DNA of 64,000 bases, taken from contig CANRSX010000009.1 of NCBI GenBank assembly GCA_947642555.1, forward strand, positions 62,001-126,000, given 5' to 3'. The notes under the pieces are model-generated. The model was not told the DNA's origin and made no database searches. It saw only the letters and a list, made by a program, of their open reading frames with translations. Positions 1-64,000 of the stretch are shown piece by piece; the first letter of the stretch is position 1; every line of letters starts with the position of its first letter. The position numbers were made by a program, and so were the translations under genes. The DNA comes from an uncultured Roseburia sp. Its GTDB lineage: Bacteria > Bacillota > Clostridia > Lachnospirales > Lachnospiraceae.

Positions 1-440
1 AGGTGTTTTTCCGGGCGCTGTCATCCTGGGTGGGATTTAAGAGCACAACGGTCGCCTTTGAGGTGCAGGAACGTCAGGCCGGCGAGACGAAATGGTCGAC
101 CGGCGCGCTGATCCGGTATGCATTGAATAATATTACCTCTTTTTCGACCGCGCCGCTGCATATCACGACAATTCTCGGCGTGCTGTTTCTGATTTTTTCG
201 GTTGTGCTCGGAGTGCAGACGCTGGTTTCCTACTGGATGGGGCATTCGCTGGAAGGGTTTACGACCGTGATTATCCTGCTGCTTCTGATCGGAAGCCTTC
301 TGATGATCAGCCTTGGCATTGTCGGTTACTATATTGCGAAAATCTATGACGAGATCAAGGGGAGGCCGAGGTACATTGTATCCCGGGTACTGAACGGGGC
401 CGGAAAGGACGAAGATGGAACAGATCAGGGCATTGTGTAA
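1..440 (+). CDS. GT2 (GtrB/DPM1-like) glycosyltransferase, C-terminal part
   Basis: This is the last ~145 residues of a protein whose start lies left of the window; the frame is open to the edge. The visible part begins in the region just after the GT2 catalytic domain (the 'SWVGFKSTTVAFE' and 'AGETKWS' segments are typical of polyprenyl-phosphate hexosyltransferases). It continues with two long hydrophobic helices (about visible residues 50-75 and 85-110) and a basic tail ending in 'KGRPRYIVSR'. Family knowledge: such enzymes charge undecaprenyl phosphate with one sugar at the inner membrane face. Its 3' end overlaps the next gene (GtrA) by 26 bases, and GtrB/GtrA pairs commonly work together. 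The GT-A catalytic motifs are outside the window, so the donor sugar cannot be judged. Confidence 0.85.
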   Translation, partial: VFFRALSSWVGFKSTTVAFEVQERQAGETKWSTGALIRYALNNITSFSTAPLHITTILGVLFLIFSVVLGVQTLVSYWMGHSLEGFTTVIILLLLIGSLLMISLGIVGYYIAKIYDEIKGRPRYIVSRVLNGAGKDEDGTDQGIV

Positions 441-834
441 AAAATATGAGGAGATTTTAAGATATCTTGTGGTGGGCGGACTGACGACGGTGGTCAGCAT
501 GGCGTTGTTCTACGGCTGTGTGTGGACGTTTCTGGACGGAACGGACGCGGTGCAGCTTCAGATTGCCAATATCATTTCCTGGGTGGGAGCCGTTTTCTTT
601 GCGTATGTCACAAACCGCAGGTTCGTATTCAAAAGCAGGGAGAAAAATATCCTGCGGGAAATGTCGTCGTTTGTCCTCTCGAGGGTGCTGACGCTGCTCC
701 TTGACATGGGGGTCATGTTTGTGCTTGCGACCGCCCTGAAGCTGGACTACAATTTTTCGAAGCTGGTGTCCATGGTGCTTGTCACGGTGGGAAATTATGT
801 GATCAGCAAGCTTCTGGTGTTCCGGGGAAAATAG
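415..834 (+). CDS. GtrA family membrane protein
   Basis: A 139-residue protein with four hydrophobic helices and the GtrA signature layout: 'RYLVVGGLTTVVSM' in helix 1, 'VTNRRFVFKS' after helix 2, and a C-terminal 'SKLLVFRGK'. GtrA proteins are thought to move or present polyprenyl-phosphate sugars made by a GtrB-type transferase. The gene starts inside the preceding GT2 gene (26-base overlap), which implies translational coupling and fits a GtrB/GtrA pair. The start ATG at 415 gives the normal family length. No GtrC is directly adjacent, but the GtrII-type protein at 4719 could use the same lipid-linked sugar (inference). Confidence 0.88.
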   Translation: MEQIRALCKKYEEILRYLVVGGLTTVVSMALFYGCVWTFLDGTDAVQLQIANIISWVGAVFFAYVTNRRFVFKSREKNILREMSSFVLSRVLTLLLDMGVMFVLATALKLDYNFSKLVSMVLVTVGNYVISKLLVFRGK

Positions 835-884
835 ACGGCGTGCGATATGACATAAAATACCATAAAATATTAAGATTTAAGCTG

Positions 885-913
885 TTTACATCGAATTTTA
901 AATGAGCTATAAT
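885..913 (+). promoter_or_regulatory. Predicted sigma-A promoter for the GH25 gene
   Basis: TTTACA (885-890), 17-base spacer, TATAAT (908-913). The predicted transcript starts near 920, which rules out an in-frame ATG at 902 and supports the ATG at 962 preceded by AGGAGG (945-950). Confidence 0.75.
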
Positions 914-961
914 AACAGGGCACTCGAATTGACAGCAGTTACACAGGAGGGATTTACCAGT

Positions 962-3358
962 ATGGAAGGAAACAGTATCATCAGTCTGGCAAAAAATGTG
1001 CTGACGAAGCTGCAGGGGCTGTCCAGGACACAGGCGATCATCGCGTCTGTGACAGCCGTTGTTACGGTGGGCGGAGTCGGTACAGGGGGATATCTGATAT
1101 ATGATCACACGCACAGTGCGCCGCAGGAGACGGTGGTTGCGGACGTGGAGATGGGGCCGCAGCTGGATGTGGAAGCCGGCGGCAGCAGCGGAGATGAGGA
1201 TCTCTTTCTGGATGTGCCGGCGGATACGGAGATGATTACGTCCGAGACAGTGGAGGTCACGGAGGAGACCGAGGCCGCGGAGGCAAAGGAGCTTTATCTG
1301 GTGGGGACTTCGATCGAGAAGGACTTAAAGATCAAGATCCAGAACCAGAAGTCGAAGGTGGTATCCGGGGAGCCGTTTGTCGTATCCGTAACGCCGGATA
1401 AGAAGGGGGCTTCGGCGACGACCTATGAGGATAAGGATAAGGACGGTATCATATACATAGACAAGATCGATGCGGGCAAGTATAAGGTTGATCTGCAGCA
1501 GGTGGAAGGCTATGAGATCAAGGGCGGTTCCATCTCGGTTACCGTAAAGGATGAGATCGAGTATAAGAAGGTGGATGTCACCGGCGAGATCAAGAAGGAG
1601 AGCGAGGTCAATGTGTCGGTCGAGGATACGGCGGTGAACAACGTACCCGTGGAGTCGACGCTCACGGATACGGTGCCGCTGTTAGAGAGCACCGTGTCGG
1701 CGACGACGGTCGCGAAGGCTGACGTGGATCAGTCGAATTTCTCTCAGGCAGCCGCGAGCAGCGATGTGACGACAAAGACGGTATCAAAGACCGTGGGAGT
1801 GACGCCGGAGAAGCCGGATCCGGGAACGGAGACGCCGGGAGGCAGCGAGTCGACGGAGACACAGAAACCGTCAGAGACACAGAAGCCGACGGAGAAACCG
1901 CCAACCGAGACGCAGCAGCCGAATCCGCCGACGGAGACACAGCAGCCGACCGAATCGGAGACACAGGATCCGAATCCGCAGCCGTCCGAATCGGAGACAA
2001 CTTCGGAGACGCCTGGCGGACCGACAGATCCGACAACACCGACAGATCCGACAACACCGACAGACCCGTCACAGGGCGAGGGCGGAACGACCGGGGATGA
2101 TGCGGGCGGCAGTGTCGATGCAACGCAGACAGCGTCCGTGGTGCGGCACTATGCCGCGCGTGTTGCGGCGAAGGCCGCGGAAACGGCGAGCGCGACCGTG
2201 ACCGCGACGATCTCCCTGCCGAAGTCCGTGACGCTTTACAACAGCGATAATGCGGCGTCAAACAGCTATACGCTGACGCTGGGCATTCAGGATGACAATA
2301 AGATCATTAAGAGCGTGGAGTGGGGCACGACGAACTCCGAATGGGTCGGACTGTCGGCGACGACCGGCAATTCGGTCACGCTTACGAACAAGCTGAAAAC
2401 CGGGACAGTAAACGTCAATGTCGCGGCGACAGTCACCTATGAGCTGGATGACAAGGGCGCGACGTGGAGCGAGCGGATTCAGACGACCGTCTATATTAAA
2501 AATCCGTCCGATACGTCGACGGTCTTAAAGGACAAGGCCGGCAACACGCTTTACGTGGACGAGAAGGCGACAAAGCCCGCGACGTTAAAGGATTATGCGT
2601 CCCATGACAAGTTTTACACCCTGCCGAAGTACACCGGATGGCAGACGATCGACGGGAAGGTTTATTATTACAACGCCAGCAATCAGGCGGTGACCGGCAA
2701 CCAGGTCATCGGCGGCGTGATGTACACGTTTGCGGAGGACGGCAGCATGTCGCAGAGCTCCGGCTCGAGAGGGATCGACGTCTCGAAGTGGCAGGGCAAT
2801 ATCGACTGGGGCGCGGTCGCGACTTCCGGCATCAGCTTTGCGATCATCCGCGTCGGCTACCGCGGCGCAACCACGGGAGCACTGATCGAGGATCCGTATT
2901 TCCGGCAGAATATCGCGGGTGCGACGAGAGCCGGAATCAAGGTCGGCGTATATTTCTTCACGCAGGCCGTCAATGAGGCGGAGGCCATCGAGGAGGCCAG
3001 TATGGCGGTCTCGCTGATCTCGGGATACAAGGTGACATATCCGGTCTTTATCGATACGGAGAGCGCGACGAATGGCCGTGCGAACGGGCTGGACGTGGGA
3101 ACAAGGACAGCGGTCGTGCAGGCATTCTGCCGGACGGTTGCGTCGAGCGGTTACAAGGCAGGCGTCTATGCGAGCAAGAGCTGGTACAACAGCAAGCTGA
3201 ATACATCGGGCCTGAGCAATTATACGATCTGGGTGGCGCAGTATAATGCGACCTGTACCTATACCGGGAAATATAATATGTGGCAGTACACGTCAAAGGG
3301 GTCTGTGCCGGGAATTAATGGCAACGTTGACATGAATATCAGCTACACCGGATATTAA
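962..3358 (+). CDS. Membrane-anchored GH25 lysozyme with Ig-like and wall-binding modules
   Basis: A 798-residue surface protein. Order of parts: short cytoplasmic N terminus; one membrane segment (about 25-46); acidic stretch; a SpaA/prealbumin-like beta domain (about 113-213) with a lysine-rich 'KDKDGIIYIDKIDAGKYKV' segment; a Pro/Thr/Glu/Gln-rich linker (about 280-376) with 'TETQQP' and 'TDPTTP' repeats; a bacterial Ig-like region (about 413-513); a choline-binding-type repeat region (about 553-598, 'GWQTIDGKVYYYN'); and a C-terminal GH25 muramidase domain (about 602-798) starting at 'GIDVSKWQGNIDW', with the 'FIDTES' acidic motif. GH25 enzymes cut the MurNAc-GlcNAc bond of peptidoglycan. 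Start chosen at 962 because AGGAGG is 11 bases upstream and a promoter lies at 885-913. It probably remodels the wall where the polymer of this locus is attached (inference). Confidence 0.9.
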   Translation: MEGNSIISLAKNVLTKLQGLSRTQAIIASVTAVVTVGGVGTGGYLIYDHTHSAPQETVVADVEMGPQLDVEAGGSSGDEDLFLDVPADTEMITSETVEVTEETEAAEAKELYLVGTSIEKDLKIKIQNQKSKVVSGEPFVVSVTPDKKGASATTYEDKDKDGIIYIDKIDAGKYKVDLQQVEGYEIKGGSISVTVKDEIEYKKVDVTGEIKKESEVNVSVEDTAVNNVPVESTLTDTVPLLESTVSATTVAKADVDQSNFSQAAASSDVTTKTVSKTVGVTPEKPDPGTETPGGSESTETQKPSETQKPTEKPPTETQQPNPPTETQQPTESETQDPNPQPSESETTSETPGGPTDPTTPTDPTTPTDPSQGEGGTTGDDAGGSVDATQTASVVRHYAARVAAKAAETASATVTATISLPKSVTLYNSDNAASNSYTLTLGIQDDNKIIKSVEWGTTNSEWVGLSATTGNSVTLTNKLKTGTVNVNVAATVTYELDDKGATWSERIQTTVYIKNPSDTSTVLKDKAGNTLYVDEKATKPATLKDYASHDKFYTLPKYTGWQTIDGKVYYYNASNQAVTGNQVIGGVMYTFAEDGSMSQSSGSRGIDVSKWQGNIDWGAVATSGISFAIIRVGYRGATTGALIEDPYFRQNIAGATRAGIKVGVYFFTQAVNEAEAIEEASMAVSLISGYKVTYPVFIDTESATNGRANGLDVGTRTAVVQAFCRTVASSGYKAGVYASKSWYNSKLNTSGLSNYTIWVAQYNATCTYTGKYNMWQYTSKGSVPGINGNVDMNISYTGY
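1840..2072 (+). repeat. Degenerate tandem repeats encoding the Pro/Thr linker
   Basis: The DNA repeats short units coding for T-E-T-Q-x-P (about 1850-1980) and a near-exact double T-D-P-T-T-P unit (about 2024-2072). This is a typical stalk in front of a wall-exposed enzyme; copy number is likely variable. Confidence 0.7.
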
Positions 3359-3364
3359 AACATC

Positions 3365-3393
3365 TTTTCATGTCCGGGATTGTGTGATATGAT
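3365..3393 (+). promoter_or_regulatory. Predicted promoter for the YerB-like lipoprotein gene
   Basis: TTTTCA (3365-3370), 17-base spacer, TATGAT (3388-3393) with an extended -10 TG at 3385-3386. It sits immediately after the GH25 stop codon and 45 bases before the GTG start at 3438. Confidence 0.55.
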
Positions 3394-3437
3394 AGAAGAC
3401 GGAAACACAAAAATAATATAATGAGAGGTAGTTACAG

Positions 3438-4559
3438 GTGAAAAGAGGAGTACGATTATGGCTGGCTGCGCTGGTCCTGACAACCGGGCTGGCCGGCTGT
3501 GGAAAAGGCGGCGATCAGGACGTCGTTGAGACACTTGAGACAGGCGGCGGCGATACCGCGGCGGTGGAAGCGGATGTGAGCGTGGGAACCGAGGAATCGG
3601 AAGCGCCGGAGGAGGAAGAGGTTCTTCCGGACGGGATGTACCGCAGCGAGCTGACAAATGAGCTGATCGACGAGGCGTTAAAGGATCAGCGGCCGATCGC
3701 GGCGATGGTGGATAACGAGTCGATTGCGCTTCCGCATTACGGACTGACGAAGGCGGATGTGGTATACGAGATGATGAACAGTACGATGAACGGAAGGATC
3801 ACCCGTTTTATGGCGCTGTTTAAGGATTATGAGAGTGTGGATCAGATCGGAAGCATCCGGAGCGTGAGGCCGACGAATGTGATCCTGTCCGCGGAGTGGA
3901 ACGCGATTCTCTGCCATGACGGCGGACCGTTTTACATCGACGAGTATCTCGCGGAGCCGTCCACGAACAATTTCAGCGGGACATTTTCCCGTGTGAACAA
4001 CGGAAAGCCGAGAGAGTACACGGAGTACATATGCTCCGGCGATATGGAGAAGAATTTTTCCAATTCCAAGGTGGATAAAGAGTATAACTCTTACTATGAA
4101 GGAGAGCACTGGCAGTTTGCGAGCGAGAGCAATCCGGTGGATCTCTCCGGCGCGTCGGATGCGGTGGATGCGAAGCTGGTGGATCTTCCGTTCCCGCACA
4201 ACGGATCCTGGCTGGACTATGACGAGGAGGATCAGCTCTACTATTATTCCGAGTACGGCAAGGCTCATGTGGATCCGGGAAATGACAACGAGCAGCTGAG
4301 CTTTAAGAACCTGCTGATCCAGAGCTGCGGATTCCAGCAGTATGACGAGCACGGATATATGATCTTCAACTGTATCGGAAGCGGCGGCGGATATTATATC
4401 ACAAACGGCAAAGCGATTCCGGTTACCTGGGAGAAGACGAGCATGACATCTCCGACCCGTTATTTTGACGCGGAGGGGAACGAGATCACGCTGAACACCG
4501 GAAAGACCTATGTGGCCTTTGTGCCGGTGGACGACTGGCCTGATCTGGTAATTGAATAA
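3438..4559 (+). CDS. YerB-like DUF3048 lipoprotein
   Basis: A 373-residue predicted lipoprotein. The N terminus has a basic start, a hydrophobic core and a lipobox ending L-A-G-C at about residue 21, followed by an acidic, Gly/Glu-rich tether to about residue 60. The rest matches the DUF3048 (YerB) layout: 'RPIAAMVDNESIALPHYGLTKADVVYEM' region, 'DQIGSIRSVRP', and a C-terminal half with 'GKAIPVTWEK' and 'LNTGKTYVAFVP'. YerB proteins are cell-surface lipoproteins of Firmicutes with no firmly established reaction. GTG start at 3438 with a GAGAGG site upstream; this start gives the complete signal peptide. It is closed by a strong terminator at 4567, so it is probably a single-gene unit. Confidence 0.88.
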   Translation: MKRGVRLWLAALVLTTGLAGCGKGGDQDVVETLETGGGDTAAVEADVSVGTEESEAPEEEEVLPDGMYRSELTNELIDEALKDQRPIAAMVDNESIALPHYGLTKADVVYEMMNSTMNGRITRFMALFKDYESVDQIGSIRSVRPTNVILSAEWNAILCHDGGPFYIDEYLAEPSTNNFSGTFSRVNNGKPREYTEYICSGDMEKNFSNSKVDKEYNSYYEGEHWQFASESNPVDLSGASDAVDAKLVDLPFPHNGSWLDYDEEDQLYYYSEYGKAHVDPGNDNEQLSFKNLLIQSCGFQQYDEHGYMIFNCIGSGGGYYITNGKAIPVTWEKTSMTSPTRYFDAEGNEITLNTGKTYVAFVPVDDWPDLVIE

Positions 4560-4566
4560 GAGAAGA

Positions 4567-4599
4567 AAAAGAAGCCATGCGCATTGCATGGCTTCTTTT
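4567..4599 (+). terminator. Rho-independent terminator after the YerB-like gene
   Basis: Perfect 14-bp stem AAAAGAAGCCATGC / GCATGGCTTCTTTT with a 5-base loop (4581-4585), ending in a T run. It separates the lipoprotein gene from the next unit. Confidence 0.9.
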
Positions 4600-4605
4600 G
4601 AATTC

Positions 4606-4634
4606 TTGACTTATGGAAAAGAATGGGACATAAT
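4606..4634 (+). promoter_or_regulatory. Predicted promoter for the GtrII/acyltransferase unit
   Basis: TTGACT (4606-4611), 17-base spacer, CATAAT (4629-4634), directly behind the terminator at 4567-4599. The implied start of transcription near 4641 excludes an upstream in-frame ATG at 4623 and favours the ATG at 4719. Confidence 0.7.
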
Positions 4635-4718
4635 GGATATGATGTAGAATGTTCAGCCGCGTGTCGCAGGACAGTGCGGGCTGAGCCGTTATTTTATAGA
4701 AACAGGGAGTTACGGAAT

Positions 4719-6356
4719 ATGGCGCATATACACAAAAAAAAGGACCTGTCAGATCGCTGGCAGCAGATTCAGAACAGGATGAAAACACCGGACAGATGGC
4801 TGCAGGACAGCTGGAGGAGACTTCCGGCCACGGTAAAAACCGCGTTTTTTTCCGCGATTATCGTGGGCCTGATGACACATCTGTATCAGTTTACCAACAA
4901 ACTGTATAACTATGACGAGCTGGCGAACGGACCGGCGGGGTATGGGACCGGCGCGGAGTCCGGCCGCTGGTTTTTAAAGCTGACAGGCGACTACATGGCG
5001 GCCAAATTCGGGAATTATTCGCTGCCGCTGTTAAACGGACTGCTCTCGCTTTTCCTGCTTGCGGTATCGGCGGCGCTGGTGACTGACCTGTTTGCCGTAC
5101 AGGGGAAGCTGGCGGCTGCTGCGATCGGCGGGTTTATGGTGTCGTTTACGCCTGTAGTCTGCATGTTCTTTTTCATGTATTCGTCGGTGTTTTACTCAGT
5201 GGGAATCTTTTTTGGCGTGCTGGCGGCATGGCTGGCGGTGCGTTTCCCGAAGAAGCTGCTCTGGAATCTCGTATCGGTCGTTCTGCTGGCCTGCTCGCTG
5301 GGGATGTACCAGGCGTATTTTGCGGATGCGGCGTGCATCTTTGTGATCACGCTGGTGCTGGAATGCGCGTTTTGTAAAAAACATCAGGACTGGAAAGCTG
5401 TGCTGCTGACGGCGTTCCGGTATCTGTTTGTGCTGGTGGCGGCGCTGATGCTCTATCTGATTTTAAACCGCTATTTCCTTGCGCACTGGGGACTGGAGCT
5501 CGGGAATTATCAGGGAATGAACGCGATGGGACAGCTGAGCATGGGTGAGCTGTTCGGCGCTTTAAAGCGCTGTTATTCGGATATGATCTCTCTGGTAAAC
5601 GGACATGTGATGTATCTCGCGCCGACGCATCTGCTTCGCCGGTGCTTCCTGCTGATTTACCTTGTGCTTGGGATCAGCGTGGTTTCCCTGTTTTTCCTGG
5701 ATCGGGGGAGCTGGGTAAAAAAAGGATTTATGGTGTTCGGTTTTCTGCTGCTCCCGGTGGCGTTTTTTCTCGTATATCTGATGTCGCCGGCCGGCTGGTC
5801 TTATACGCTGATGGGATATTCGGCTGTTTTTCTGCCGGTGCTTTTTGTGGCGTGGGTGGATCAGTTCTGCCGGAATGTGCGGGCGAAGGTCTGGTATCAG
5901 GCGGCGCTCTCCTGGGCGGCCGGTCTGATCGCGGTGGCGATGGTGCTGATGTATGTATGGTTCGGCAACGGCTGCTATATGGCTCTGGAGTATACGAAGT
6001 ATCATGATCTGGCATACTTTGAGACCATGGTGACGCAGATTAAGAGCCTGGAAGGCTATACGGATGAGACGCCGGTCGCGTTTGTCGGCAGCGAGATTAC
6101 GGATGAGACGCACAATATGGGAAGTATGCTCGGCGGGACCTTCGGGCTGGACGGAAAGATCGAATCAAATATCAACGCCTATTCCAGGGCGCATATCATG
6201 ACAAAGTTCCTTGGGTTTGCCCCGGTGTTCTGCGGCTATGAGGAGACGGTGGAGCTGATGGAGCAGGAGGAAGTAAAGGAGATGAGCTGCTATCCGGACT
6301 ACGGATCCATGAAGGTTGTGGACGGGGTCGTTGTGATTAAGCTGTCGGAGTACTGA
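4719..6356 (+). CDS. GtrII-type glucosyltransferase domain membrane protein
   Basis: A 545-residue polytopic protein with roughly ten to twelve membrane helices and a short C-terminal soluble tail. The segment near residue 55, 'NKLYNYDELANGPAGYGTG' followed by 'ESGRWF', is the first-loop motif of GtrII-type (GT-C like) glucosyltransferases, which move a sugar from a polyprenyl phosphate donor onto an extracytoplasmic glycan. A paralogue at 24755 shares this motif, 'GNYSLPLLNGL', 'MVTQIKS' and the same C-terminal ending. Start chosen at 4719 (CAGGGAG site, promoter at 4606). It overlaps or abuts the acyltransferase gene at 6356-6371, so the two are probably co-expressed. Which lipid-linked sugar it uses is not visible. 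Confidence 0.82.
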   Translation: MAHIHKKKDLSDRWQQIQNRMKTPDRWLQDSWRRLPATVKTAFFSAIIVGLMTHLYQFTNKLYNYDELANGPAGYGTGAESGRWFLKLTGDYMAAKFGNYSLPLLNGLLSLFLLAVSAALVTDLFAVQGKLAAAAIGGFMVSFTPVVCMFFFMYSSVFYSVGIFFGVLAAWLAVRFPKKLLWNLVSVVLLACSLGMYQAYFADAACIFVITLVLECAFCKKHQDWKAVLLTAFRYLFVLVAALMLYLILNRYFLAHWGLELGNYQGMNAMGQLSMGELFGALKRCYSDMISLVNGHVMYLAPTHLLRRCFLLIYLVLGISVVSLFFLDRGSWVKKGFMVFGFLLLPVAFFLVYLMSPAGWSYTLMGYSAVFLPVLFVAWVDQFCRNVRAKVWYQAALSWAAGLIAVAMVLMYVWFGNGCYMALEYTKYHDLAYFETMVTQIKSLEGYTDETPVAFVGSEITDETHNMGSMLGGTFGLDGKIESNINAYSRAHIMTKFLGFAPVFCGYEETVELMEQEEVKEMSCYPDYGSMKVVDGVVVIKLSEY

Positions 6357-6370
6357 TGCGGGAGGAAGGA

Positions 6371-7429
6371 ATGGAAATACAGGGGAGTACGGCGGACGGA
6401 ACGCGAAAAATCGAATATCTGGAACTCCTGCGGATCATCGCCAGCTTTTTTGTGATTGTCAATCACACTGCTTCGGGGGAATTTCTGGCCATGCAGCCCG
6501 GCGAACGGAAGTGGTTTCTGCTGGTGGCGTACTTTTTTATGAGCAAGACGGCGGTTCCGGTTTTTCTGATGATTTCGGGGGTGCTGCTGCTTCGGCATGT
6601 GGATGGATACCGGAAACACGGAGCCCGGATTTTCCGGATCGTGCTGGATATTGTGATCTTCTCTTTTGTATATTATGTCAGGAGCTGGTATGTAAATGGA
6701 ATGTCTTTTGACCTGATCGAGTTTTTTAAACTGATCTATCGGCAGAAGGTTACGAATGCGTACTGGTATCTGTACCTGTACCTGGGGATTCTGGTGATGC
6801 TTCCGCTGCTGCAGCGGCTGGCGTCTGCGATGGGGCGCAGGGAGTATGTGTATCTGATGATACTGTCGGTAGGGTTTCTGGGCCTGATGCCGATTCTGAT
6901 CCACTACCGGGAAGGATTTCTTTATAATGCGGGATTTTCATCCGTATTTCTCTCCACGCTTGCCGCGCTGCTTTTCCTGGGTTATTTTCTGGAAAACCAT
7001 GTGGAGATCAGATGGCAGTATGCGCTGGTCAGTGTGATGGTGCTGGCGGGCTGTCTGATGTTTCTGGTGGCGGCGACCTATGGAGAGTATCAGCGGACGC
7101 CGGAGGACTATCTGTTTTTTGACGAGCGGACGCATCTGACGATTACGGCGATGGCGGCTTCGCTGTTTTATCTTGCGAGATGCTTTGGCAGCGTGTGTCG
7201 CGTAAGGGTGTTTTGGAAGGCGGTGACATGGCTTGGGGGATGCTCCTTCGGGATCTATCTGCTGTCCGACCTCTTCCTGGACATTTATATGCCGTTCTAC
7301 CAGCTGTATCTGCTGCACCGTTTTCATGTGATCGCGGCGCTTCTGATCTATGAGGCGCTGATTTTCCTGACCGGGGCGGCGGTGACGGCGATTCTTCGAT
7401 GTATTCCGCTTGTGAAACGTCTTGTATAA
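6371..7429 (+). CDS. Acyltransferase 3 family membrane protein
   Basis: About 352 residues, ten predicted membrane helices. The N-terminal 'IEYLELLRIIASFFVIVNH' is the acyltransferase-3 signature with the conserved His at the end of helix 1; 'FMISGVLLL' follows in helix 2. These enzymes transfer acetyl or other acyl groups to sugars outside or at the membrane. ATG at 6371 is 5 bases after GGAGG (6361-6365); an in-frame ATG at 6356 overlapping the previous stop is an alternative. It follows the GtrII-type gene directly, repeating the gene order seen at 24755-27482, so it may decorate the same side-branch sugar (inference). It ends just before a two-way terminator. Confidence 0.88.
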   Translation: MEIQGSTADGTRKIEYLELLRIIASFFVIVNHTASGEFLAMQPGERKWFLLVAYFFMSKTAVPVFLMISGVLLLRHVDGYRKHGARIFRIVLDIVIFSFVYYVRSWYVNGMSFDLIEFFKLIYRQKVTNAYWYLYLYLGILVMLPLLQRLASAMGRREYVYLMILSVGFLGLMPILIHYREGFLYNAGFSSVFLSTLAALLFLGYFLENHVEIRWQYALVSVMVLAGCLMFLVAATYGEYQRTPEDYLFFDERTHLTITAMAASLFYLARCFGSVCRVRVFWKAVTWLGGCSFGIYLLSDLFLDIYMPFYQLYLLHRFHVIAALLIYEALIFLTGAAVTAILRCIPLVKRLV

Positions 7430-7480
7430 AAAAAATGGCGGCTGTACTGTTTACCAGTAACAGCCGTCATCCATTTTTTT
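7430..7480. terminator. Bidirectional terminator between convergent genes
   Basis: A-run, then TGGCGGCTGT (7436-7445), a loop of about 14 bases, ACAGCCG (7460-7466), a TCAT bulge, CCA and a run of T (7473-7480). It serves the plus-strand acyltransferase and the minus-strand GT-D gene, whose stop codon lies inside it. Confidence 0.7.
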
Positions 7481-8392
7481 TGCAAATCGCTTCGAGGGGG
7501 CTTCCGACTTCGGGGCCCGGATCCAGTAATCATTGTAAAATCCCATGTAAGGCGGGTAGTTGTCCCAGCGTGCGCCGCGGATCCCGAACAGCAGCTGCAA
7601 GGCTCCGCCGTACTGGATCGCCTGTTTTCCGGCGCGCTTTAGCATGGGAGCCAGGTGAAAACCGAACGCGCTGCAGCTTAACAGAGCGATGTCAAAATCA
7701 ATCTTCATTGCCTCATTGTAGAGATAGTCAAGGGCGTCAAACCAGGTGTCAAATTCGTCGTCCTCAAATCCGGAAAACCAGACCGATTTTAAGGTCTTAA
7801 GCTCCATTCTGGGGAGCATCCGCCTGCCCTCGTAGATCCGGTCGATCCGGGGATACTGCGCGACCATAGCGTCCACAAAGGGGCTGACGAGAAGCACCTT
7901 CTTTCCCTCCAGCGCCATGGTCCAGGGATCGTCGTACATCATGGCCTCGATCTGCTCCAACCGGATCTGCTTCATATCCTTCGGGCAGCTGGTACGGATC
8001 ACATACTCCTCGATCGGATGATCGTCAAAATAAGCCATGATATCGATATCCTTACAGTCTTTGCGAAACAGATCGACCCACTGTCCGACTTCTTCCGGAT
8101 GATCGTGAAAAATACTGAACATATTGCTCTGCGGCAGCCGGTTGGAATGAAACAAACGATATTCGTCGTAAAGCTGTATCAGTGTAAATTCCGCGCTCCC
8201 GAGACGGCAGAGCGCAAACGGCTCCCCGCTGTTTATATACTGCCGGATCAGCTCGTTTGCCTCATCGTCGGAAGGCGGGAGCTGTCCCAGAAACGGCGCG
8301 GCGAGGACATTGTAGCTCCCCGTAAACTTCGCCCGCACCCTGTGGTGAAGATGCTTCAGATAATAATAAATATATAGCATGCGCTGATTCAT
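7451..8392 (-). CDS. GT-D fold glycosyltransferase
   Basis: A 313-residue soluble protein without membrane segments. The 'FALCRLGSAEFTLI' segment near residue 60 corresponds to the N-terminal R-x-G-x-x-E element of GT-D fold transferases. The C-terminal half has 'IALLSCSAFGFHLAPMLKRA' followed by 'AIQYGGALQLLFGIRGARWD', a layout typical of GT-D-like proteins in Firmicutes polysaccharide loci. The donor and acceptor are unknown. The start at 8392 is chosen because AAAGGA lies 8 bases upstream; an in-frame ATG at 8419 has no ribosome site. It is a single-gene unit read against its neighbours, with its own strong promoter at 8472-8499 and an inverted repeat in its leader. Confidence 0.75.
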   Translation of the reverse strand: MNQRMLYIYYYLKHLHHRVRAKFTGSYNVLAAPFLGQLPPSDDEANELIRQYINSGEPFALCRLGSAEFTLIQLYDEYRLFHSNRLPQSNMFSIFHDHPEEVGQWVDLFRKDCKDIDIMAYFDDHPIEEYVIRTSCPKDMKQIRLEQIEAMMYDDPWTMALEGKKVLLVSPFVDAMVAQYPRIDRIYEGRRMLPRMELKTLKSVWFSGFEDDEFDTWFDALDYLYNEAMKIDFDIALLSCSAFGFHLAPMLKRAGKQAIQYGGALQLLFGIRGARWDNYPPYMGFYNDYWIRAPKSEAPSKRFAKKMDDGCYW

Positions 8393-8424
8393 GATCGGTT
8401 TCCTTTGGATTGTACCCATTATAA

Positions 8425-8470
8425 GTTACAGCTCATTCCCACGCCATTCGCATGACGGGTGAGCTGTAAC
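8425..8470 (-). repeat. 11-bp perfect inverted repeat in the GT-D gene leader
   Basis: GTTACAGCTCA (8425-8435) and TGAGCTGTAAC (8460-8470) flank a 24-base spacer holding CGCCATTCGCA (8442-8452). With a two-base bulge the arms extend into TTATAAT on both sides. A related structure lies at 16520-16583, also in front of a minus-strand gene. Confidence 0.75.
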
Positions 8471-8471
8471 C

Positions 8472-8499
8472 ATTATAATCCATCTGATTTTCTTGTCAA
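8472..8499 (-). promoter_or_regulatory. Predicted promoter for the GT-D gene
   Basis: On the minus strand, TTGACA (8499-8494), 16-base spacer, TATAAT (8477-8472): a consensus sigma-A promoter. It is back to back with the promoter at 8511. Confidence 0.8.
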
Positions 8500-8510
8500 G
8501 CCCGCGCACA

Positions 8511-8539
8511 TTGACAAACTGCCGGTTTTTTCGTATCAT
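8511..8539 (+). promoter_or_regulatory. Predicted promoter for the aminotransferase-fucosyltransferase operon
   Basis: TTGACA (8511-8516), 17-base spacer, TATCAT (8534-8539), 41 bases before the ATG at 8581. It probably drives the five tightly spaced genes to 14768. Confidence 0.8.
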
Positions 8540-8580
8540 GTTAATAGCAATGAGCAGTGCCAGGGCAGAAAGAGGCAGAT

Positions 8581-9699
8581 ATGGATAAAATTTTAGTGAC
8601 CCGGTCTTCGATGCCGGAGTTTGAGGAATACGTGGAGGAGATCCGCGGTCTGTGGGAGAGCCACTGGCTCACCAACATGGGAGAAAAGCACGTCAGACTG
8701 GAGCAGGAGCTGGCGGAGTACTTAAAGGTGGAGAATGTATCGCTGTTTTCCAACGGCCACATGGCGTTAGAGCTTCTGATCCAGGCGATGGGTCTGACCG
8801 GGGAAGTGATCACAACGCCGTATACGTTTGCGTCGACGACACACGCGATTGTGCGCAACGGCTGTACGCCGGTATTCTGCGATATCAGCCGTGAGGATTA
8901 CACGATAGACATCTCAAAGATCGAGGCGCTGATCACGGAGCGCACCAGCGCGATTCTTCCGGTGCATGTATACGGAAATATCTGCGATGTGGAGGAGATT
9001 GACCGGATCGCGAAGAAGCATGGCCTGAAGGTGATCTATGACGCCGCGCATACCTTCGGGGTGGAATATCGCGGCCGCGGGATCGCGTCATTTGGCGACG
9101 CGTCGATGTTCAGCTTTCACGCGACCAAGGTGTATAACACGATTGAGGGCGGAGCGGTATGTTTTCCCGGGACAAATGAGAAGCTGAAAGGGGATCTGTA
9201 CGGCCTTAAAAATTTCGGGATCCGCAGCGAGGAGGTTGTGGACGAGATCGGGGCCAATTCGAAGATGAATGAATTTCAGGCCGCAATGGGCCTGTGCAAC
9301 CTGCGCCATGTTGACGCTGAGATCAGCAGGAGAAAAGCGGTGGCGGAGCGGTACCGCGAGCGCCTTGGGAACGTGCCCGGAATCCGCCTGACCGCGGAGC
9401 AGCCCGGGGTTCGTCAGAACTACGCTTATTTCCCGGCTGTGTTTGAACCGGAGGTGTTCGGAAAAAGCAGGGATGAGATTTACGAGGCGCTGAAGAAGGA
9501 AGAGATCTATACCAGGAAATATTTTTACCCGACTACGAATGCCTTTGAGTGCTACCGCAAGCGTTATTGTCCGGAGGATACGCCGGTGGCGCTTGAGATT
9601 TCAAAGAAGGTGCTGACGCTGCCGATCTATGCGGATCTGGCCATCGCGGACGTGGACCGGATCTGCGATGCCATCCTGCGGCTGCGCGGACAGGCGTAA
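8581..9699 (+). CDS. DegT/DnrJ/EryC1/StrS family sugar aminotransferase
   Basis: A 372-residue PLP enzyme of fold type I. The expected order is present: 'FSNGHMALELLIQAM' near residue 55, 'TTPYTFASTTHAIVRNGCTPVFCDI', 'VIYDAAHTFGVEY', and 'FSFHATKVYNTIEGGAV', where Lys183 is the predicted PLP-binding residue. The family transaminates nucleotide-bound keto-sugars, for example NDP-4-keto-6-deoxyhexoses. The ATG at 8581 follows AAGAGG by five bases; an upstream GTG at 8557 is less likely. First gene of the operon from the 8511 promoter. The keto-sugar supplier is not obvious; the Gmd product GDP-4-keto-6-deoxymannose is one possible substrate (inference). Confidence 0.9.
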   Translation: MDKILVTRSSMPEFEEYVEEIRGLWESHWLTNMGEKHVRLEQELAEYLKVENVSLFSNGHMALELLIQAMGLTGEVITTPYTFASTTHAIVRNGCTPVFCDISREDYTIDISKIEALITERTSAILPVHVYGNICDVEEIDRIAKKHGLKVIYDAAHTFGVEYRGRGIASFGDASMFSFHATKVYNTIEGGAVCFPGTNEKLKGDLYGLKNFGIRSEEVVDEIGANSKMNEFQAAMGLCNLRHVDAEISRRKAVAERYRERLGNVPGIRLTAEQPGVRQNYAYFPAVFEPEVFGKSRDEIYEALKKEEIYTRKYFYPTTNAFECYRKRYCPEDTPVALEISKKVLTLPIYADLAIADVDRICDAILRLRGQA

Positions 9700-9721
9700 A
9701 CGCTTCGGAATGGAGAATGGG

Positions 9722-10573
9722 ATGATTGTGGTAAAAATCGGGGACGGCATGGGCAACCAGATGTACAACTACGCATGCGGATATTCCCTGGCCAGAAGAT
9801 GCGGTGAAAAGTTAAAGCTGGATATCTCGGAATGTGACAATTCCACGCTCCGCGATTATGAACTGGACTTTTTTCGGGTATGCTATGATGCGAAGGAGTC
9901 ATTTCCGAATCGGAATGTGTGGCAGAAGATCTACAAGCGGCTGCGCAGGAATCTCCTCTATCATGTCATCATCGAAAAGGACTGGTATGCGGTGGATGAG
10001 CGCATTGATAAAAAAACGTTCCGCAGCCGGTATCTGCACGGATACTGGCAGAACACGGCGTATTTCCTGGAATATCTGCCGGAGCTCAGGGAGATGTTCG
10101 TGCCGCGGGAGCCTCTGCGGGAAGCGGTGCGGCAGCTGACGGAGCGGCTTTCCGCCCATACGACCTGCGCGATCCATGTGCGCGGCGGCGATATCGGAGG
10201 TCCTCCGCCGGAGTATTTTCAGCGTGCGGTCCGGCGGATGGAGGAACAGAGACCGGGAGTCATGTTTTTTGTCTTTACAAACGATAAGGAAAAGGCGGCG
10301 GAGTGCATCGGGGATACAAATCCTCCGGGGCGTTCGGAGCAGTCCTGGGCGCCTGGAGAGATTCGCTATATCAGCGATCAGGGTACGTTTTCAGATAAAG
10401 AAGAATTTCTTCTTATGTCCGCCTGCCAGAATCAGATACTGTCAAACAGCTCGTTTTCCAGCTGGGCGGCGTATCTGAACCGCAACCCGGATCCGGTTGT
10501 GATGGTTCCGGAATATAAGGGAGTCGGTCAGACCTGTCTTGACGGCTGGCAGATCATAGGAAAGGAAAGCTGA
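9722..10573 (+). CDS. GT11 family alpha-1,2-fucosyltransferase
   Basis: A 283-residue soluble protein. The N-terminal 'IGDGMGNQMYNYACGYSLA' matches the GT11 motif I (G-G-x-G-N-Q-x-F-Q-Y-A), and 'IHVRGGD' (His152-Asp157) is the H-x-R-x-G-D motif that binds the GDP-fucose diphosphate. The C-terminal 'LMSACQNQILSNSSFSSWAAYL' is motif III. GT11 enzymes transfer L-fucose from GDP-fucose in alpha-1,2 linkage. The GDP-fucose supply genes gmd, fcl and manC are at 35094-38680. The start is placed at ATG 9722 after GGAG; ATG 9710 is an alternative four residues earlier. Confidence 0.9.
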   Translation: MIVVKIGDGMGNQMYNYACGYSLARRCGEKLKLDISECDNSTLRDYELDFFRVCYDAKESFPNRNVWQKIYKRLRRNLLYHVIIEKDWYAVDERIDKKTFRSRYLHGYWQNTAYFLEYLPELREMFVPREPLREAVRQLTERLSAHTTCAIHVRGGDIGGPPPEYFQRAVRRMEEQRPGVMFFVFTNDKEKAAECIGDTNPPGRSEQSWAPGEIRYISDQGTFSDKEEFLLMSACQNQILSNSSFSSWAAYLNRNPDPVVMVPEYKGVGQTCLDGWQIIGKES

Positions 10574-10576
10574 CAA

Positions 10577-12079
10577 ATGCTGTTCAATTCGTTCGAATTT
10601 CTGATATTTTTCCCGATCGTGGCGCTTGTGTATCTGGTGATGCCCAAAAAGGTGCGGTACCTGTGGCTTTTGGCGGCCAGCTACTATTTTTATATGGGAT
10701 GGAATGCGCAGTATGCGATTCTGATCGCGGTTTCCACGCTGATTACCTATGTCTGCGGGCTGGCGCTTGACGCGCTTTCGGGAAAAGATGCGCCCCGCGC
10801 CGGGCTGTATCGAAAGCTGGTGGTGGCGGCCGGGGTGGCTGGCAACCTGGGAATCCTGATGTTTTACAAATATTTTGATTTTGCGCTGGAAAATATAAAC
10901 GCGCTCGGCGGACTGTTTTCCTGGCCAGAGGTTTCAAACCGGTTTGACATTATTCTGCCGGTTGGAATTTCGTTTTACACCTTTCAGGCGCTCGGATATG
11001 TGATCGACGTCTACCGTGGCGATACCGTGGCGGAGAAAAATCCGTTCCGGTATGCGCTGTTCGTCTCCTTTTTTCCGCAGCTGGTGGCCGGGCCGATCGA
11101 GCGCTCGGGGAATCTGCTAAAGCAGGTGCAGGAGGTTCCGCTGAAAAAGCTCTGGGATTACAGCCGGATCGCGAAGGGGCTTATGGTGATGCTGTATGGG
11201 TATGTGCTGAAGATGGTGATTGCGGACCGTGTGGCGATTGTCGTCGACCAGGTGTTTGACCACTATGATTCCTATGGAAGCTTTGAACTGCTTTTGGGAG
11301 CGGCGGGATTTTCCATTCAGATTTACTGTGATTTTGCCAGCTATTCGCTGATCGCGACAGGGGCGGCGCTGGTGATGGGCTTTACGCTGATGGAGAATTT
11401 TAACGCGCCCTATTTTGCCGTGAGTATCCGTGATTTCTGGAGCAGATGGCATATTTCCCTCTCCACCTGGTTCCGCGATTATCTGTATATCCCGCTTGGC
11501 GGGAACCGGAAGGGAAGATGGGTAAAATACCGGAACGTGCTGATCACATTTCTGCTCAGCGGCCTCTGGCACGGGGCGTCCTGGAACTATGTGGTCTGGG
11601 GGGGCCTTCACGGGCTGTATCAGATCATCGGCGATCTGCTCGCTCCGCTCCGCAGAAAGGTGGTGGAGAAAACCGGCACAAAGACAGGCTGCGAGAGCTA
11701 CCGGCTGACACAGATCGCGTGGACCTTCTGCCTGACGACGTTTGCCTGGATTTTTTTCCGCGCCCCCACGCTGACGGACGCGCTCATGTTTATCCGGCGG
11801 ATCGGCACGAGATGGGATCCGTGGGTGCTTTTTGACGGGTCGTTCTATCAGCTCGGGATCAGCCGCATACAGGCCAATGTACTGCTGGTGGCGATGGTGG
11901 TTCTGCTGCTGGCGGATCTGATCCGTGAGAGGAAGAAGCAGAGGATTGACGAATTTCTGGCGGAGCAGAATCTGTGGTTCCGGTGGCTTGTGCTGATTTT
12001 TATGCTGGTGCTGGTGATTGTGTACGGGGCATACGGACAGGTCTATGACGCGAAGCAGTTTATTTACTTTCAGTTTTAG
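10577..12079 (+). CDS. MBOAT family O-acyltransferase (AlgI/DltB-like)
   Basis: A 500-residue protein with about eleven membrane helices, starting 'MLFNSFEFLIFFPIVALVY', a standard AlgI/PatA-type N terminus. Key family features: 'PVGISFYTFQALGYVIDVYRG', 'FWSRWHISLSTWFRDYLYIP' and 'LSGLWHGASWNYVVWGGLHG', in which His332 is the conserved catalytic histidine. MBOAT proteins of this class carry acyl groups across the membrane for O-acylation of exported glycans. AAAGGAAAG lies before the ATG. The next gene encodes an SGNH-type partner, as in AlgI/AlgJ and PatA/PatB pairs, so acetylation of the surface polymer is likely. Confidence 0.92.
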   Translation: MLFNSFEFLIFFPIVALVYLVMPKKVRYLWLLAASYYFYMGWNAQYAILIAVSTLITYVCGLALDALSGKDAPRAGLYRKLVVAAGVAGNLGILMFYKYFDFALENINALGGLFSWPEVSNRFDIILPVGISFYTFQALGYVIDVYRGDTVAEKNPFRYALFVSFFPQLVAGPIERSGNLLKQVQEVPLKKLWDYSRIAKGLMVMLYGYVLKMVIADRVAIVVDQVFDHYDSYGSFELLLGAAGFSIQIYCDFASYSLIATGAALVMGFTLMENFNAPYFAVSIRDFWSRWHISLSTWFRDYLYIPLGGNRKGRWVKYRNVLITFLLSGLWHGASWNYVVWGGLHGLYQIIGDLLAPLRRKVVEKTGTKTGCESYRLTQIAWTFCLTTFAWIFFRAPTLTDALMFIRRIGTRWDPWVLFDGSFYQLGISRIQANVLLVAMVVLLLADLIRERKKQRIDEFLAEQNLWFRWLVLIFMLVLVIVYGAYGQVYDAKQFIYFQF

Positions 12080-12090
12080 CGGGGGATGCG

Positions 12091-13584
12091 ATGAAGAAAA
12101 AAGGACAGGCGGTCAGAAATGCGATAAAGGGTGTGCTCTTTTGCCTGCTCGCGGCGGGCGTGCTGTTTTGCGCCAACTTTGTGCTGAAGCTTAAGAGCAT
12201 TGACGGCTGCTATGTGGCGCAGATGTTTTACCGGCAGCCGCCGGATACCGTGGACGTGATATTTATCGGGAGCAGCCATATTTATACGGATGTGAACCCG
12301 GCGGTCCTGTGGGAGGAATTCGGGATGAGCGCGTATGATCTCGCCGGATCGAACCAGCCGCTGTGGAATACGTACTACTATATGAAAGAGGCGATTGAGG
12401 AGCAGTCGCCGGAGCTTGTGGTGATCGATGTGTACCGTGCGATCGAGATGAGCGATGTGATCGATGACGCCCGGATCGCGATGAACACGATGGGGATGAA
12501 ATACGGTGAAAACAAGGTGGAATCCATCCGCGCCAGCGTGGCGGATGAGGAGGATGCTTCGAATTATATTCTGGGCCTTCCGGTCTATCATACGAAATAT
12601 GAATCTCTGACAGAGGATGATTTCAAGCGGTTCAACGGGGATCCGAATGGAACAAACTACAAAGGATTTAATGAAAACTGTGTCAGCACGACATATTTTG
12701 AGTCGTTTGCGGATATGAGCACGATCACGGATACGCTCCCGCTGACCCAGAAGAGCGAGGAGTATCTGGAGAAAATCATTGAGCTGGCGGAGGAGACGGA
12801 CACAAAGCTTCTGCTTATGGTCTCGCCTTATCAGGGGATTATGCCGTCGGATAAAATGATTTATAACCGGGTCAGGGAGATTGCGGAGGAGCACGGGGTC
12901 GCCTATGTGGATTTTAATGACCGGTACGGCGAGATGGGTTTAAGCCCGATGACGGACTGCGCGGAGTCCTCGCATCTGAATTATTACGGCAGCGAAAAGT
13001 TTTCCCTGTATCTGGGACAGTATTTAAAAAACCGCTACAGCATCGAGGATCACAGGGGGGATGCGGCGTATGACTCCTGGGAGAAAAACGCGGAGCATTA
13101 CGGCCGGATCCGGTATAATTTTATGGTGCGGAACACGGCCGATCTCGATGAGCTGTTATCTCTTTTGCTGGACGGGGAGGATTATACCTTCTGCGTCTCG
13201 GCGGACGGGCTTTACGATTACGGCGAGTTAAACGTAAAGGAGATCTTTGCCGCGCACGGGCTTGACATTGACGACGGAGCGGTGATGGTGGTGGAGCGCG
13301 GGGAAGTGATTTTTTATGCGGATGACAAGACAAAGGACGGCTATCAGTTTTGCATGGATCTCGGGACGAAGACGCTTGTCGTCGACGGGAATCCGCGCGA
13401 GGTGAAAGATACCCTGACCGGCGAGGTGACGATGCAGATGGAGAAGTCGGTCATGATCGGAACAGCCGGCGTCGTGACGGCGCCGCACGGCATTAATATC
13501 CTGGTCTACGATGATTACACGAAGGATTTTCCGGACAGCGCCGGCTTTAACGCGCTGGAGGGTTACAAAAAGATCCGTTACTGA
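12091..13584 (+). CDS. SGNH/AlgJ-like hydrolase-fold protein, MBOAT partner
   Basis: A 497-residue protein with one N-terminal membrane anchor (about residues 8-28) and a large outside domain. 'VIFIGSSHIYTDVNPAVLW' contains a GSSH motif (residues 60-63) in the position of the SGNH block I serine, and 'DCAESSHLNYYGSEKF' gives the late Asp/His region. Family knowledge: AlgJ/AlgX and DltD-like proteins take acyl groups from an MBOAT channel and place them on a polymer outside the cell. The gene follows the MBOAT gene by 11 bases. The last ~150 residues are beta-rich and not recognised; they could bind the glycan. Confidence 0.78.
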   Translation: MKKKGQAVRNAIKGVLFCLLAAGVLFCANFVLKLKSIDGCYVAQMFYRQPPDTVDVIFIGSSHIYTDVNPAVLWEEFGMSAYDLAGSNQPLWNTYYYMKEAIEEQSPELVVIDVYRAIEMSDVIDDARIAMNTMGMKYGENKVESIRASVADEEDASNYILGLPVYHTKYESLTEDDFKRFNGDPNGTNYKGFNENCVSTTYFESFADMSTITDTLPLTQKSEEYLEKIIELAEETDTKLLLMVSPYQGIMPSDKMIYNRVREIAEEHGVAYVDFNDRYGEMGLSPMTDCAESSHLNYYGSEKFSLYLGQYLKNRYSIEDHRGDAAYDSWEKNAEHYGRIRYNFMVRNTADLDELLSLLLDGEDYTFCVSADGLYDYGELNVKEIFAAHGLDIDDGAVMVVERGEVIFYADDKTKDGYQFCMDLGTKTLVVDGNPREVKDTLTGEVTMQMEKSVMIGTAGVVTAPHGINILVYDDYTKDFPDSAGFNALEGYKKIRY

Positions 13585-13616
13585 GCCGGCGGATGAGTCG
13601 GCGGAAGAGAGGAAGT

Positions 13617-14768
13617 ATGAAGGACAGACTGATTCAGATTCAGAATTTTTTCCTTGCCCTGGGAAGCCTGCTGCGCCACCCGGTCGCGGTGCCGGAAATC
13701 GTGCGGCAGTACCGCAACAGTGAGGATTTGAAAAAGGACATCGAGGAGATCAACCGGGAGCGGATCGCGTCGCTGTACCGGCCGGCGGAGGAGGCGCAGG
13801 GGGAATCCCTGACGCTGGCGGAGGAACTTCTGGCAAAAAAAAAAGAATACAGAAAGATCAATGAGTCCTTCCGGAAGAGACTGATCTTCCACGTCGGCTT
13901 CGGCGGCGGCCTGTATTCGGAGCTGGACAGTATGATGGAGTTTATGCTGTTCTGTTATCAAAATCATATCCGCTTCGAGCTCTACGCGGATGACGCGAAC
14001 TTTTCCAGGCCGGGCGGAAACGGCTGGGAGGAGCTGTTTGAGCCGTTCTGCCCGATCAGCCATGAGCCGTTAAACGCGGTGGCGAATTACCGGCCGACCG
14101 ATTTCTTAAGCCAGATACGGCCGCACCGGCTCTGGACAAAGGGGTATTACTACCCGCGGAAGCTAAAGGAGAAGACCGGGGCGGATTATCTGACGCAGGA
14201 TCTCTGGTGCATGTGTATCAGCGACGAATTTAAACAGGCGAAGGTGCGCTGGCCCCTCTTCGGGATCGACGGGACCTGCGAGAGCGAGTTTGCGAAGCTC
14301 TCACAGGTGGCGATCTGCCCGAAACCAGAGATCCGGAAGCGGATGGATGCGCTGATTGCAGGGATCGGACTGCCGGAGCACTATATTTCGATTCAGGTGC
14401 GCGGCGGGGATAAATATCTGGAATATGACAAGCTCGTGGAAGCGGACGCGTTTATTGAAAAGATCGAGGGCCTGGGGCTTTCCGGCACGCCGGTGTTCGT
14501 CTTTACGGACGATTACCGGAATGTGACCTATATAAAGGAAAAGAGGCCGGACTGGAAGCTGTGGACGCTGACCAGGGAGGATGAGAGGGGCTATTATAAC
14601 GATGAATTCAATCAGCAGGACTGGGAATTCCGCAAAGCCAATCTGATCAAGCTTTTGGCGATCATGGAGGTCTGCGTGGGAGCGGATCTCCACATCGGAT
14701 CCAGCCAGTCCTGCGTGGACATGTACCTGCGCTCCATGAAGGGGAGCGGGCGGTACGTGGTGCTCTGA
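13617..14768 (+). CDS. Fucosyltransferase-superfamily (GT-B) protein
   Basis: A 383-residue soluble protein. Most informative is 'ISIQVRGGDKYLE' in the C-terminal half, the H/Q-x-R-x-G-D-K motif of the fucosyltransferase fold (GT11, GT23/NodZ, O-FucT), followed by 'TPVFVFTDDYRNV' and 'GADLHIGSSQSCVDMYLRSM', the usual donor-site order. The N-terminal region has a charged coiled segment and 'LIFHVGFGGGLYSELDSMMEF', the G-rich start of the acceptor-side Rossmann domain. I cannot name the exact CAZy family. The ATG at 13617 is preceded by AGAGGA; ATG 13593 is an alternative. Last gene of its operon; its stop codon is only four bases from the convergent stop at 14773. Confidence 0.65.
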   Translation: MKDRLIQIQNFFLALGSLLRHPVAVPEIVRQYRNSEDLKKDIEEINRERIASLYRPAEEAQGESLTLAEELLAKKKEYRKINESFRKRLIFHVGFGGGLYSELDSMMEFMLFCYQNHIRFELYADDANFSRPGGNGWEELFEPFCPISHEPLNAVANYRPTDFLSQIRPHRLWTKGYYYPRKLKEKTGADYLTQDLWCMCISDEFKQAKVRWPLFGIDGTCESEFAKLSQVAICPKPEIRKRMDALIAGIGLPEHYISIQVRGGDKYLEYDKLVEADAFIEKIEGLGLSGTPVFVFTDDYRNVTYIKEKRPDWKLWTLTREDERGYYNDEFNQQDWEFRKANLIKLLAIMEVCVGADLHIGSSQSCVDMYLRSMKGSGRYVVL

Positions 14769-14772
14769 CGCG

Positions 14773-15396
14773 TCAGACGGAGGGCGACGGCCCGATCACG
14801 CGGATCACGCGCGCCGGATTCCCGCCGGCCATGGTGTAGGGCGGGACGTCCTTTGTGACGACGCTTCCGGCCGCGATGACAGCGCCCTCCCCGATCGTCA
14901 CGCCTTTTAAGACGATGACATTAAAGCCGATCCAGGCTTTGTCGCAGATGCGGATGGGAGCGGTTTTTACGACGTCCCAGTTCTTGTCCGCGATCGGCGA
15001 GAGTCCTTTTCGGGCGCATTCCCATTCGCGGCTGACGTCGTCTTTCCGCTCCGACCAGAAGACAGAGTGGGAATTGTGATCGTAGATGGTACAGTTCCAG
15101 GCGATAATGACGTCGTTTCCGATGGTGATATCGCTCCGGGAGATCAGCTGTGTGCCGCCGCCGATGTGCACGCGGTCGCCGATTTTGACCCGGCCGGTGT
15201 CCGTCTCAAAGACGAAGGAGGAGTCGACCATGCTCTTTTCACCGATGGACAGATACTGCCGGCCTGCCGCTGGCGCATGCAGCTCTAAGTTAAAATTTTC
15301 TCCGAGGATCGCGGAGGGCCGAATGCTGATATAGGGAGCGGCTGCCTTTAACTGTTTGTTTTTCCGGTACTTTTTGTAGATGCTTTTCGGATTCAT
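14773..15396 (-). CDS. Left-handed beta-helix (hexapeptide) acyltransferase
   Basis: A 207-residue protein. From about residue 45 onward it shows hexapeptide repeats such as 'VKIGDRVHIGGGTQLISRSD', 'ITIGNDVIIAWNCTIYDHNS' and 'VTIGEGAVIAAGSVVTKDVP', with the catalytic-type His in 'IYDHNSHSVFW'. The family acetylates sugars or amino-sugars with acetyl-CoA in the cytoplasm (WbbJ/Maa type). The ATG at 15396 overlaps the stop of the upstream acyltransferase gene as ATGA and follows GGAGG, which fixes this start over an in-frame ATG 17 codons earlier. The two genes form a short minus-strand operon dedicated to acylation. Confidence 0.88.
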   Translation of the reverse strand: MNPKSIYKKYRKNKQLKAAAPYISIRPSAILGENFNLELHAPAAGRQYLSIGEKSMVDSSFVFETDTGRVKIGDRVHIGGGTQLISRSDITIGNDVIIAWNCTIYDHNSHSVFWSERKDDVSREWECARKGLSPIADKNWDVVKTAPIRICDKAWIGFNVIVLKGVTIGEGAVIAAGSVVTKDVPPYTMAGGNPARVIRVIGPSPSV

Positions 15397-16475
15397 GTAT
15401 GGTCTCCCTCCAGGTAATGACATAGTTTTGCGCAGGAATTCTGCCACAGTTTTGTGACGGCAGGCACGGCGGCGCGATACAGCTTCATCAGGAAGGAAGC
15501 GATCAGGTTGTCCAGATGCGCGAAGCTAAGCCTGCGCAGCTCGTTTACCGCCATGCAGATGGCGACGGTGAGCAGAACGTAACCTGTGACGTATACGATC
15601 AGAAGCGGACTGCCGGTGTGCGCGGAAAGGCTGATAAAACGGTTCAGAATACAGATCCGCACAAAGGATTCAAAGACATAGAGCGGCATGACGTTTCCCG
15701 CCAGGTGGTTGACGACGGGGCAGTGGAAATGCAGCTCGCGGAACAAAAGCAAAAGCAGTACCGAGGACGCGATGATGAACAGGGAATTGTCCCTGGCAAA
15801 CATCCCCATCTGCGTGCCCTTTACAAACGAGAGCGCGGAGTTGGCAAGGAAAATGACACCTGTCGATAAAAGGCACAAAAGCAGGAGCCGCCCTTTCCGA
15901 AGGGGGTTCGTCAGAGTAAGCCTCAGATAGCGTCCGATCAGGTAAACCATGACCATCTGCACAAGCCCTTTTCCGCCGTCCGGGATCAGCTCATAATAGA
16001 AGAAGGTCGGAAGGAAGGAAAAGAGGAAGAGCATCAGCAGAAGGATACCGCCCAGCAGTTTTTTTCCGGCTTTTTCCGCCAGCCTGTTTAAAAACACGGA
16101 GAGCAGACAGAGGGCGAAATAACAGCTTAAGAACCAGTAGCGCCTCGAGAGGATGGGGATACAGGACAGAATCAGGGATTTTATCCCGATATCGCCGGAG
16201 AGGACGGTCCCGGACAGCGTGTAAAAAATGACCACGAGATCGAGCCGGATCAGCTTTTCCAGATCAAAACGGATGCCAAACCACCCGGAGATCAGGATAA
16301 AGCAGGTGACGCCCGTGTTGGCCACCGCGTTGATGAAGATGCTGACCTCGCGGTTTAAAACGCCAAGGCTGTCATTGAGCGGCCCGAAGGTATGCATGAA
16401 AATGATGCCCGTGATACAGAGAATCCGAAGAAGCTCAAAGCCGGATTCCCGTTGCTTTAAAAGAGTTTTTTCCAT
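15393..16475 (-). CDS. Acyltransferase 3 family membrane protein
   Basis: A 360-residue protein with about ten membrane helices. 'SGFELLRILCITGIIFMH' is the family N-terminal motif with the active-site His; 'CFILISGWFGIRFDLEKLIRLD' follows. It is clearly related to the protein at 26412 (shared 'FILISGWFGIR', 'DGGKG', 'YLIGRYLR'). The start is placed at ATG 16475, with AAAGGA ten bases upstream; a start 22 codons earlier would fall inside the structured leader. Transcribed from the minus promoter at 16599-16626 and coupled by ATGA to the hexapeptide acyltransferase. Confidence 0.88.
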   Translation of the reverse strand: MEKTLLKQRESGFELLRILCITGIIFMHTFGPLNDSLGVLNREVSIFINAVANTGVTCFILISGWFGIRFDLEKLIRLDLVVIFYTLSGTVLSGDIGIKSLILSCIPILSRRYWFLSCYFALCLLSVFLNRLAEKAGKKLLGGILLLMLFLFSFLPTFFYYELIPDGGKGLVQMVMVYLIGRYLRLTLTNPLRKGRLLLLCLLSTGVIFLANSALSFVKGTQMGMFARDNSLFIIASSVLLLLLFRELHFHCPVVNHLAGNVMPLYVFESFVRICILNRFISLSAHTGSPLLIVYVTGYVLLTVAICMAVNELRRLSFAHLDNLIASFLMKLYRAAVPAVTKLWQNSCAKLCHYLEGDHT

Positions 16476-16519
16476 AACAATGTCGTTCCTTTTCTGGGTG
16501 ATTGTTTTAAAAAATTTTC

Positions 16520-16583
16520 GTTCAGCCCGCGCCATTCGCAAAACCGCGCCTGACGGCGCTCTCCGCTGCTAACGCAGCTGAAC
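16520..16583 (-). repeat. Inverted-repeat leader element before the acyltransferase pair
   Basis: GTTCAGC (16520-16526) and GCTGAAC (16577-16583) enclose smaller hairpins, GCTGC-TAAC-GCAGC and GCGCC-TGAC-GGCGC, and the block CGCCATTCGCA also found at 8442-8452. On the minus strand it lies wholly in the 5' untranslated leader, between promoter and start codon. Confidence 0.65.
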
Positions 16584-16598
16584 TTTTGCCTTAAAAGG

Positions 16599-16626
16599 AT
16601 TATAACATATAGAAAAGATTTGACAA
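16599..16626 (-). promoter_or_regulatory. Predicted promoter for the minus-strand acyltransferase pair
   Basis: On the minus strand, TTGTCA (16626-16621), 16-base spacer, TATAAT (16604-16599). Its -35 box overlaps that of the plus-strand promoter at 16620. Confidence 0.75.
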
Positions 16627-16648
16627 GCAAAAGGAATGTGCCTATGAT
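16620..16648 (+). promoter_or_regulatory. Predicted promoter for the flippase operon
   Basis: TTGACA (16620-16625), 17-base spacer, TATGAT (16643-16648). It shares its -35 bases with the divergent promoter at 16599-16626, so the two probably compete for RNA polymerase. Confidence 0.78.
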
Positions 16649-16690
16649 AATACAAAGAAACAGCCTGCGGGCGAAGAGAAAGGCATGATT

Positions 16691-18490
16691 ATGATAAGAC
16701 AGATAAAAAATGCGTTAGAGGTATTTGATCACAGGCAGCGGATCAGCCTGGTATATGTGACGGTTATCATTTTTCTCCAGTCCTTTGCGGAGCTTCTGGG
16801 CGTGGGCGTCATTATGCCGTTTATCAATGCGGTGGTCGCGCCGGATGCGCTGCTTGAGGAGGACTATATCCGATGGGCGTACGATACGTTTCAGATGAAG
16901 TCCCTAAACGAGCTGGTGGTCTGGCTTGCGGTGCTGATCATCGTCGTCTATGTCTTAAAGAATCTGTTCCTGATCTACGTGTATAATCTGCAATACAGGT
17001 TTGCCTATTATGGGAAGAAACAGATGCAGAACGAGCTGATGCGGTACTATATCGGCCAGGATTACACCTTCTTTTTAAATATCAACAGCTCCGAGCTGAT
17101 CCGCAATATCAACACGGATCCGGAAATGTTTTACACTGCGGTGCAGAATTCCCTTCAGCTGTTGTCCGAGCTGTGCGTGAGCGTGATCATCATCATTTTC
17201 CTGCTGGTGCAGGACGTCGCGATCACCATGGGGGTTGCGGTCAGCGTGGGTATTATGTTCCTGATTATGATAAAGGGGCTGCGCCGGATCCTGATGCGCT
17301 ACGGCGACGACCGCAGGCTTTATTCCGCGAATCTGTTAAAATGTATGCAGCAGGCGTTCGGCGGGATCAAGGAGATCAAGATCGCGAACCGCGAGAGCTA
17401 TTTTCAGAATGATTTTGAAAAACAGAACGAGATTTATACGTATGTCATCAAGCAGAACGCGTTTTTAAGCTCCATCCCGAAGCCGGTGATGGAGACGCTC
17501 TGCATCGGCGGCCTGATGGCGGTGATTGCGGTGAAGGTGAGCGCGGGGACGACGGACAATGCGCATTTTGTGGCGATTCTCGGACTGTTTGCGGCGGCTG
17601 CCTTTAAGCTGCTCCCGTCGATCAACAAGATTTCCTCCTATTTTGCCGCGATCGTGCACAACGGCGTCGTCATCGAAAAAGTGCGGGACGAGTACCGCGA
17701 AATGCATGAGGCACAGGCTGCAGTCTCTGCAGCGGAAGGCGCTTCCACGAAAAATACTTCTGCCGGCAAGACGGCGGGTGAGAAGCGGGAGGAGGCTGGA
17801 GCGCAGATTTCCCTGAACCGGGAGATCGCGGTGGAGCACCTCACATTTTCCTATCCGAACACGGACGGGCCGGTGATCGCGGACGCGAACGTGGTGATCC
17901 CGAAAAACTGTTCCGCGGCGTTTATAGGGCCGTCCGGAGCAGGAAAGACTACGTTCGTAGATCTAATCCTTGGAATTCTTACGCCACAGAAGGGCCGGAT
18001 TCTGGCGGACGGAACCGATATTCACGAGGGGCTGCGCAGCTGGCATGAAAAGATCGGCTATATCCCGCAGACCATCTATATGCTCGACGATACGATCCGG
18101 AGCAATATCGCGTTCGGCGACACCGGGGAAATCAGCGACGACAGGATCTGGGAGGCATTGGGGCAGGCGCAGTTAGACGAGTTTATCCGAAGCCTTGACG
18201 ACGGGCTGGACACCGTGATCGGGGAGGCGGGCGTGCGTCTTTCCGGCGGGCAGAGGCAGCGGATCGGCATCGCCAGGGCGCTATACCGCAGACCGGAAAT
18301 CCTGGTGCTGGACGAGGCCACCTCGGCGCTGGACAATGAGACGGAGGCGGCTGTGATGGAGGCGATCGACCATCTGCAGGGGAAGCTTACGATGTTTATC
18401 ATCGCACACCGGCTTACGACCATCCAGAACTGTGACGTGATCTACCGGGTGCAGGACGGGCATGTCGAAATTGACCGGAAAAAAGAGTAA
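16691..18490 (+). CDS. ABC transporter/flippase, fused membrane and ATPase domains (PglK/MsbA type)
   Basis: About 599 residues. Six membrane helices in the N-terminal ~330 residues, then an ATPase domain: Walker A 'GPSGAGKTT' (Lys419), signature 'LSGGQRQRIGIARAL' (about 518), Walker B 'ILVLDEATSALD' and the H-loop 'IIAHRLTT'. The N-terminal 'FAELLGVGVIMPFINAV' resembles PglK/WlaB-type flippases of lipid-linked oligosaccharides. An unusual Ala/Glu/Thr-rich insert (about 340-375, 'AAVSAAEGASTKNTSAGKTA') separates the two domains. First gene of the operon from promoter 16620; ATG 16691 is placed seven bases after AAAGG, with ATG 16685 as an alternative. Best flippase candidate in the window, as no Wzx was seen. 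Confidence 0.85.
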   Translation: MIRQIKNALEVFDHRQRISLVYVTVIIFLQSFAELLGVGVIMPFINAVVAPDALLEEDYIRWAYDTFQMKSLNELVVWLAVLIIVVYVLKNLFLIYVYNLQYRFAYYGKKQMQNELMRYYIGQDYTFFLNINSSELIRNINTDPEMFYTAVQNSLQLLSELCVSVIIIIFLLVQDVAITMGVAVSVGIMFLIMIKGLRRILMRYGDDRRLYSANLLKCMQQAFGGIKEIKIANRESYFQNDFEKQNEIYTYVIKQNAFLSSIPKPVMETLCIGGLMAVIAVKVSAGTTDNAHFVAILGLFAAAAFKLLPSINKISSYFAAIVHNGVVIEKVRDEYREMHEAQAAVSAAEGASTKNTSAGKTAGEKREEAGAQISLNREIAVEHLTFSYPNTDGPVIADANVVIPKNCSAAFIGPSGAGKTTFVDLILGILTPQKGRILADGTDIHEGLRSWHEKIGYIPQTIYMLDDTIRSNIAFGDTGEISDDRIWEALGQAQLDEFIRSLDDGLDTVIGEAGVRLSGGQRQRIGIARALYRRPEILVLDEATSALDNETEAAVMEAIDHLQGKLTMFIIAHRLTTIQNCDVIYRVQDGHVEIDRKKE

Positions 18491-18514
18491 AGGGCGGACA
18501 CAGGGAGGAAGGAT

Positions 18515-19336
18515 ATGATCATACTGGAACCGTGCGCAGGGCTGGGAAACCGGCTGCTGGCGCTGGCGTCGGCGCATGAACTGTGCGAGGAGATGAACCG
18601 TGAGCTGGTCGTGATCTGGAAGCGCGAGGCGGGCTGCAATGCAAAGGCAGCGGATCTGTTTGACTTTGCGGGCGTCCGGGTAATCGAGATCAGCGAGAAC
18701 GGATATAAAAAAGAATTATTTGGCACAATAAAAGGGAATCTGACCAAGAAAAAATACCGGAGCCGGGGGACGGCATTTTTTCCGTGTGATAAAATCGATC
18801 AGTATAAGCAGCAGGGACGGTTTGCGGAGCTTAGGGAAGAGATCGCGCGGGAACCGGCGCTTTATATCAAATCATACACAAACCTGTGCGAGCTCGGGAA
18901 GGAAAGCTTTTCGTTTATCCGGCCGTCCGCGGCGGTCTCAGAAAAGGGCAGAGATGTCTTTTCCCGGATCGGGGCGAAGACGATCGGGGTGCATATCCGG
19001 CGGACAGACCATGCGGAGGCGATTAAAAACAGTCCGCTGGAGCTTTTTTTCGACCGGATGCGGCAGGAGATCGCGGAGCATGACGCCGATTTTTATGTGA
19101 CGACAGATGACAGGGAAGTGGAGCAGGCGTTAAAGGAAGCGTTTCCAGAAAACCGGCTGATTCTGTATGAGGGCAAGCGGATCGACCGGGATTCGAAGGA
19201 GGGGATCGAGGATGCGCTCATCGATATGCTTGCGCTTTCAAAATGCAGCCGGATCCTGGGGAGCTATCAGAGCACGTTCAGCCTGATCCCGTCGATGATG
19301 GGCGGTATCCCGCTGGAGACGATGGTAAAGGGGTAG
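18515..19336 (+). CDS. Fucosyltransferase-fold glycosyltransferase
   Basis: A 273-residue soluble protein. It begins 'MIILEPCAGLGNRLLALASA', the G-x-G-N-R/Q loop of GT-B fucosyltransferase-like enzymes, and contains 'IGVHIRRTDH' (His160-Asp165), the H-x-R-R-x-D donor motif of NodZ/O-FucT/GT11 relatives. 'ADFYVTTDDREV' and 'LALSKCSRILGSYQSTFSLI' complete the usual donor domain order. A GDP-sugar, plausibly GDP-fucose, is the likely donor (inference). GGAGGAAGG precedes the ATG. It lies between the flippase and the TagA-type gene. Confidence 0.7.
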   Translation: MIILEPCAGLGNRLLALASAHELCEEMNRELVVIWKREAGCNAKAADLFDFAGVRVIEISENGYKKELFGTIKGNLTKKKYRSRGTAFFPCDKIDQYKQQGRFAELREEIAREPALYIKSYTNLCELGKESFSFIRPSAAVSEKGRDVFSRIGAKTIGVHIRRTDHAEAIKNSPLELFFDRMRQEIAEHDADFYVTTDDREVEQALKEAFPENRLILYEGKRIDRDSKEGIEDALIDMLALSKCSRILGSYQSTFSLIPSMMGGIPLETMVKG

Positions 19337-19344
19337 GATGGGGA

Positions 19345-20070
19345 ATGAAGACCTGTGAGATACTTGGGACAAAGATTGCAGTCACGAATATGGAAGAGAC
19401 GATCGCCGCGATCGAGTCGCAGCTGGAGGAATTAAGAGGAAACTACATCTGCGTGGCAAATGTGCATACCACGGTCACGGCGTATGAGAACGAGGAGTAC
19501 CGGAAGGTGCAGAATAAAGCGGCGTTTGCGCTGCCGGACGGAAAGCCCCTGTCCTCCTACAGCAGAAAGCACGGCTTCCCGGAGGCGGAGCGCGTGACGG
19601 GCCCGGATCTGATGGGAGAGCTGTTTGCCAGGGAGAACGGGCTGCGCCATTATTTTTACGGGGGAAAGCCGGAGACGATCCGGCTGCTGCGTGAACGGCT
19701 GCGGGAGCGGTATCCGCATCTTGTGATCGCCGGGATGGTGTCGCCGCCGTTTCGGGAGCTGACGACGGAGGAAGATGAAAACGCGATCCGTCAGATGAAT
19801 GAGGCGAAGGCGGATATCATCTGGGTGGGGCTCGGCGCGCCGAAGCAGGAAAACTGGATGTACCGTCACCAGGGAAGGGTACACGGCGTGATGGTCGGCG
19901 TGGGGGCAGGCTTTGATTATCACGCGGGGACGATAAAGCGGGCGCCGATGTGGATGCAGAGGGCGAGCCTGGAATGGCTTTACCGCCTGCTGCAGGATCC
20001 GAAACGGCTGTTCGGACGATACATGAAGACAAATTTTAAATATCTCTGGCTGACGAGAGGAAAAAGATAG
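19345..20070 (+). CDS. WecG/TagA/CpsF family glycosyltransferase (GT26)
   Basis: A 241-residue protein with the GT26 pattern: 'YICVANVHTTVTAYENEEY', 'FALPDGKPLSSYSRKHG' (the conserved P-D-G motif), 'RVTGPDLMGELF', 'YFYGGKPE' and 'IIWVGLGAPKQENWMY'. Members add N-acetylmannosamine, its acid, or another sugar to a lipid-linked N-acetylglucosamine as the second step of wall polymer synthesis. The ATG at 19345 gives normal length and starts just after the stop of the previous gene; a weak GGGG site precedes it. Its presence suggests the lipid-linked glycan has a teichoic-acid-like linkage unit or ECA-like disaccharide (inference). Confidence 0.9.
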   Translation: MKTCEILGTKIAVTNMEETIAAIESQLEELRGNYICVANVHTTVTAYENEEYRKVQNKAAFALPDGKPLSSYSRKHGFPEAERVTGPDLMGELFARENGLRHYFYGGKPETIRLLRERLRERYPHLVIAGMVSPPFRELTTEEDENAIRQMNEAKADIIWVGLGAPKQENWMYRHQGRVHGVMVGVGAGFDYHAGTIKRAPMWMQRASLEWLYRLLQDPKRLFGRYMKTNFKYLWLTRGKR

Positions 20071-20127
20071 CGCAGGCTGCGGGACGGTGTCCGGTGAGAG
20101 GGATGCCGTTTTTCCGAAAAACTGGTC

Positions 20128-20136
20128 GGGGGGGGG
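20128..20136 (+). repeat. Nine-base G homopolymer in the leader of the asparagine synthase gene
   Basis: Run of nine G, 22 bases before the ATG at 20159 and just ahead of the ribosome site GAGGAGG. Its position in the leader means a length change would shift spacing, not the reading frame. Confidence 0.8.
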
Positions 20137-20158
20137 TATACATACGAGGAGGTTCGCC

Positions 20159-22039
20159 ATGTGCGGAATATACGGGGTTGTGAATAAGAGGATAGAACGA
20201 CAAAAGGCGCTTGACTGCTTAAATACGATGACGCACCGGGGGCCGGACGGGTTCGGGCTCTGGCAGGAGGAGGACGTGACCTTAGGGCACCGGCGTCTTT
20301 CGATCCTTGATCTCTCGGAGAACGGCAGCCAGCCGATGTCCGATGCGTCCGGGCGCTACTGGCTGACCTTTAACGGGGAGATCTATAATTTTTTAGAGCT
20401 GCGGAAGGAGCTTTCCGAAAAGGGACACCGCTTCCGCGGGGAGAGCGATTCGGAGGTCGTGCTGGCGGCGTTTGCGGAATGGCGGGAGGAATGTCTGCAT
20501 CGCTTTAACGGGATGTGGGCGTTTGCGATCTGGGATACAAAGGAGCGGCGGCTGTTTCTTTCCAGGGACCGGTTTGGCGTAAAGCCGCTGTTTTATGCGA
20601 ATTTAAAAGGCGGCGGACTGGCGTTTGCCTCCGAGATGAAGGCGCTTGTGCCGATGCTTGACGCAGTGCGGCCGAATCATGCGCTGTTTGACTTTTATAA
20701 AACCTCGCTTCACTATGAGAGGAGAAAAGACTGTCTGATCGAGGGGATTTTCCGCTTCCCGGCAGGCTGCTTTGCCTGGGTAAAGGGCGGTGAGATCTCG
20801 ATCCAGAGGTGGTGGAATACGCTCGATCATCTGGTCGAAACGCCGGATTCCTATGAGGAGCAGACAAAGCGGTTCCGGGAGCTCTTCCTGGATGCCTGTA
20901 AGCTTCGGATGCGCAGCGACGTCACGATCGGGACGGCGCTCTCCGGCGGGCTGGATTCCTCGGCTGTGATCTGCTCCATGGCGCATCTGGCGGGGCATGA
21001 TACCGACGCGCGGATGAATGAGGACTGGCAGCACGCGTATGTGGCGGGATTTCCGGGGACGTCTCTGGATGAGACAAAGTACGCGCGGATGGTGACGGAT
21101 CATCTCGGGATCAAAAGCACGTTTCTGGATGTCACGGAGCGCATTTCGGACAGCCGCTTTATGGAACAGCTGTATCTGTTTGAGGAGCTGTGGGAAAATC
21201 CGCAGATTCCGATGATGGAGCTCTACCGCAAAGAGCGGCAGGACGGCACGAAGGTGTCGATCGACGGGCATGCGGCGGACGAGCTGTTCGCCGGATACGG
21301 ATTCGACATCCGCAAAGCATATCCGGACGCGGGATTTGATAAACAGACCGCGAAGCTGATTACCAGCGCGTATTACAATCAGGCGGAGGACGCGGAGAAT
21401 GGCGTGGGAAGAGTAGAGGAATGGCGCAGGGCGCGGATCCACAGGGAGGAGCTGCTTAAGTTTTACGCGAAAAAGGTGCTTGGCCGCGTGACGGTGAAAA
21501 GCGCGTATGCGGATCATGAGAAGTGGGAAACCTTAGATCATCTCAATCAGACGCTGTTTGTCTCGACCCATGAGACGGTTCTGCCGACCATGCTGCGCAA
21601 TTATGACAGGGACAGCATGGCAAACGGCGTGGAGATCAGGATGCCGTTTATGGATTATCGGATCGTACAGTTCGCGTTTTCCATCGGGTGGAAATCAAAG
21701 CTGCACAACGCCTTTCCCAAATCCATCATCCGGGATGCGCTCGCACCGTATATGCCGCACGAGATCGCTTACCGGCGCACCAAAATCGGGTTTAACGCGC
21801 CGGCGGCGGAGTGGATGCGCGGGCTGTACAGGGAATTTTATCTGGACACGGTGTATTCGTCCGGATTCTCAAACTGTGAGCTGGTGGAGGATGTGCCGGG
21901 GATCCGCGCCGCGCTGCACGCCGTGCTCCGCGGGGATAAGACGGGCTTTGGCGACGCGACGGCAGTGTGGAACCGGATCCAGCCGTACCTGTGGGAGCAG
22001 GCGTTCATAAAGCAGAGCTGGCGGCAGAGCGCAGGCTAA
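20159..22039 (+). CDS. asnB: Glutamine-hydrolysing asparagine synthase family amidotransferase
   Basis: A 626-residue two-domain enzyme. The mature N terminus is 'MCGIYGVV', whose Cys2 is the class II glutaminase nucleophile, which fixes the start at 20159 (GAGGAGG upstream). The glutaminase part shows 'THRGPDGFG', 'LGHRRLSILDLS' and 'FNGEIYNFLELR'. The synthetase part has the ATP-pyrophosphatase loop 'SGGLDSS' (about 262-268), 'SIDGHAADELFAGY' and a C-terminal 'RRTKIGFNAPAAEW'. In metabolism it makes asparagine, but within polysaccharide loci such enzymes often amidate uronic acids. With ugd at 46092 in the same locus, the latter role is plausible (inference). Confidence 0.9.
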   Translation: MCGIYGVVNKRIERQKALDCLNTMTHRGPDGFGLWQEEDVTLGHRRLSILDLSENGSQPMSDASGRYWLTFNGEIYNFLELRKELSEKGHRFRGESDSEVVLAAFAEWREECLHRFNGMWAFAIWDTKERRLFLSRDRFGVKPLFYANLKGGGLAFASEMKALVPMLDAVRPNHALFDFYKTSLHYERRKDCLIEGIFRFPAGCFAWVKGGEISIQRWWNTLDHLVETPDSYEEQTKRFRELFLDACKLRMRSDVTIGTALSGGLDSSAVICSMAHLAGHDTDARMNEDWQHAYVAGFPGTSLDETKYARMVTDHLGIKSTFLDVTERISDSRFMEQLYLFEELWENPQIPMMELYRKERQDGTKVSIDGHAADELFAGYGFDIRKAYPDAGFDKQTAKLITSAYYNQAEDAENGVGRVEEWRRARIHREELLKFYAKKVLGRVTVKSAYADHEKWETLDHLNQTLFVSTHETVLPTMLRNYDRDSMANGVEIRMPFMDYRIVQFAFSIGWKSKLHNAFPKSIIRDALAPYMPHEIAYRRTKIGFNAPAAEWMRGLYREFYLDTVYSSGFSNCELVEDVPGIRAALHAVLRGDKTGFGDATAVWNRIQPYLWEQAFIKQSWRQSAG

Positions 22040-22072
22040 AGCAGGAAAGAAACAGGAAGAAGAGGAAGATAC

Positions 22073-23170
22073 ATGGAAAGAACCATACCGACAGAGACGG
22101 CGGGAGGGAAGACGCGCCTGCGCTATCTGGACATCGCGCGCGGAATCGGGATCATGCTGGTGATCATCTCCCATGCCCACGGCTTAAGCAGCTACCTGAT
22201 CAATTTTTATATCCCGATTTTTTTTGTGATCTCCGGGTTTACATACCGGGAGGGAAGAGGATACCGGGAGCATATCGGGAAAAAGGCGAAGCGGCTTCTG
22301 ATACCTTACTTCGTTTATAGTTTTATCCTGCTGGGGATCTACGTCGTACTCGGCAGGACGGCGGAGGAGACGAAGTTTTCGCTGTTCGGGATCCTGTATT
22401 CGAGATTCTGTCTGTATGACATGAGCACGCATACAGAGAATGTGTTTTTATTTACGATCGCAAACGGCGCGATGTGGTATCTGACGGCATTTTTTGTCAC
22501 AAGCCTGATCTATCATCTGGTGATTGATATCGCTTTAAAAAGGAAACGAAATCTCATCCTGATCCTATCTGCGCTTCTGTCGGTGACCATGCTGCTCGCC
22601 GAGCTGCCGGTGCTGCTGCCCTGGAGCCTTGACATCGCCTGTGTCGGAACGATCTTTATGATCGCAGGAACGCTGCTTGGCAGAGCCGGCTTTTATGAAA
22701 AAAAATGTAAGATATGGCAGGTCGTCTGCGTGCTGGCGGCGTATCTGCTGCTGTCGTCTGTCAATCCTGGCATCAATATGTCCGTGCGGGAGTACGGGAT
22801 TTATGAGCGGTGGAGCGTGCCGTTTTTTATCCTGATCGGGATCACGGGCTCCATGCTCTGCATCTGGGCGGCGCAGCTGCTGGAAAAGACGATTGCAGGG
22901 ACCGTGGTGGAATACATCGGAAAACATACGATCATTCTGATGGCGTTTCATATCTTCGGGCTCGAGGTCTTCCACATGATCGCGGGAAAGGTGCTGGACG
23001 TGGAGCATCTGTCCGGCGTGGCGGAGCTGTGCTATATTGTCGTGCGCGTCACGGCGTCGGTCACAGGGTGCCTGCTGCTCGGAAAGGGGATTGAGATGGG
23101 AAAGAGATGGTGCGGGAATTTTCGGAGAAAGAATGAGAGCGCCATCCGCGAAAAGGAAAATGACAGATGA
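22073..23170 (+). CDS. Acyltransferase 3 family membrane protein
   Basis: A 365-residue protein with about ten membrane helices. 'YLDIARGIGIMLVIISHAHG' is the N-terminal family motif with the conserved His, followed by 'FYIPIFFVISGFTYREGRGYREH'-type loop residues including the Arg-rich segment. It resembles sugar O-acetyltransferases of capsule and O-antigen clusters. AGAGGAAGAT precedes the ATG. The gene sits between the asparagine synthase and a polytopic protein, in the operon from 16620. Its sequence is less close to the paralogues at 15393 and 26412 than these are to each other. Confidence 0.88.
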   Translation: MERTIPTETAGGKTRLRYLDIARGIGIMLVIISHAHGLSSYLINFYIPIFFVISGFTYREGRGYREHIGKKAKRLLIPYFVYSFILLGIYVVLGRTAEETKFSLFGILYSRFCLYDMSTHTENVFLFTIANGAMWYLTAFFVTSLIYHLVIDIALKRKRNLILILSALLSVTMLLAELPVLLPWSLDIACVGTIFMIAGTLLGRAGFYEKKCKIWQVVCVLAAYLLLSSVNPGINMSVREYGIYERWSVPFFILIGITGSMLCIWAAQLLEKTIAGTVVEYIGKHTIILMAFHIFGLEVFHMIAGKVLDVEHLSGVAELCYIVVRVTASVTGCLLLGKGIEMGKRWCGNFRRKNESAIREKENDR

Positions 23171-23186
23171 CAGGAGGAATGGGAGT

Positions 23187-24758
23187 TTGGATAAATTTTG
23201 TGGAGGACTGTACCGGCTTGGAGATAAGGTGATTGTTTTTTTTGCGCTGCTGTCTGCAGGTGTGCTTCTGTTCTGCAATCTGCTGCGGACATGCTGGGTT
23301 GGTTATGACACGATGGAACTGATCGATACCGGAGAGACACCGCGGATTTTTATCTTTCTTGCGGTGGCAGTGCTGGTGATTCTTCTGATTCTGCAGGAGA
23401 AACTGGCCCATTTGCAGGAGAAATATGTATTCCGCTTTTTCATGATTCTCTATCTGATTGCCGGGGTGTACTGGATTTTAAATATCAGTCCTTCTGTGCG
23501 TGCGGATGCGCTGCATGTGAGAAACGGTGCGATGATGTCCGCGCAGGGGGATTTTACATTTTTAGAGCTGGGGCAGGATATCAGAAATCATCCCTGGCAG
23601 CTCGGCATGATTACCTATGAGCGGCTCCTTGGGATGTTCAGCAAAAATGTGCAGCTGCTGTTTCTTGTGAATCTGTTTATGATTCTGGGGATCAATTATA
23701 TGACATACAGGCTGGCGGATCTTGTATTTTCACACAATCATAAGACGAATCTGCTGACAATTGTATTTACCTTTTGCTTTCTGCCGCAGTTTTTCTTCCT
23801 GGCGTTTGCATACGGGCTGATCCCGGGGTTTTTCTTTCTGATGGGAGGATTTTATTTTCAGCAGAAATATTTTGCGGAGAAGAAGACATGGCAGGTGGTT
23901 GTCTGTATTGTGATGGCGGTGATTGCGGTTATCCTGAAAGGAAATAATTTGGTCGGCGGGATTGCGATGGCGCTTTTATTTTTTATGCGGCTGTTAAAAG
24001 AGAGGAAGCTGCGTTATATTCTGATGGCTTTGGCACTGATGATCGGTATACAGGCATCCGGCCCCCTGACCATTGCCGCATATGAGCGTGAGAGTGGAAT
24101 AGAACTGAATTCCGGGGAGCCGAAGCTTCTCTATATTGCGATGGGCATCTGGCCGGAAAACCGGGAAAATGGTGTGGGCAGATACTGCGGCTATAACGAT
24201 TATACTTACGGGCAGGCGAATTTTGACCCGGAAGTGGCAAATCAGATGGCAAAGGAGCATATCGCGGAAAGTGTGGCGCACTATATGGCGGATCCAAAGG
24301 ACGCGGTGGCGTTTTTTTCAAAAAAGCTGGTGACGATCTGGTGCGATCCGCTGTTCCAGTCGCTTTGGAGCGGTCCGCTGTCGGATGTGGGACAGACGGT
24401 GGATACGCGGATTCTGGAATCGCTGTATCACGGAGCGCTGCTTGAGGACCTTGCAGAGGGTTATATGAAGGTATTTCTGATCCTGATTCTGATTCTGGCC
24501 TGCTGCTTCCTTTTTGACAGGAAGTGCCGGAGCGAGGGATACTGGTATGCGCTGCTGTATTTTATCGGGGGATTTCTGCTGCACATTGTCTGGGAGGCAA
24601 AAAGCCAGTATACGTACCCGTACGTGTTTGTTCTGCTTCCCGGGTGCGCCAGGTCCGTCATATCGCTGGGGGAGGCGCTGGAGGTTCGCGCAAAAAAATA
24701 CCTGCCAGAGATCACACAGCGGCTTCCGTGGAAAAAGCGTGAGGGGGAAGAAGGATGA
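23187..24758 (+). CDS. Polytopic membrane protein, possible GT-C transferase or polymerase
   Basis: About 523 residues with ten to twelve membrane helices and a mid-protein outside loop. It has no motif I can assign with certainty; 'SPSVRADALHVRNGAMMSAQ' in the first large loop and the overall layout resemble ArnT/PMT-like (GT-C) or Wzy-like proteins. The best ribosome site is AGGAGG at 23172-23177, nine bases before a TTG at 23187; an ATG at 23160 overlapping the previous stop is possible but has poor spacing. It overlaps the next gene by four bases (ATGA). In this context it could be a sugar transferase or the polymerase of the repeat unit. Confidence 0.6.
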   Translation: MDKFCGGLYRLGDKVIVFFALLSAGVLLFCNLLRTCWVGYDTMELIDTGETPRIFIFLAVAVLVILLILQEKLAHLQEKYVFRFFMILYLIAGVYWILNISPSVRADALHVRNGAMMSAQGDFTFLELGQDIRNHPWQLGMITYERLLGMFSKNVQLLFLVNLFMILGINYMTYRLADLVFSHNHKTNLLTIVFTFCFLPQFFFLAFAYGLIPGFFFLMGGFYFQQKYFAEKKTWQVVVCIVMAVIAVILKGNNLVGGIAMALLFFMRLLKERKLRYILMALALMIGIQASGPLTIAAYERESGIELNSGEPKLLYIAMGIWPENRENGVGRYCGYNDYTYGQANFDPEVANQMAKEHIAESVAHYMADPKDAVAFFSKKLVTIWCDPLFQSLWSGPLSDVGQTVDTRILESLYHGALLEDLAEGYMKVFLILILILACCFLFDRKCRSEGYWYALLYFIGGFLLHIVWEAKSQYTYPYVFVLLPGCARSVISLGEALEVRAKKYLPEITQRLPWKKREGEEG

Positions 24759-26368
24759 AAGAAATCAGAATAAAGACACTCACAGAGCTGCTCACGGGAC
24801 CGGGGACGCGGCCCGCAAAGCAGGAGATCTGCACCTTTGTCAGTGCGGTTGCGGCGGGGCTGTTCGCGCACCTGTTCCAGTATACGAACAAGCTGTACAA
24901 TTATGACGACCTCTCGATCAATCCGGGCGGCTACGGAACCGGGACGGAGTCCGGCAGATGGTTTTTACAGTTTATGGGCGAGTGGATGAATGATTTCCTG
25001 GGAAACTATTCGCTGCCGCTGTTTAACGGGCTGTCTGCGCTGATCCTGCTCTCGCTCTCCGCGCTTCTGATTACCCGGATGTTCCGGATTAAGGATATGG
25101 TGCTGGCAGCCTTTGCGGGGGTGTTCTTTGTGGTGATGCCGTCGGTGGTGTGCATGAATTTCTTTATGTTCACGGCGGGCTATTACGCGGTGGGAATATT
25201 TTTAAGTGTGCTCTCGGGCTATCTGATGGTGATGCACGGAAAAAATGTGCCGCTTCAGATCCTGGCGGTCTTCCTGCTTTCATGCGCGGTGGGGACCTAT
25301 CAGGCATATTTCCCGAATACGGTGTGCATCCTTGTGCTGAGTGTCATCTTAACCTGTGCATACTCGGGGCAGGAGACGAAGGTGAAGGATATTATTCTGA
25401 TGTCAGTGCGCTATGTGGTATCGCTGGCGCTGGGGATGGCGGGATATTTTATCGGGATGCGGCTGTCGCTCCTGTACTGGAATGTGCCCCTGGGCGGGTA
25501 CCGCGGGATTGAGAATATCGGGGGATTTCAGCTGTCTGAGCTTCCGCGGATGATCGGCCGGTGCTATTACAGCTTCCTCTGGTTTTGTAAAAACAATATG
25601 TTCGATCAGAATCCGACCGCGATTGTAAAAGGAGGGATTCTGATCATGTACGCCCTTTCCGCGGCGCTGACAGTGTATGTGGTGATAAAAAAGAGAAAAG
25701 ACACGGGAAAGCTGGCGCTTCTGCTGCTGGCGCTGCTCGTCTATCCGGTTGCCGTGTTTCTGATCTATCTGATGGCGGGTGATGTCTGGATCTACGCGAT
25801 TATGACGTTCCCGATGGTGTTTATCTATCTGTTTGTCCTGATCTGGCTGGACCGGGGGATGGAGGCCGCAGATACGCCGAAACAGAGGCTGTGCGGGCGG
25901 CTGATGCACTGGGGAGTGTCCGTTTGCGCGATTGCGATTACGATTGTCTACATCTGGTATGCAAACGGAAATTATCAGACGATGTGGTATACGCAGCAGT
26001 ACGATATGGCTTATTTTCAGACCATGGTGACGCAGATCAAAAGTGCGGAGGGCTATCGCGACGGGCTGCCGCTTGCGGTGATCGGCGACCGGCTTGCGGA
26101 TGAAAGCCATATGAGAAACAGCATGTATGAGGCGGAATTTTCGATGGGAGGCCGGATGGAGTCGAACGTCAACAGCTACGCCAGGTGGCATATTATGATT
26201 CAGTACCTGGGATATAACCCGCAGTTCCTCTTTGCGGCGGAGACGGAGGAGATCGCAAAATGGCCGGAAGTGCAGGAGATGGCGGAATACCCGGAGAACG
26301 GATCCATCCGCATTGTCAATGACGTGATTGTGATAAAGCTGTCGGAGCGGGAGGATGAGGTAAAATAG
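24755..26368 (+). CDS. GtrII-type glucosyltransferase domain membrane protein
   Basis: A 537-residue polytopic protein, paralogue of the one at 4719. Shared blocks include 'TNKLYNYDDLSINPGGYGTG', 'ESGRWFLQF', 'GNYSLPLFNGL', 'GTYQAYF', 'MVTQIKSAEGY' and a C-terminal 'VIVIKLSE'. The acidic pair in 'YNYDD' probably forms part of the GT-C active site. Such proteins use polyprenyl-phosphate sugars to glycosylate an exported polymer. Start overlaps the previous stop as ATGA. It is followed by an acyltransferase gene, the same order as at 4719-7429. Confidence 0.82.
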   Translation: MKEIRIKTLTELLTGPGTRPAKQEICTFVSAVAAGLFAHLFQYTNKLYNYDDLSINPGGYGTGTESGRWFLQFMGEWMNDFLGNYSLPLFNGLSALILLSLSALLITRMFRIKDMVLAAFAGVFFVVMPSVVCMNFFMFTAGYYAVGIFLSVLSGYLMVMHGKNVPLQILAVFLLSCAVGTYQAYFPNTVCILVLSVILTCAYSGQETKVKDIILMSVRYVVSLALGMAGYFIGMRLSLLYWNVPLGGYRGIENIGGFQLSELPRMIGRCYYSFLWFCKNNMFDQNPTAIVKGGILIMYALSAALTVYVVIKKRKDTGKLALLLLALLVYPVAVFLIYLMAGDVWIYAIMTFPMVFIYLFVLIWLDRGMEAADTPKQRLCGRLMHWGVSVCAIAITIVYIWYANGNYQTMWYTQQYDMAYFQTMVTQIKSAEGYRDGLPLAVIGDRLADESHMRNSMYEAEFSMGGRMESNVNSYARWHIMIQYLGYNPQFLFAAETEEIAKWPEVQEMAEYPENGSIRIVNDVIVIKLSEREDEVK

Positions 26369-26411
26369 CCGGGTATGTTGCAGAATGACAGGGAAAAGGA
26401 GCGAATGACAA

Positions 26412-27482
26412 ATGACGGAAAAAACAGGAAAAACAGAACACGCGACCCGCAATTCCAGCTTCGAGCTGCTTCGTATCTTAGCGCTGGTGCTGATCTTCTG
26501 GATGCACGGCAGCAGCAGCTACTCGAATAATGAGCTCAGCGCCTGGCTCTGTATCGCGATCAGCACGGTCGGAAATATCGGCGTCTCCCTTTTTATCCTG
26601 ATTTCCGGCTGGTTCGGGATCCGGCTGAATGTAAAAAAGATGATAAAGCTGGATCTGATGCTGATATTTTACTGCTGGATCGGACTGGCGCTGCAGTACG
26701 TCTGGGGAACGGCGGGGCTTTTGGACGGGAGCCAGAAGCTCGCCTATATCCTGCCGGTCATCGGACGGTTTTCCTGGTATTTTACCTGTTACTTCGCGCT
26801 GGCGTTTTTAAGTCCGTTTATCAATGAGATGACGGAGAAACTGACAAAAGAGCGTTACTTCGCGCTGATCGTCACGATGCTGGTCATTTTTTCCGGCATT
26901 ACGACGTTTTTCTTTTTTGACATCACGCAGGACGGCGGAAAAGGGATCGTCAATATGATCCTGCTCTACCTGATCGGGCGCTATCTGCGGATGTATCACG
27001 AGAATCATGCTTTTTCGACAGGGCGGCTGCTTGTGGTATTTGCGGGAACTTCACTTGTAAATTTTGCGTTAAACGGCGGCCTGTACCTGGCGACAGGCAC
27101 GGTACAGAACCGGTTTGCCAGGGACAATACGCTCTTTACGATCGCGGAGGCGGTCTGCATCTTTCTGGTGTTCCGGAACCTGCATTTTGAGAACCGGCTG
27201 ATCAACCGGATCGCCGGGATGGTCCCGGCGGTGTTTATCATGGAATGGACGCTTCGGACGGTGATCACAACGTACCTGTTCGATTATCTGGCATGGCGGG
27301 AGAGCAGCTGGCACGAGCTGATCCTGCTCGGAACGTCGATCCTGCTGGTCATAATGGGCAGTGCGATCGAGGCGCTGCGCAGGCTGCTGCTCGGCAGAGC
27401 GGAGGATACGATTGCGGAGGCGGAGAGCCGTATCATGGATAACGTCTTACAGCGCGTCAGGAACCACGCACAGAAGAAATAG
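26412..27482 (+). CDS. Acyltransferase 3 family membrane protein
   Basis: A 356-residue protein with about ten membrane helices. 'SSFELLRILALVLIFWMHGS' carries the conserved His; 'LFILISGWFGIRLNVKKMIKLD' follows. It is the closest relative in the window of the protein at 15393. AAAGGAG lies ten bases before the ATG. It follows the second GtrII-type gene by 43 bases, so the pair looks like a duplicated side-branch module (transferase plus acyltransferase). Substrate unknown. Confidence 0.88.
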   Translation: MTEKTGKTEHATRNSSFELLRILALVLIFWMHGSSSYSNNELSAWLCIAISTVGNIGVSLFILISGWFGIRLNVKKMIKLDLMLIFYCWIGLALQYVWGTAGLLDGSQKLAYILPVIGRFSWYFTCYFALAFLSPFINEMTEKLTKERYFALIVTMLVIFSGITTFFFFDITQDGGKGIVNMILLYLIGRYLRMYHENHAFSTGRLLVVFAGTSLVNFALNGGLYLATGTVQNRFARDNTLFTIAEAVCIFLVFRNLHFENRLINRIAGMVPAVFIMEWTLRTVITTYLFDYLAWRESSWHELILLGTSILLVIMGSAIEALRRLLLGRAEDTIAEAESRIMDNVLQRVRNHAQKK

Positions 27483-27541
27483 CAGTTCATGGGGAGGGAA
27501 AGACCGACGGACTGCAGGAACAGGCGGCAGGGAGAAGAGGA

Positions 27542-30500
27542 ATGAGCGACTGGGGGAAAAAGTTTGATAAAAGTACGTTAGAGCGCGGGAAAAATTATTG
27601 CGCCAAAAACCGTGTGGACGGGTTAAAAGAGACGGACGGAATCTGGACGGGGGCCGTCCTCGGGCGCGAGCGTTATGAGATAACGGTCCGGGGATACGGA
27701 AGCGACTCCCTTCGGATGAGCTGCCGGTGCCCGGTGGCGCGGAGCGGAAGATGCTGCGAGCACATGGCGGCGGTTCTTTGGGCGATCGATGCTGCAAAGT
27801 ATAGCGATCACGAAAAAACGGAGTCTTTTGAAGCGGATCTGATGGCGCAATGGGTAAAATATGATGAGGAGCTGCGCCGTGCGGAGCGGGAGAAGGAAGC
27901 CGGCGGGCCGGCCTCGCAGGCGAAAGCAGAAGACAGCGGACCGCAGACTAAGCCGAGGCGGAAACGCCGGACAAAGCAGGAGATGGAAGAGGCGCGCCGG
28001 GAAGCGGAGGAGGCGGTAAAGCAGGCAGAAGAGCTGTGCCGCCAGGAGGAGGCCCGTCGTCAGGAGGCACAGGAAAAGCGCCTTGCCAGGGAAGCGCGCA
28101 AAGCGGAGAGGAGCAGACGGGAAGCGGAGCAGAAGGCATCAGCGGACGCGGCGCGTCTGGCACAGCTGCAGCGGGCGGCTGCGGAGGAGGCACGAAGGGA
28201 AGAGATTCGCAGACAAAAGGAAGAGGAAGCAAAGCGCCGTGCCGAAAAACGTGCATGGGAGCAGGCGGAGGCAAAGCGTCTGGCAGAGCAGCGTGAGAAG
28301 GAGCGCAGAAAAGAAGAGCGGGCCAGGAAGGCGGCGGAGCGGAGGCAGCAGGAAGAAGAACGCCTGCGAAAAGAAGAGGAAGCACGCCGTCAGGAGGAGG
28401 AATGGCAGCGGCAGCAAAAGGAAGCGCAGCAACGGCGTCAGGAACAGGAGAACAGAACGCTGGAGAATCGGAAGCTACGGCAGACCGAATATGAGCTTCT
28501 CGGGACAGCCTGGGCAAAAGAGCCGGAGGAGGATGGGACAAACGCGGATGAACAGTTAGCGGCGCTGGAGCGGTACACTTATTTTGACGGACAGGCGATC
28601 CGCGCTTCCGTTAAAGTCTCAAAAGCCCGGATGAAAGAGGCGGAAGCGGCGATTGCAAAGGGAGATGTGACGCTAAGTGAGATCTCGTCCGGATACAGCC
28701 GTATCGACGGAGAACCGGGCGGACAGGCGACCGCGGTCGGTAAGATCGGAAAGACAGAATTTGGGATTTCGGTCGTCTTTTCACGCCGGTCAGTCCTCGG
28801 CCTGGAGTGCGGCTGTCCGAAGTGCAGAAAATATTCGTATTATTCCTGGAATACGTCGAAAACAGACTGCGCCTATGCGGCTGCGGCGCTGAAGCTGACG
28901 GAAGAATATCTGGCCTCGCACAATATCGGCGATGCGACGGACCGGTATGGCAGCGCGCTGCTCTCGATCTACAGAGACAGGCGGGAAAACCGTATCATGT
29001 CGGATGCGGCGGAGAAGAAAGAAAGCCTTACACTGATCCCGCGCCTGATCAAAAAAGACGACGGGCTTACGGTCTCGTTTAAGGTTGGCTCCAAAAAATT
29101 GTATGTGGTGAAAAATCTTACGGCATTCTGCGAAAACGTGAAGAACTCGGCGACCGATACCTATGGTTCCTCCACGCAGATCAACCATAATCCGGACAAT
29201 TTTACGGAGAAGGGCAGGGACTGGATCCGCTTTATCAGCCGGATTGTGCGCGAGGAGGAAGAGTTTTTGGAGAGGCTGGCAGAGTCGCGTTATTACTACT
29301 ACAAGACGAAGACGGATGTAGGAAGTGAGCTGAATCTGTTCGGCTGGAGACTGGATGAATTTTACGGGCAGCTGGGAACGGATACGGTCGAATATGAGGA
29401 TCGGAGCGGCCGGGAAAAAGAAAAGGACACGCTCGTGGCGGTCAGCCGCAACCCGAAGGTGACGATTGAGATTGCGGAGGATAAGCAGGAAGGGCAGCAG
29501 GGGGAGTTTCATGGAATTCGTGTGAGCGGATCCCTGCCGGAGCTCTATGAGGGGACGGATACGGCGTATTATATTGAGACGGGATCGCTCTGCCGTGTGG
29601 AGAAGGATTTTCTCGCGCAGGCGGAGCCTCTCGCACGGCTTGCAAACGGAAAGCAGTTCCGCTTTTCCGTGGGAAGAAACCACATGTCAGAGTTTTATTA
29701 CCGCGTTCTGCCGGGACTCCGTGAGATTGCGGTGATAAAAGAAAAGGATACAGGGCGGATTCATGCGCATCTTCTGCCGGAGGTCCGGTTTGCGTTTTAC
29801 CTGGATGCGGAGGAAGGAAACGCTTTCTGCCAGATCTATTCCCGCTACGGCGACCGGGAATATAACGTGCTGGATGTGCTGCGGGAGGAGGAAGACCTGA
29901 CGGCGGAACCCATAGAACCGTTTCGGGATGGCCCGCAGGAGGAAGAGACGCTGTTCTTTACCATGAAGTGGTTCCCGGCGCTGGATCCCAGGCGGGAGCT
30001 TCTGCACTGCGACGGGGATGAGGACCTGATGTTCCGGCTGATGGAGAGTGGCGTGGGGGCGCTGATGGAGCTCGGGGAGGTGCGCTGCACGAAGCGTTTC
30101 CTGGGGTATCAGGCGGTGAAGCATGTCAGGGTATCGGTGGGCGTGTCGGTTTCCTCCGGACTTTTGGAGCTTGACATCGCCACGGAGGATGTGCCGGCGG
30201 CGGAGCTTCTGGAGATTCTGAACAGCTATCGGGCCAAAAAGAAGTATTACCGCTTAAAGGATGGATCGTTTGCCAGCCTGTCGGATGAATCGGTCGGGAT
30301 GCTCTCGGAGCTGATGGACGCCGCGCATTTAAAGCCGAAGGAACTGATCAAAGGGAAGCTGCATCTGCCCATGTACCGCACGCTGTATCTGGATAAGCTG
30401 CTCGAAGAGCATGAGAGCGTTTACAGCAGCAGGGACGCCCATTTCCGGGAGATTATAAAAGGCTTTAAGACGGTGAAGGACGCGGATTTTGAGGAGCCGG

Positions 30501-31906
30501 AAAGCCTCTCGCGGATTCTGCGGAATTACCAGAAAAACGGGTATAAGTGGCTTCGGACGATTGAGAGCTGGCAGTTCGGCGGGATTCTGGCGGACGATAT
30601 GGGACTCGGAAAGACGCTGCAGATCATCGCGGTTCTGCTGGCGGCGAAGGAGGAAGGACAGCAGGGGACGTCTCTTGTAGTCGCCCCGGCATCGCTGGTA
30701 TACAACTGGAAGGATGAATTTGCGCGCTTTGCGCCGGGACTTACGGTCCTGCTGATTACGGGAACGCAGGAGGAGCGAAAGGAAAAGCTTGCGCAGTCCG
30801 GGGAAGCGGATGTTCTGGTGACCTCGTACGACCTGTTAAAACGCGACATCGCGCTATATGAAGAGAAGGAATTTTTATACGAGGTGATCGACGAGGCGCA
30901 GTATATCAAAAATCACACGACCGCGGCGGCAAAGACGGTGAAGGTGATCAGAAGCCGGACACGCTATGCGCTGACGGGAACGCCGATTGAGAACCGGTTG
31001 AGCGAGCTGTGGAGTATATTTGATTATCTGATGCCGGGATTTTTGTACGGATATGATGTGTTCCGCAAAGAGATCGAGACGCCTGTTGTTAAAAACGGGG
31101 ATGAGACTGCAATACAGCGGCTACAGAAAATGGTCGCGCCGTTTATTCTGCGCCGGTTAAAGGGCGATGTGCTGCGCGATCTGCCGGAGAAGCTGGAGGA
31201 AGACCATTTCGTGCGGCTGGAGGAAGAGCAGCGGAAGCTCTATGACGGGCAGGTACTTCATATGCGGGAGAGTCTGGCGCGTCAGGACGCCTCGGAGTTC
31301 CAGAAGAACCGGATGCAGATTTTAGCGGAGCTGACCAGGCTGCGGCAGATCTGCTGCGACCCGTCGCTGTGCTTTGAGGATTATAAGAGCGGCTCGGCCA
31401 AGCTGGAGGCATGTGTGGAGCTGATAAAAAGCGCTGTGGACGGCGGGCACCGCATCCTGCTGTTTTCACAGTTTACGTCCATGCTGGAAATCATAGAGGA
31501 AAGACTGGACGGGGAAGAAATCGGCTGTTATATGATTACCGGTGCGACGAAGAAAGAAGACCGCCTGGAGCTGGTGAAGGCGTTCAATGAAGGAGATACG
31601 CCGGTTTTCCTGATTTCGCTAAAGGCGGGCGGCGTCGGGTTAAATCTCACCGGGGCGGATATCGTGATCCATTACGATCCGTGGTGGAATGTGGCAGCGC
31701 AGAATCAGGCGACGGACCGCGCGCACCGGATCGGGCAGACAAAACGGGTGACGGTCTATAAGCTGATCGCGAAGGGAACGATCGAGGAGAAGATCAAAAA
31801 GCTACAGGAGACGAAGCGGGATCTGGCGGAGCAGGTGATCGGAGGGGATCTCTCCGGCGCTGCCGGAATGAGCAGGGAAGAGCTGTTAGAGCTGCTGGAG
31901 GTGTAA
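27542..31906 (+). CDS. SWIM zinc finger, SNF2-family helicase with long coiled coil
   Basis: A 1,454-residue protein. N-terminal SWIM zinc finger with Cys61-x-Cys63 and Cys72-x-His74. Then about 110-320, a highly charged Glu/Lys/Arg/Ala/Gln helix with heptad-like spacing, a long coiled coil. The middle (about 450-950) fits the bacterial SNF2-associated region. The C-terminal third is the helicase-like ATPase: 'DDMGLGKTLQ' (Lys1024), 'DEAQ' box (Asp1117-Gln1120), 'LTGTPIENRLSELWSIF', 'LLFSQFTSMLEII', 'SLKAGGVGLNLTGAD' and 'QATDRAHRIGQ'. Members use ATP to move on duplex DNA; their role in Firmicutes is little known. AAGAGGA precedes the ATG. It is embedded in the polysaccharide operon, which is unusual. 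Confidence 0.92.
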   Translation: MSDWGKKFDKSTLERGKNYCAKNRVDGLKETDGIWTGAVLGRERYEITVRGYGSDSLRMSCRCPVARSGRCCEHMAAVLWAIDAAKYSDHEKTESFEADLMAQWVKYDEELRRAEREKEAGGPASQAKAEDSGPQTKPRRKRRTKQEMEEARREAEEAVKQAEELCRQEEARRQEAQEKRLAREARKAERSRREAEQKASADAARLAQLQRAAAEEARREEIRRQKEEEAKRRAEKRAWEQAEAKRLAEQREKERRKEERARKAAERRQQEEERLRKEEEARRQEEEWQRQQKEAQQRRQEQENRTLENRKLRQTEYELLGTAWAKEPEEDGTNADEQLAALERYTYFDGQAIRASVKVSKARMKEAEAAIAKGDVTLSEISSGYSRIDGEPGGQATAVGKIGKTEFGISVVFSRRSVLGLECGCPKCRKYSYYSWNTSKTDCAYAAAALKLTEEYLASHNIGDATDRYGSALLSIYRDRRENRIMSDAAEKKESLTLIPRLIKKDDGLTVSFKVGSKKLYVVKNLTAFCENVKNSATDTYGSSTQINHNPDNFTEKGRDWIRFISRIVREEEEFLERLAESRYYYYKTKTDVGSELNLFGWRLDEFYGQLGTDTVEYEDRSGREKEKDTLVAVSRNPKVTIEIAEDKQEGQQGEFHGIRVSGSLPELYEGTDTAYYIETGSLCRVEKDFLAQAEPLARLANGKQFRFSVGRNHMSEFYYRVLPGLREIAVIKEKDTGRIHAHLLPEVRFAFYLDAEEGNAFCQIYSRYGDREYNVLDVLREEEDLTAEPIEPFRDGPQEEETLFFTMKWFPALDPRRELLHCDGDEDLMFRLMESGVGALMELGEVRCTKRFLGYQAVKHVRVSVGVSVSSGLLELDIATEDVPAAELLEILNSYRAKKKYYRLKDGSFASLSDESVGMLSELMDAAHLKPKELIKGKLHLPMYRTLYLDKLLEEHESVYSSRDAHFREIIKGFKTVKDADFEEPESLSRILRNYQKNGYKWLRTIESWQFGGILADDMGLGKTLQIIAVLLAAKEEGQQGTSLVVAPASLVYNWKDEFARFAPGLTVLLITGTQEERKEKLAQSGEADVLVTSYDLLKRDIALYEEKEFLYEVIDEAQYIKNHTTAAAKTVKVIRSRTRYALTGTPIENRLSELWSIFDYLMPGFLYGYDVFRKEIETPVVKNGDETAIQRLQKMVAPFILRRLKGDVLRDLPEKLEEDHFVRLEEEQRKLYDGQVLHMRESLARQDASEFQKNRMQILAELTRLRQICCDPSLCFEDYKSGSAKLEACVELIKSAVDGGHRILLFSQFTSMLEIIEERLDGEEIGCYMITGATKKEDRLELVKAFNEGDTPVFLISLKAGGVGLNLTGADIVIHYDPWWNVAAQNQATDRAHRIGQTKRVTVYKLIAKGTIEEKIKKLQETKRDLAEQVIGGDLSGAAGMSREELLELLEV

Positions 31907-31908
31907 GA

Positions 31909-34035
31909 ATGCGAAATAAAAATATGGTGCAGGCGGCAGCGGTCTGTCTGTTTACGGCCGTCCTGCTGTGCGGCGTGTGGTTCGGCCTGTATCGAATGCC
32001 GGATACTGGCTGGGAGATAAGATTTATCTATGGGGAGTTTCATGAGAACCGTGACGGCGGGACGTCGCAGCTGTTCTATGCGAAGGAGGACGAGGCGTTT
32101 TCCGAGGAACAGTCTCTGATGCAGAATGTGTGGGAGATGGATCAGTCGGTGACGTTTGCGCTGCCGCGGTTTTCCTTTTCGGATATGAAGCTGCGGTTTG
32201 ACCCGTTTATGAATGACAATGTGTTTTCTGTCTATGCGGTGGAAATCCGGCAGTCCGGTGAGCTGGTGGCGACAATGGACAGCAGAGAGTTTCATGGATA
32301 TATAAAGCAGATGGAGCATTGTGAGTATGATGACAGAACCGGGCTTTATTTCCCGGAGTCGGAGGATCCGGTGCTGTATCTGGGGGATGGCTTTTATCAG
32401 CGGATTATTAATGTATGGAGAGGGAATCATCTCACGTATCAGAGACAGAACGGACTTGCCATCGGCATACTGCTGACCTTATACCTTACAGCAGCCCTGT
32501 TTTTCCTGTCGGGAAAGAACATATCCGGCTCGAAGCGGGCAGGGCGGAGCCGGTGGCCTTTGGCGGCAGCCTGCATACTGGTCATTCTTGGGGCGTCGCT
32601 TCTCTATGCGGTGCATTTTACGATGCAGCGCTTCGGAAATGTCCGGCTGGAGGAACTTTTTTTCCTGATGAATACAGCGCTGACCGGGACAAGCCTGTCT
32701 TCCTTTTATCCGTTATTTGCAGCGATCGCCGGGATCGTGGTTCTGGTTTCTCTGCTTGTCGCGCTGGGAGCGTCTGGGATGAGACGGACAGGGCGCATGC
32801 GGGCGTATGCCGTATGGACGGCTGCACTGGGGGTGCTTCTGACCGGATTTGCGGTATGGACGGCAGCTGATTTCTTTGACGTTGCTGCGTATTATACGTA
32901 TATTACAGACAAATCTTCATTTTACGAGGAGCATTTTGTGGATGCGAGGGATACGGAACTGGTATTTCCAGAGCAGAAGCGCAACCTGATCTATATTTAT
33001 CTGGAGTCCATGGAGATGACGTTTGCGGATGAGACGGCAGGGGGCGCGATGAAAGAAAACTATATCCCGGAGCTGACCCGGCTTGCGCAGGAGCATATTG
33101 ATTTTTCGGCGTCTGACCGGTTAAACGGAGCGCACGCTGTATCCGGGACGACATTTACGACAGGAGGGATGGTCGCCCAGACGGCAGGGGTGCCGATCAA
33201 TACGTCCATGATCAGCAGGAATACGGTCAATGGGGGCGCTGGAGCGGAAAGCCTGCTGCCGGGTGCGTGGACGCTGGGTGATATTTTGGCGCAGGAGGGA
33301 TACCGGCAGGTGCTCATGATCGGCTCCGACGCAGACTTCGGCACAAGGCGTCAGTATTTTGAAGGACATGGAAACTATGAGATTCGTGACTATTATGCGG
33401 CGCTGCACGACGGTCAGATCCCAAAGGACTACTATGTCTGGTGGGGATATGAGGATGAATATCTGATCGAGTTTGCAAAGGATAAGATTTCAGAGCTGGC
33501 GGCGGAGGACGAGCCGTTCAATTTTACCATGCTTACTGTGGATACCCACTTTTCGGGCGGTTACTGGTGTGATTTATGTGAAAATAAGTACGAAATGCAG
33601 TACAGCAACGTGATCGCCTGTTCCAGCACGCAGATCGCATATTTTATCGACTGGATCATGCAGCAGGATTTTTATGATAACACCACGATTGTCTTATCCG
33701 GCGATCATCTGACGATGGATACCGAATATACGGACCGTATGCTGTACGGAACAAATTTTGACCGGAGGACCTATGTCAGCATCATCAATCCGGCGGATGG
33801 ATGCGTGGATCCAGAGGTGGAACGCGGGTATACGACGCTGGATCTGTATCCGACGACACTGGCGGCGCTCGGCGTGCAGATTGAGGGCGACAGGCTCGGA
33901 CTCGGGGTCAATCTGTTTTCAGATGCTCCGACGCTCTATGAGGAATACGGCGGCGCGTACTTAGACGCCGAGCTCTTAAAGAGGTCGGAGTTGTACGCGG
34001 ATCAGCTGGTCTACGGGGAGGAGGGCGGCTCATAA
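31909..34035 (+). CDS. MdoB/LtaS-like sulfatase-fold phosphoglycerol transferase
   Basis: A 708-residue protein. It has an N-terminal helix, an outside beta-rich region (about 30-175), four membrane helices (about 180-325), and a C-terminal alkaline-phosphatase-fold catalytic domain. 'NLIYIYLESMEMTF' opens this domain; 'SGTTFTTGGMVAQTAGVPI' (about 411-429) matches the MdoB (OpgB) active-site threonine region better than LtaS; 'LTVDTHFSGGYW' and 'LSGDHLTMDT' supply metal ligands. The family transfers phosphoglycerol from phosphatidylglycerol to a glycan. GGAGGTG precedes the ATG. It starts two bases after the helicase stop and its end overlaps the convergent AraC gene by six bases. It may decorate the polymer with phosphoglycerol (inference). 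Confidence 0.87.
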   Translation: MRNKNMVQAAAVCLFTAVLLCGVWFGLYRMPDTGWEIRFIYGEFHENRDGGTSQLFYAKEDEAFSEEQSLMQNVWEMDQSVTFALPRFSFSDMKLRFDPFMNDNVFSVYAVEIRQSGELVATMDSREFHGYIKQMEHCEYDDRTGLYFPESEDPVLYLGDGFYQRIINVWRGNHLTYQRQNGLAIGILLTLYLTAALFFLSGKNISGSKRAGRSRWPLAAACILVILGASLLYAVHFTMQRFGNVRLEELFFLMNTALTGTSLSSFYPLFAAIAGIVVLVSLLVALGASGMRRTGRMRAYAVWTAALGVLLTGFAVWTAADFFDVAAYYTYITDKSSFYEEHFVDARDTELVFPEQKRNLIYIYLESMEMTFADETAGGAMKENYIPELTRLAQEHIDFSASDRLNGAHAVSGTTFTTGGMVAQTAGVPINTSMISRNTVNGGAGAESLLPGAWTLGDILAQEGYRQVLMIGSDADFGTRRQYFEGHGNYEIRDYYAALHDGQIPKDYYVWWGYEDEYLIEFAKDKISELAAEDEPFNFTMLTVDTHFSGGYWCDLCENKYEMQYSNVIACSSTQIAYFIDWIMQQDFYDNTTIVLSGDHLTMDTEYTDRMLYGTNFDRRTYVSIINPADGCVDPEVERGYTTLDLYPTTLAALGVQIEGDRLGLGVNLFSDAPTLYEEYGGAYLDAELLKRSELYADQLVYGEEGGS

Positions 34036-34929
34036 CCCCTGCCACCTCCTTCGGTACTCCGAGGCCGTGCACCCCTCCATCTTTTTAAACACTTTATTAA
34101 AATAACTCGCGTCATCAATGCCGCAGAGCCGCGCGATATCCTCGATGGAGGATGTGCTGTAGCGGAGCAGCTCTTTGGCATTGGTGATTTTTTTTGTCAG
34201 AAGGTACTGGATGATTGTTGTGCCGAATGTCTTTTTAAATTCCCGGGCAAGATAATACTTGCTGATATAAAATTCTTCCGCGAGGCGGTCTAAGGAGATC
34301 TGCTGCGCAAAATGCGCGTCCAGATACTGCTGGACGGACTTCAGCTTGCCGGACAGCGGGGACGCGCCGGCCTCGCGCGGATCCGTTTTGGCGCAGAGGA
34401 TCGTTAAAATACTGACAATCTGCTGCGCGGTCAGAAGGTCGGTGTCATCCGCCGGCTCCTCGTTGGAGCGGATGATATTCCAGATGGCGGCGGTCAGCTC
34501 CGGGAGCTTCTGGGAGCGGAAATGCCAGTCGTGCTGCTCGCGGAAATAGCGGTAATACGCATCCGCCTGCGGTCCTGAAAAGTGGATCCAGAGAAGCTCC
34601 CAGGGGTCGTCGCCGCTGCTGATGTGCGTATACTGTCCCATGCAGTCCAGGAAAAACAAATCCCCTGCGCCCGCGGCTGCCGTGGTAAGGGCATGCGCTG
34701 CGGGGGAGGGATCCCGGTAGGAGACCTCGCCGCTCCCGGAGAGGACGATGAGAAACAGGTAGGAATTTAAGCCGCTCCGCATGCTTTTGTGCGGCTTTAA
34801 GCTGCGCAGACAGCCGGCCTCCTGCAGGTGGAAAAAATGCTCCCGGACAAAAGCGGAGGGGGTGTGGATGACGCGCCTGGTGTTTGTGACCTCGGAGGTC
34901 TTGTATTTTTCAAACAGAAGTTTTTCCAT
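34030..34929 (-). CDS. AraC family transcriptional regulator
   Basis: A 299-residue protein: an N-terminal cupin-like sensing half ('LIVLSGSGEVSYRD', 'GDLFFLDCMGQYTHIS', 'LLWIHFSG') and two C-terminal helix-turn-helix motifs ('ISLDRLAEEFYISKYYLAREFKKTF' region and 'SIEDIARLCGIDDASYFNKVFKK'). The cupin half is the arabinose-type ligand pocket; the inducer is unknown but a sugar is typical. AAAGGAG precedes the ATG and its promoter is at 34970-34998. It is divergent from gmd and therefore the prime candidate to control the GDP-fucose genes (inference). Confidence 0.92.
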   Translation of the reverse strand: MEKLLFEKYKTSEVTNTRRVIHTPSAFVREHFFHLQEAGCLRSLKPHKSMRSGLNSYLFLIVLSGSGEVSYRDPSPAAHALTTAAAGAGDLFFLDCMGQYTHISSGDDPWELLWIHFSGPQADAYYRYFREQHDWHFRSQKLPELTAAIWNIIRSNEEPADDTDLLTAQQIVSILTILCAKTDPREAGASPLSGKLKSVQQYLDAHFAQQISLDRLAEEFYISKYYLAREFKKTFGTTIIQYLLTKKITNAKELLRYSTSSIEDIARLCGIDDASYFNKVFKKMEGCTASEYRRRWQGL

Positions 34930-34969
34930 GAAACGCTCCTTTCGCGGTCAGGAAAATGGTGATAGCAAT

Positions 34970-34998
34970 ATAATACTATTTTTTGGCAAGATATTCAA
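34970..34998 (-). promoter_or_regulatory. Predicted promoter for the AraC regulator
   Basis: On the minus strand, TTGAAT (34998-34993), 17-base spacer, TATTAT (34975-34970). Confidence 0.65.
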
Positions 34999-35014
34999 TT
35001 GTATCGGAAAGAAA

Positions 35015-35044
35015 ATTGGATTATTCTTAACATCGGCATCCAAT
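35015..35044. promoter_or_regulatory. Inverted repeat between araC-type gene and gmd, possible operator
   Basis: ATTGGAT (35015-35021) and ATCCAAT (35038-35044) are perfect inverse copies separated by 16 bases. They lie in the divergent intergenic region, where a regulator of gmd would bind. No strong plus-strand promoter is visible for gmd, which would suit an activator-dependent promoter. Confidence 0.35.
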
Positions 35045-35093
35045 CTGGACAAGCAAAATAATTATAGAAATAACAGAAGGGTATGGTAGGATC

Positions 35094-36128
35094 ATGAGTA
35101 AGAAGGCATTGATTACAGGTGTGACAGGGCAGGACGGAAGCTATCTTGCCGAGTTTTTATTAGAGAAGGGCTATGAGGTGCACGGGATGGTGCGCCGCTC
35201 CTCGACGGAGAAGCGGGAGCGCATCGACCATCTGAACGGAAATCCGGATTTTCATCTTCACTACGGGGATCTCGCGGATTCCATGAGCCTGGTGAAGATC
35301 ATCGGGGCGGTGCGGCCGGACGAGATCTATAACCTGGCGGCGCAGTCCCACGTGCAGGTAAGCTTTGACGTGCCGGAATATACGGCGGATGTAGTGGCGA
35401 CCGGTGTGCTGCGCGTGCTCGAGGCGGTGCGTGTCTGCGGGCTCGAGAAGACCTGCCGGATCTATCAGGCGTCCACCTCGGAGCTTTACGGAAAGGTGGA
35501 GGAGGTGCCGCAGCGCGAGACGACGCCGTTCCATCCGTACAGCCCCTATGCGGTGGCAAAGCAGTACGGCTTCTGGATCGTGAAGGAATACCGCGAGGCG
35601 TACGGCATGTTCTGCTGCTCGGGCATTCTGTTCAACCATGAGTCCGAGCGCCGCGGCGAGACCTTTGTGACGCGCAAGATTTCCCTTGCGGCGGCGCGGA
35701 TCGCGCAGGGGATGCAGGAGAAGCTGTACCTCGGCAACCTTTCCTCGCTGCGCGACTGGGGTTATGCGAAGGATTATGTGGAGTGCATGTGGCTGATCCT
35801 ACAGCACGATACGCCGGAGGACTATGTGATCGCGACCGGCGAGCAGCATTCCGTGCGCGAATTCTGTGAGCACGCGTTCCGCGAGGCCGGCATTGAGCTT
35901 GAATTCCGCGGCGAGGGCATGGAGGAGACCGGGATCAACAGGGCGACCGGCGAGGTGGTCATCGAGGTATCCCCGGAATTCTATCGGCCGACGGATGTCG
36001 TGAATCTGTGGGGAGATCCCTCCAAGGCGAAGAAGGAGCTTGGCTGGAATCCGACGAAGACGAGCTTTGAGGAGCTTGTAAAGCTGATGGTGCGGCACGA
36101 TATGGAGCTGGTGAGCCGGGAGGGGTAA
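35094..36128 (+). CDS. gmd: GDP-mannose 4,6-dehydratase
   Basis: A 344-residue extended short-chain dehydrogenase. NADP site '[15 protein letters not shown]', 'MVRRSS' after beta-2, '[17 protein letters not shown]', the active-site '[13 protein letters not shown]' and '[10 protein letters not shown]' (Tyr-x3-Lys), and '[17 protein letters not shown]' for GDP-sugar binding. It converts GDP-mannose to GDP-4-keto-6-deoxymannose, the first step to GDP-fucose. Followed by fcl and manC, giving a full supply route from mannose 1-phosphate. Start ATG is preceded by a GGTAGGA site. Confidence 0.96.
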
Positions 36129-36262
36129 GGCGCCCTGTGCCAGCAGGGATGCGAGAAGATCTGAAGCGGCAGCCGGCCGGGACCGGTGACCTGACGGAAG
36201 GCCGGTAAATGCGGCCGGACGTGGGCCGGAACCGGGAATATGAAAACAGGGAGAATACGAAT

Positions 36263-37207
36263 ATGATGGAAAAAGATGCGAAAATTTATGTGGCGGGCCA
36301 CCGCGGCATGGTGGGCTCCGCGATCATAAGACAGCTGGAGAAGGAAGGATATCACAATATCATCACGCGGACGCACAAGGAGCTGAACCTCTGCCGTCAG
36401 GACGAGGTCGAGAAATTCTTTGCGGAGGAAAAGCCGGACTATGTGTTCCTGGCGGCGGCAAAGGTCGGCGGTATCATGGCAAACAGCGGCGCGCTCGCGG
36501 ATTTTATGTATGAAAATATGGTGCTGGAGATGAACGTGATCCATGAGGCGTGGAAAAACAACTGCAAAAAGCTGATGTTCCTCGGCTCCTCCTGCATTTA
36601 CCCGCGCATGGCGCCGCAGCCGATGCCGGAGAGCTGCCTTCTGACAAGCGCGCTCGAGGAGACGAACGAGGCGTATGCGCTGGCAAAGATCAGCGGGTTA
36701 AAATACTGTGAATATTTAAACCGGCAGTACGGAACCGACTATATCTCGGTGATGCCGACCAACCTTTACGGGCCGAACGACAATTATCATCCGGAACACA
36801 GCCATGTGCTCCCGGCGCTGATCCGGCGTTTCCATGAGGCGAAGGAGTCCGGCGCGGCTTCCGTGACCTGCTGGGGAACCGGGACGCCGCTGCGGGAGTT
36901 TCTGTATGTGGACGATCTGGCGGACGCCTGCGTTTATCTGATGAATACGTACAGCGGGAATGAGACCGTAAACCTCGGCACGGGAAAAGAGCTGACGATT
37001 AAGGAGCTCACAGAGCTTGTGGCGGAGGTGATCGGTTATACGGGAGAAATCCTCTGGGATCCGTCCAAACCGGACGGCACGCCGAGAAAGCTTCTTGATG
37101 TGAGCAAGCTGACCGGCCTGGGCTGGACTTATAAGACAGAGCTTCGCGACGGGATCCGGCTGGCTTATGAGGACTTTCTGAACAATCCGATGCGCGCGGA
37201 GCGGTAA
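36263..37207 (+). CDS. fcl: GDP-L-fucose synthase
   Basis: A 314-residue epimerase/reductase of the SDR family. '[14 protein letters not shown]' is the NADP loop, '[14 protein letters not shown]' follows, '[16 protein letters not shown]' carries the active-site Ser/Cys, and '[15 protein letters not shown]' the Tyr-x3-Lys pair. It performs 3,5-epimerisation and reduction of the Gmd product to GDP-L-fucose. The first of two adjacent ATGs (36263) is chosen because AGGGAG lies nine bases before it. Preceded by a 134-base gap with no gene and no clear terminator. Confidence 0.96.
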
Positions 37208-37261
37208 AACCATCTGCATGCCAATGCGCCGGCGGGCGGCAGACATTACGAGGGAGGAATT

Positions 37262-38680
37262 ATGTATATCGTATTATTGTCAGGGGGATCGGGCAAGCGT
37301 CTGTGGCCGCTGTCCAATGACCTCTGTTCCAAGCAGTATATCAAGCTGATGAATCACGATGCGGATCCGGCGGAGACGGGGGAGAAATGTTCCATGCTCC
37401 AGCGCGTCTACGGTCAGCTGAAAGGCGCAGGGCTGGCGGAAAATACGATCGTCTGTGCGAGCAGTGCGCAGGTGGAGCTGATCGAGAGCCAGCTTGACAA
37501 CGCGACGGAGGTGGCGGTGGAGCCGATGCGCCGGGATACCTTTCCCGCGGTGATGCTCTCCTGCGCGTACCTGCTGTCAAAAAAAGGCGCGTCGCCGGAT
37601 GACGTGGTGGCGTTTCTGCCGGTGGATCCCTACACGACCGGGGCATTTTTCCGGTGCATCGCAAGACTGGGAGACTATATTCAGTCCACGGAGCAGACGA
37701 TCGGCCTGCTCGGCGGCGTCCCCACCTACCCGTCGACAAAGTACGGCTATATCGTGCCGGAGAAGCCGGAAACCGGGGCATCCGCTGCCGGTGAAAATGT
37801 GGCAGGCAGCGAAACGCCCGCAGGAAATGCAGTGAGCGGGGCCGGCGAAACAGCGGCAGGCGATCTGCTCGGGGTGGCCGGGTTCCGCGAAAAACCGGAC
37901 GAGGCGGCCGCGGAAAAGCTGGTGGCGGACGGCGCGCTGTGGAACTGCGGGGTCTTCTGCTTCCGCCTGTCCATGGCGTCGCAGTGGCTCGCGCCCTACG
38001 GCGTTCCCTGCGATTACGACACGATGGTCGCAGATTATGAAAAGCTTCCGAAGAAGAGTTTTGACTATGAGGTCTTAGAGCACTGGAAGCCGATCGTCGC
38101 GATCCGCTACGACGATATGTGGAAGGATCTGGGGACCTGGAACACGCTGACCGAGGAGATGCCGGAACACAGCATCGGCGACGTGACCTGGGATAGCACC
38201 TGCGAGAACAGCCATGCGATCAACGTGCTCGGCATCCCGCTGGTTGTCATGGGTGCAAAGGACATGGTGATCGCGGCGTCCCACGACGGGATCCTGGTGG
38301 CGGACAAGCACCAGAGCTCCTACATCAAGGACTGCCTGGCCGGTCTGGAGGATGCGTCACGGTATGAGGAGCGCCGCTGGGGGACGATCAAGACGATCGA
38401 CAACGACGATGACGATGGGATCAAAAGCGTGACGCGGCGGATCAAGGTCATCGCGGGCCGCGAGATGCCGTGCCATATCCATGAGCGCCACACGGAGACG
38501 ATCACCGTACTCTCCGGTATGGGCAAGTTAAATGTCGAGGGGACCGAGGTGGATCTGCTCGCCGGGTCGACCGTCAGTATCGCCGCCGGGAAGGCGCATT
38601 CACTGCGGGCGCTGGGGTCGGATCTGCGTCTGATCGAGGTGAGTATCGGCGATACCGGGGCGGATGAGGTTGTGAAATGA
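37262..38680 (+). CDS. manC: Mannose-1-phosphate guanylyltransferase with C-terminal cupin
   Basis: A 472-residue protein: nucleotidyltransferase domain starting 'LLSGGSGKRLWPLSND' (the usual motif has Thr where Lys stands here), 'VAVEPMRRDTFPAVM', 'VAFLPVDPYTTG', and a cupin/PMI-type C-terminal domain with 'REMPCHIHERHTETITVLSG'. It makes GDP-mannose from mannose 1-phosphate and GTP, feeding Gmd. An Ala/Gly/Glu-rich insert (about 170-200, 'AAGENVAGSETPAGNAVSGA') interrupts the catalytic domain after 'YGYIVPEKPE', another linker expansion of this locus. Its TGA overlaps the start of the DUF262 gene as ATGA. Confidence 0.92.
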   Translation: MYIVLLSGGSGKRLWPLSNDLCSKQYIKLMNHDADPAETGEKCSMLQRVYGQLKGAGLAENTIVCASSAQVELIESQLDNATEVAVEPMRRDTFPAVMLSCAYLLSKKGASPDDVVAFLPVDPYTTGAFFRCIARLGDYIQSTEQTIGLLGGVPTYPSTKYGYIVPEKPETGASAAGENVAGSETPAGNAVSGAGETAAGDLLGVAGFREKPDEAAAEKLVADGALWNCGVFCFRLSMASQWLAPYGVPCDYDTMVADYEKLPKKSFDYEVLEHWKPIVAIRYDDMWKDLGTWNTLTEEMPEHSIGDVTWDSTCENSHAINVLGIPLVVMGAKDMVIAASHDGILVADKHQSSYIKDCLAGLEDASRYEERRWGTIKTIDNDDDDGIKSVTRRIKVIAGREMPCHIHERHTETITVLSGMGKLNVEGTEVDLLAGSTVSIAAGKAHSLRALGSDLRLIEVSIGDTGADEVVK

Positions 38681-39852
38681 AGATAGAAACGCAGAAGACG
38701 GAGTTTGCAGAATATTTAAAACAGGAAGAGAAAAACGAGCTGGAGTACAGCGGCATTGAGGCGGACGATGAATCCACGGGAGAAGATACAGAGAGCGACG
38801 GGCCCTATGAGGTTCAGAATATCCGGGTCGCGCAGAAGATGATTACCGTCTACCAGATCGAGCACTGGATTTCTGCGAAAAACGGGACGAAGCTGGAGCT
38901 GTTTCCAGAATACCAGCGGAATCTGGTGTGGGATGATCAGCGGAAAAGCGCGCTGATCGAATCTCTGATGCTGCGGATTCCGATACCGGCGTTTTATCTG
39001 GATGAGGATAACGAAGGAAATAAAAGTGTGATTGACGGCATGCAGCGTCTGACCACCATTCATTCCTTTTTAAACAATGAATTTGCCCTGAAAAAACTGC
39101 AGTATCTGTCCGACTGTGAAAATAAATATTTTCGTGATTTGGAGCCGAAGCTTCGCGCCCGGATCGAGGACACGGAGCTCGCGGTAAATATACTGGATGA
39201 GAGATGCCCGCAGCCAGTGAAGTTTGACATATTTCGGAGATTAAATACAGGCGGGCTCCCGTTAAATGATCAGGAAATCAGAAATATTATGGCGCAGCCA
39301 GGAGTAAGGATTCTCCTTCGGGAAATGGCGTCCTGCGAAGAGTTTCTGTGTGCGACGAATGGCGGCGTAAAAGATATCCGCATGGGAGCGCAGGAACTGT
39401 GCCTGCGATATCTGACTATCCTGGGATACTATGACTGGGACAAAAGAGATTTCCGTGAGTACCGCGGTCTGAAGAAAATGATGGATCGGACGATTCTGGC
39501 ACTGAATGATATGATAGAAGATGAGCGGAAAAGAATACTAATAACGTTCAGGCGGGTGATGTCCGACTGTTACAGGATTCTCGGGGAGAATTCTTTTTGC
39601 AAGCCAGGTCAGAAGAAAGTCAATAAATCCCTGTTTACCGGGTGGGCGGTTATTTTTACAAATCGCAGGCCGGATGCGGAAATAGAGGAAAAGAACATAG
39701 AACATCTCAGAGACGCATACCAGAGACGGCTTGAGTATGATACTGAGTTTTATAATGCGATCACGTCATCCACCGGAACGAGGAAGCATATTGTAATATC
39801 CATCAACCGGATTCGTGGATTGTGGGAGGAATATTTTGATACAATCGCTTGA
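38677..39852 (+). CDS. DUF262 (GmrS/SspE N-domain-like) protein
   Basis: A 391-residue protein. After an acidic N terminus, 'PEYQRNLVWDDQRKSALIESLMLRIPIPAFYL' and 'VIDGMQRLTTIHSFLNN' form the DUF262 core; the D-G-x-Q-R motif (Asp120-Arg124, here DGMQR) is the ParB-like nucleotide-using site known from GmrSD and SspE. 'DIFRRLNTGGLPLNDQEIRNI' is a further family block. The DUF1524 HNH nuclease domain found in GmrD is absent; the C-terminal half is helical. It overlaps manC by four bases but its composition is visibly more AT-rich, and the ATPase gene overlaps its end. Likely first gene of a three-gene defence-like cassette (inference). Confidence 0.85.
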   Translation: MKIETQKTEFAEYLKQEEKNELEYSGIEADDESTGEDTESDGPYEVQNIRVAQKMITVYQIEHWISAKNGTKLELFPEYQRNLVWDDQRKSALIESLMLRIPIPAFYLDEDNEGNKSVIDGMQRLTTIHSFLNNEFALKKLQYLSDCENKYFRDLEPKLRARIEDTELAVNILDERCPQPVKFDIFRRLNTGGLPLNDQEIRNIMAQPGVRILLREMASCEEFLCATNGGVKDIRMGAQELCLRYLTILGYYDWDKRDFREYRGLKKMMDRTILALNDMIEDERKRILITFRRVMSDCYRILGENSFCKPGQKKVNKSLFTGWAVIFTNRRPDAEIEEKNIEHLRDAYQRRLEYDTEFYNAITSSTGTRKHIVISINRIRGLWEEYFDTIA

Positions 39853-40918
39853 ACTAAAAAATTTTAAATGCTTTGACCAGTTAAAACTACAACTTGCGAA
39901 AATGAATATTCTGGCGGGAAGCAACGCTGCGGGAAAGTCCAGTGTCATACAGGCGCTGCTGCTTGCGGACGCAACCTCACGGGAAAAAGGAGATTCCGTT
40001 GACGCGACGGAGGCGTTAGGGGTAGCGGTTGGAAATCCAAGGGCTCTGATCGCGCAGAACCGGCAGGAGCTCGCAGAGGGGGATTTTTCCCTGCACGTCC
40101 GCCGGGGAGAGACGGAGGTTTCTTATATCTACCGTATTGACAGGCTCAACTCTTTAAAATTATCTTACACACAGACAAAGGATGTCCCGGGAGACAGGCT
40201 GTTTTATCTGAATGCGGAGCGGTTAGGGCCGCGCATTTCCTATCCGGCAGGCGAGGATGAGGGGATATTGCGGGATGGCTCCAATGCGGCCTATCTGATC
40301 GACCGCGCGGATCTTCAGCGGAGAGAAGTGCCGGACTGCCTGATGCTGGAGGAGGGGAAATCCAGATTTTCGATTCAGGTGGAGAACTGGATGAACCTGA
40401 TTCTGGGGGACGTCAGCTTTTCGGTCAGCACGGATTATGTCAGAGCTGCCACGGATATCCGGTACGGAAACGGCCTGGCGGAAGAGCCGGTGCTTCCCAC
40501 TATGACCGGATTCGGGATCAGCTATATTTTATCAGTGGTCACAGCAGGTTTGTGGTGTGCGTCGCTTCGAAATACGACTCTGATGATCGAAAATCCGGAG
40601 GCGCATCTGCACCCGGCAGCGCAGAGCAGGATGGGAAAGTTCCTGGAGCTTCTGACGGAGGCGGGAGTACAGCTGATCGTAGAGACCCACAGCGAACATA
40701 TCATAGACGGGGCAAGGGTGCAGGCTGCGGTAATGAGACAGACCGATCAGATGCACATCTGGTTTTTTTCAAAGGAAGCAGATCGTATCCAGGTGGATCA
40801 GATTGACGTCAATGAATATGGCGAGCTGTCTGAGTGGCCAAAAGGATTTTTTGATCAGAAAGAGCAGGACCTGCGGGATTTGTTTTACATGAGGAGAACG
40901 CATGCAGATCACAAATAG
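39836..40918 (+). CDS. AAA family ATPase, DUF3696/OLD-like
   Basis: About 360 residues. 'LELKNFKCFDQLKLQLAKMN' followed by Walker A 'GSNAAGKSS' (Lys34) begins an ABC/RecF-type ATPase. Near the C terminus 'ENPEAHLHPAAQSRMGKFL' (signature and Walker B region with Glu) and 'VETHSEHIIDGAR' (H-loop) complete the head; the tail 'FDQKEQDLRDLF' is of DUF3696 type. No Toprim nuclease domain is fused. The start is placed at TTG 39836, five bases after GGAGGA (39825-39830); a GTG at 39815 is an alternative. It overlaps both neighbours by 17 bases, so all three genes are translationally coupled. Likely the sensor or motor of the cassette. Confidence 0.85.
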   Translation: MIQSLELKNFKCFDQLKLQLAKMNILAGSNAAGKSSVIQALLLADATSREKGDSVDATEALGVAVGNPRALIAQNRQELAEGDFSLHVRRGETEVSYIYRIDRLNSLKLSYTQTKDVPGDRLFYLNAERLGPRISYPAGEDEGILRDGSNAAYLIDRADLQRREVPDCLMLEEGKSRFSIQVENWMNLILGDVSFSVSTDYVRAATDIRYGNGLAEEPVLPTMTGFGISYILSVVTAGLWCASLRNTTLMIENPEAHLHPAAQSRMGKFLELLTEAGVQLIVETHSEHIIDGARVQAAVMRQTDQMHIWFFSKEADRIQVDQIDVNEYGELSEWPKGFFDQKEQDLRDLFYMRRTHADHK

Positions 40919-41813
40919 CCTGGAAGAAAAAAGCTTTGCATATTCCGCCGAAAAAGAAACTATGGATGCGCGCAGGGATGAAATCGGCCGTCTGATGGAA
41001 ATCGTATCCTATTGTCAGGAAGACGAGGTAGGAGAGCCGATACGGTATCATGATACATTGTGGGAAATCTGTGTGCAGGAAGGCGTTACCTTTACCGGGT
41101 GGCTGTTTAACCGGGAAGGGGCGGGCAGCGCGGATGACAGGCGAAGGCTTCTGGATGCGCTGAGTAAAAATGTGATGATTCCGATGGATGAAACGCCAGA
41201 TACTGAGAAAGGTCTGACCGGCGTAAAAGCGGGATCAGAAGAGAATACGGCAGATCAGAAGACGATACGCGTCGCCCTCGGGGAATTCCCCTCCTGTGTG
41301 TCTGACAGGGAAGCGTATGTCAGGGCGCGCAGAAAGATCCTTTCCGGGATTCGGAATGTTACAGAATACGAGGCGTTTATGCATTCCTGTTTTATTGACA
41401 GCTGCTTTGCAGAAGGGATGCTCTCTGAGATGAAGCATATCCGGGATTTCCCGGACCGGACAGAGGAGATTACAAAGGCACTTGGGGTTTTAAATGACCA
41501 TGCCGTCGAATTATACCGGCAGTATTCCGGGCATCTGGAGGAGGCGATGAACAGACTGTCCGTGCTGCTGCACAGGGAATGTGCGCCGGACCCGGCACAT
41601 GCGGACAGGCTGATCTTTCCGTTCGTATACAGTGAGCAGCTGGAGGATAAGACTGTGGCAGTGATAAAAGATATCGAATGTTCTCCGCATCTGAAGCTCA
41701 TGCATTCGGGATCCAATCTCAGAATTTATTTTTACTGGTGTGATGATAAAATCGGCGGAGGAGAAAAAGTGCTGGTGGGCAGGATCGGACGGCATCCATA
41801 TAAAAAATCTTAA
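40902..41813 (+). CDS. Unrecognised third protein of the DUF262/AAA cassette
   Basis: A 303-residue soluble protein I do not recognise. Residues 1-110 are mixed and acidic, with a possible two-helix N terminus; about 140-225 is helical ('EYEAFMHSCFIDSCFAEGML', 'LGVLNDHAVELYRQYSGHLE'). The last ~70 residues look like a compact beta domain ending 'SNLRIYFYWCDD' and 'GEKVLVGRIGRHPYKKS'. The pattern R-I-Y-F ... V-G-x-I-G-x-H resembles endings of small toxin-like or RelE-fold proteins, but this is only a visual similarity. ATG 40902 is preceded by GAGGAG and overlaps the ATPase gene by 17 bases. It may be the effector or the regulator of the cassette. Confidence 0.7.
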   Translation: MQITNSLEEKSFAYSAEKETMDARRDEIGRLMEIVSYCQEDEVGEPIRYHDTLWEICVQEGVTFTGWLFNREGAGSADDRRRLLDALSKNVMIPMDETPDTEKGLTGVKAGSEENTADQKTIRVALGEFPSCVSDREAYVRARRKILSGIRNVTEYEAFMHSCFIDSCFAEGMLSEMKHIRDFPDRTEEITKALGVLNDHAVELYRQYSGHLEEAMNRLSVLLHRECAPDPAHADRLIFPFVYSEQLEDKTVAVIKDIECSPHLKLMHSGSNLRIYFYWCDDKIGGGEKVLVGRIGRHPYKKS

Positions 41814-41864
41814 ATTGTTTCACACTTTCGTAAAATAGGGGTGGATTTACGCGGGAAACTGCGT

Positions 41865-41870
41865 TATAAT
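41865..41870 (+). promoter_or_regulatory. Possible -10 box for the blaI/blaR-like pair
   Basis: Perfect TATAAT, 154 bases before the blaI-like start, with only a weak -35 match upstream. The leader between it and the gene (41871-42023) has no gene or clear BlaI operator that I can see. Confidence 0.35.
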
Positions 41871-42023
41871 AGTAGGGTAGCCTGTTCTTCTTTTGTAAAG
41901 CGAAGTGCAGGACTATATTTTGAATATGATAATACGCAGTGCCGGTGGAGAGAACGGTAATGCGCAGTAGCCTGGAATGTCAGGTAAACGAGTGCGCTGC
42001 GGAAGTAGAAAGGAGAATGATGT

Positions 42024-42398
42024 ATGGATGTGACGAATATCTCAGCATGTGAAAGACTTGTAATGAAAGTCATATGGGATTCTTCGGAGGATTTGGCGCT
42101 ACAGGAGATTATGGGGGGTGTGAACTCAGAGAATAATAAGTGCTGGAAGCCGCAGACAGTTTCCACTTTCCTGACAAGACTGGTGAAGAAGGGCTTTTTA
42201 TCTCTTTACCGCAAGGGCAGATACTGCTATTATCAGCCGCTTGTACAGAAGTCCGATTACTGGAAGGCCACGATGGAGGAGAATGCAAGATTTTTCACAA
42301 AGGGAGATATGAGCGAGATGGTGAACTGCATCTGCGATGACTTCCTCTCAAAGGAGGATCTTGACAAACTCAGGAAGAAGTTAAATGCGTCTGATTAG
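42024..42398 (+). CDS. BlaI/MecI family transcriptional repressor
   Basis: A 124-residue protein with the BlaI winged-helix layout: 'ISACERLVMKVIWDSSEDLALQEIM', recognition helix region 'WKPQTVSTFLTRLVKKGFLSL', wing 'RKGRYCYYQPLV', and a C-terminal helical dimerisation part. BlaI repressors bind operators as dimers and are inactivated by cleavage after a partner BlaR1-type protease senses a signal. AAGGAG lies eight bases before the ATG. It overlaps the BlaR1-like gene by 14 bases, as expected for the pair. Target genes are not evident; autoregulation is likely. Confidence 0.93.
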   Translation: MDVTNISACERLVMKVIWDSSEDLALQEIMGGVNSENNKCWKPQTVSTFLTRLVKKGFLSLYRKGRYCYYQPLVQKSDYWKATMEENARFFTKGDMSEMVNCICDDFLSKEDLDKLRKKLNASD

Positions 42399-43824
42399 TC
42401 AGATCGTTTATGCACTGGTCAGCATGACGCTTACCGGAACACTGGCGCTCGGTGTATGGTGGACAGTCGTGAGAATCTGTGAAGGGAGGTACCCGGAGCT
42501 CGTGTACCTGATGTTGCGGATTGTCTGTCTCCTGTATCTGGTGCCAGTTGTTTATTTTCTGATGAGACTGACCGTGCATGACGGATACATACACAGAGAA
42601 GGCATACTCGGATGGGAGTTTATGCTTGCAGGGATAGAATGGCAGGTCGGTACGGTCATAGGTGTGGCATGGATGCTGTTTATGCTGTTCAATTTTGTCT
42701 CGATTCTTGTAAAAAGCAGGGACGAGAAGAGAAAGCTTCGGAGTGCGGGCACGCCTGAGGACGACCCGGCGGTGCTCGCGGAGTTTGAGCGCGTGGCAGC
42801 CAGGATGAGGATTCGCAGGAAGATCCGTGTGTATCGGAATTCCTGTCTCGGCAGTCCGGCGATCGGCGGGATCTGCTTCGTGAAGATCTACCTGCCATAC
42901 GGGAACTTCACGCGGGAGGAGCTGTCGGTGGTCTTTCATCATGAGCTGGTACACTTCAGACAGCATGACCGGTTCTTTCACCTGATCAGCAGATTCGCCG
43001 GTATTCTGCTCGGCGCGGGATCGATTCCCGGCAGGCTCCCGGAGTTTCTGACCGAGTGGAGCGAGATCTGCTGTGACAGGCGCACGGTCGAAGCGCTCGA
43101 CGGTGAGGTGGACGAGAGGCGTTATTTTGAGATAATTGTGAACATTATGGAAAAGATTTCTGGCCGGTACTGTGGGGAATTCGTATATTCTACGTTATAT
43201 GAAAGTCACCTGAGACTGGAAAGGAGAATCGGATACATGATGGAGTACAGGAAGACAAAGCCGGTGGCGAAGGGAGCGGCAGCGCTCGCGGCGCTGGCGT
43301 TTATCACGATGAGCGTCTCTACGACATACGCGGCTGGCGTGCAGATTTCGGAGGTTCATGATTTCGTTTACGGGTATGCGGAGGAAACAACGGCGGATCC
43401 GCTGTCCATGGATGCTGATGCGGAGCTGACGGAGGTCTATCTGCCGGCGGAGGAGGACGACACCTACGACGAGGTCGTGTACGGCGAGGTAGAATTTGTG
43501 TACACGGAGGACGGAATCGCGCCGCTTTTAGATGCGAACGAGATGGCGTCCTTCAACTGGCCGGTGCTGCCGGGTCAGCGGTATATCTCGAAGAACTTCT
43601 ATGTGAAGAGCGGGCAGAAGATTGTTATGTCATGTTCAACAATACCGGCGAGCAGCGTTTACTGGATCGGGATCATGGACAAGTGGAACAATGTCCGCTA
43701 TGTGGAAGGGTCCGGTGCTCTTGGACATGAGTTCGCGATCAGCAGCTCGGGCGATTACTGTGTGCTGGTGCAGAACCGCAGCGACGTGAATATCACTGCA
43801 GGCGGAAGCTACTACTTCTATTAA
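42385..43824 (+). CDS. BlaR1-like M56 family metalloprotease sensor
   Basis: A 479-residue membrane protein. Helices near 1-30, 35-60 and 85-110, then the M56 peptidase loop with 'FHHELVHFRQHD' (HELVH at 186-190, zinc ligands His186 and His190, catalytic Glu187) and the later 'EICCDRRTVEAL' with the third ligand Glu. A final helix lies at about 293-313. The outside C-terminal part (about 315-479) is acidic then beta-rich ('GQKIVMSCSTIPASSVYWIG', 'AISSSGDYCVLVQNRSDV') and has no penicillin-binding S-x-x-K module. So it is a BlaR1-type protease with a different sensor domain. It should cleave the adjacent BlaI-like repressor. Confidence 0.88.
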   Translation: MRLISQIVYALVSMTLTGTLALGVWWTVVRICEGRYPELVYLMLRIVCLLYLVPVVYFLMRLTVHDGYIHREGILGWEFMLAGIEWQVGTVIGVAWMLFMLFNFVSILVKSRDEKRKLRSAGTPEDDPAVLAEFERVAARMRIRRKIRVYRNSCLGSPAIGGICFVKIYLPYGNFTREELSVVFHHELVHFRQHDRFFHLISRFAGILLGAGSIPGRLPEFLTEWSEICCDRRTVEALDGEVDERRYFEIIVNIMEKISGRYCGEFVYSTLYESHLRLERRIGYMMEYRKTKPVAKGAAALAALAFITMSVSTTYAAGVQISEVHDFVYGYAEETTADPLSMDADAELTEVYLPAEEDDTYDEVVYGEVEFVYTEDGIAPLLDANEMASFNWPVLPGQRYISKNFYVKSGQKIVMSCSTIPASSVYWIGIMDKWNNVRYVEGSGALGHEFAISSSGDYCVLVQNRSDVNITAGGSYYFY

Positions 43825-44053
43825 GAGACGCAGCCGCGCCGGAATCGCAGAGCCTGCGGATTTGCCTGTACTAATCAACAAATTCCGACAAAGTTCGCCG
43901 GCTCAGTCGGTTATCATGCAATTGTAAGTTGTTGAGCTCATGGAGCCATCGGCGCATGTTACCGGTGAGACAATTTCCGCAGACAGCGGATGCGGCCTGT
44001 TACGCATCCGCTGTTCTTATGAGACAGCCGGCTTTGTATCGGATGACAGTCGA
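43825..44053. other. Non-coding gap after the BlaR1-like gene, with a 12-bp hairpin
   Basis: No open frame here has a ribosome site. A perfect 12-bp stem ACAGCGGATGCG (43983-43994) / CGCATCCGCTGT (44003-44014) with an 8-base loop is followed by TTCTTAT, too few T for a sure terminator. A small RNA or leaky terminator is possible. Confidence 0.5.
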
Positions 44054-44974
44054 TTATCTCAACGTAACCGTATTCGGTGCGGTGCTGAAGTCCAGCACCG
44101 TTTTTTTCTGCCCCAGAAGCTGCTCCTTTAAGGTCTTCGCGGGAAAATCCCCGTCCGTGATCTCAGAGGGCGCGTCCAGGAAGAACACAGAAGCCCCCGT
44201 CTTTTCATAAAATGCATCCGAGAACGACCAGTTTCCGTGATGCCCGGTCTGCACATAATCGCAGGCGATCGCGTCCGCGTACGTTTCCAGCAGAACAGCG
44301 TCCATATCGTATTTGATATCCGAGCAGAACAGCATGCTCTTCTCCGCTCCCGCGAGCTTAAACAGCAGCGAGGCGTTATTCTGATAATCTTTTTCCTCGC
44401 CGACCGTGGCGAGGACGGTCTCGTCCCAGGCATTGTACACGGTGAGCGTCAGGCCGCAGACCGTGATGACGTCGCCGCGCTTTAAGTGCGTGACCTCATC
44501 CGCCCCGTCCGTCAAAGCGTGATAAGTCTCCATCACCGTGACATCGTCATAGGGCTCTCCGGCCGATTCGATAAACTCATAGTCAAAGCCATTGTCATAG
44601 ATCCGGCGGATCGTGATGCCGTCCGGTCTCGCGGCGATGGCGTTAAAGGCGCCCGCGTGATCCTGGTGCGGGTGCGAGATGATCCAGGCGTCCACGACAT
44701 TGCCGTGGGAGGCGATCACCTTTCGGACCGCGGCCTCGTTTTCCGCCCAGCCCCCGTCCACGACGATCAGGCAGTTTTCCTTCGAGATCGTATAAAAGCT
44801 TCCCTGTCTGCCGCTTTCATCCGCGTACTGCGTGACGAGATACTCGGCGGAAAGATCCGGCAGATGACCGGTGGAATCCTTCTTTCCCTCCCGGTCGGCC
44901 ACATAAACGCAGCCGGTGAAGGCCAGCGAGGCGGCGAGCAGGGCGCCTGCCCGGAATAACGGTTTTCGTGTCAT
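44054..44974 (-). CDS. Metallo-beta-lactamase-fold lipoprotein hydrolase (ComEC C-domain-like)
   Basis: A 306-residue protein with a lipoprotein signal: basic start, hydrophobic core, and lipobox ending F-T-G-C at about residue 22. The hydrolase domain has 'LIVVDGGW', the metal-binding 'ISHPHQDHAGAF' (H-x-H-x-D-H), 'AMLFCSDIKYD'-type central Asp region and 'VQTGHHGNWSFS'. The layout matches the outside nuclease-like domain of ComEC and related stand-alone proteins. Substrate unknown: nucleic acid, phosphodiester or other. GGAAAGGA lies before the ATG; promoter at 45011-45039. Its last 50 bases contain a terminator for the opposite strand. Confidence 0.85.
   Translation of the reverse strand: MTRKPLFRAGALLAASLAFTGCVYVADREGKKDSTGHLPDLSAEYLVTQYADESGRQGSFYTISKENCLIVVDGGWAENEAAVRKVIASHGNVVDAWIISHPHQDHAGAFNAIAARPDGITIRRIYDNGFDYEFIESAGEPYDDVTVMETYHALTDGADEVTHLKRGDVITVCGLTLTVYNAWDETVLATVGEEKDYQNNASLLFKLAGAEKSMLFCSDIKYDMDAVLLETYADAIACDYVQTGHHGNWSFSDAFYEKTGASVFFLDAPSEITDGDFPAKTLKEQLLGQKKTVLDFSTAPNTVTLR
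44080..44107 (+). terminator. Plus-strand terminator inside the end of the minus-strand hydrolase gene
   Basis: Perfect 8-bp stem CGGTGCTG / CAGCACCG, loop AAGTC, then seven T (44101-44107). It would end transcripts coming from the blaI/blaR-like pair while overlapping the coding end of the convergent gene. Confidence 0.8.
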
Positions 44975-45010
44975 AAGAATCTGTCCTTTCCCAAAATAAA
45001 TGATGAGGAT

Positions 45011-45039
45011 AGTCTATCACATCCGGGGCGGATTGTCAT
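45011..45039 (-). promoter_or_regulatory. Predicted promoter for the lipoprotein hydrolase
   Basis: On the minus strand, ATGACA (45039-45034), 17-base spacer, TAGACT (45016-45011), with an extended -10 TG just before it. Confidence 0.5.
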
Positions 45040-45060
45040 CCGGGAAGGGGAAAAAGGAGT

Positions 45061-45088
45061 TTTACTTTCCGGGGGGCTGTGTTACAAT
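45061..45088 (+). promoter_or_regulatory. Predicted promoter for the toxin-antitoxin-like pair
   Basis: TTTACT (45061-45066), 16-base spacer, TACAAT (45083-45088) with extended -10 TG (45080-45081). It leaves a leader of about 150 bases before the ATG at 45249, and excludes a 73-codon frame that begins at 45000. Confidence 0.65.
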
Positions 45089-45248
45089 GGAATATATCGT
45101 GGACCGGTATCTGGAAGAGGCGGAAGCCGGTTATGGCGGTAATGCAGGCATAAATATTTGTTGCAAAAGCGATGATAAAACCGTACAATATAAACAGGGA
45201 AGTATGTATGCTGTAAAATGAGCCATACTGACAAAGGAGGTGTTTCTT

Positions 45249-45455
45249 ATGGCAACTTCAAGCATCACGAAAAATTTTGTCATTTCGGGTAAGGAGCAGG
45301 TGGAGATGTTTGTCAATGCGATTGAAGAATCTGCCAAAAACCGTCCTGTCCGTACTCCTGTAGCTGTAAAATTTATAAAGGGTGAAAAGGAATTGCGGGA
45401 ATTGATGAGATTTAGGGAAATGAAAGAAAAGGAGAAAATGAATGCTGATAAGTGA
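45249..45455 (+). CDS. Small antitoxin-like protein
   Basis: A 68-residue protein: 'SSITKNFVISGKEQVEMFVNAIEES' at the N terminus, then a basic stretch and a charged helix ending '[16 protein letters not shown]'. I do not recognise a named domain, but small proteins of this type precede GNAT-fold genes in Lachnospiraceae and act as candidate antitoxins. AAGGAGG (45234-45240) lies eight bases before the ATG, which fixes the start over a GTG three codons upstream. The end overlaps the GNAT gene by 14 bases. Composition is more AT-rich than the polysaccharide genes, suggesting transfer. Confidence 0.7.
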   Translation: MATSSITKNFVISGKEQVEMFVNAIEESAKNRPVRTPVAVKFIKGEKELRELMRFREMKEKEKMNADK

Positions 45456-46056
45456 TAAGTTTTACGCGGTCAACATTCGTGAGTATCTTGCATTAGGAGA
45501 TGATCCTGAAGCCGGAGAGCCTGCGCTTGCGAAACTGCTCTCCGGATTTTCATGCCCGAAGAATCTGGATGTTGAACGATTTTTGAAAAAAAGCGCGATA
45601 GAGTTTACAAAAAAGAACCAGTCTGTTACATATGTGGTGCTTTCGGTAAAAGATGGCAGCCTGCTTGGGTATTTTACTCTTGCACTAAAGCCTTTGACGA
45701 TCAGGGGCGAAACAGTAAGCAATACCACAAAAAAGAAGCTTTTGCGTGTCAGTGAACTGGATAAAGTGTCGGACACCTATACGATGGCTGCTTACCTGAT
45801 TGCACAGCTTGGGAAAAATGATACGGGTGGCAGAGATAAGGAAATTACAGGAGAAGAACTGATAGAATTAGCCTGGATGGTAATTGAAGAAGTACAGTAT
45901 ATGTTTGGCGGAATGGTAACATTTTTAGAAGCGGAAAATGAGGAAAAGCTGTTATCGTTCTATCGGAGCAACCGTTTTTTACAGTTTGACACCAGACAGA
46001 CTGCTTCAAACCTAGATGAGTCGCATGAGCTTGTACAGTTATTACGTTTGCTCTAG
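45442..46056 (+). CDS. GNAT-fold acetyltransferase, toxin-like
   Basis: A 204-residue protein with a GNAT outline: '[21 protein letters not shown]' (beta-2 to beta-4 hairpin), '[15 protein letters not shown]' (the core strand before the acetyl-CoA loop), and '[21 protein letters not shown]', the last helix-turn typical of acetyltransferases. The genetic setting (small upstream partner, 14-base overlap, AT-rich, own promoter) matches GNAT toxins of the TacT kind, which acetylate aminoacyl-tRNA. Whether this one is toxic cannot be seen; it may be an ordinary acetyltransferase. The ugd gene starts 36 bases later on the same strand. Confidence 0.75.
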
Positions 46057-46091
46057 TTGAAATGAAAAAATATCAAAAAAGGAGAATATAC

Positions 46092-47276
46092 ATGAAGATA
46101 GCAATCGCAGGTACGGGATACGTCGGGCTGTCGAACGCCATACTGTTAGCGCAGCACCACGAGGTGTACGCGGTCGACCTGATCGCGGAGAAGGTCGCGA
46201 TGATCAACGAGGGGAAATCCCCGCTGGTGGATCCGGAGATCGAGGAATATCTGGCCAGGGGCGGATTAACGCTCACCGCGACGTTAGACGGGGAGGCCGC
46301 ATACCGGGAGGCGGAGTTTGTGATCATCTCCACGCCGACGAACTATGACCCGAAAAAGAATTATTTTGACACATCCTCAGTGGAGGCTGTCATCGAGACG
46401 GTGCGGCGGGTCAATCCGGCGGCCGTGATGGTGATCAAATCGACGATCCCGGTGGGCTACACGGAGTCGGTCTGTAAGAAATACGGCACGGATCAGATTC
46501 TCTTTTCACCGGAATTCCTGCGGGAGGGACAGGCGTTAAAGGACAACCTCTACCCGTCGAGGATCATCGTGGGATATCCGTCCGGCAATGAGAAGATGCA
46601 TGCCGCGGCAAAGACCTTCGCCGGGCTGTTGGCGGAGGGCGCGATAAAAAAGGATATCCCGACGCTTCTGACGAATCTGACGGAGGCGGAGGCCGTCAAG
46701 CTCTTTGCGAACACCTACCTGGCGCTGCGCGTGTCCTTCTTCAATGAGCTGGACACCTTCGCGGAGATGAAAGGGCTTGACGCGAAGCAGATCATCGAGG
46801 GGATCGGGCTGGACCCGCGGATCGGGACGCACTACAACAATCCGTCCTTCGGGTACGGCGGTTACTGCCTGCCGAAGGACACGAAGCAGCTTTTGGCAAA
46901 TTACAACGATGTGCCGAACAATATCATGGGGGCGATCGTGGAGGCGAATGCCACCAGGAAGGACTTTATCGCGGAGCAGATCTTAGAGCGCGCGCCGAAG
47001 ACCGTGGGCGTTTACCGGCTGGCCATGAAGGCGAATTCGGATAACTACAGACAGAGTTCGATTCTCGGCGTGATGGAGCGTCTGCGTGCGAAGGGCGTGG
47101 AGCTGGTGATTTATGACCCGTCGCTGAAGGAGACGGTCTTTGACCGCATGGAAGTGATCCGGGATTTTGACGAATTCTGCGGCCGGAGCGATGTGATCGT
47201 GGCGAACCGTATGGATGACGCGTTAAACGGCGTGAGAGACAAGGTTTATACGAGAGATATTTACTACCGTGACTGA
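46092..47276 (+). CDS. ugd: UDP-glucose 6-dehydrogenase family enzyme
   Basis: A 394-residue protein. '[19 protein letters not shown]' is the NAD site, '[20 protein letters not shown]', '[15 protein letters not shown]', '[17 protein letters not shown]', and '[16 protein letters not shown]' with the catalytic Cys. Length matches short bacterial Ugd. It makes UDP-glucuronate from UDP-glucose, giving the locus a uronic acid precursor. AAAAGGAG precedes the ATG at 46092, which is preferred over one ten codons earlier. No terminator lies between the GNAT gene and this one, so the toxin-antitoxin promoter may contribute to its expression. Confidence 0.93.
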
Positions 47277-47293
47277 TCAGTGGGGAGGCATGG

Positions 47294-49831
47294 ATGGATA
47301 CACATCGTTTTTTTGTGGAGCAGCTGCGGTTTCATCTGACAGAGAAAAAAAAGCTGGTGTTTGCCGGCTGGTTTTATGACGGCAGTACCAGGGATCACAC
47401 CTTATCGGCCACGCTGGACGGCGAAGAGCTGCCGCTTGCGCTGACGGTCAATAAGGGGGCGCAGGTCCGGCAGAAATATATCCGGTGCGTCAACGAGATC
47501 GAGGAGGAGGTCGTCGGGATCATCAGCCTTCCGGACGACTGGAAGCGGCGTGGGAAGCTGCGGATCCGATCGACCTTCCGGGGAGAGCCGGGGAATACGT
47601 ATACCGTTTCCGGAAAAAAACTCTGCGCGCTGGAGAAGTCTTTTCGTTATTATATCGAGAGCTGCCATCGCGAGGGGGCGGAGGTGACGGTGACCGGCTG
47701 GGCGCTGGCCGGGGAGCCTGTGGAAGCGCTGCTGGCGGACCGTGAAGGGAAGCCGTACGAGAAACAGGAGACGACGTACTATCACAGGCGGGATCTGCTG
47801 CCTGTCTTTCCCGAGGCGGATGCGAACGTGAAGCCGGGCTTTCAGGTGAAGGCTTTCGGGTGCGGCGATCTGCGTAAAACGCCGCTGCTGCGCCTTACCG
47901 CGGGGGATGCGGAGCATGCGGTGCGCCTGCGGAAATGGGACAACGGCAGCCTGCTGCAGCGCGTGGCGGGAAAAGCGGATGACGCGCTCCGGTACTTAAG
48001 CCGCAACGGGCTCTCCGCCACGTGGTATAAGGTTTTGGAAAAGCTTCGGAAAAAAGAGACGAACCCCTATGGAAAATGGCGGGAAAAATATCAGACGAAG
48101 CCGGAAGAGCTCGCGCGCCAGAGAGAGACGCACCTGCCGAAGGAGCCGCTGTTTTCGATCGCGGTGCCGCTTTATCGCACGGATCCGGGATACCTGCGGG
48201 AGCTGATCGCATCCGTGCAGGCGCAGACCTATGGGAACTGGCAGCTATGCCTGGCGGATGGCAGCGCGAGCAAGGCTAAAGCCTCGCTCGCGCGGAAGTC
48301 CGCCAGTGGGCAGACTTCCCACCGGAGATCAGAGGAAGAGAACGGCCCTTCGGATCCGTCCGCAATATTGACCGGCATCCTGGAGGAGTATGCGGCGTCG
48401 GACGCCCGGATCTGCTATGTGACCCTGCCGGAGAACCTGGGGATCTCGGGGAATACGAACGCTGCGATTTCGCTGGCGAAGGGAGATTTTCTCGTGCTGG
48501 CGGATCACGACGATGTGCTGGCGCCGGACGCGCTCTATGAGCTGGCTGCGGCGGTGAACCGGGAGCCGGAGGCGGACATGCTTTACACGGACGAGGACAA
48601 GGTGAGCATGGACGGGAAGAAATATTTTGAGCCGCATTTCAAGCCGGATTTTAACCTGGATCTGCTCTGCAGTGTGAACTATATCTGTCATCTGTTTGCG
48701 GTGCGCCGGGATGTGGCGGGGCGCGTGGGAGAATTCCGAAGGGAGTATGAGGGCGCGCAGGACCTCGATTATATCCTGCGGTGCAGCGAGTGCGCGAAAA
48801 AGATCGTACACGTGCCGAAGATCCTCTATCACTGGCGCAGCCATATGAATTCCACCGCGGCCAATCCGGAGAGCAAGCGGTATGCGTTTGAGGCCGGGAA
48901 ATGTGCGATCGAGGATCACTACAGACGTCTTAAGATTCCGGCGCACGTCGAACACGGGGCGTTTTACGGGATGTACCGCACGGTCTATGAGTGGGAGGAG
49001 CAGCCGTTTGTGTCCGTGATCATCCCGAATAAGGATCACGCCGCGGATCTGAAAAAATGCCTGGATTCCATCTACGAAAAATCGGAGTACCGGAATTTTG
49101 AGTGCGTGATCGTGGAGAACAACAGTGTGGAGCCGGAGACCTTTGCGTATTATAAGGAGCTGGAGGCGGAGCATGAGAACCTGCGCGTCGCGTGGTATGA
49201 GGGCGGGTTTAACTTTTCAAAGCTCATCAACTTCGGAGCCGCGGCGGCGCGGGGAGACTATTTTCTGCTGCTGAATAACGACACGGAGCTGATCGACGGC
49301 AGCTGCATCGGGGAACTCTTAGGGTACTGTATGCGGGAGGATGTCGGCGCGGTGGGCGCGAAGCTGTTATATGAGGACGGCACGATCCAGCACGCGGGGG
49401 TGATTCTCGGCTTTGGCGGGACGGCGGGCCATGCGTTTCTCGGCAAAGCGCGCAATGACACCGGATATGCCGGCAGGATTCTCCTGGCGCAGGACTATTC
49501 CGCGGTGACCGCGGCCTGCATGATGACAAAGCGCAGCGTGTTTGAGGCGGTCGGCGGGATGACGGAGGAGCTGGCGGTGGCGTTTAACGACGTTGACTAC
49601 TGTTTAAAGGTGCGGGAGTATGGGAAACTGGTGGTGTATGATCCGAATGCCGAGCTGTATCACTATGAGTCAAAATCGCGGGGGTATGAGGATTCGCCGG
49701 AGAAGGTGGAGCGCTTTAACGGGGAGACGGAGATTCTGTTAAAACGCTGGCGAACGGTCATTGAGGCGGGCGATCCCTGCTACAACAGGAATCTGACGCT
49801 GGATCATTCGGATTTTTCTCTGCGCAGGTAA
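47294..49831 (+). CDS. Double GT2 glycosyltransferase with N-terminal beta module
   Basis: An 845-residue protein. Residues 1-250 hold an unrecognised, beta-rich module ('KKLVFAGWFYDGSTRDHTLSA', 'EVTVTGWALAGEPVEALL'). A first GT2 domain (about 290-560) has 'FSIAVPLYRTDPGYLRELI', 'LADHDDVLAPDALYELA' (D-x-D site) and 'YTDEDKV'. A second GT2 domain (about 575-835) has 'VSVIIPNKDHAADLKKCL' and 'LLLNNDTELIDG'. It is a paralogue of the protein at 50088. A private insert after 'LCLADGS' (about 324-355) is encoded by a palindromic DNA element. Such tandem GT2 proteins build two linkages of a repeat unit. Start ATG follows GGGGAGG. Confidence 0.88.
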   Translation: MDTHRFFVEQLRFHLTEKKKLVFAGWFYDGSTRDHTLSATLDGEELPLALTVNKGAQVRQKYIRCVNEIEEEVVGIISLPDDWKRRGKLRIRSTFRGEPGNTYTVSGKKLCALEKSFRYYIESCHREGAEVTVTGWALAGEPVEALLADREGKPYEKQETTYYHRRDLLPVFPEADANVKPGFQVKAFGCGDLRKTPLLRLTAGDAEHAVRLRKWDNGSLLQRVAGKADDALRYLSRNGLSATWYKVLEKLRKKETNPYGKWREKYQTKPEELARQRETHLPKEPLFSIAVPLYRTDPGYLRELIASVQAQTYGNWQLCLADGSASKAKASLARKSASGQTSHRRSEEENGPSDPSAILTGILEEYAASDARICYVTLPENLGISGNTNAAISLAKGDFLVLADHDDVLAPDALYELAAAVNREPEADMLYTDEDKVSMDGKKYFEPHFKPDFNLDLLCSVNYICHLFAVRRDVAGRVGEFRREYEGAQDLDYILRCSECAKKIVHVPKILYHWRSHMNSTAANPESKRYAFEAGKCAIEDHYRRLKIPAHVEHGAFYGMYRTVYEWEEQPFVSVIIPNKDHAADLKKCLDSIYEKSEYRNFECVIVENNSVEPETFAYYKELEAEHENLRVAWYEGGFNFSKLINFGAAAARGDYFLLLNNDTELIDGSCIGELLGYCMREDVGAVGAKLLYEDGTIQHAGVILGFGGTAGHAFLGKARNDTGYAGRILLAQDYSAVTAACMMTKRSVFEAVGGMTEELAVAFNDVDYCLKVREYGKLVVYDPNAELYHYESKSRGYEDSPEKVERFNGETEILLKRWRTVIEAGDPCYNRNLTLDHSDFSLRR
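48264..48319 (+). repeat. REP-like double hairpin inside the GT2 coding region
   Basis: First hairpin: GCGCGAGC (48264-48271) / GCTCGCGC (48286-48293) with inner AGGC/GCCT. Second: GGAAGTC (48294-48300) / GACTTCC (48313-48319) with inner GCC/GGC. They lie in frame and code for a Lys/Ala/Ser/Arg-rich insert absent from the paralogue at 50088. Confidence 0.7.
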
Positions 49832-49884
49832 TATGAGTTCACGAAATGCCAGGGATTTGGAAGGGAAGAGGCGGAAGAATCCAT

Positions 49885-50085
49885 ATGATGAAGGTTTATA
49901 TCTGTCCGACGTGCGGCTGGATGCGCGTGGTATCAAGACGCCGGGATGTGGAATGCTATAAGTGCAATGAAAAAGAGATGGTGCTGGCAAAACTGGATTT
50001 TTCCAAATTTGTGGCAATGTCAGAAGAGGAAAGAAAGGACTATTCCGATGGGTGGCTCTACATCCATCAGAAGAAAAAGCGTTGA
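49885..50085 (+). CDS. Small zinc-ribbon protein
   Basis: A 66-residue protein with two C-x-x-C knuckles, 'CPTCGW' near residue 8 and 'CYKCNE' near residue 26, separated by a basic loop, then a helical tail ending in four basic residues. It is a probable zinc ribbon of unknown function. GGAAG lies seven bases before the first of two ATGs (49885/49888). It fills the gap between two paralogous GT2 genes and ends two bases before the second starts, so it is co-translated with it. It may assist these transferases or be a remnant of a larger protein. Confidence 0.7.
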   Translation: MMKVYICPTCGWMRVVSRRRDVECYKCNEKEMVLAKLDFSKFVAMSEEERKDYSDGWLYIHQKKKR

Positions 50086-50087
50086 GC

Positions 50088-52082
50088 ATGAAGATTACGG
50101 TTCAGAAGATCAGAAAAGGGATACGTTATCTGAGGCATTACGGCTTTCGGGAGTTTGTCATCCGCCTGCAGGAGAAGATGGAGGCGGAGAACGTGCCGTA
50201 TGAGCCGTGGTATGCGCGCCATGCCGTCACGGAGGATGCGCTGCGCCGCCAGAGGAAGACGGCCGCTGGATGGAAGGATGCGCCTCTGGTCAGCATTGTG
50301 GTGCCGCTCTATCACACGAAGGAGACATTTCTGCGGGAGCTGATCGCCTCGGTGCAGGCGCAGAGCTACGGCAGATGGGAGCTGTGTCTGGCGGACGCCT
50401 CGGGTGAAGGTGGCGAAGAGGGGCTTTCGACCGAACGGATCGCGCGGGAATACGCGGCGGCCGATCAGAGGATCGTGTACAGAAAACTTTCGGAAAACAG
50501 GGGGATTGCGGAGAATACCAACGCGGCCATCGGTTTTGCGACGGGGGACTGGATCGCGTTTATGGATCACGACGATCTGCTGGCGCCGGACGCGCTTTAC
50601 GAGGCGGTCGCCCTGATGCGCCGCGGGCCAAAACGGGGAAGCGCGGTGGAGACGGCGGGCGGACTGTACGGCGCGCCGGGTACGGTGAGACCTTCCGGGG
50701 AAGCCGGCGCGCCCGGTACGGTGAGACCTTCCGGTGAGGCCGGTGCGCCGGGGACGGAATACGAGATGATTTACACGGATGAGGACAAGGTGGATCTGGA
50801 CGGGAAGACGCATTTCCAGCCCCACTTAAAGCCGGATCTCAACATTGATCTGCTGCGGTCGAATAATTACATCACGCATTTCCTTCTGGTGAGCCGGCCG
50901 CTTCTCGCGCGCGTGGGGATGCTGCGGGCGGAGTATGACGGCGCGCAGGACTATGATTTTATCCTGCGCTGCGTGGAGCAGGCGTCCGCTGTAGGGCACG
51001 TCCCGCGGATCCTCTACCACTGGCGCTGCCACACGGATTCGACCTCGGAGAACCCGTTCAGCAAGCAGTATGCTGTGGACGCCGGACGGCGCGCGATAAA
51101 GGCGCATCTTGACCGGCTGGGCGTGGCCGGAGAGGTGACGGCAAATAAGGACATGGGCTTTTACACAGTGCGCTATGCGCACAGCGGCGAACCGCTGGTT
51201 TCCATTGTGATACCTACAAAAGACGAGACGGAATCGCTGGAAAAATGTCTGGAATCCATAGAAAAGTCCACGTACACGAATTATGAAGTGATTTTGGTAG
51301 AAAATAATAGTAAGCCGGAGACCTTTGCATATTACCGGAAGATCGCACCGCAGAATACGGCGGAGGACGGCAGGATGGAAGGGACGCTCCCCGGCGGGCA
51401 GCGCATCTGCGTCGCGGTGTGGAAGGAAGGCTTTCACTATTCAAAGCTGAATAATTTCGGCGTCTCCCATGCAAAGGGGGAGTATCTGGTGCTGCTAAAC
51501 AACGACATCAGGATCCTCTCGCCGGACTGGATGGAGACGCTGCTCGGCGTCTGCGGGCGCAGGGAGGTCGGTGCGGCCGGCGTGAAGCTTTACTATCCGG
51601 ACGATACGATCCAGCATGCCGGCATCGTCGTCGGCATCGGCGGGAATGCGCGCGGGATCGGCCAGAATATGTTTGCGGGCGAGCGGCGGGAGCGCAGCGG
51701 TTATCTGCACAAGGCGTCGCTGGCGATGGATTACAGCGCGGTGACCGCAGCGTTTATGATGGTAAAGCGCGAGGTCTACGAGCAGGCCGGAGGCTTTGCG
51801 GAGGGGCTTGCCGTGGCGTTTAACGATGTGGATTTCTGCTTAAAGGTCCGCGCGCTGGGGTATCTGATCGTTTATCAGCCGGGCGTGGAAGCGTATCATT
51901 ACGAGTCAAAATCGCGCGGAAGCGAGGATTCGCCGGAAAAGGTGGCGCGTTTCCAGCGCGAGATCGAGTATATGCGCAGCCACTGGATCGGCATTTTAAA
52001 AAACGGGGATCCGTATTACAATCCGAATTTTTCGGCGGTTTACCCGAATTATTCACTGAGAGATAACAGTCAGCACGGATGA
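50088..52082 (+). CDS. Double GT2 glycosyltransferase
   Basis: A 664-residue paralogue of the protein at 47294, lacking its N-terminal module. First GT2 domain: 'VSIVVPLYHTKETFLRELI', 'FMDHDDLLAPDALYEAV', 'YTDEDKVDLDGKTHF'. Second GT2 domain: 'VSIVIPTKDETESLEKCL', 'LLNNDIRILSPDW', and 'FNDVDFCLKVRALGYLIVY'. A tandem 12-residue repeat (G-A-P-G-T-V-R-P-S-G-E-A, from residue 195) sits in a loop where the paralogue has none. The ATG at 50088 follows the zinc-ribbon stop closely; the ribosome site is weak, which suggests translational coupling. Two linkages of the glycan repeat are likely made by it. Confidence 0.88.
   Translation: MKITVQKIRKGIRYLRHYGFREFVIRLQEKMEAENVPYEPWYARHAVTEDALRRQRKTAAGWKDAPLVSIVVPLYHTKETFLRELIASVQAQSYGRWELCLADASGEGGEEGLSTERIAREYAAADQRIVYRKLSENRGIAENTNAAIGFATGDWIAFMDHDDLLAPDALYEAVALMRRGPKRGSAVETAGGLYGAPGTVRPSGEAGAPGTVRPSGEAGAPGTEYEMIYTDEDKVDLDGKTHFQPHLKPDLNIDLLRSNNYITHFLLVSRPLLARVGMLRAEYDGAQDYDFILRCVEQASAVGHVPRILYHWRCHTDSTSENPFSKQYAVDAGRRAIKAHLDRLGVAGEVTANKDMGFYTVRYAHSGEPLVSIVIPTKDETESLEKCLESIEKSTYTNYEVILVENNSKPETFAYYRKIAPQNTAEDGRMEGTLPGGQRICVAVWKEGFHYSKLNNFGVSHAKGEYLVLLNNDIRILSPDWMETLLGVCGRREVGAAGVKLYYPDDTIQHAGIVVGIGGNARGIGQNMFAGERRERSGYLHKASLAMDYSAVTAAFMMVKREVYEQAGGFAEGLAVAFNDVDFCLKVRALGYLIVYQPGVEAYHYESKSRGSEDSPEKVARFQREIEYMRSHWIGILKNGDPYYNPNFSAVYPNYSLRDNSQHG
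50670..50753 (+). repeat. 36-base tandem repeat in the GT2 gene
   Basis: Two near-identical 36-base units start at 50670 and 50706, with a partial third at 50742. The length is a multiple of three, so it repeats 12 residues without changing the frame. Confidence 0.88.
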
Positions 52083-52092
52083 GGAGGTACAG

Positions 52093-53055
52093 ATGGACAG
52101 CCGGCCGGAAGTGACGGTAATTATTCCGAATTATAACGGGAAGGAGCTGCTGAAGCGCTGCATCGCGTCGTTAGAACAGCAGACCTGCAGGGAGTTTGAC
52201 GTGCTGGTGGTGGACAACGGCTCCACGGACGGGAGCGCCGGTGTGACCTCGGAGCGCCTTGCGCTGAATGTGCTGGCACTAAAGGAAAATACCGGGTTTT
52301 CCGGTGCGGTCAACGCGGGGATCCGGCGGACGGACACGCCGTACGTGATTCTGCTGAACAATGACACCGAGGCGGAACCGCGGTTTGTGGAGGAGCTGCT
52401 TGCGGGGATCCGGCGGTCGGAGCGCATCTTTTCCTGCGGAGCGCTGATGATTGACTACTACAACCGAAGTCTTGCGGACAACGCGGGCGATTTTTATACG
52501 GCGCCGGGGTGGGCGCTCACGCGGGGGAAGGGAAAGCCGGTTTCCCGCTATGGGAAGGAGTGCCGGATCTTTTCGAGTTGTGCCGGCGCGGCGATCTACC
52601 GGACGGATCAGGTGAAGGAGCTCGGGTATTTTGACGAGCTGCATTTTGCCTACCTGGAGGACGTGGATCTCGGCTACCGGGCGCAGCTTAAGGGCTTTCA
52701 CAGCCGGTTTGTGCCGGGCGCGCGGGTATATCACGTCGGCAGCGCATCCACGGGATCGCGTTACAATGAAAAAAAGGTGTACCTGGCGGCGCGCAATACC
52801 ATTTATGTGATCTATAAAAATATGCCGCTGATACAGATTCTTATCAATCTTCTGCCCATACTGTGCGGGATTCTGGTGAAAACACTGTTTTTCCTGCGAA
52901 AGGGGCTGGCCGGGGAATACCTGCGCGGGATCCGCGACGGGGTCTTAACCTGCCGGAAATGCCGCCGGGTAACATTCCGTTTGGGACGTCTGCTCTGGTA
53001 TATCCGGGCGGAGGTTCAGCTGTGGACCGGCATTTTTCGCGTATTTCTGACCTGA
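52093..53055 (+). CDS. GT2 family glycosyltransferase (WbbL-like)
   Basis: A 320-residue protein: 'VTVIIPNYNGKELLKRCIASL', 'VLVVDNGSTDGSAG', 'LLNNDTEAEPRFVEELL' (D-x-D region) and 'FAYLEDVDLGYRAQLKG', the typical order of rhamnosyl- or hexosyltransferases of the WbbL kind. A C-terminal hydrophobic stretch (about 240-265) suggests membrane contact. GGAGG lies just before the ATG. It follows the double GT2 gene by 10 bases. The donor sugar is not determined; no dTDP-rhamnose genes are in the window. Confidence 0.9.
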   Translation: MDSRPEVTVIIPNYNGKELLKRCIASLEQQTCREFDVLVVDNGSTDGSAGVTSERLALNVLALKENTGFSGAVNAGIRRTDTPYVILLNNDTEAEPRFVEELLAGIRRSERIFSCGALMIDYYNRSLADNAGDFYTAPGWALTRGKGKPVSRYGKECRIFSSCAGAAIYRTDQVKELGYFDELHFAYLEDVDLGYRAQLKGFHSRFVPGARVYHVGSASTGSRYNEKKVYLAARNTIYVIYKNMPLIQILINLLPILCGILVKTLFFLRKGLAGEYLRGIRDGVLTCRKCRRVTFRLGRLLWYIRAEVQLWTGIFRVFLT

Positions 53056-53122
53056 TAAGGCGCATTTGGAATAAAATAAAGAAATTATTAAGAAAATGTT
53101 ACGGCTTTCTGTGAAAAAAAAG

Positions 53123-53151
53123 TTGTGCTTTTGTGTAAATTATTGTATGAT
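53123..53151 (+). promoter_or_regulatory. Predicted promoter for the initiating-transferase operon
   Basis: TTGTGC (53123-53128), 17-base spacer, TATGAT (53146-53151), 42 bases before the ATG at 53193, in an AT-rich gap. Confidence 0.6.
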
Positions 53152-53192
53152 TATTCCAATATGGTAGTTTACAGTTCATAAAAGGATAAATT

Positions 53193-54611
53193 ATGATAAA
53201 GAATAATCAGCGGCATCTGAACAGGCTGCATGTACTGATTGACGCGGTTGTCGTGGTTGCGGCCTATATGTTTGCGTGGTGGCTGAAGTTTTCCAGCGGT
53301 ATTCTGGATCATGAGCTCGGCGTTCTCCCGTTTGATTTTTATATGAGGGCGCTTATTGTCATTGTCCCGGTTTATATCCTTTTGTACTATGCGTTTAATC
53401 TGTACACGCCCAAGCGCGTGCAGGGAAGGCGGCTCGAGCTATCCAATATCGTCATGGCGAATACGGTAGGTCTGCTGCTTTTGTTTGCCGGTCTTTTTAC
53501 CGTGGTTTCGTTTGATGAACAGTACCAGAACTTTTCCCGTGAGATGTTCTTTTATTTTTTTGTGGCGAACATCGTGCTCGAAGAGGCGGTCCGGCTTTTC
53601 ATCCGTCGTATTCTGCGGACGATCCGTAAGAACGGCTATAATCTGAAGCATATTTTACTGGTGGGATATTCGAGGGCGGCGGAGCAGTATATTGACCGGA
53701 TCCGGCAGAATCCGCAGTGGGGCTATAATGTCCGCGGGATCCTGGATGACAACATTGCGAGGGGGACAAGCTACCGCGGGATAAAGGTGATCGGCAGCAT
53801 CGGGAATCTGGAGTATATTCTGCCCCAGAACAGCCTGGATGAGATCGCGATCACGCTGGGCCTGGAAGAGTATTATAAATTAGAAAAGATCGTGGCGGAC
53901 TGCGAGAAGTCCGGCGTGCACACGAAGTTTATACCGGATTACGGAAATATTATTCCGACAAAGCCGTATACAGAGGATCTTCTGGGGCTTCCGGTGATCA
54001 ATATCCGGTCAGTGCCGCTGACGAACACGTTCAACAGAATGGTCAAGCGGTGCATGGATATCGTGGGCTCGATCATCTGTATCGCGGTGTTTTCACCGGT
54101 GATGCTGATCACGGCGATCCTCGTGAAGACGACGTCGCCCGGCCCGCTGATTTTTAAGCAGGAGCGCGTCGGGATGCACAACCGGCCGTTTCGGATGTAC
54201 AAGTTCCGGACCATGCAGGTGCAGACGAAGACCGAGGAGCAGAAGGGCTGGACGAAGCGGGATGACCCGCGGGTGACGCCGGTGGGAAAGGTGCTGCGAA
54301 AGATCAGTCTGGACGAGTTTCCGCAGCTGTTTAACGTGCTGAAGGGCGATATGAGCCTGGTGGGGCCCAGACCGGAGCGGCCGCAGTATGTGGAGAAGTT
54401 CCGGGAAGAGATCCCGCGGTATATGATCAAGCATCAGGTGCGTCCGGGCATGACCGGCTGGGCGCAGGTGAACGGCTATCGGGGGGACACCTCCATACGC
54501 AAAAGAATTGAGCATGATCTGTATTATATTGAAAACTGGACGCTGGGGCTGGATATCAAGATTCTGTTCCTGACCGTTTTCAAAGGATTTATCAATAAAA
54601 ATGCATATTAG
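53193..54611 (+). CDS. Undecaprenyl-phosphate sugar phosphotransferase (initiating enzyme)
   Basis: A 472-residue protein of the polyisoprenyl-phosphate hexose-1-phosphate transferase family (WcaJ/WbaP type). Four N-terminal membrane helices, a Rossmann-like CoA-binding domain (about 145-270, 'HILLVGYSRAAEQYI'), a fifth re-entrant helix ('MDIVGSIICIAVFSPVML'), and the catalytic domain with 'SPGPLIFKQERVG', 'MYKFRTMQ', 'LRKISLDEFPQLFNVLKGDM', 'LVGPRPERP' and 'VRPGMTGWAQVNG'. It transfers sugar-1-phosphate, often glucose or galactose, to undecaprenyl phosphate and starts the repeat unit. AAAGGA precedes the ATG, and a promoter lies at 53123. Confidence 0.94.
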   Translation: MIKNNQRHLNRLHVLIDAVVVVAAYMFAWWLKFSSGILDHELGVLPFDFYMRALIVIVPVYILLYYAFNLYTPKRVQGRRLELSNIVMANTVGLLLLFAGLFTVVSFDEQYQNFSREMFFYFFVANIVLEEAVRLFIRRILRTIRKNGYNLKHILLVGYSRAAEQYIDRIRQNPQWGYNVRGILDDNIARGTSYRGIKVIGSIGNLEYILPQNSLDEIAITLGLEEYYKLEKIVADCEKSGVHTKFIPDYGNIIPTKPYTEDLLGLPVINIRSVPLTNTFNRMVKRCMDIVGSIICIAVFSPVMLITAILVKTTSPGPLIFKQERVGMHNRPFRMYKFRTMQVQTKTEEQKGWTKRDDPRVTPVGKVLRKISLDEFPQLFNVLKGDMSLVGPRPERPQYVEKFREEIPRYMIKHQVRPGMTGWAQVNGYRGDTSIRKRIEHDLYYIENWTLGLDIKILFLTVFKGFINKNAY

Positions 54612-54621
54612 GAGAAAGTTC

Positions 54622-55734
54622 ATGAGCAGGGAAGAAAGAGGAAGCAATCTGACGAAAAGGCAGCGCGCGGAAATGCGCAAACGAAAAAAGCGCAGAAAGA
54701 TTATTCTGGTGGTGGTTGAGATTCTGGTACTGCTGATCCTTGCAGCGGTGCTGTATGTGGTCGTCAAATTTTCGCAGATTGAGAAGGACACATCGTTCCG
54801 CCCGGAGTCGATTTCGGTGAATGAGGGGATTTCACAGGAATCCCAGGAGATCATGGAGGATTATACCACGATCGCGCTGTTCGGACTGGACAACCGGTCG
54901 AACGGGAATCTCTCAAAGGGAAACAGCGACGTGATTATGATCGCAAGCATTGACAACAATACGCATGAAGTGAAGCTGGTATCCGTATACCGCGATTCTT
55001 ATCTGAATATCGGAAACGATACATATAAGAAGTGTAACGCGGCGTATGCAAGCGGCGGTCCGGAGCAGGCGATTTCCATGCTGAATACGAATCTGGACTT
55101 AAATATCACGGATTATGTGACGGTTGATTTTAATGCGATTGTGGAGTGCGTCGACCTGCTCGGCGGCGTCGAGATGACGGTCACCGATGAGGAAGCGATT
55201 CTGATGATCGGCTATATGGATGAGATTAATAAGCTCACGAAGCGGAAGGAATCCGAGTATTCCGAGTATCTGCCGGGAGCCGGGACCTACAATATGGACG
55301 GCGTGCAGGCCTGCTCGTTTGCGCGGATCCGCTACACGACGGGGGATGACTACAAGCGTACGGAGCGCCAGAGGATGGTGCTGGCGGCTATGGTGCACAA
55401 GGCGCAGCGCTCGGACTTAAAGACGATCAACAGCTTAATCGACGAGGTGTTCGGGGATGTGAAGACCAGCTTTTCCAATGCGGAGCTGCTCGCACTTGCA
55501 GCGCAGGTGTTTAATTACAAGCTGGGCGATACCACAGGCTTCCCGTTTGAGAAGAATAACAAGATGCTCGGCTCAAAGGGCGATGTCGTCGTGCCGTGCG
55601 ATTTGAAGTCAAATGTAGTACAGCTTCATGTTTTCCTGTACGGCGATACGGATTATGAGCCGACGGATACGGTGAAGAATAACAGTGAGAGGATTATTAA
55701 CGATACCGGGTTTGTCCAGGGAGACGGGTTCTGA
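54622..55734 (+). CDS. LCP (LytR-Cps2A-Psr) family polymer-attachment protein
   Basis: A 370-residue protein with a very basic cytoplasmic start (many Lys/Arg), one membrane helix (about 27-49) and an outside LCP domain: 'IALFGLDNRSNG', 'DVIMIASIDNNTHEVKLVSV' followed by 'YRDSYL' with the phosphate-binding Arg, 'FNAIVECVDLLGGVEM' and 'GVQACSFARIRYTTGDDYKR' with 'RTERQRMVL'. LCP enzymes move lipid-linked polymers onto peptidoglycan. AGGAGA precedes the ATG at 54622, favoured over an ATG seven codons earlier that overlaps the preceding gene. Its place next to the initiating enzyme suggests it attaches this locus's polymer. Confidence 0.93.
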   Translation: MSREERGSNLTKRQRAEMRKRKKRRKIILVVVEILVLLILAAVLYVVVKFSQIEKDTSFRPESISVNEGISQESQEIMEDYTTIALFGLDNRSNGNLSKGNSDVIMIASIDNNTHEVKLVSVYRDSYLNIGNDTYKKCNAAYASGGPEQAISMLNTNLDLNITDYVTVDFNAIVECVDLLGGVEMTVTDEEAILMIGYMDEINKLTKRKESEYSEYLPGAGTYNMDGVQACSFARIRYTTGDDYKRTERQRMVLAAMVHKAQRSDLKTINSLIDEVFGDVKTSFSNAELLALAAQVFNYKLGDTTGFPFEKNNKMLGSKGDVVVPCDLKSNVVQLHVFLYGDTDYEPTDTVKNNSERIINDTGFVQGDGF

Positions 55735-56780
55735 TGAAGGTTGATATCATCATTCCGGTGTACCGGCCGGACGATACGTTTTGTCTGCTCCTGCAGGGTC
55801 TGCAGGAGCAGACCTTTCTTATTTATAAACTGATCCTTTTAAACACAGAGGAGCGGCTGTGGGAGGAGGCGAAGGCGCGTCTTCCGATCGAAGAGCATCT
55901 CGCAGCGCTGCCCTGTGAGGTCGTGATCCGCCATGTGAAGAAGGAGGAGTTCGACCACGGGGGGACGCGGATGTCCGGCGCAGCGCTGTCGGACGCGGAT
56001 GTGATGGTGTTTATGACGCAGGACGCCGTGCCGGCGGACGCGCATCTCATAGAAGAGCTGTTAAGGCCCTTTGCATCTGGCGGGGATGTGACCGGGGGCG
56101 CGGCAGAGGCCGGAGCATCCGGGGATGTGACCGGGGGCGCGGCACCTGCCGGGGGCGTGGAATCCGGGGGGACCGTGGCGGTGGCCTACGCGCGCCAGCT
56201 GCCGAATGCGGATTGCAGTATTGTGGAATCCTATACCAGACAGTTTAATTATCCGGCGGCCGGGTGCAAAAAGAGCCGGGCGGATCTGGGGAGGCTTGGG
56301 ATTAAGACCTATTTCTGCTCGGACGTCTGCGCGGCGTACCGGAGGGATCTCTTTTTTGCGCTGGGCGGATTTGAGTCGCCGGTGATTTTTAACGAGGATA
56401 TGTTTTTTGCCGCAAAGGCGATACAGGCGGGCTATGCGGTGGAGTACGCGGCGGCGGCAAAGGTGATCCATTCCCACAATTATACGGCGGCGCAGCAGTT
56501 TCACCGCAATTTTGACCTGGCGGTATCGCAGGCGGACCACCCGGAGATTTTTGAGGGGGTCAGCTCCGAATCGGAAGGAATGCGGCTGGTCGTCAGCGCG
56601 ATGCGGCATCTGTGCAGGATCGGGAAGCCCTGGCTGATCGTATCGCTGATCTGGCAGTGCGCGGGCAGATATGCAGGCTATTTTCTGGGAAAGCGTTACA
56701 GGAGGCTTGGCCGTAAGCAGATTTTAAGCTGTACGATGAGCCCGGATTACTGGAGACGGCGCTGGGAGAGTGAGGAGTAA
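55734..56780 (+). CDS. GT2 family glycosyltransferase (rhamnosyltransferase-like)
   Basis: A 348-residue protein: 'VDIIIPVYRPDDTFCLLLQGL', 'EFDHGGTRMSGAALSDADVM', 'FMTQDAVPADAHLIEELL' (acidic D-x-A site) and 'FNEDMFFAAKAIQAGY', the layout of RfbF/RgpB-like GT2 enzymes. A tandem 13-residue repeat (G-D-V-T-G-G-A-A-x-A-G..., from residue 117) sits just after the acidic motif in a loop. The start overlaps the LCP stop (TGATG). Two bases separate its stop from the next ATG. Donor sugar not determined. Confidence 0.88.
   Translation: MKVDIIIPVYRPDDTFCLLLQGLQEQTFLIYKLILLNTEERLWEEAKARLPIEEHLAALPCEVVIRHVKKEEFDHGGTRMSGAALSDADVMVFMTQDAVPADAHLIEELLRPFASGGDVTGGAAEAGASGDVTGGAAPAGGVESGGTVAVAYARQLPNADCSIVESYTRQFNYPAAGCKKSRADLGRLGIKTYFCSDVCAAYRRDLFFALGGFESPVIFNEDMFFAAKAIQAGYAVEYAAAAKVIHSHNYTAAQQFHRNFDLAVSQADHPEIFEGVSSESEGMRLVVSAMRHLCRIGKPWLIVSLIWQCAGRYAGYFLGKRYRRLGRKQILSCTMSPDYWRRRWESEE
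56082..56160 (+). repeat. 39-base tandem repeat in the GT2 gene
   Basis: Units beginning GGGGATGTGACCGGGGGCG start at 56082 and 56121; the second copy diverges after about 24 bases. It adds 13 residues per unit in frame. Confidence 0.82.
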
Positions 56781-56782
56781 GA

Positions 56783-57781
56783 ATGGGGAATGTTTTATAT
56801 CTTGTGATACCCTGTTACAACGAGCAGGAGGTGCTGCCGGAGACGGCGCGGCGCTTAAAGGAGAAGCTTGTGCAGTTAAGAGAAGCGGGGCGGATCGGCC
56901 GGGAAAGCCGGATCCTGTTTGTCAATGACGGATCAAAGGACGGTACCTGGCCGCTGATCATGAGTCTCTGCGCCGCGGATAAAGTGTATGCGGGGGTGAA
57001 CCTGTCGCGGAACCGCGGGCATCAGAACGCGCTGCTGGCAGGAATTGCGACGGCTGTAGAGCATGCGGATATGATCATCTCGATGGACGCCGACCTGCAG
57101 GACGATATCGACGCGGCGGACCGGATGATTGCGGCGTTTCTTGAGGGGAACGACGTGGTGTACGGCGTGCGTTCCTCACGGAAGAAGGATACGTTTTTTA
57201 AGCGGAATACGGCGCAGTTTTTTTACCGGCTGATGAAGTTCCTGGGGGCGGAGATCGTGTACAACCACGCGGATTACCGGCTTTTAAGCAGGCGGGCAGC
57301 GAAGGCGCTTTTGTCGTTTGACGAGGTCAATCTGTTTCTGCGCGGCATGGTGCCCATGATCGGGTTTTCGAGCGCGACCGTGACGTATGAGCGGGGGGAG
57401 CGCTTTGCGGGTACGAGCAAATACCCGCTGGGAAAGATGCTTGCATTTGCGCTGGAGGGCGTGACGTCCTTATCGGTCCGCCCGATCCGCATGATCACCA
57501 TGGGCGGCCTTCTGGTCTGCCTGGTCAGCCTGGCGATGCTGATCAAGGCGTTTGTGGATTATTTTACGGGAAATGTCGTGCGCGGCTGGACGAGTATGAT
57601 TATCTCTGTCTGGGTGCTGGGCGGCCTGCAGCTGTTTGCGATCGGAATCATCGGGGAGTATATCGGAAAGACCTATATGGAGGCAAAGGGGCGTCCGAAG
57701 TATATCATCGAGTCGGTGCTGCTCTCGGAGGAGGACGATGCGGAGGGGAACGGTTCCGTGGAGGATGACCATGAAGGATAA
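56783..57781 (+). CDS. GT2 (GtrB/DPM1-like) polyprenyl-phosphate glycosyltransferase
   Basis: A 332-residue protein: 'YLVIPCYNEQEVLPETARRL', 'LFVNDGSKDGTW', 'IISMDADLQDDIDAADRMI' (D-x-D site), 'RGMVPMIGFSSATVTYERGE', 'FAGTSKYPLGKM', and two C-terminal membrane helices. It is the full-length counterpart of the partial gene at the left edge, and belongs to enzymes that charge undecaprenyl phosphate with one sugar for GT-C type transferases or GtrA flipping. Its end overlaps the next gene by 11 bases, linking it to that polytopic protein, which may use its product (inference). Confidence 0.92.
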   Translation: MGNVLYLVIPCYNEQEVLPETARRLKEKLVQLREAGRIGRESRILFVNDGSKDGTWPLIMSLCAADKVYAGVNLSRNRGHQNALLAGIATAVEHADMIISMDADLQDDIDAADRMIAAFLEGNDVVYGVRSSRKKDTFFKRNTAQFFYRLMKFLGAEIVYNHADYRLLSRRAAKALLSFDEVNLFLRGMVPMIGFSSATVTYERGERFAGTSKYPLGKMLAFALEGVTSLSVRPIRMITMGGLLVCLVSLAMLIKAFVDYFTGNVVRGWTSMIISVWVLGGLQLFAIGIIGEYIGKTYMEAKGRPKYIIESVLLSEEDDAEGNGSVEDDHEG

Positions 57782-59375
57782 GACAAAATTTCGGATTTTC
57801 TGGGCATTGATGTTTGCCGGAGCCCTTCTGGTGTTAAGCCAGAGAGGATATTCCGACGGGGACGATGCCTTTTTTTATCGGTATTCGCATGAGATGGGCT
57901 TTTTGGAATACTTAGGCTGGCGCTATGAGACCTGGGTGGGCAGAATGGGCGGAGAGGCGATGGTATATCTGACGTTCCGGCTGGGCCTCTGGTTCTGGCG
58001 CGTGGTAAACGCGCTGATGCTCGTGCTGCTGCCGATGGGGATCCTCCGCCTGGCGGCGCAGACGACAGGCGTGTTGTCAGGGGACGGTTCGACGGCGCAG
58101 ACGACAGGCGTGTTGTCAGGGGACGGTTCGACGGCGCAGACGGCAGGCAGATGTGGGCCGGGCAAAGCTTACCGTGCAGCGGGACTTTCTGCCGCCGTGA
58201 CCGCGGTGGCGGGGTATTTCCTCATGAATTTTATGACGCTCGGCTATGCGGCCGTGTGGGTCAACGGATCGATTTTTTATACCTGGTCCTTCACCTGCGG
58301 GGTGTGGGCGCTGGTGCCGTTCGCGGAGCTGGTATTCGCGGAGCCTGCCCGGAAGGCTTCCCCCGGGAGATTTCTGTATTCCATTCCCTGCGCGGCGCTT
58401 GCGGCGATGTCGGTGGAGCAGATGGGGGCGGTGCTGCTCGTTTTTGAGGTGCTGGCCGTGCTTTTTGTCTGGTGGAAGCGGCGCAGGGTAAAGCCCCTTT
58501 ACCTGATCCAGACGGTCGTAACGCTGGCAGCCTTTGCGGTGCTCTTTCTCTCGCCCGGGAACGAGCTGCGCGTGGCGTCCGAAATCGCGCACTGGATGCC
58601 GGAGTATGAGACCATGGCCTTCGGGCAGCATCTGTTTATCACGCTGCACTGGATGATCTCTTCGTTTGCAAATGAGAATAGGCTGTTTCTCTGCGCGATC
58701 TGGATCGTGGGGGGAATCCTGCTGGTGCGAAGACGGATGGCAGGGACGCCGCAGGGGAATGACGGCGGCACCCCGGGCCGGGCTGATATAGCCGGGCAGA
58801 CAGCCGGGACTGTGGCGGGGACGCCGCAGAGAGATGCGGGCCGGGCTGATATAGCCGGGCAGACAGCCGGGACTGTGGCGGGGAAGCTTCGCCCGGCAGA
58901 CATGATTTTCCTGGGGAACGCAGCGGTATTCACAACAGCGGCCCTGCTGTCCTGCGCGGGCGTCACGCTGTTCTCGGATCTGGGAATGCAGTATATCGGG
59001 ATCGCGAGCCGGATCGAGCAGGTGCCCTCACTTGCGAGTATGGATGGCAGAAGGCTGTTTGCAATGGGATGGTGGATTGCGGCGCTTCTGTTTACACTTG
59101 TCTTTTTGTGGCGAGTATCGGCGCGCAGGATCACCGTGTCGCTCGCATACCTCGCGGGGCTGGCAAGCGAGGCGATCCTGTTTTTTTCACCGACCATGTA
59201 TGCGTCGGGTGCGCGGGTGTATTATCTGACGGATCTGCTTTTTTTGTATGTGATCCTGGCGTCCGGGCTTGAGATTCCGGAGAAGACATGGAGAGACAGG
59301 GCGTTTGGGATTGTGACGTTTCTCGGGATCTGCAATTTCGCGGTACAGGCGCGCGATTTTCTGGCGTGGATGTAA
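57771..59375 (+). CDS. Polytopic membrane protein, possibly DUF6056-type or GT-C transferase
   Basis: A 534-residue protein with about ten to twelve membrane helices. The first loop 'GYSDGDDAFFYRYSHEMGF' has an acidic D-D pair like the active-site loop of GtrII/GT-C enzymes, and 'RMGGEAMVYL' follows; DUF6056 proteins look similar. Two Gly/Thr-rich tandem repeats interrupt it, one near residues 96-127 and one near 325-371, both in loops. GGAGG is placed six bases before ATG 57771; ATG 57765 is an alternative. It overlaps the GtrB-like gene, so it is the probable user of that lipid-linked sugar, or the polymerase. Confidence 0.62.
   Translation: MKDKTKFRIFWALMFAGALLVLSQRGYSDGDDAFFYRYSHEMGFLEYLGWRYETWVGRMGGEAMVYLTFRLGLWFWRVVNALMLVLLPMGILRLAAQTTGVLSGDGSTAQTTGVLSGDGSTAQTAGRCGPGKAYRAAGLSAAVTAVAGYFLMNFMTLGYAAVWVNGSIFYTWSFTCGVWALVPFAELVFAEPARKASPGRFLYSIPCAALAAMSVEQMGAVLLVFEVLAVLFVWWKRRRVKPLYLIQTVVTLAAFAVLFLSPGNELRVASEIAHWMPEYETMAFGQHLFITLHWMISSFANENRLFLCAIWIVGGILLVRRRMAGTPQGNDGGTPGRADIAGQTAGTVAGTPQRDAGRADIAGQTAGTVAGKLRPADMIFLGNAAVFTTAALLSCAGVTLFSDLGMQYIGIASRIEQVPSLASMDGRRLFAMGWWIAALLFTLVFLWRVSARRITVSLAYLAGLASEAILFFSPTMYASGARVYYLTDLLFLYVILASGLEIPEKTWRDRAFGIVTFLGICNFAVQARDFLAWM
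58056..58150 (+). repeat. 39-base perfect tandem repeat in the polytopic protein gene
   Basis: Two identical 39-base units (58056-58094 and 58095-58133) and a partial third. Each codes for A-Q-T-T-G-V-L-S-G-D-G-S-T in frame. Confidence 0.92.
58744..58884 (+). repeat. 63-base tandem repeat in the polytopic protein gene
   Basis: A 63-base unit (58775-58837) is repeated with near identity from 58838 for about 47 bases, and a fragment of it precedes at 58744. Each adds 21 residues including 'GRADIAGQTAGTVAG'. Confidence 0.9.
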
Positions 59376-59478
59376 AAAATCATAATTTCTTGATAGTTTC
59401 GTCACAATTTTATCACAAATTCCGGTTAGACTCTTAGGCATAGAAAACAAAAGCAGATCAGAGAAAGGGGAATGCGTG
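59376..59478 (+). promoter_or_regulatory. AT-rich leader of the HtrA gene, promoter uncertain
   Basis: The gap contains TTGATA (59390-59395) and a direct repeat of TCACAA with 12-base spacing (59402 and 59414), but no -10 box at proper distance. A promoter is expected because gene function changes here; I cannot place it firmly. Confidence 0.3.
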
Positions 59479-60882
59479 ATGGATCACAATTATTATAACA
59501 GCAATCAGTCTTCCGATCCTTTTTATTCTTATAACAATGGGAACGGACAAAGCGAAGAGGCGAATCCCGGCGGAATGGGGATGAATGGCGGCGGACAGCA
59601 GTTTTATCACAGCGCGGGAAGCGCACCGGAGAAAAAGGAAAAGAAAGAGCGTGTAAAAAAGGAGAGAAAGCCGGGCGGGTTCGGAATGAAGCTTGTGAAA
59701 TGCGCGGCCTTAGCGCTGGTGTTCGGACTCGTCTCCGGCAGCGTGTTTGAGGGCGTGCACTATGTATCCCGGAGCCTGTCGGGAGAACAGCAGGCAGCGC
59801 AGGACATTCCCGCGGCGGGCAGTGTGCTCACACAGTCGGACGTCGACGGAAGGATTCAGCCGACCTCGGTCTCGGATACGTATGTCGGGACGGACGTCTC
59901 GGATATCGTGGATGCGACGATGCCTTCGATCGTATCGATTACAAACATAAGCGAAGCGGAATACAGAAGCTTCTGGGGGAATCAGCAGTACGAGAGTACC
60001 AGCGCGGGTTCCGGGATTATTGTGAGCCAGGATGACGGCTATCTCTATATCGTGACCAATAATCATGTGGTGAGCGGATCCAAAAGTCTTACCGTGACCT
60101 TTGTGGACGATGCGACGGCCAGCGCTGAGGTGAAGGGGACTGCGCCCGGTGCGGATCTGGCGGTAATCCGGGTGCCGCTCGAGACGATTGAGGAGGAGAC
60201 AAAGGCCAAGATCAAGGTTGCCACGCTTGGCAATTCGGATGAGTTAAAGGTCGGGAACGGTTCGATCGCGATCGGAAATGCGTTAGGCTACGGGCAGTCC
60301 GTGACCACCGGGTGCATCAGCGCGTTAGGGCGCGAGGTGTCGGTGGCGGATCAGGAGAGCGGCACAAGCTACACGGCGGAGCTGATCCAGACCGAGGCCG
60401 CGATCAATCCGGGAAACAGCGGAGGCGCGCTGTTAAATGCGGCCGGTGAGGTCATCGGGATCAATTCGGTTAAATATTCAGATACCAAGGTGGAGGGAAT
60501 CGGCTATGCGATCCCGATCAACACGGCGATGCCGATCATCGAGGATCTGATCACGAAGGATAAGGTGGACGCGTCGGAGAGCGCATATCTGGGGATCCGC
60601 GGTGTGGATGTGACCGGCGATGTGGTGGAGACGTACGGAATGCCGACGGGTATCTTTATCGCACAGGTGCTCGAGGGTACGGCGGCAGAGCAGGCAGGGA
60701 TCAAGAAAGGCGATATCTTAACGGAATTTGACGGCAGAACCGTCCGGTCGATGGATGAACTGACGCAGCAGCTGCAGTATTACAAGGCCGGCGAGACCGT
60801 GGAGGTGACGGTACAGCGCGCAACGGAGGGCGAATACGCGGAGCAGAAGATCCAGGTGACGCTTGGCAGCAAGGTCGGGTGA
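59479..60882 (+). CDS. HtrA/DegP-like membrane-anchored serine protease
   Basis: A 467-residue protein. A Gly/Asn-rich and then Lys-rich cytoplasmic N terminus (1-75), one membrane helix (about 75-95), a trypsin-like domain and one C-terminal PDZ domain. The catalytic triad is visible: His196 in 'NNHVVSG', Asp226 in 'GADLAVIRV', Ser314 in 'NPGNSGGALLN'. PDZ residues include 'GIFIAQVLEGTAAEQAGIKKGD'. HtrA enzymes degrade misfolded proteins outside the membrane. AAAGGGG lies eight bases before ATG 59479; the GTG one codon earlier is less likely. It is closed by a terminator at 60925, so it appears to be a single-gene unit. Confidence 0.94.
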   Translation: MDHNYYNSNQSSDPFYSYNNGNGQSEEANPGGMGMNGGGQQFYHSAGSAPEKKEKKERVKKERKPGGFGMKLVKCAALALVFGLVSGSVFEGVHYVSRSLSGEQQAAQDIPAAGSVLTQSDVDGRIQPTSVSDTYVGTDVSDIVDATMPSIVSITNISEAEYRSFWGNQQYESTSAGSGIIVSQDDGYLYIVTNNHVVSGSKSLTVTFVDDATASAEVKGTAPGADLAVIRVPLETIEEETKAKIKVATLGNSDELKVGNGSIAIGNALGYGQSVTTGCISALGREVSVADQESGTSYTAELIQTEAAINPGNSGGALLNAAGEVIGINSVKYSDTKVEGIGYAIPINTAMPIIEDLITKDKVDASESAYLGIRGVDVTGDVVETYGMPTGIFIAQVLEGTAAEQAGIKKGDILTEFDGRTVRSMDELTQQLQYYKAGETVEVTVQRATEGEYAEQKIQVTLGSKVG

Positions 60883-60924
60883 GACAGATGTCCGGATCAG
60901 AAGGTGAAGATCTCAGAAAATGAC

Positions 60925-60968
60925 AAAACAGGCGGGGAACGAAGGTTCCCGCCTGTTTTGCGCTTTTT
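60925..60968 (+). terminator. Terminator after the HtrA gene
   Basis: AAAACAGGCGGGGAAC / GTTCCCGCCTGTTTT with one bulged G and a GAAG loop (60941-60944), followed by T-rich sequence. A/T flanks on both sides let it work for the convergent amylase gene too. Confidence 0.85.
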
Positions 60969-60989
60969 GCATGTGGTTATAAGGTGTAT

Positions 60990-62300
60990 TTATTTCTCCA
61001 TCTTCCAGAAAAACGCCGAATAGGCCGGCAGTGTGCTCCCGCCGCCGAAATCATGCTCTTCTCCGGTGATCAGATCCACGGCCATGCCGCAGCCGGCGTC
61101 GAAATGAGCCGTATAATCCTCCGCGTCCGCGTTGATGGCCACCAGCACGCGCTCTGTGTCGCATTTTCGCTCGAAGATGCACTGCTTATTCGTCAGGACA
61201 ACCGAGCGGAACGCGCCGTAATTTAATGCCTGCGAGTCCTTCTTCGCCGCGGCGAGCTTACTGATAAAGTCCGTGAGCTCATTCCATTCCGGTTCGTCGA
61301 AGCAGGCGCGCAGCGCCGGATCGCCCTCGGATTTGTTCGCCTTTGCGCCCCACTCGCTCCCGTAGTAGACGCACGGGATGCCCGGCATACCGAAGGCCAC
61401 CGCGTAGATGAGCGGCAGATGCTTCTCATTCGAGAGAATGCTTGCCACCCTGGTCACATCGTGATTGTCCACAAAGGAGAGCAGATGCTTCCCCTTGTAG
61501 AGCGTCCAGTTTTCCGGTCCGAACTGCCGCAGCAGGGAGTGGTTGATCTCGAACATGTTCATGGAATTAAAGCTCGAGTGAAGCCCCTTATAGCACTCAT
61601 AGTTCGTCACGGAATGCAGCATGGCGTCGTTCATCAGCTGGTTATAATCCCCGTGCAGCGTCTCGCCGACGAGGAAAAAGTCCTCCTTTAAGCTGTCACA
61701 GTAGCTTCTTAACCTGCGCACGAAATCGTGGTCCAGGCAGTAGGCCACGTCGAGCCGCAGCCCGTCGATGTCGAATTCCTCCACCCAGCCTTTGATGCAG
61801 GAGAAAATGTGCTGCACAACCTCCTCATTGCGCAGATTGATCTTTACCAGGTCATAGTTGCCCTCCCAGCCCTCGTACCACAGGCCGTCGTTGTAACCGG
61901 AGTTCCCGCCGAAATTCAGGAAAAACCAGTCCTTATACGGGGAACTCTCGCGGTTTTTCAACACATCCTGGAATGCCCAGAAGCCGTGGCCGACATGGTT
62001 GAACACGCCGTCTAACACGACGCGGATCCCCTCTTCGTGCAGCTTGTCGCAGATTCCGGCGAAGTCCTCATTGGTGCCCAGTCTGGTGTCGATCTTCCGG
62101 TAATCCCTGGTGTTGTAGCCGTGGGTATCGGACTCAAAGACCGGGGAAAAATAGATGGCGTTTGCGCCGAGCTTTTTTATGTGCGGGATCCATTCCTCCA
62201 CCTTTAAAATGCGGTGTTCCTCCACCCCGTCGTTCTCAAAAGGGGCGCCGCAGAAACCGAGCGGATAGATCTGATAAAATACGCTTTCATAAGCCCACAT
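60990..62300 (-). CDS. GH13 alpha-amylase family glycosidase
   Basis: A 436-residue cytoplasmic enzyme without signal peptide. The barrel motifs are in order: 'GIRVVLDGVFNHVG' (region I), 'GLRLDVA' with nucleophile Asp184 (II), 'FFLVGETLHGDY' with acid/base Glu213 (III), 'LSFVDNHDVTR' with Asp278 (IV). It likely splits or rearranges alpha-glucans such as maltodextrins; it resembles small intracellular maltodextrin glucosidases, but exact specificity cannot be told. AGGAGGAAC precedes the ATG and a promoter is predicted at 62337-62365. It has no visible link with the polysaccharide locus. Confidence 0.92.
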   Translation of the reverse strand: MWAYESVFYQIYPLGFCGAPFENDGVEEHRILKVEEWIPHIKKLGANAIYFSPVFESDTHGYNTRDYRKIDTRLGTNEDFAGICDKLHEEGIRVVLDGVFNHVGHGFWAFQDVLKNRESSPYKDWFFLNFGGNSGYNDGLWYEGWEGNYDLVKINLRNEEVVQHIFSCIKGWVEEFDIDGLRLDVAYCLDHDFVRRLRSYCDSLKEDFFLVGETLHGDYNQLMNDAMLHSVTNYECYKGLHSSFNSMNMFEINHSLLRQFGPENWTLYKGKHLLSFVDNHDVTRVASILSNEKHLPLIYAVAFGMPGIPCVYYGSEWGAKANKSEGDPALRACFDEPEWNELTDFISKLAAAKKDSQALNYGAFRSVVLTNKQCIFERKCDTERVLVAINADAEDYTAHFDAGCGMAVDLITGEEHDFGGGSTLPAYSAFFWKMEK

Positions 62301-62336
62301 GATATGTTCCTCCTGTCAGTAAATTTTGTCTGTATC

Positions 62337-62365
62337 ATTATAACCCATTTCAATATCTCACGCAA
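62337..62365 (-). promoter_or_regulatory. Predicted promoter for the GH13 gene
   Basis: On the minus strand, TTGCGT (62365-62360), 17-base spacer, perfect TATAAT (62342-62337). The -35 box is weak. Confidence 0.55.
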
Positions 62366-62396
62366 GAAGTCCCTTCCGGCGCATGCCATCCGGCGG

Positions 62397-63212
62397 TCAT
62401 TTTTTGCGGCTCATCTCACGTGATTTCTGCGTGCAGGCGCGCTGCGCCGTGATGACGGTGTCGCGGAATCCTCCGCGCTCTAAGGCGGCGACGGCCTCGA
62501 TGGTCGTACCGCCCGGGGAGCAGACGGCATCCTTCAGCGCGCCGGGATGTTCGCCGGTTTTAAGGACCATTTTTGCCGCTCCATATACAGCCTGCGCGGC
62601 AAATTTATATGCCTGTGCGCGCGGCATACCCTCTGCGACGGCGGCGTCCGCCATGGCCTCAATCAGCAGATAGACGTAGGCCGGGGATGATCCGGAGACG
62701 CCGACCACAGTGTCGATCATGTGCTCGGGAACGATCTCGGACCTGCCGAAGCAGTTAAAAATCTGCTGTACCTGGGCAAGATCCCGCTCCGAGACCAGGG
62801 CGTTCGGGCAGAGCGCGCTCATCGCTTCCCCAACCAGAGCGGGGGTATTCGGCATTGCGCGTATCAGGCGGATACTTCTGCCGAACATCTCCTCAATGGA
62901 GGCGATTGTTTTTCCGGCGGCGACGGAAACGATGACGCAGCTGTTCCGAAGGTGCGGGACAATCTGCGGAATCACTTCCGAAAGCCGGTCCGGCTTGACC
63001 GCGAGGATCAGGATGTCGCTTCGTTCCGTGACCGTCTCATTCGACCGCGTCGTCTCGATGGAAAATCTGGTGCGGACTGCGTCTAAGGTTTCCTGTGAGT
63101 GTGCGCTGGCAATGATCTGGCTGGTATTCGCCAGGGAGGCGTCTAAGATGCCGCCGATCATGGCGCTCCCCATATTGCCGGCGCCGATAAAACCGATCAT
63201 TTTGTCAAACAT
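62397..63212 (-). CDS. proC: Pyrroline-5-carboxylate reductase
   Basis: A 271-residue protein: NADP site 'IGFIGAGNMGSAMIGGILD', 'DILILAVKPDRLSEVI', 'IRLIRAMPNTPALVGEAMSAL', and the C-terminal 'GSSPAYVYLLIEAMADAAVAEGM' followed by 'PGALKDAVCSPGGTTIEAVAAL'. It reduces pyrroline-5-carboxylate to proline. The ATG at 63212 is chosen because AAAGGCAGG lies upstream and it gives the usual length; ATG 63200 is possible. The predicted promoter at 63295-63323 overlaps a longer upstream frame, ruling that out. Confidence 0.95.
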   Translation of the reverse strand: MFDKMIGFIGAGNMGSAMIGGILDASLANTSQIIASAHSQETLDAVRTRFSIETTRSNETVTERSDILILAVKPDRLSEVIPQIVPHLRNSCVIVSVAAGKTIASIEEMFGRSIRLIRAMPNTPALVGEAMSALCPNALVSERDLAQVQQIFNCFGRSEIVPEHMIDTVVGVSGSSPAYVYLLIEAMADAAVAEGMPRAQAYKFAAQAVYGAAKMVLKTGEHPGALKDAVCSPGGTTIEAVAALERGGFRDTVITAQRACTQKSREMSRKK

Positions 63213-63294
63213 GGTAAGGACCTGCCTTTCTTTTGTCAGAGCGGCGGAAAATGCGGGAACCGCCGCTGTTCTTACATGGTGCTGTCTGTTCTCA

Positions 63295-63323
63295 AGTATA
63301 CCACAGATCTGCCGGGAAAGCAA
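63295..63323 (-). promoter_or_regulatory. Predicted promoter for proC
   Basis: On the minus strand, TTGCTT (63323-63318), 17-base spacer, TATACT (63300-63295) with extended -10 TGG. Confidence 0.65.
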
Positions 63324-63340
63324 AAGATAAAGAACAGAAC

Positions 63341-63381
63341 AAAAGAACCACGCCGGACGGTGAGGGCCCGGACGTGGTTCT
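63341..63381 (-). terminator. Terminator after the crotonase gene
   Basis: On the minus strand, AGAACCACG (63381-63373) pairs with CGTGGTTCT (63352-63344), with inner CCGG pairs, followed by a T-rich tail. Confidence 0.8.
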
Positions 63382-63415
63382 GTGAAATTCAGATATGTAA
63401 AAATATAAGAGCCGC

Positions 63416-64000
<585 letters not shown>

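Follow-up and report, generated by a model that had tools for sequence, protein, structure and literature searches.

A predicted Menshen (NsnABC) anti-phage defence cassette between manC and blaI in an uncultured Roseburia sp.

Three overlapping genes in the genome of an uncultured Roseburia sp. (contig CANRSX010000009.1; the 64,000 nucleotides analysed are referred to below as the window) form, in all likelihood, a Menshen (NsnABC) anti-phage defence cassette that is located between manC and blaI. The names NsnA, NsnB and NsnC are, we assume, those of the Menshen system, which was reportedly described by Millman et al. in 2022. Judged from its proteins, the cassette adds a further, divergent member to a described kind of defence and is not the undescribed system that the initial annotation had proposed, given that models of Menshen match and that the same layout is in print under the name ptuXYZ. 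The Menshen match thus removes one candidate from the list of new systems.

Gene layout and affiliation with Menshen

The cassette consists of three genes arranged head to tail on the plus strand, as had been read from the open reading frames, with overlaps of 17 bases between consecutive genes. The first gene, nsnA (38677..39852), encodes a DUF262 (GmrSD_N) protein of 391 aa; nsnB (39836..40918) encodes a RecF/OLD/PtuA-type ATPase with a DUF3696 tail; and nsnC (40902..41813) encodes a third protein of 303 aa, the probable effector. The overlap of nsnA and nsnB amounts to 17 bases because the nsnB start was taken at TTG 39836, which is preceded by GAGGA and gives a protein of 360 aa; the alternative start is GTG 39815, and the Pfam and PADLOC scans of NsnB were run on this longer frame. 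Three further plus-strand genes flank the system without belonging to it. Upstream lies a manC-type mannose-1-phosphate guanylyltransferase gene (37262..38680; Pfam NTP_transferase and MannoseP_isomer), the stop codon of which overlaps the nsnA start by four bases (ATGA). Downstream are a blaI-type repressor gene (42024..42398; identified by Pfam Penicillinase_R and by the site comparison) and an M56 (BlaR1-type) peptidase gene (42385..43824; Pfam Peptidase_M56) that adjoins blaI in relatives as well. The GC content is 0.469 in nsnA, 0.522 in nsnB and 0.500 in nsnC, compared with 0.611 in manC, 0.448 in blaI and 0.540 in the M56 gene, so the AT-richness initially ascribed to the cassette relative to its flanks is clear on the upstream side only.

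All three proteins match the Menshen models of PADLOC over nearly their full length, which bears out the earlier reading of a defence-type cassette. NsnA scores 331 bits (residues 16-386 on model positions 13-382 of 385), NsnB 277 bits (model positions 2-343 of 345) and NsnC 95 bits (model PDLC03899, positions 1-298 of 299); the same NsnC model scores higher in two related loci, with 161 bits in L041 and 181 bits in L037. A chance arrangement is excluded because the three proteins match the profiles of one system and related triads occur elsewhere.

Pfam detects GmrSD_N alone in NsnA (1.3e-25), with no DUF1524/HNH nuclease domain, and the protein contains IDGMQR, so that both the D-G-x-Q-R motif and the lack of an HNH nuclease had been recognised correctly. 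The DGxQR motif is present in all 88 NsnA-type proteins of the parsed loci described below, and the DHIxP motif of the DUF1524 HNH domain was found in none of the 88. For NsnB, the Pfam matches to AAA_15, AAA_21 and DUF3696 agree with its initial description as a RecF/OLD-like ATPase with DUF3696. NsnB has nine Pfam matches at E up to 1; none is to a Toprim family, the one at the C-terminus is DUF3696, and the Walker A motif is kept in 82 of 83 NsnB proteins. The NsnB profile matches best, among PDB sequences, those of OLD (6p74, 8.2e-18) and PtuA (8ee4, 7.8e-11), and the NsnA profile shows a weak match (E 0.0035) to chain 7p9k, which we take to be BrxU.

In a review, Menshen is presented as a DUF262 system without DUF1524, in which the DUF262 gene is located beside a gene for a predicted OLD nuclease, and mutating or deleting the DUF262 gene is said to abolish resistance (PMC10952713). 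The window cassette resembles Menshen in the nearly full-length matches of the three proteins, in the gene order and in the DUF262 protein without DUF1524. It differs in its divergent NsnC (95 bits), in that no Toprim domain was found in NsnB whereas the review names an OLD nuclease (PMC10952713), and in being inserted alone beside manC. The same layout as that of nsnABC is presented as a novel potential defence locus, the ptuXYZ operon, in a 2025 paper that does not contain the word Menshen (PMC11980606). Like nsnABC, ptuXYZ encodes, in this order, a DUF262 protein, a PtuA-like P-loop ATPase and a third protein with two domains, modelled as a PIN-like domain followed by a C-terminal BECR (HigB/YoeB-like) domain (PMC11980606). 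For the window NsnC, neither the profile comparisons nor the full-length fold search described below gave a significant match to such a domain. The likeness to nsnABC is taken from the published description of the layout.

The remaining systems are more distant. The DUF262 protein PD-T4-2_A of PD-T4-2 reaches 113.8 bits against the window NsnA, far below the 331 bits of the NsnA model. The type IV restriction enzymes GmrSD and BrxU share DUF262 with its D-G-x-Q-R motif, along with the weak 7p9k match, but have the DUF1524/HNH nuclease domain that the window NsnA lacks; membership in GmrSD was rejected on the missing DUF1524 HNH domain with DHIxP. The ATPase domain is common to NsnB, OLD, Gabija GajA and Septu PtuA, as its best profile matches (6p74 and 8ee4) indicate, but no Toprim domain was detected in NsnB, and PADLOC models other than NsnB score at most 103 bits. 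Membership in OLD or Gabija was rejected on the missing C-terminal Toprim nuclease domain and far lower PADLOC scores, and membership in PARIS on missing domains or far lower scores.

These matches bear on two other readings of the cassette. One holds that it is an undescribed defence system with a new effector as its third protein, to which the lack of Pfam and NCBIfam matches above cut-off and of a significant fold match for NsnC would lend itself; with NsnA, NsnB and NsnC all matching models of one described system, and the same layout already published (PMC10952713, PMC11980606), this reading is extremely unlikely. The other takes the cassette for a Menshen copy that has decayed and lost its function, with NsnC scoring just 95 bits, but the three frames are intact, the seven invariant C-terminal residues of NsnC are kept and the same NsnC type is found in close relatives, which makes decay very unlikely.

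The third protein and a possible mode of action

NsnC has no match above cut-off in Pfam or NCBIfam, in line with its initial description as unrecognised. Profile searches and structure prediction, earlier suggested as the way to place it, yielded the 95-bit PADLOC match and a predicted fold without significant match. The AlphaFold2 model of the full-length protein has a pLDDT of 90.9, and a Foldseek comparison with solved structures of the PDB returned nothing at E up to 0.001. The C-terminal domain (41415..41813, plus strand; residues 172-303), supported by an alignment of 25 NsnC proteins and a domain model, consists of helices followed by five strands when modelled alone (pLDDT 93.3, pTM 0.86). 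A sequence search of the PDB gave no match to NsnC at E up to 1 and a single match to the C-terminal domain at E 1.7, which is chance level. Seven of the eight invariant columns of the 25-protein alignment lie between C260 and H298 (C260, H263, K265, R274, F277, G296 and H298). The window NsnC is 43 to 49% identical to those of L042-L044 (45% over 300 aa for L043).

NsnC, the fast-changing partner, is rather more plausibly the effector of the cassette than not, and its earlier designation as the best effector candidate is supported, no HNH nuclease being detected in NsnA. Its assignment as a RelE/BECR-type RNase is tentative and somewhat doubtful. In profile-profile comparison with the Gp49 toxins, the window-type NsnC (11 of 12 loci, without L198) gives E values of 0.067 to 0.13, which are not significant, and it has no Pfam match. 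Among the 76 third proteins scanned, two match Gp49 in Pfam; the one identified is that of L110, with 26.7 bits, above cut-off, over residues 203-292. For nine distant third proteins, taken together as a mixed set, the comparison with Gp49 gives a probability of 58.6, and no profile link was found between the window NsnC and the distant set approaching Gp49 (probability 2.2).

The combined proposition that the effector domain of the window-type NsnC has a fold or chemistry unseen in solved structures, and that the cassette is coupled to manC, is improbable. The first part draws on the invariant motifs C-x-x-H-x-K, R-x-x-F and G-x-H, and the second on the start of nsnA inside the manC stop codon; if the coupling were true, defence would be expressed together with a surface polysaccharide that phages may bind. 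In L041 the C-terminal part of NsnC (8493-9299) matches PADLOC HEC-07 (1.9e-5), and in L038 (4634-5263) it matches CARF_DUF2103 (1.8e-10); in view of these matches, other defence proteins may possess the same C-terminal domain.

In DUF262 enzymes described in the review, NTP hydrolysis drives an attached nuclease (PMC10952713), and by analogy with these enzymes NsnA and NsnB would sense and switch and NsnC would execute. Under this scheme the DUF262 NTPase NsnA and the RecF/PtuA-type ATPase NsnB would constitute an NTP-driven device that senses invading DNA and acts as a switch, and NsnC would be kept inactive until this switch fires. NsnC would then serve as the effector that halts phage multiplication, its C-terminal domain being most likely a nuclease and possibly a RelE-like RNase. 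As a member of a large cluster with few invariant residues, NsnC offers precise targets for the study of Menshen effector function.

Recurrence of the triad

Among 98 related genomes, the NsnA profile has some match in 28, with nine strong places (at least 330 bits) in five genomes: two in the genome of the window itself, three in G015, two in G058 and one each in G060 and G033. NsnB adjoins NsnA in all nine, and in seven (the window, L035, L037, L038, L039, L040 and L041) the third gene matches an NsnC model, although the L038 protein is a partial one of 209 aa. In L036 the ORF after NsnB has no PADLOC match, and a recognisable NsnC partner is missing there and probably also in L034 and L071. 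L034 (8129-10364 on contig C62) is the second NsnA-NsnB pair of the window's own genome; by eye, it lies behind two genes resembling those for thymidylate synthase and dihydrofolate reductase, and the gene after NsnB, a 701-aa ORF likewise judged by eye, was not recognised as NsnC-like. A sequence search with the window NsnC found matches in three of the 98 related genomes, its own included, and model PDLC03899 matched in four of 391 genomes of the class, again including its own and with two near threshold. A pattern scan for NsnC relatives in genome contigs matched 19 stretches, none of which was confirmed; the scan was fruitless because NsnC diverges fast, and the NsnA alignment served instead.

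With this alignment, 289 relatives of NsnA were found in public genomes, in Lachnospiraceae, bacilli, Bacteroidetes, proteobacteria, cyanobacteria, Synergistales, Treponema and others. The best 80 of the 289 were kept and, with eight fetched loci, four of which are repeats, gave 88 parsed loci. NsnB adjoins NsnA in 82 of these 88. In the other six (L066, L078, L081, L091, L101 and L104), NsnB is either present outside the overlap limit (L066) or not adjacent, and L078, L081, L091 and L101, unlike L104, end less than 1 kb from a contig end. A third ORF follows NsnB in 81 of the 82 loci, the exception being L071; this is a loose class (same strand, at least 60 aa, within 350 bases behind NsnB) that takes in fragments as well as a small number of unrelated genes. 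Repeats included, 58 of the 81 third ORFs fall into one sequence-linked cluster. The family scans covered 76 third proteins, namely the window NsnC and the 75 that were left of the 81 after removal of four repeats and of the genes following NsnB in L034 and L036. Of these 76, 46 are matched by the single NsnC model with the broadest reach, a count not pooled over models, and besides the two matches to Gp49, Pfam gives one each to a hydrogenase, an integrase core, an ATPase (a split NsnB) and DUF4160. The third gene thus co-occurs with the other two elsewhere, both as NsnC-model matches at other loci and in related triads, contrary to the finding by which the initial annotation would have been set aside.

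The distance matrices of the three proteins correlate with r of 0.86, 0.77 and 0.89 across 22 triads, namely the window triad together with 21 of the other 24 members of the NsnC alignment (all but L050, L053 and L077); for each pair, the observed value was never reached in 2000 permutations. Because the permutation leaves shared descent in, the correlation indicates joint inheritance, not contact. NsnC changes fastest, with a median identity of 0.25 compared with 0.42 and 0.39 for NsnA and NsnB. In tblastn searches NsnA matched 778 plasmid and 255 phage records; most of these represent DUF262 in general, since only 16 and 1, respectively, cover at least 80% of NsnA.

Insertion site, neighbourhoods and functional alternatives

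Matches to manC are present in 44 of the 98 related genomes, and 14 of the corresponding regions (L176-L189) were compared. No match to nsnA, nsnB or nsnC was found at the manC-blaI place in any of the 14 (blastp, E up to 1e-5). In six, blaI directly follows manC with a spacer of 83 to 255 bases, and the M56 gene comes next in five; in three, manC and blaI are separated by six ORFs that make up a glycan-type module, three others show the start of this module before the stretch ends, one has two other large ORFs between manC and blaI, and in L185 no blaI was called. Upstream of blaI, the window sequence is alignable with the spacer that separates manC and blaI in relatives, and the alignment is best close to the start of blaI. 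Because the same place in relatives is empty or holds other genes, the cassette is, on sequence comparison, an accessory insertion directly behind manC and not part of the polysaccharide gene set. The place between manC and blaI-M56 (38680-42024 in the window) differs from one relative to another, being empty or occupied by a glycan module or two ORFs, and in the window by nsnABC, and it may favour the insertion of accessory genes. The comparison reveals one entry point for such genes into the sugar-coat locus of the genus.

Inspected by eye, six of the closest relatives of the triad have differing neighbourhoods, two of which (L044 and L047) appear glycan-like, and the L037 triad adjoins GajA- and PglX-like genes. 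Recurrence at different sites near defence genes, earlier named as support, is therefore seen in these differing neighbourhoods, with L037 as the single case beside such genes, and the set is not confined to this polysaccharide locus. The triads of L039, L044 and L047 are situated, by eye, among glycosyltransferase and other glycan-type genes.

A role in the polysaccharide locus, in which the genes would serve or regulate sugar-coat synthesis together with manC, would fit the start of nsnA within the manC stop codon, the absence of a listed promoter-like site directly before nsnA and the glycan-type surroundings of L039, L044 and L047. However, the cassette is missing from this position in all 14 regions compared, its other copies lie in unrelated neighbourhoods and its domains are those of defence systems; this function, rejected on the site comparison and those neighbourhoods, is exceedingly improbable. 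Nor is the cassette at all likely to be a selfish toxin-antitoxin-like module with NsnC as toxin and no true anti-phage role, even though it is an accessory insertion and the distant NsnC-position protein of L110 matches the Gp49 toxin family above cut-off. The ATPase and DUF262 partners are conserved, and to our knowledge such proteins are not usual antitoxins. Moreover, Menshen defence is reported elsewhere (PMC10952713).

Farther downstream, at 45442-46056, the window contains an ORF of 204 aa without match in Pfam, PADLOC or NCBIfam. Its GC content (0.424) is the lowest of the genes measured, and by eye it presumably resembles GNAT acetyltransferases of the toxin-antitoxin type.
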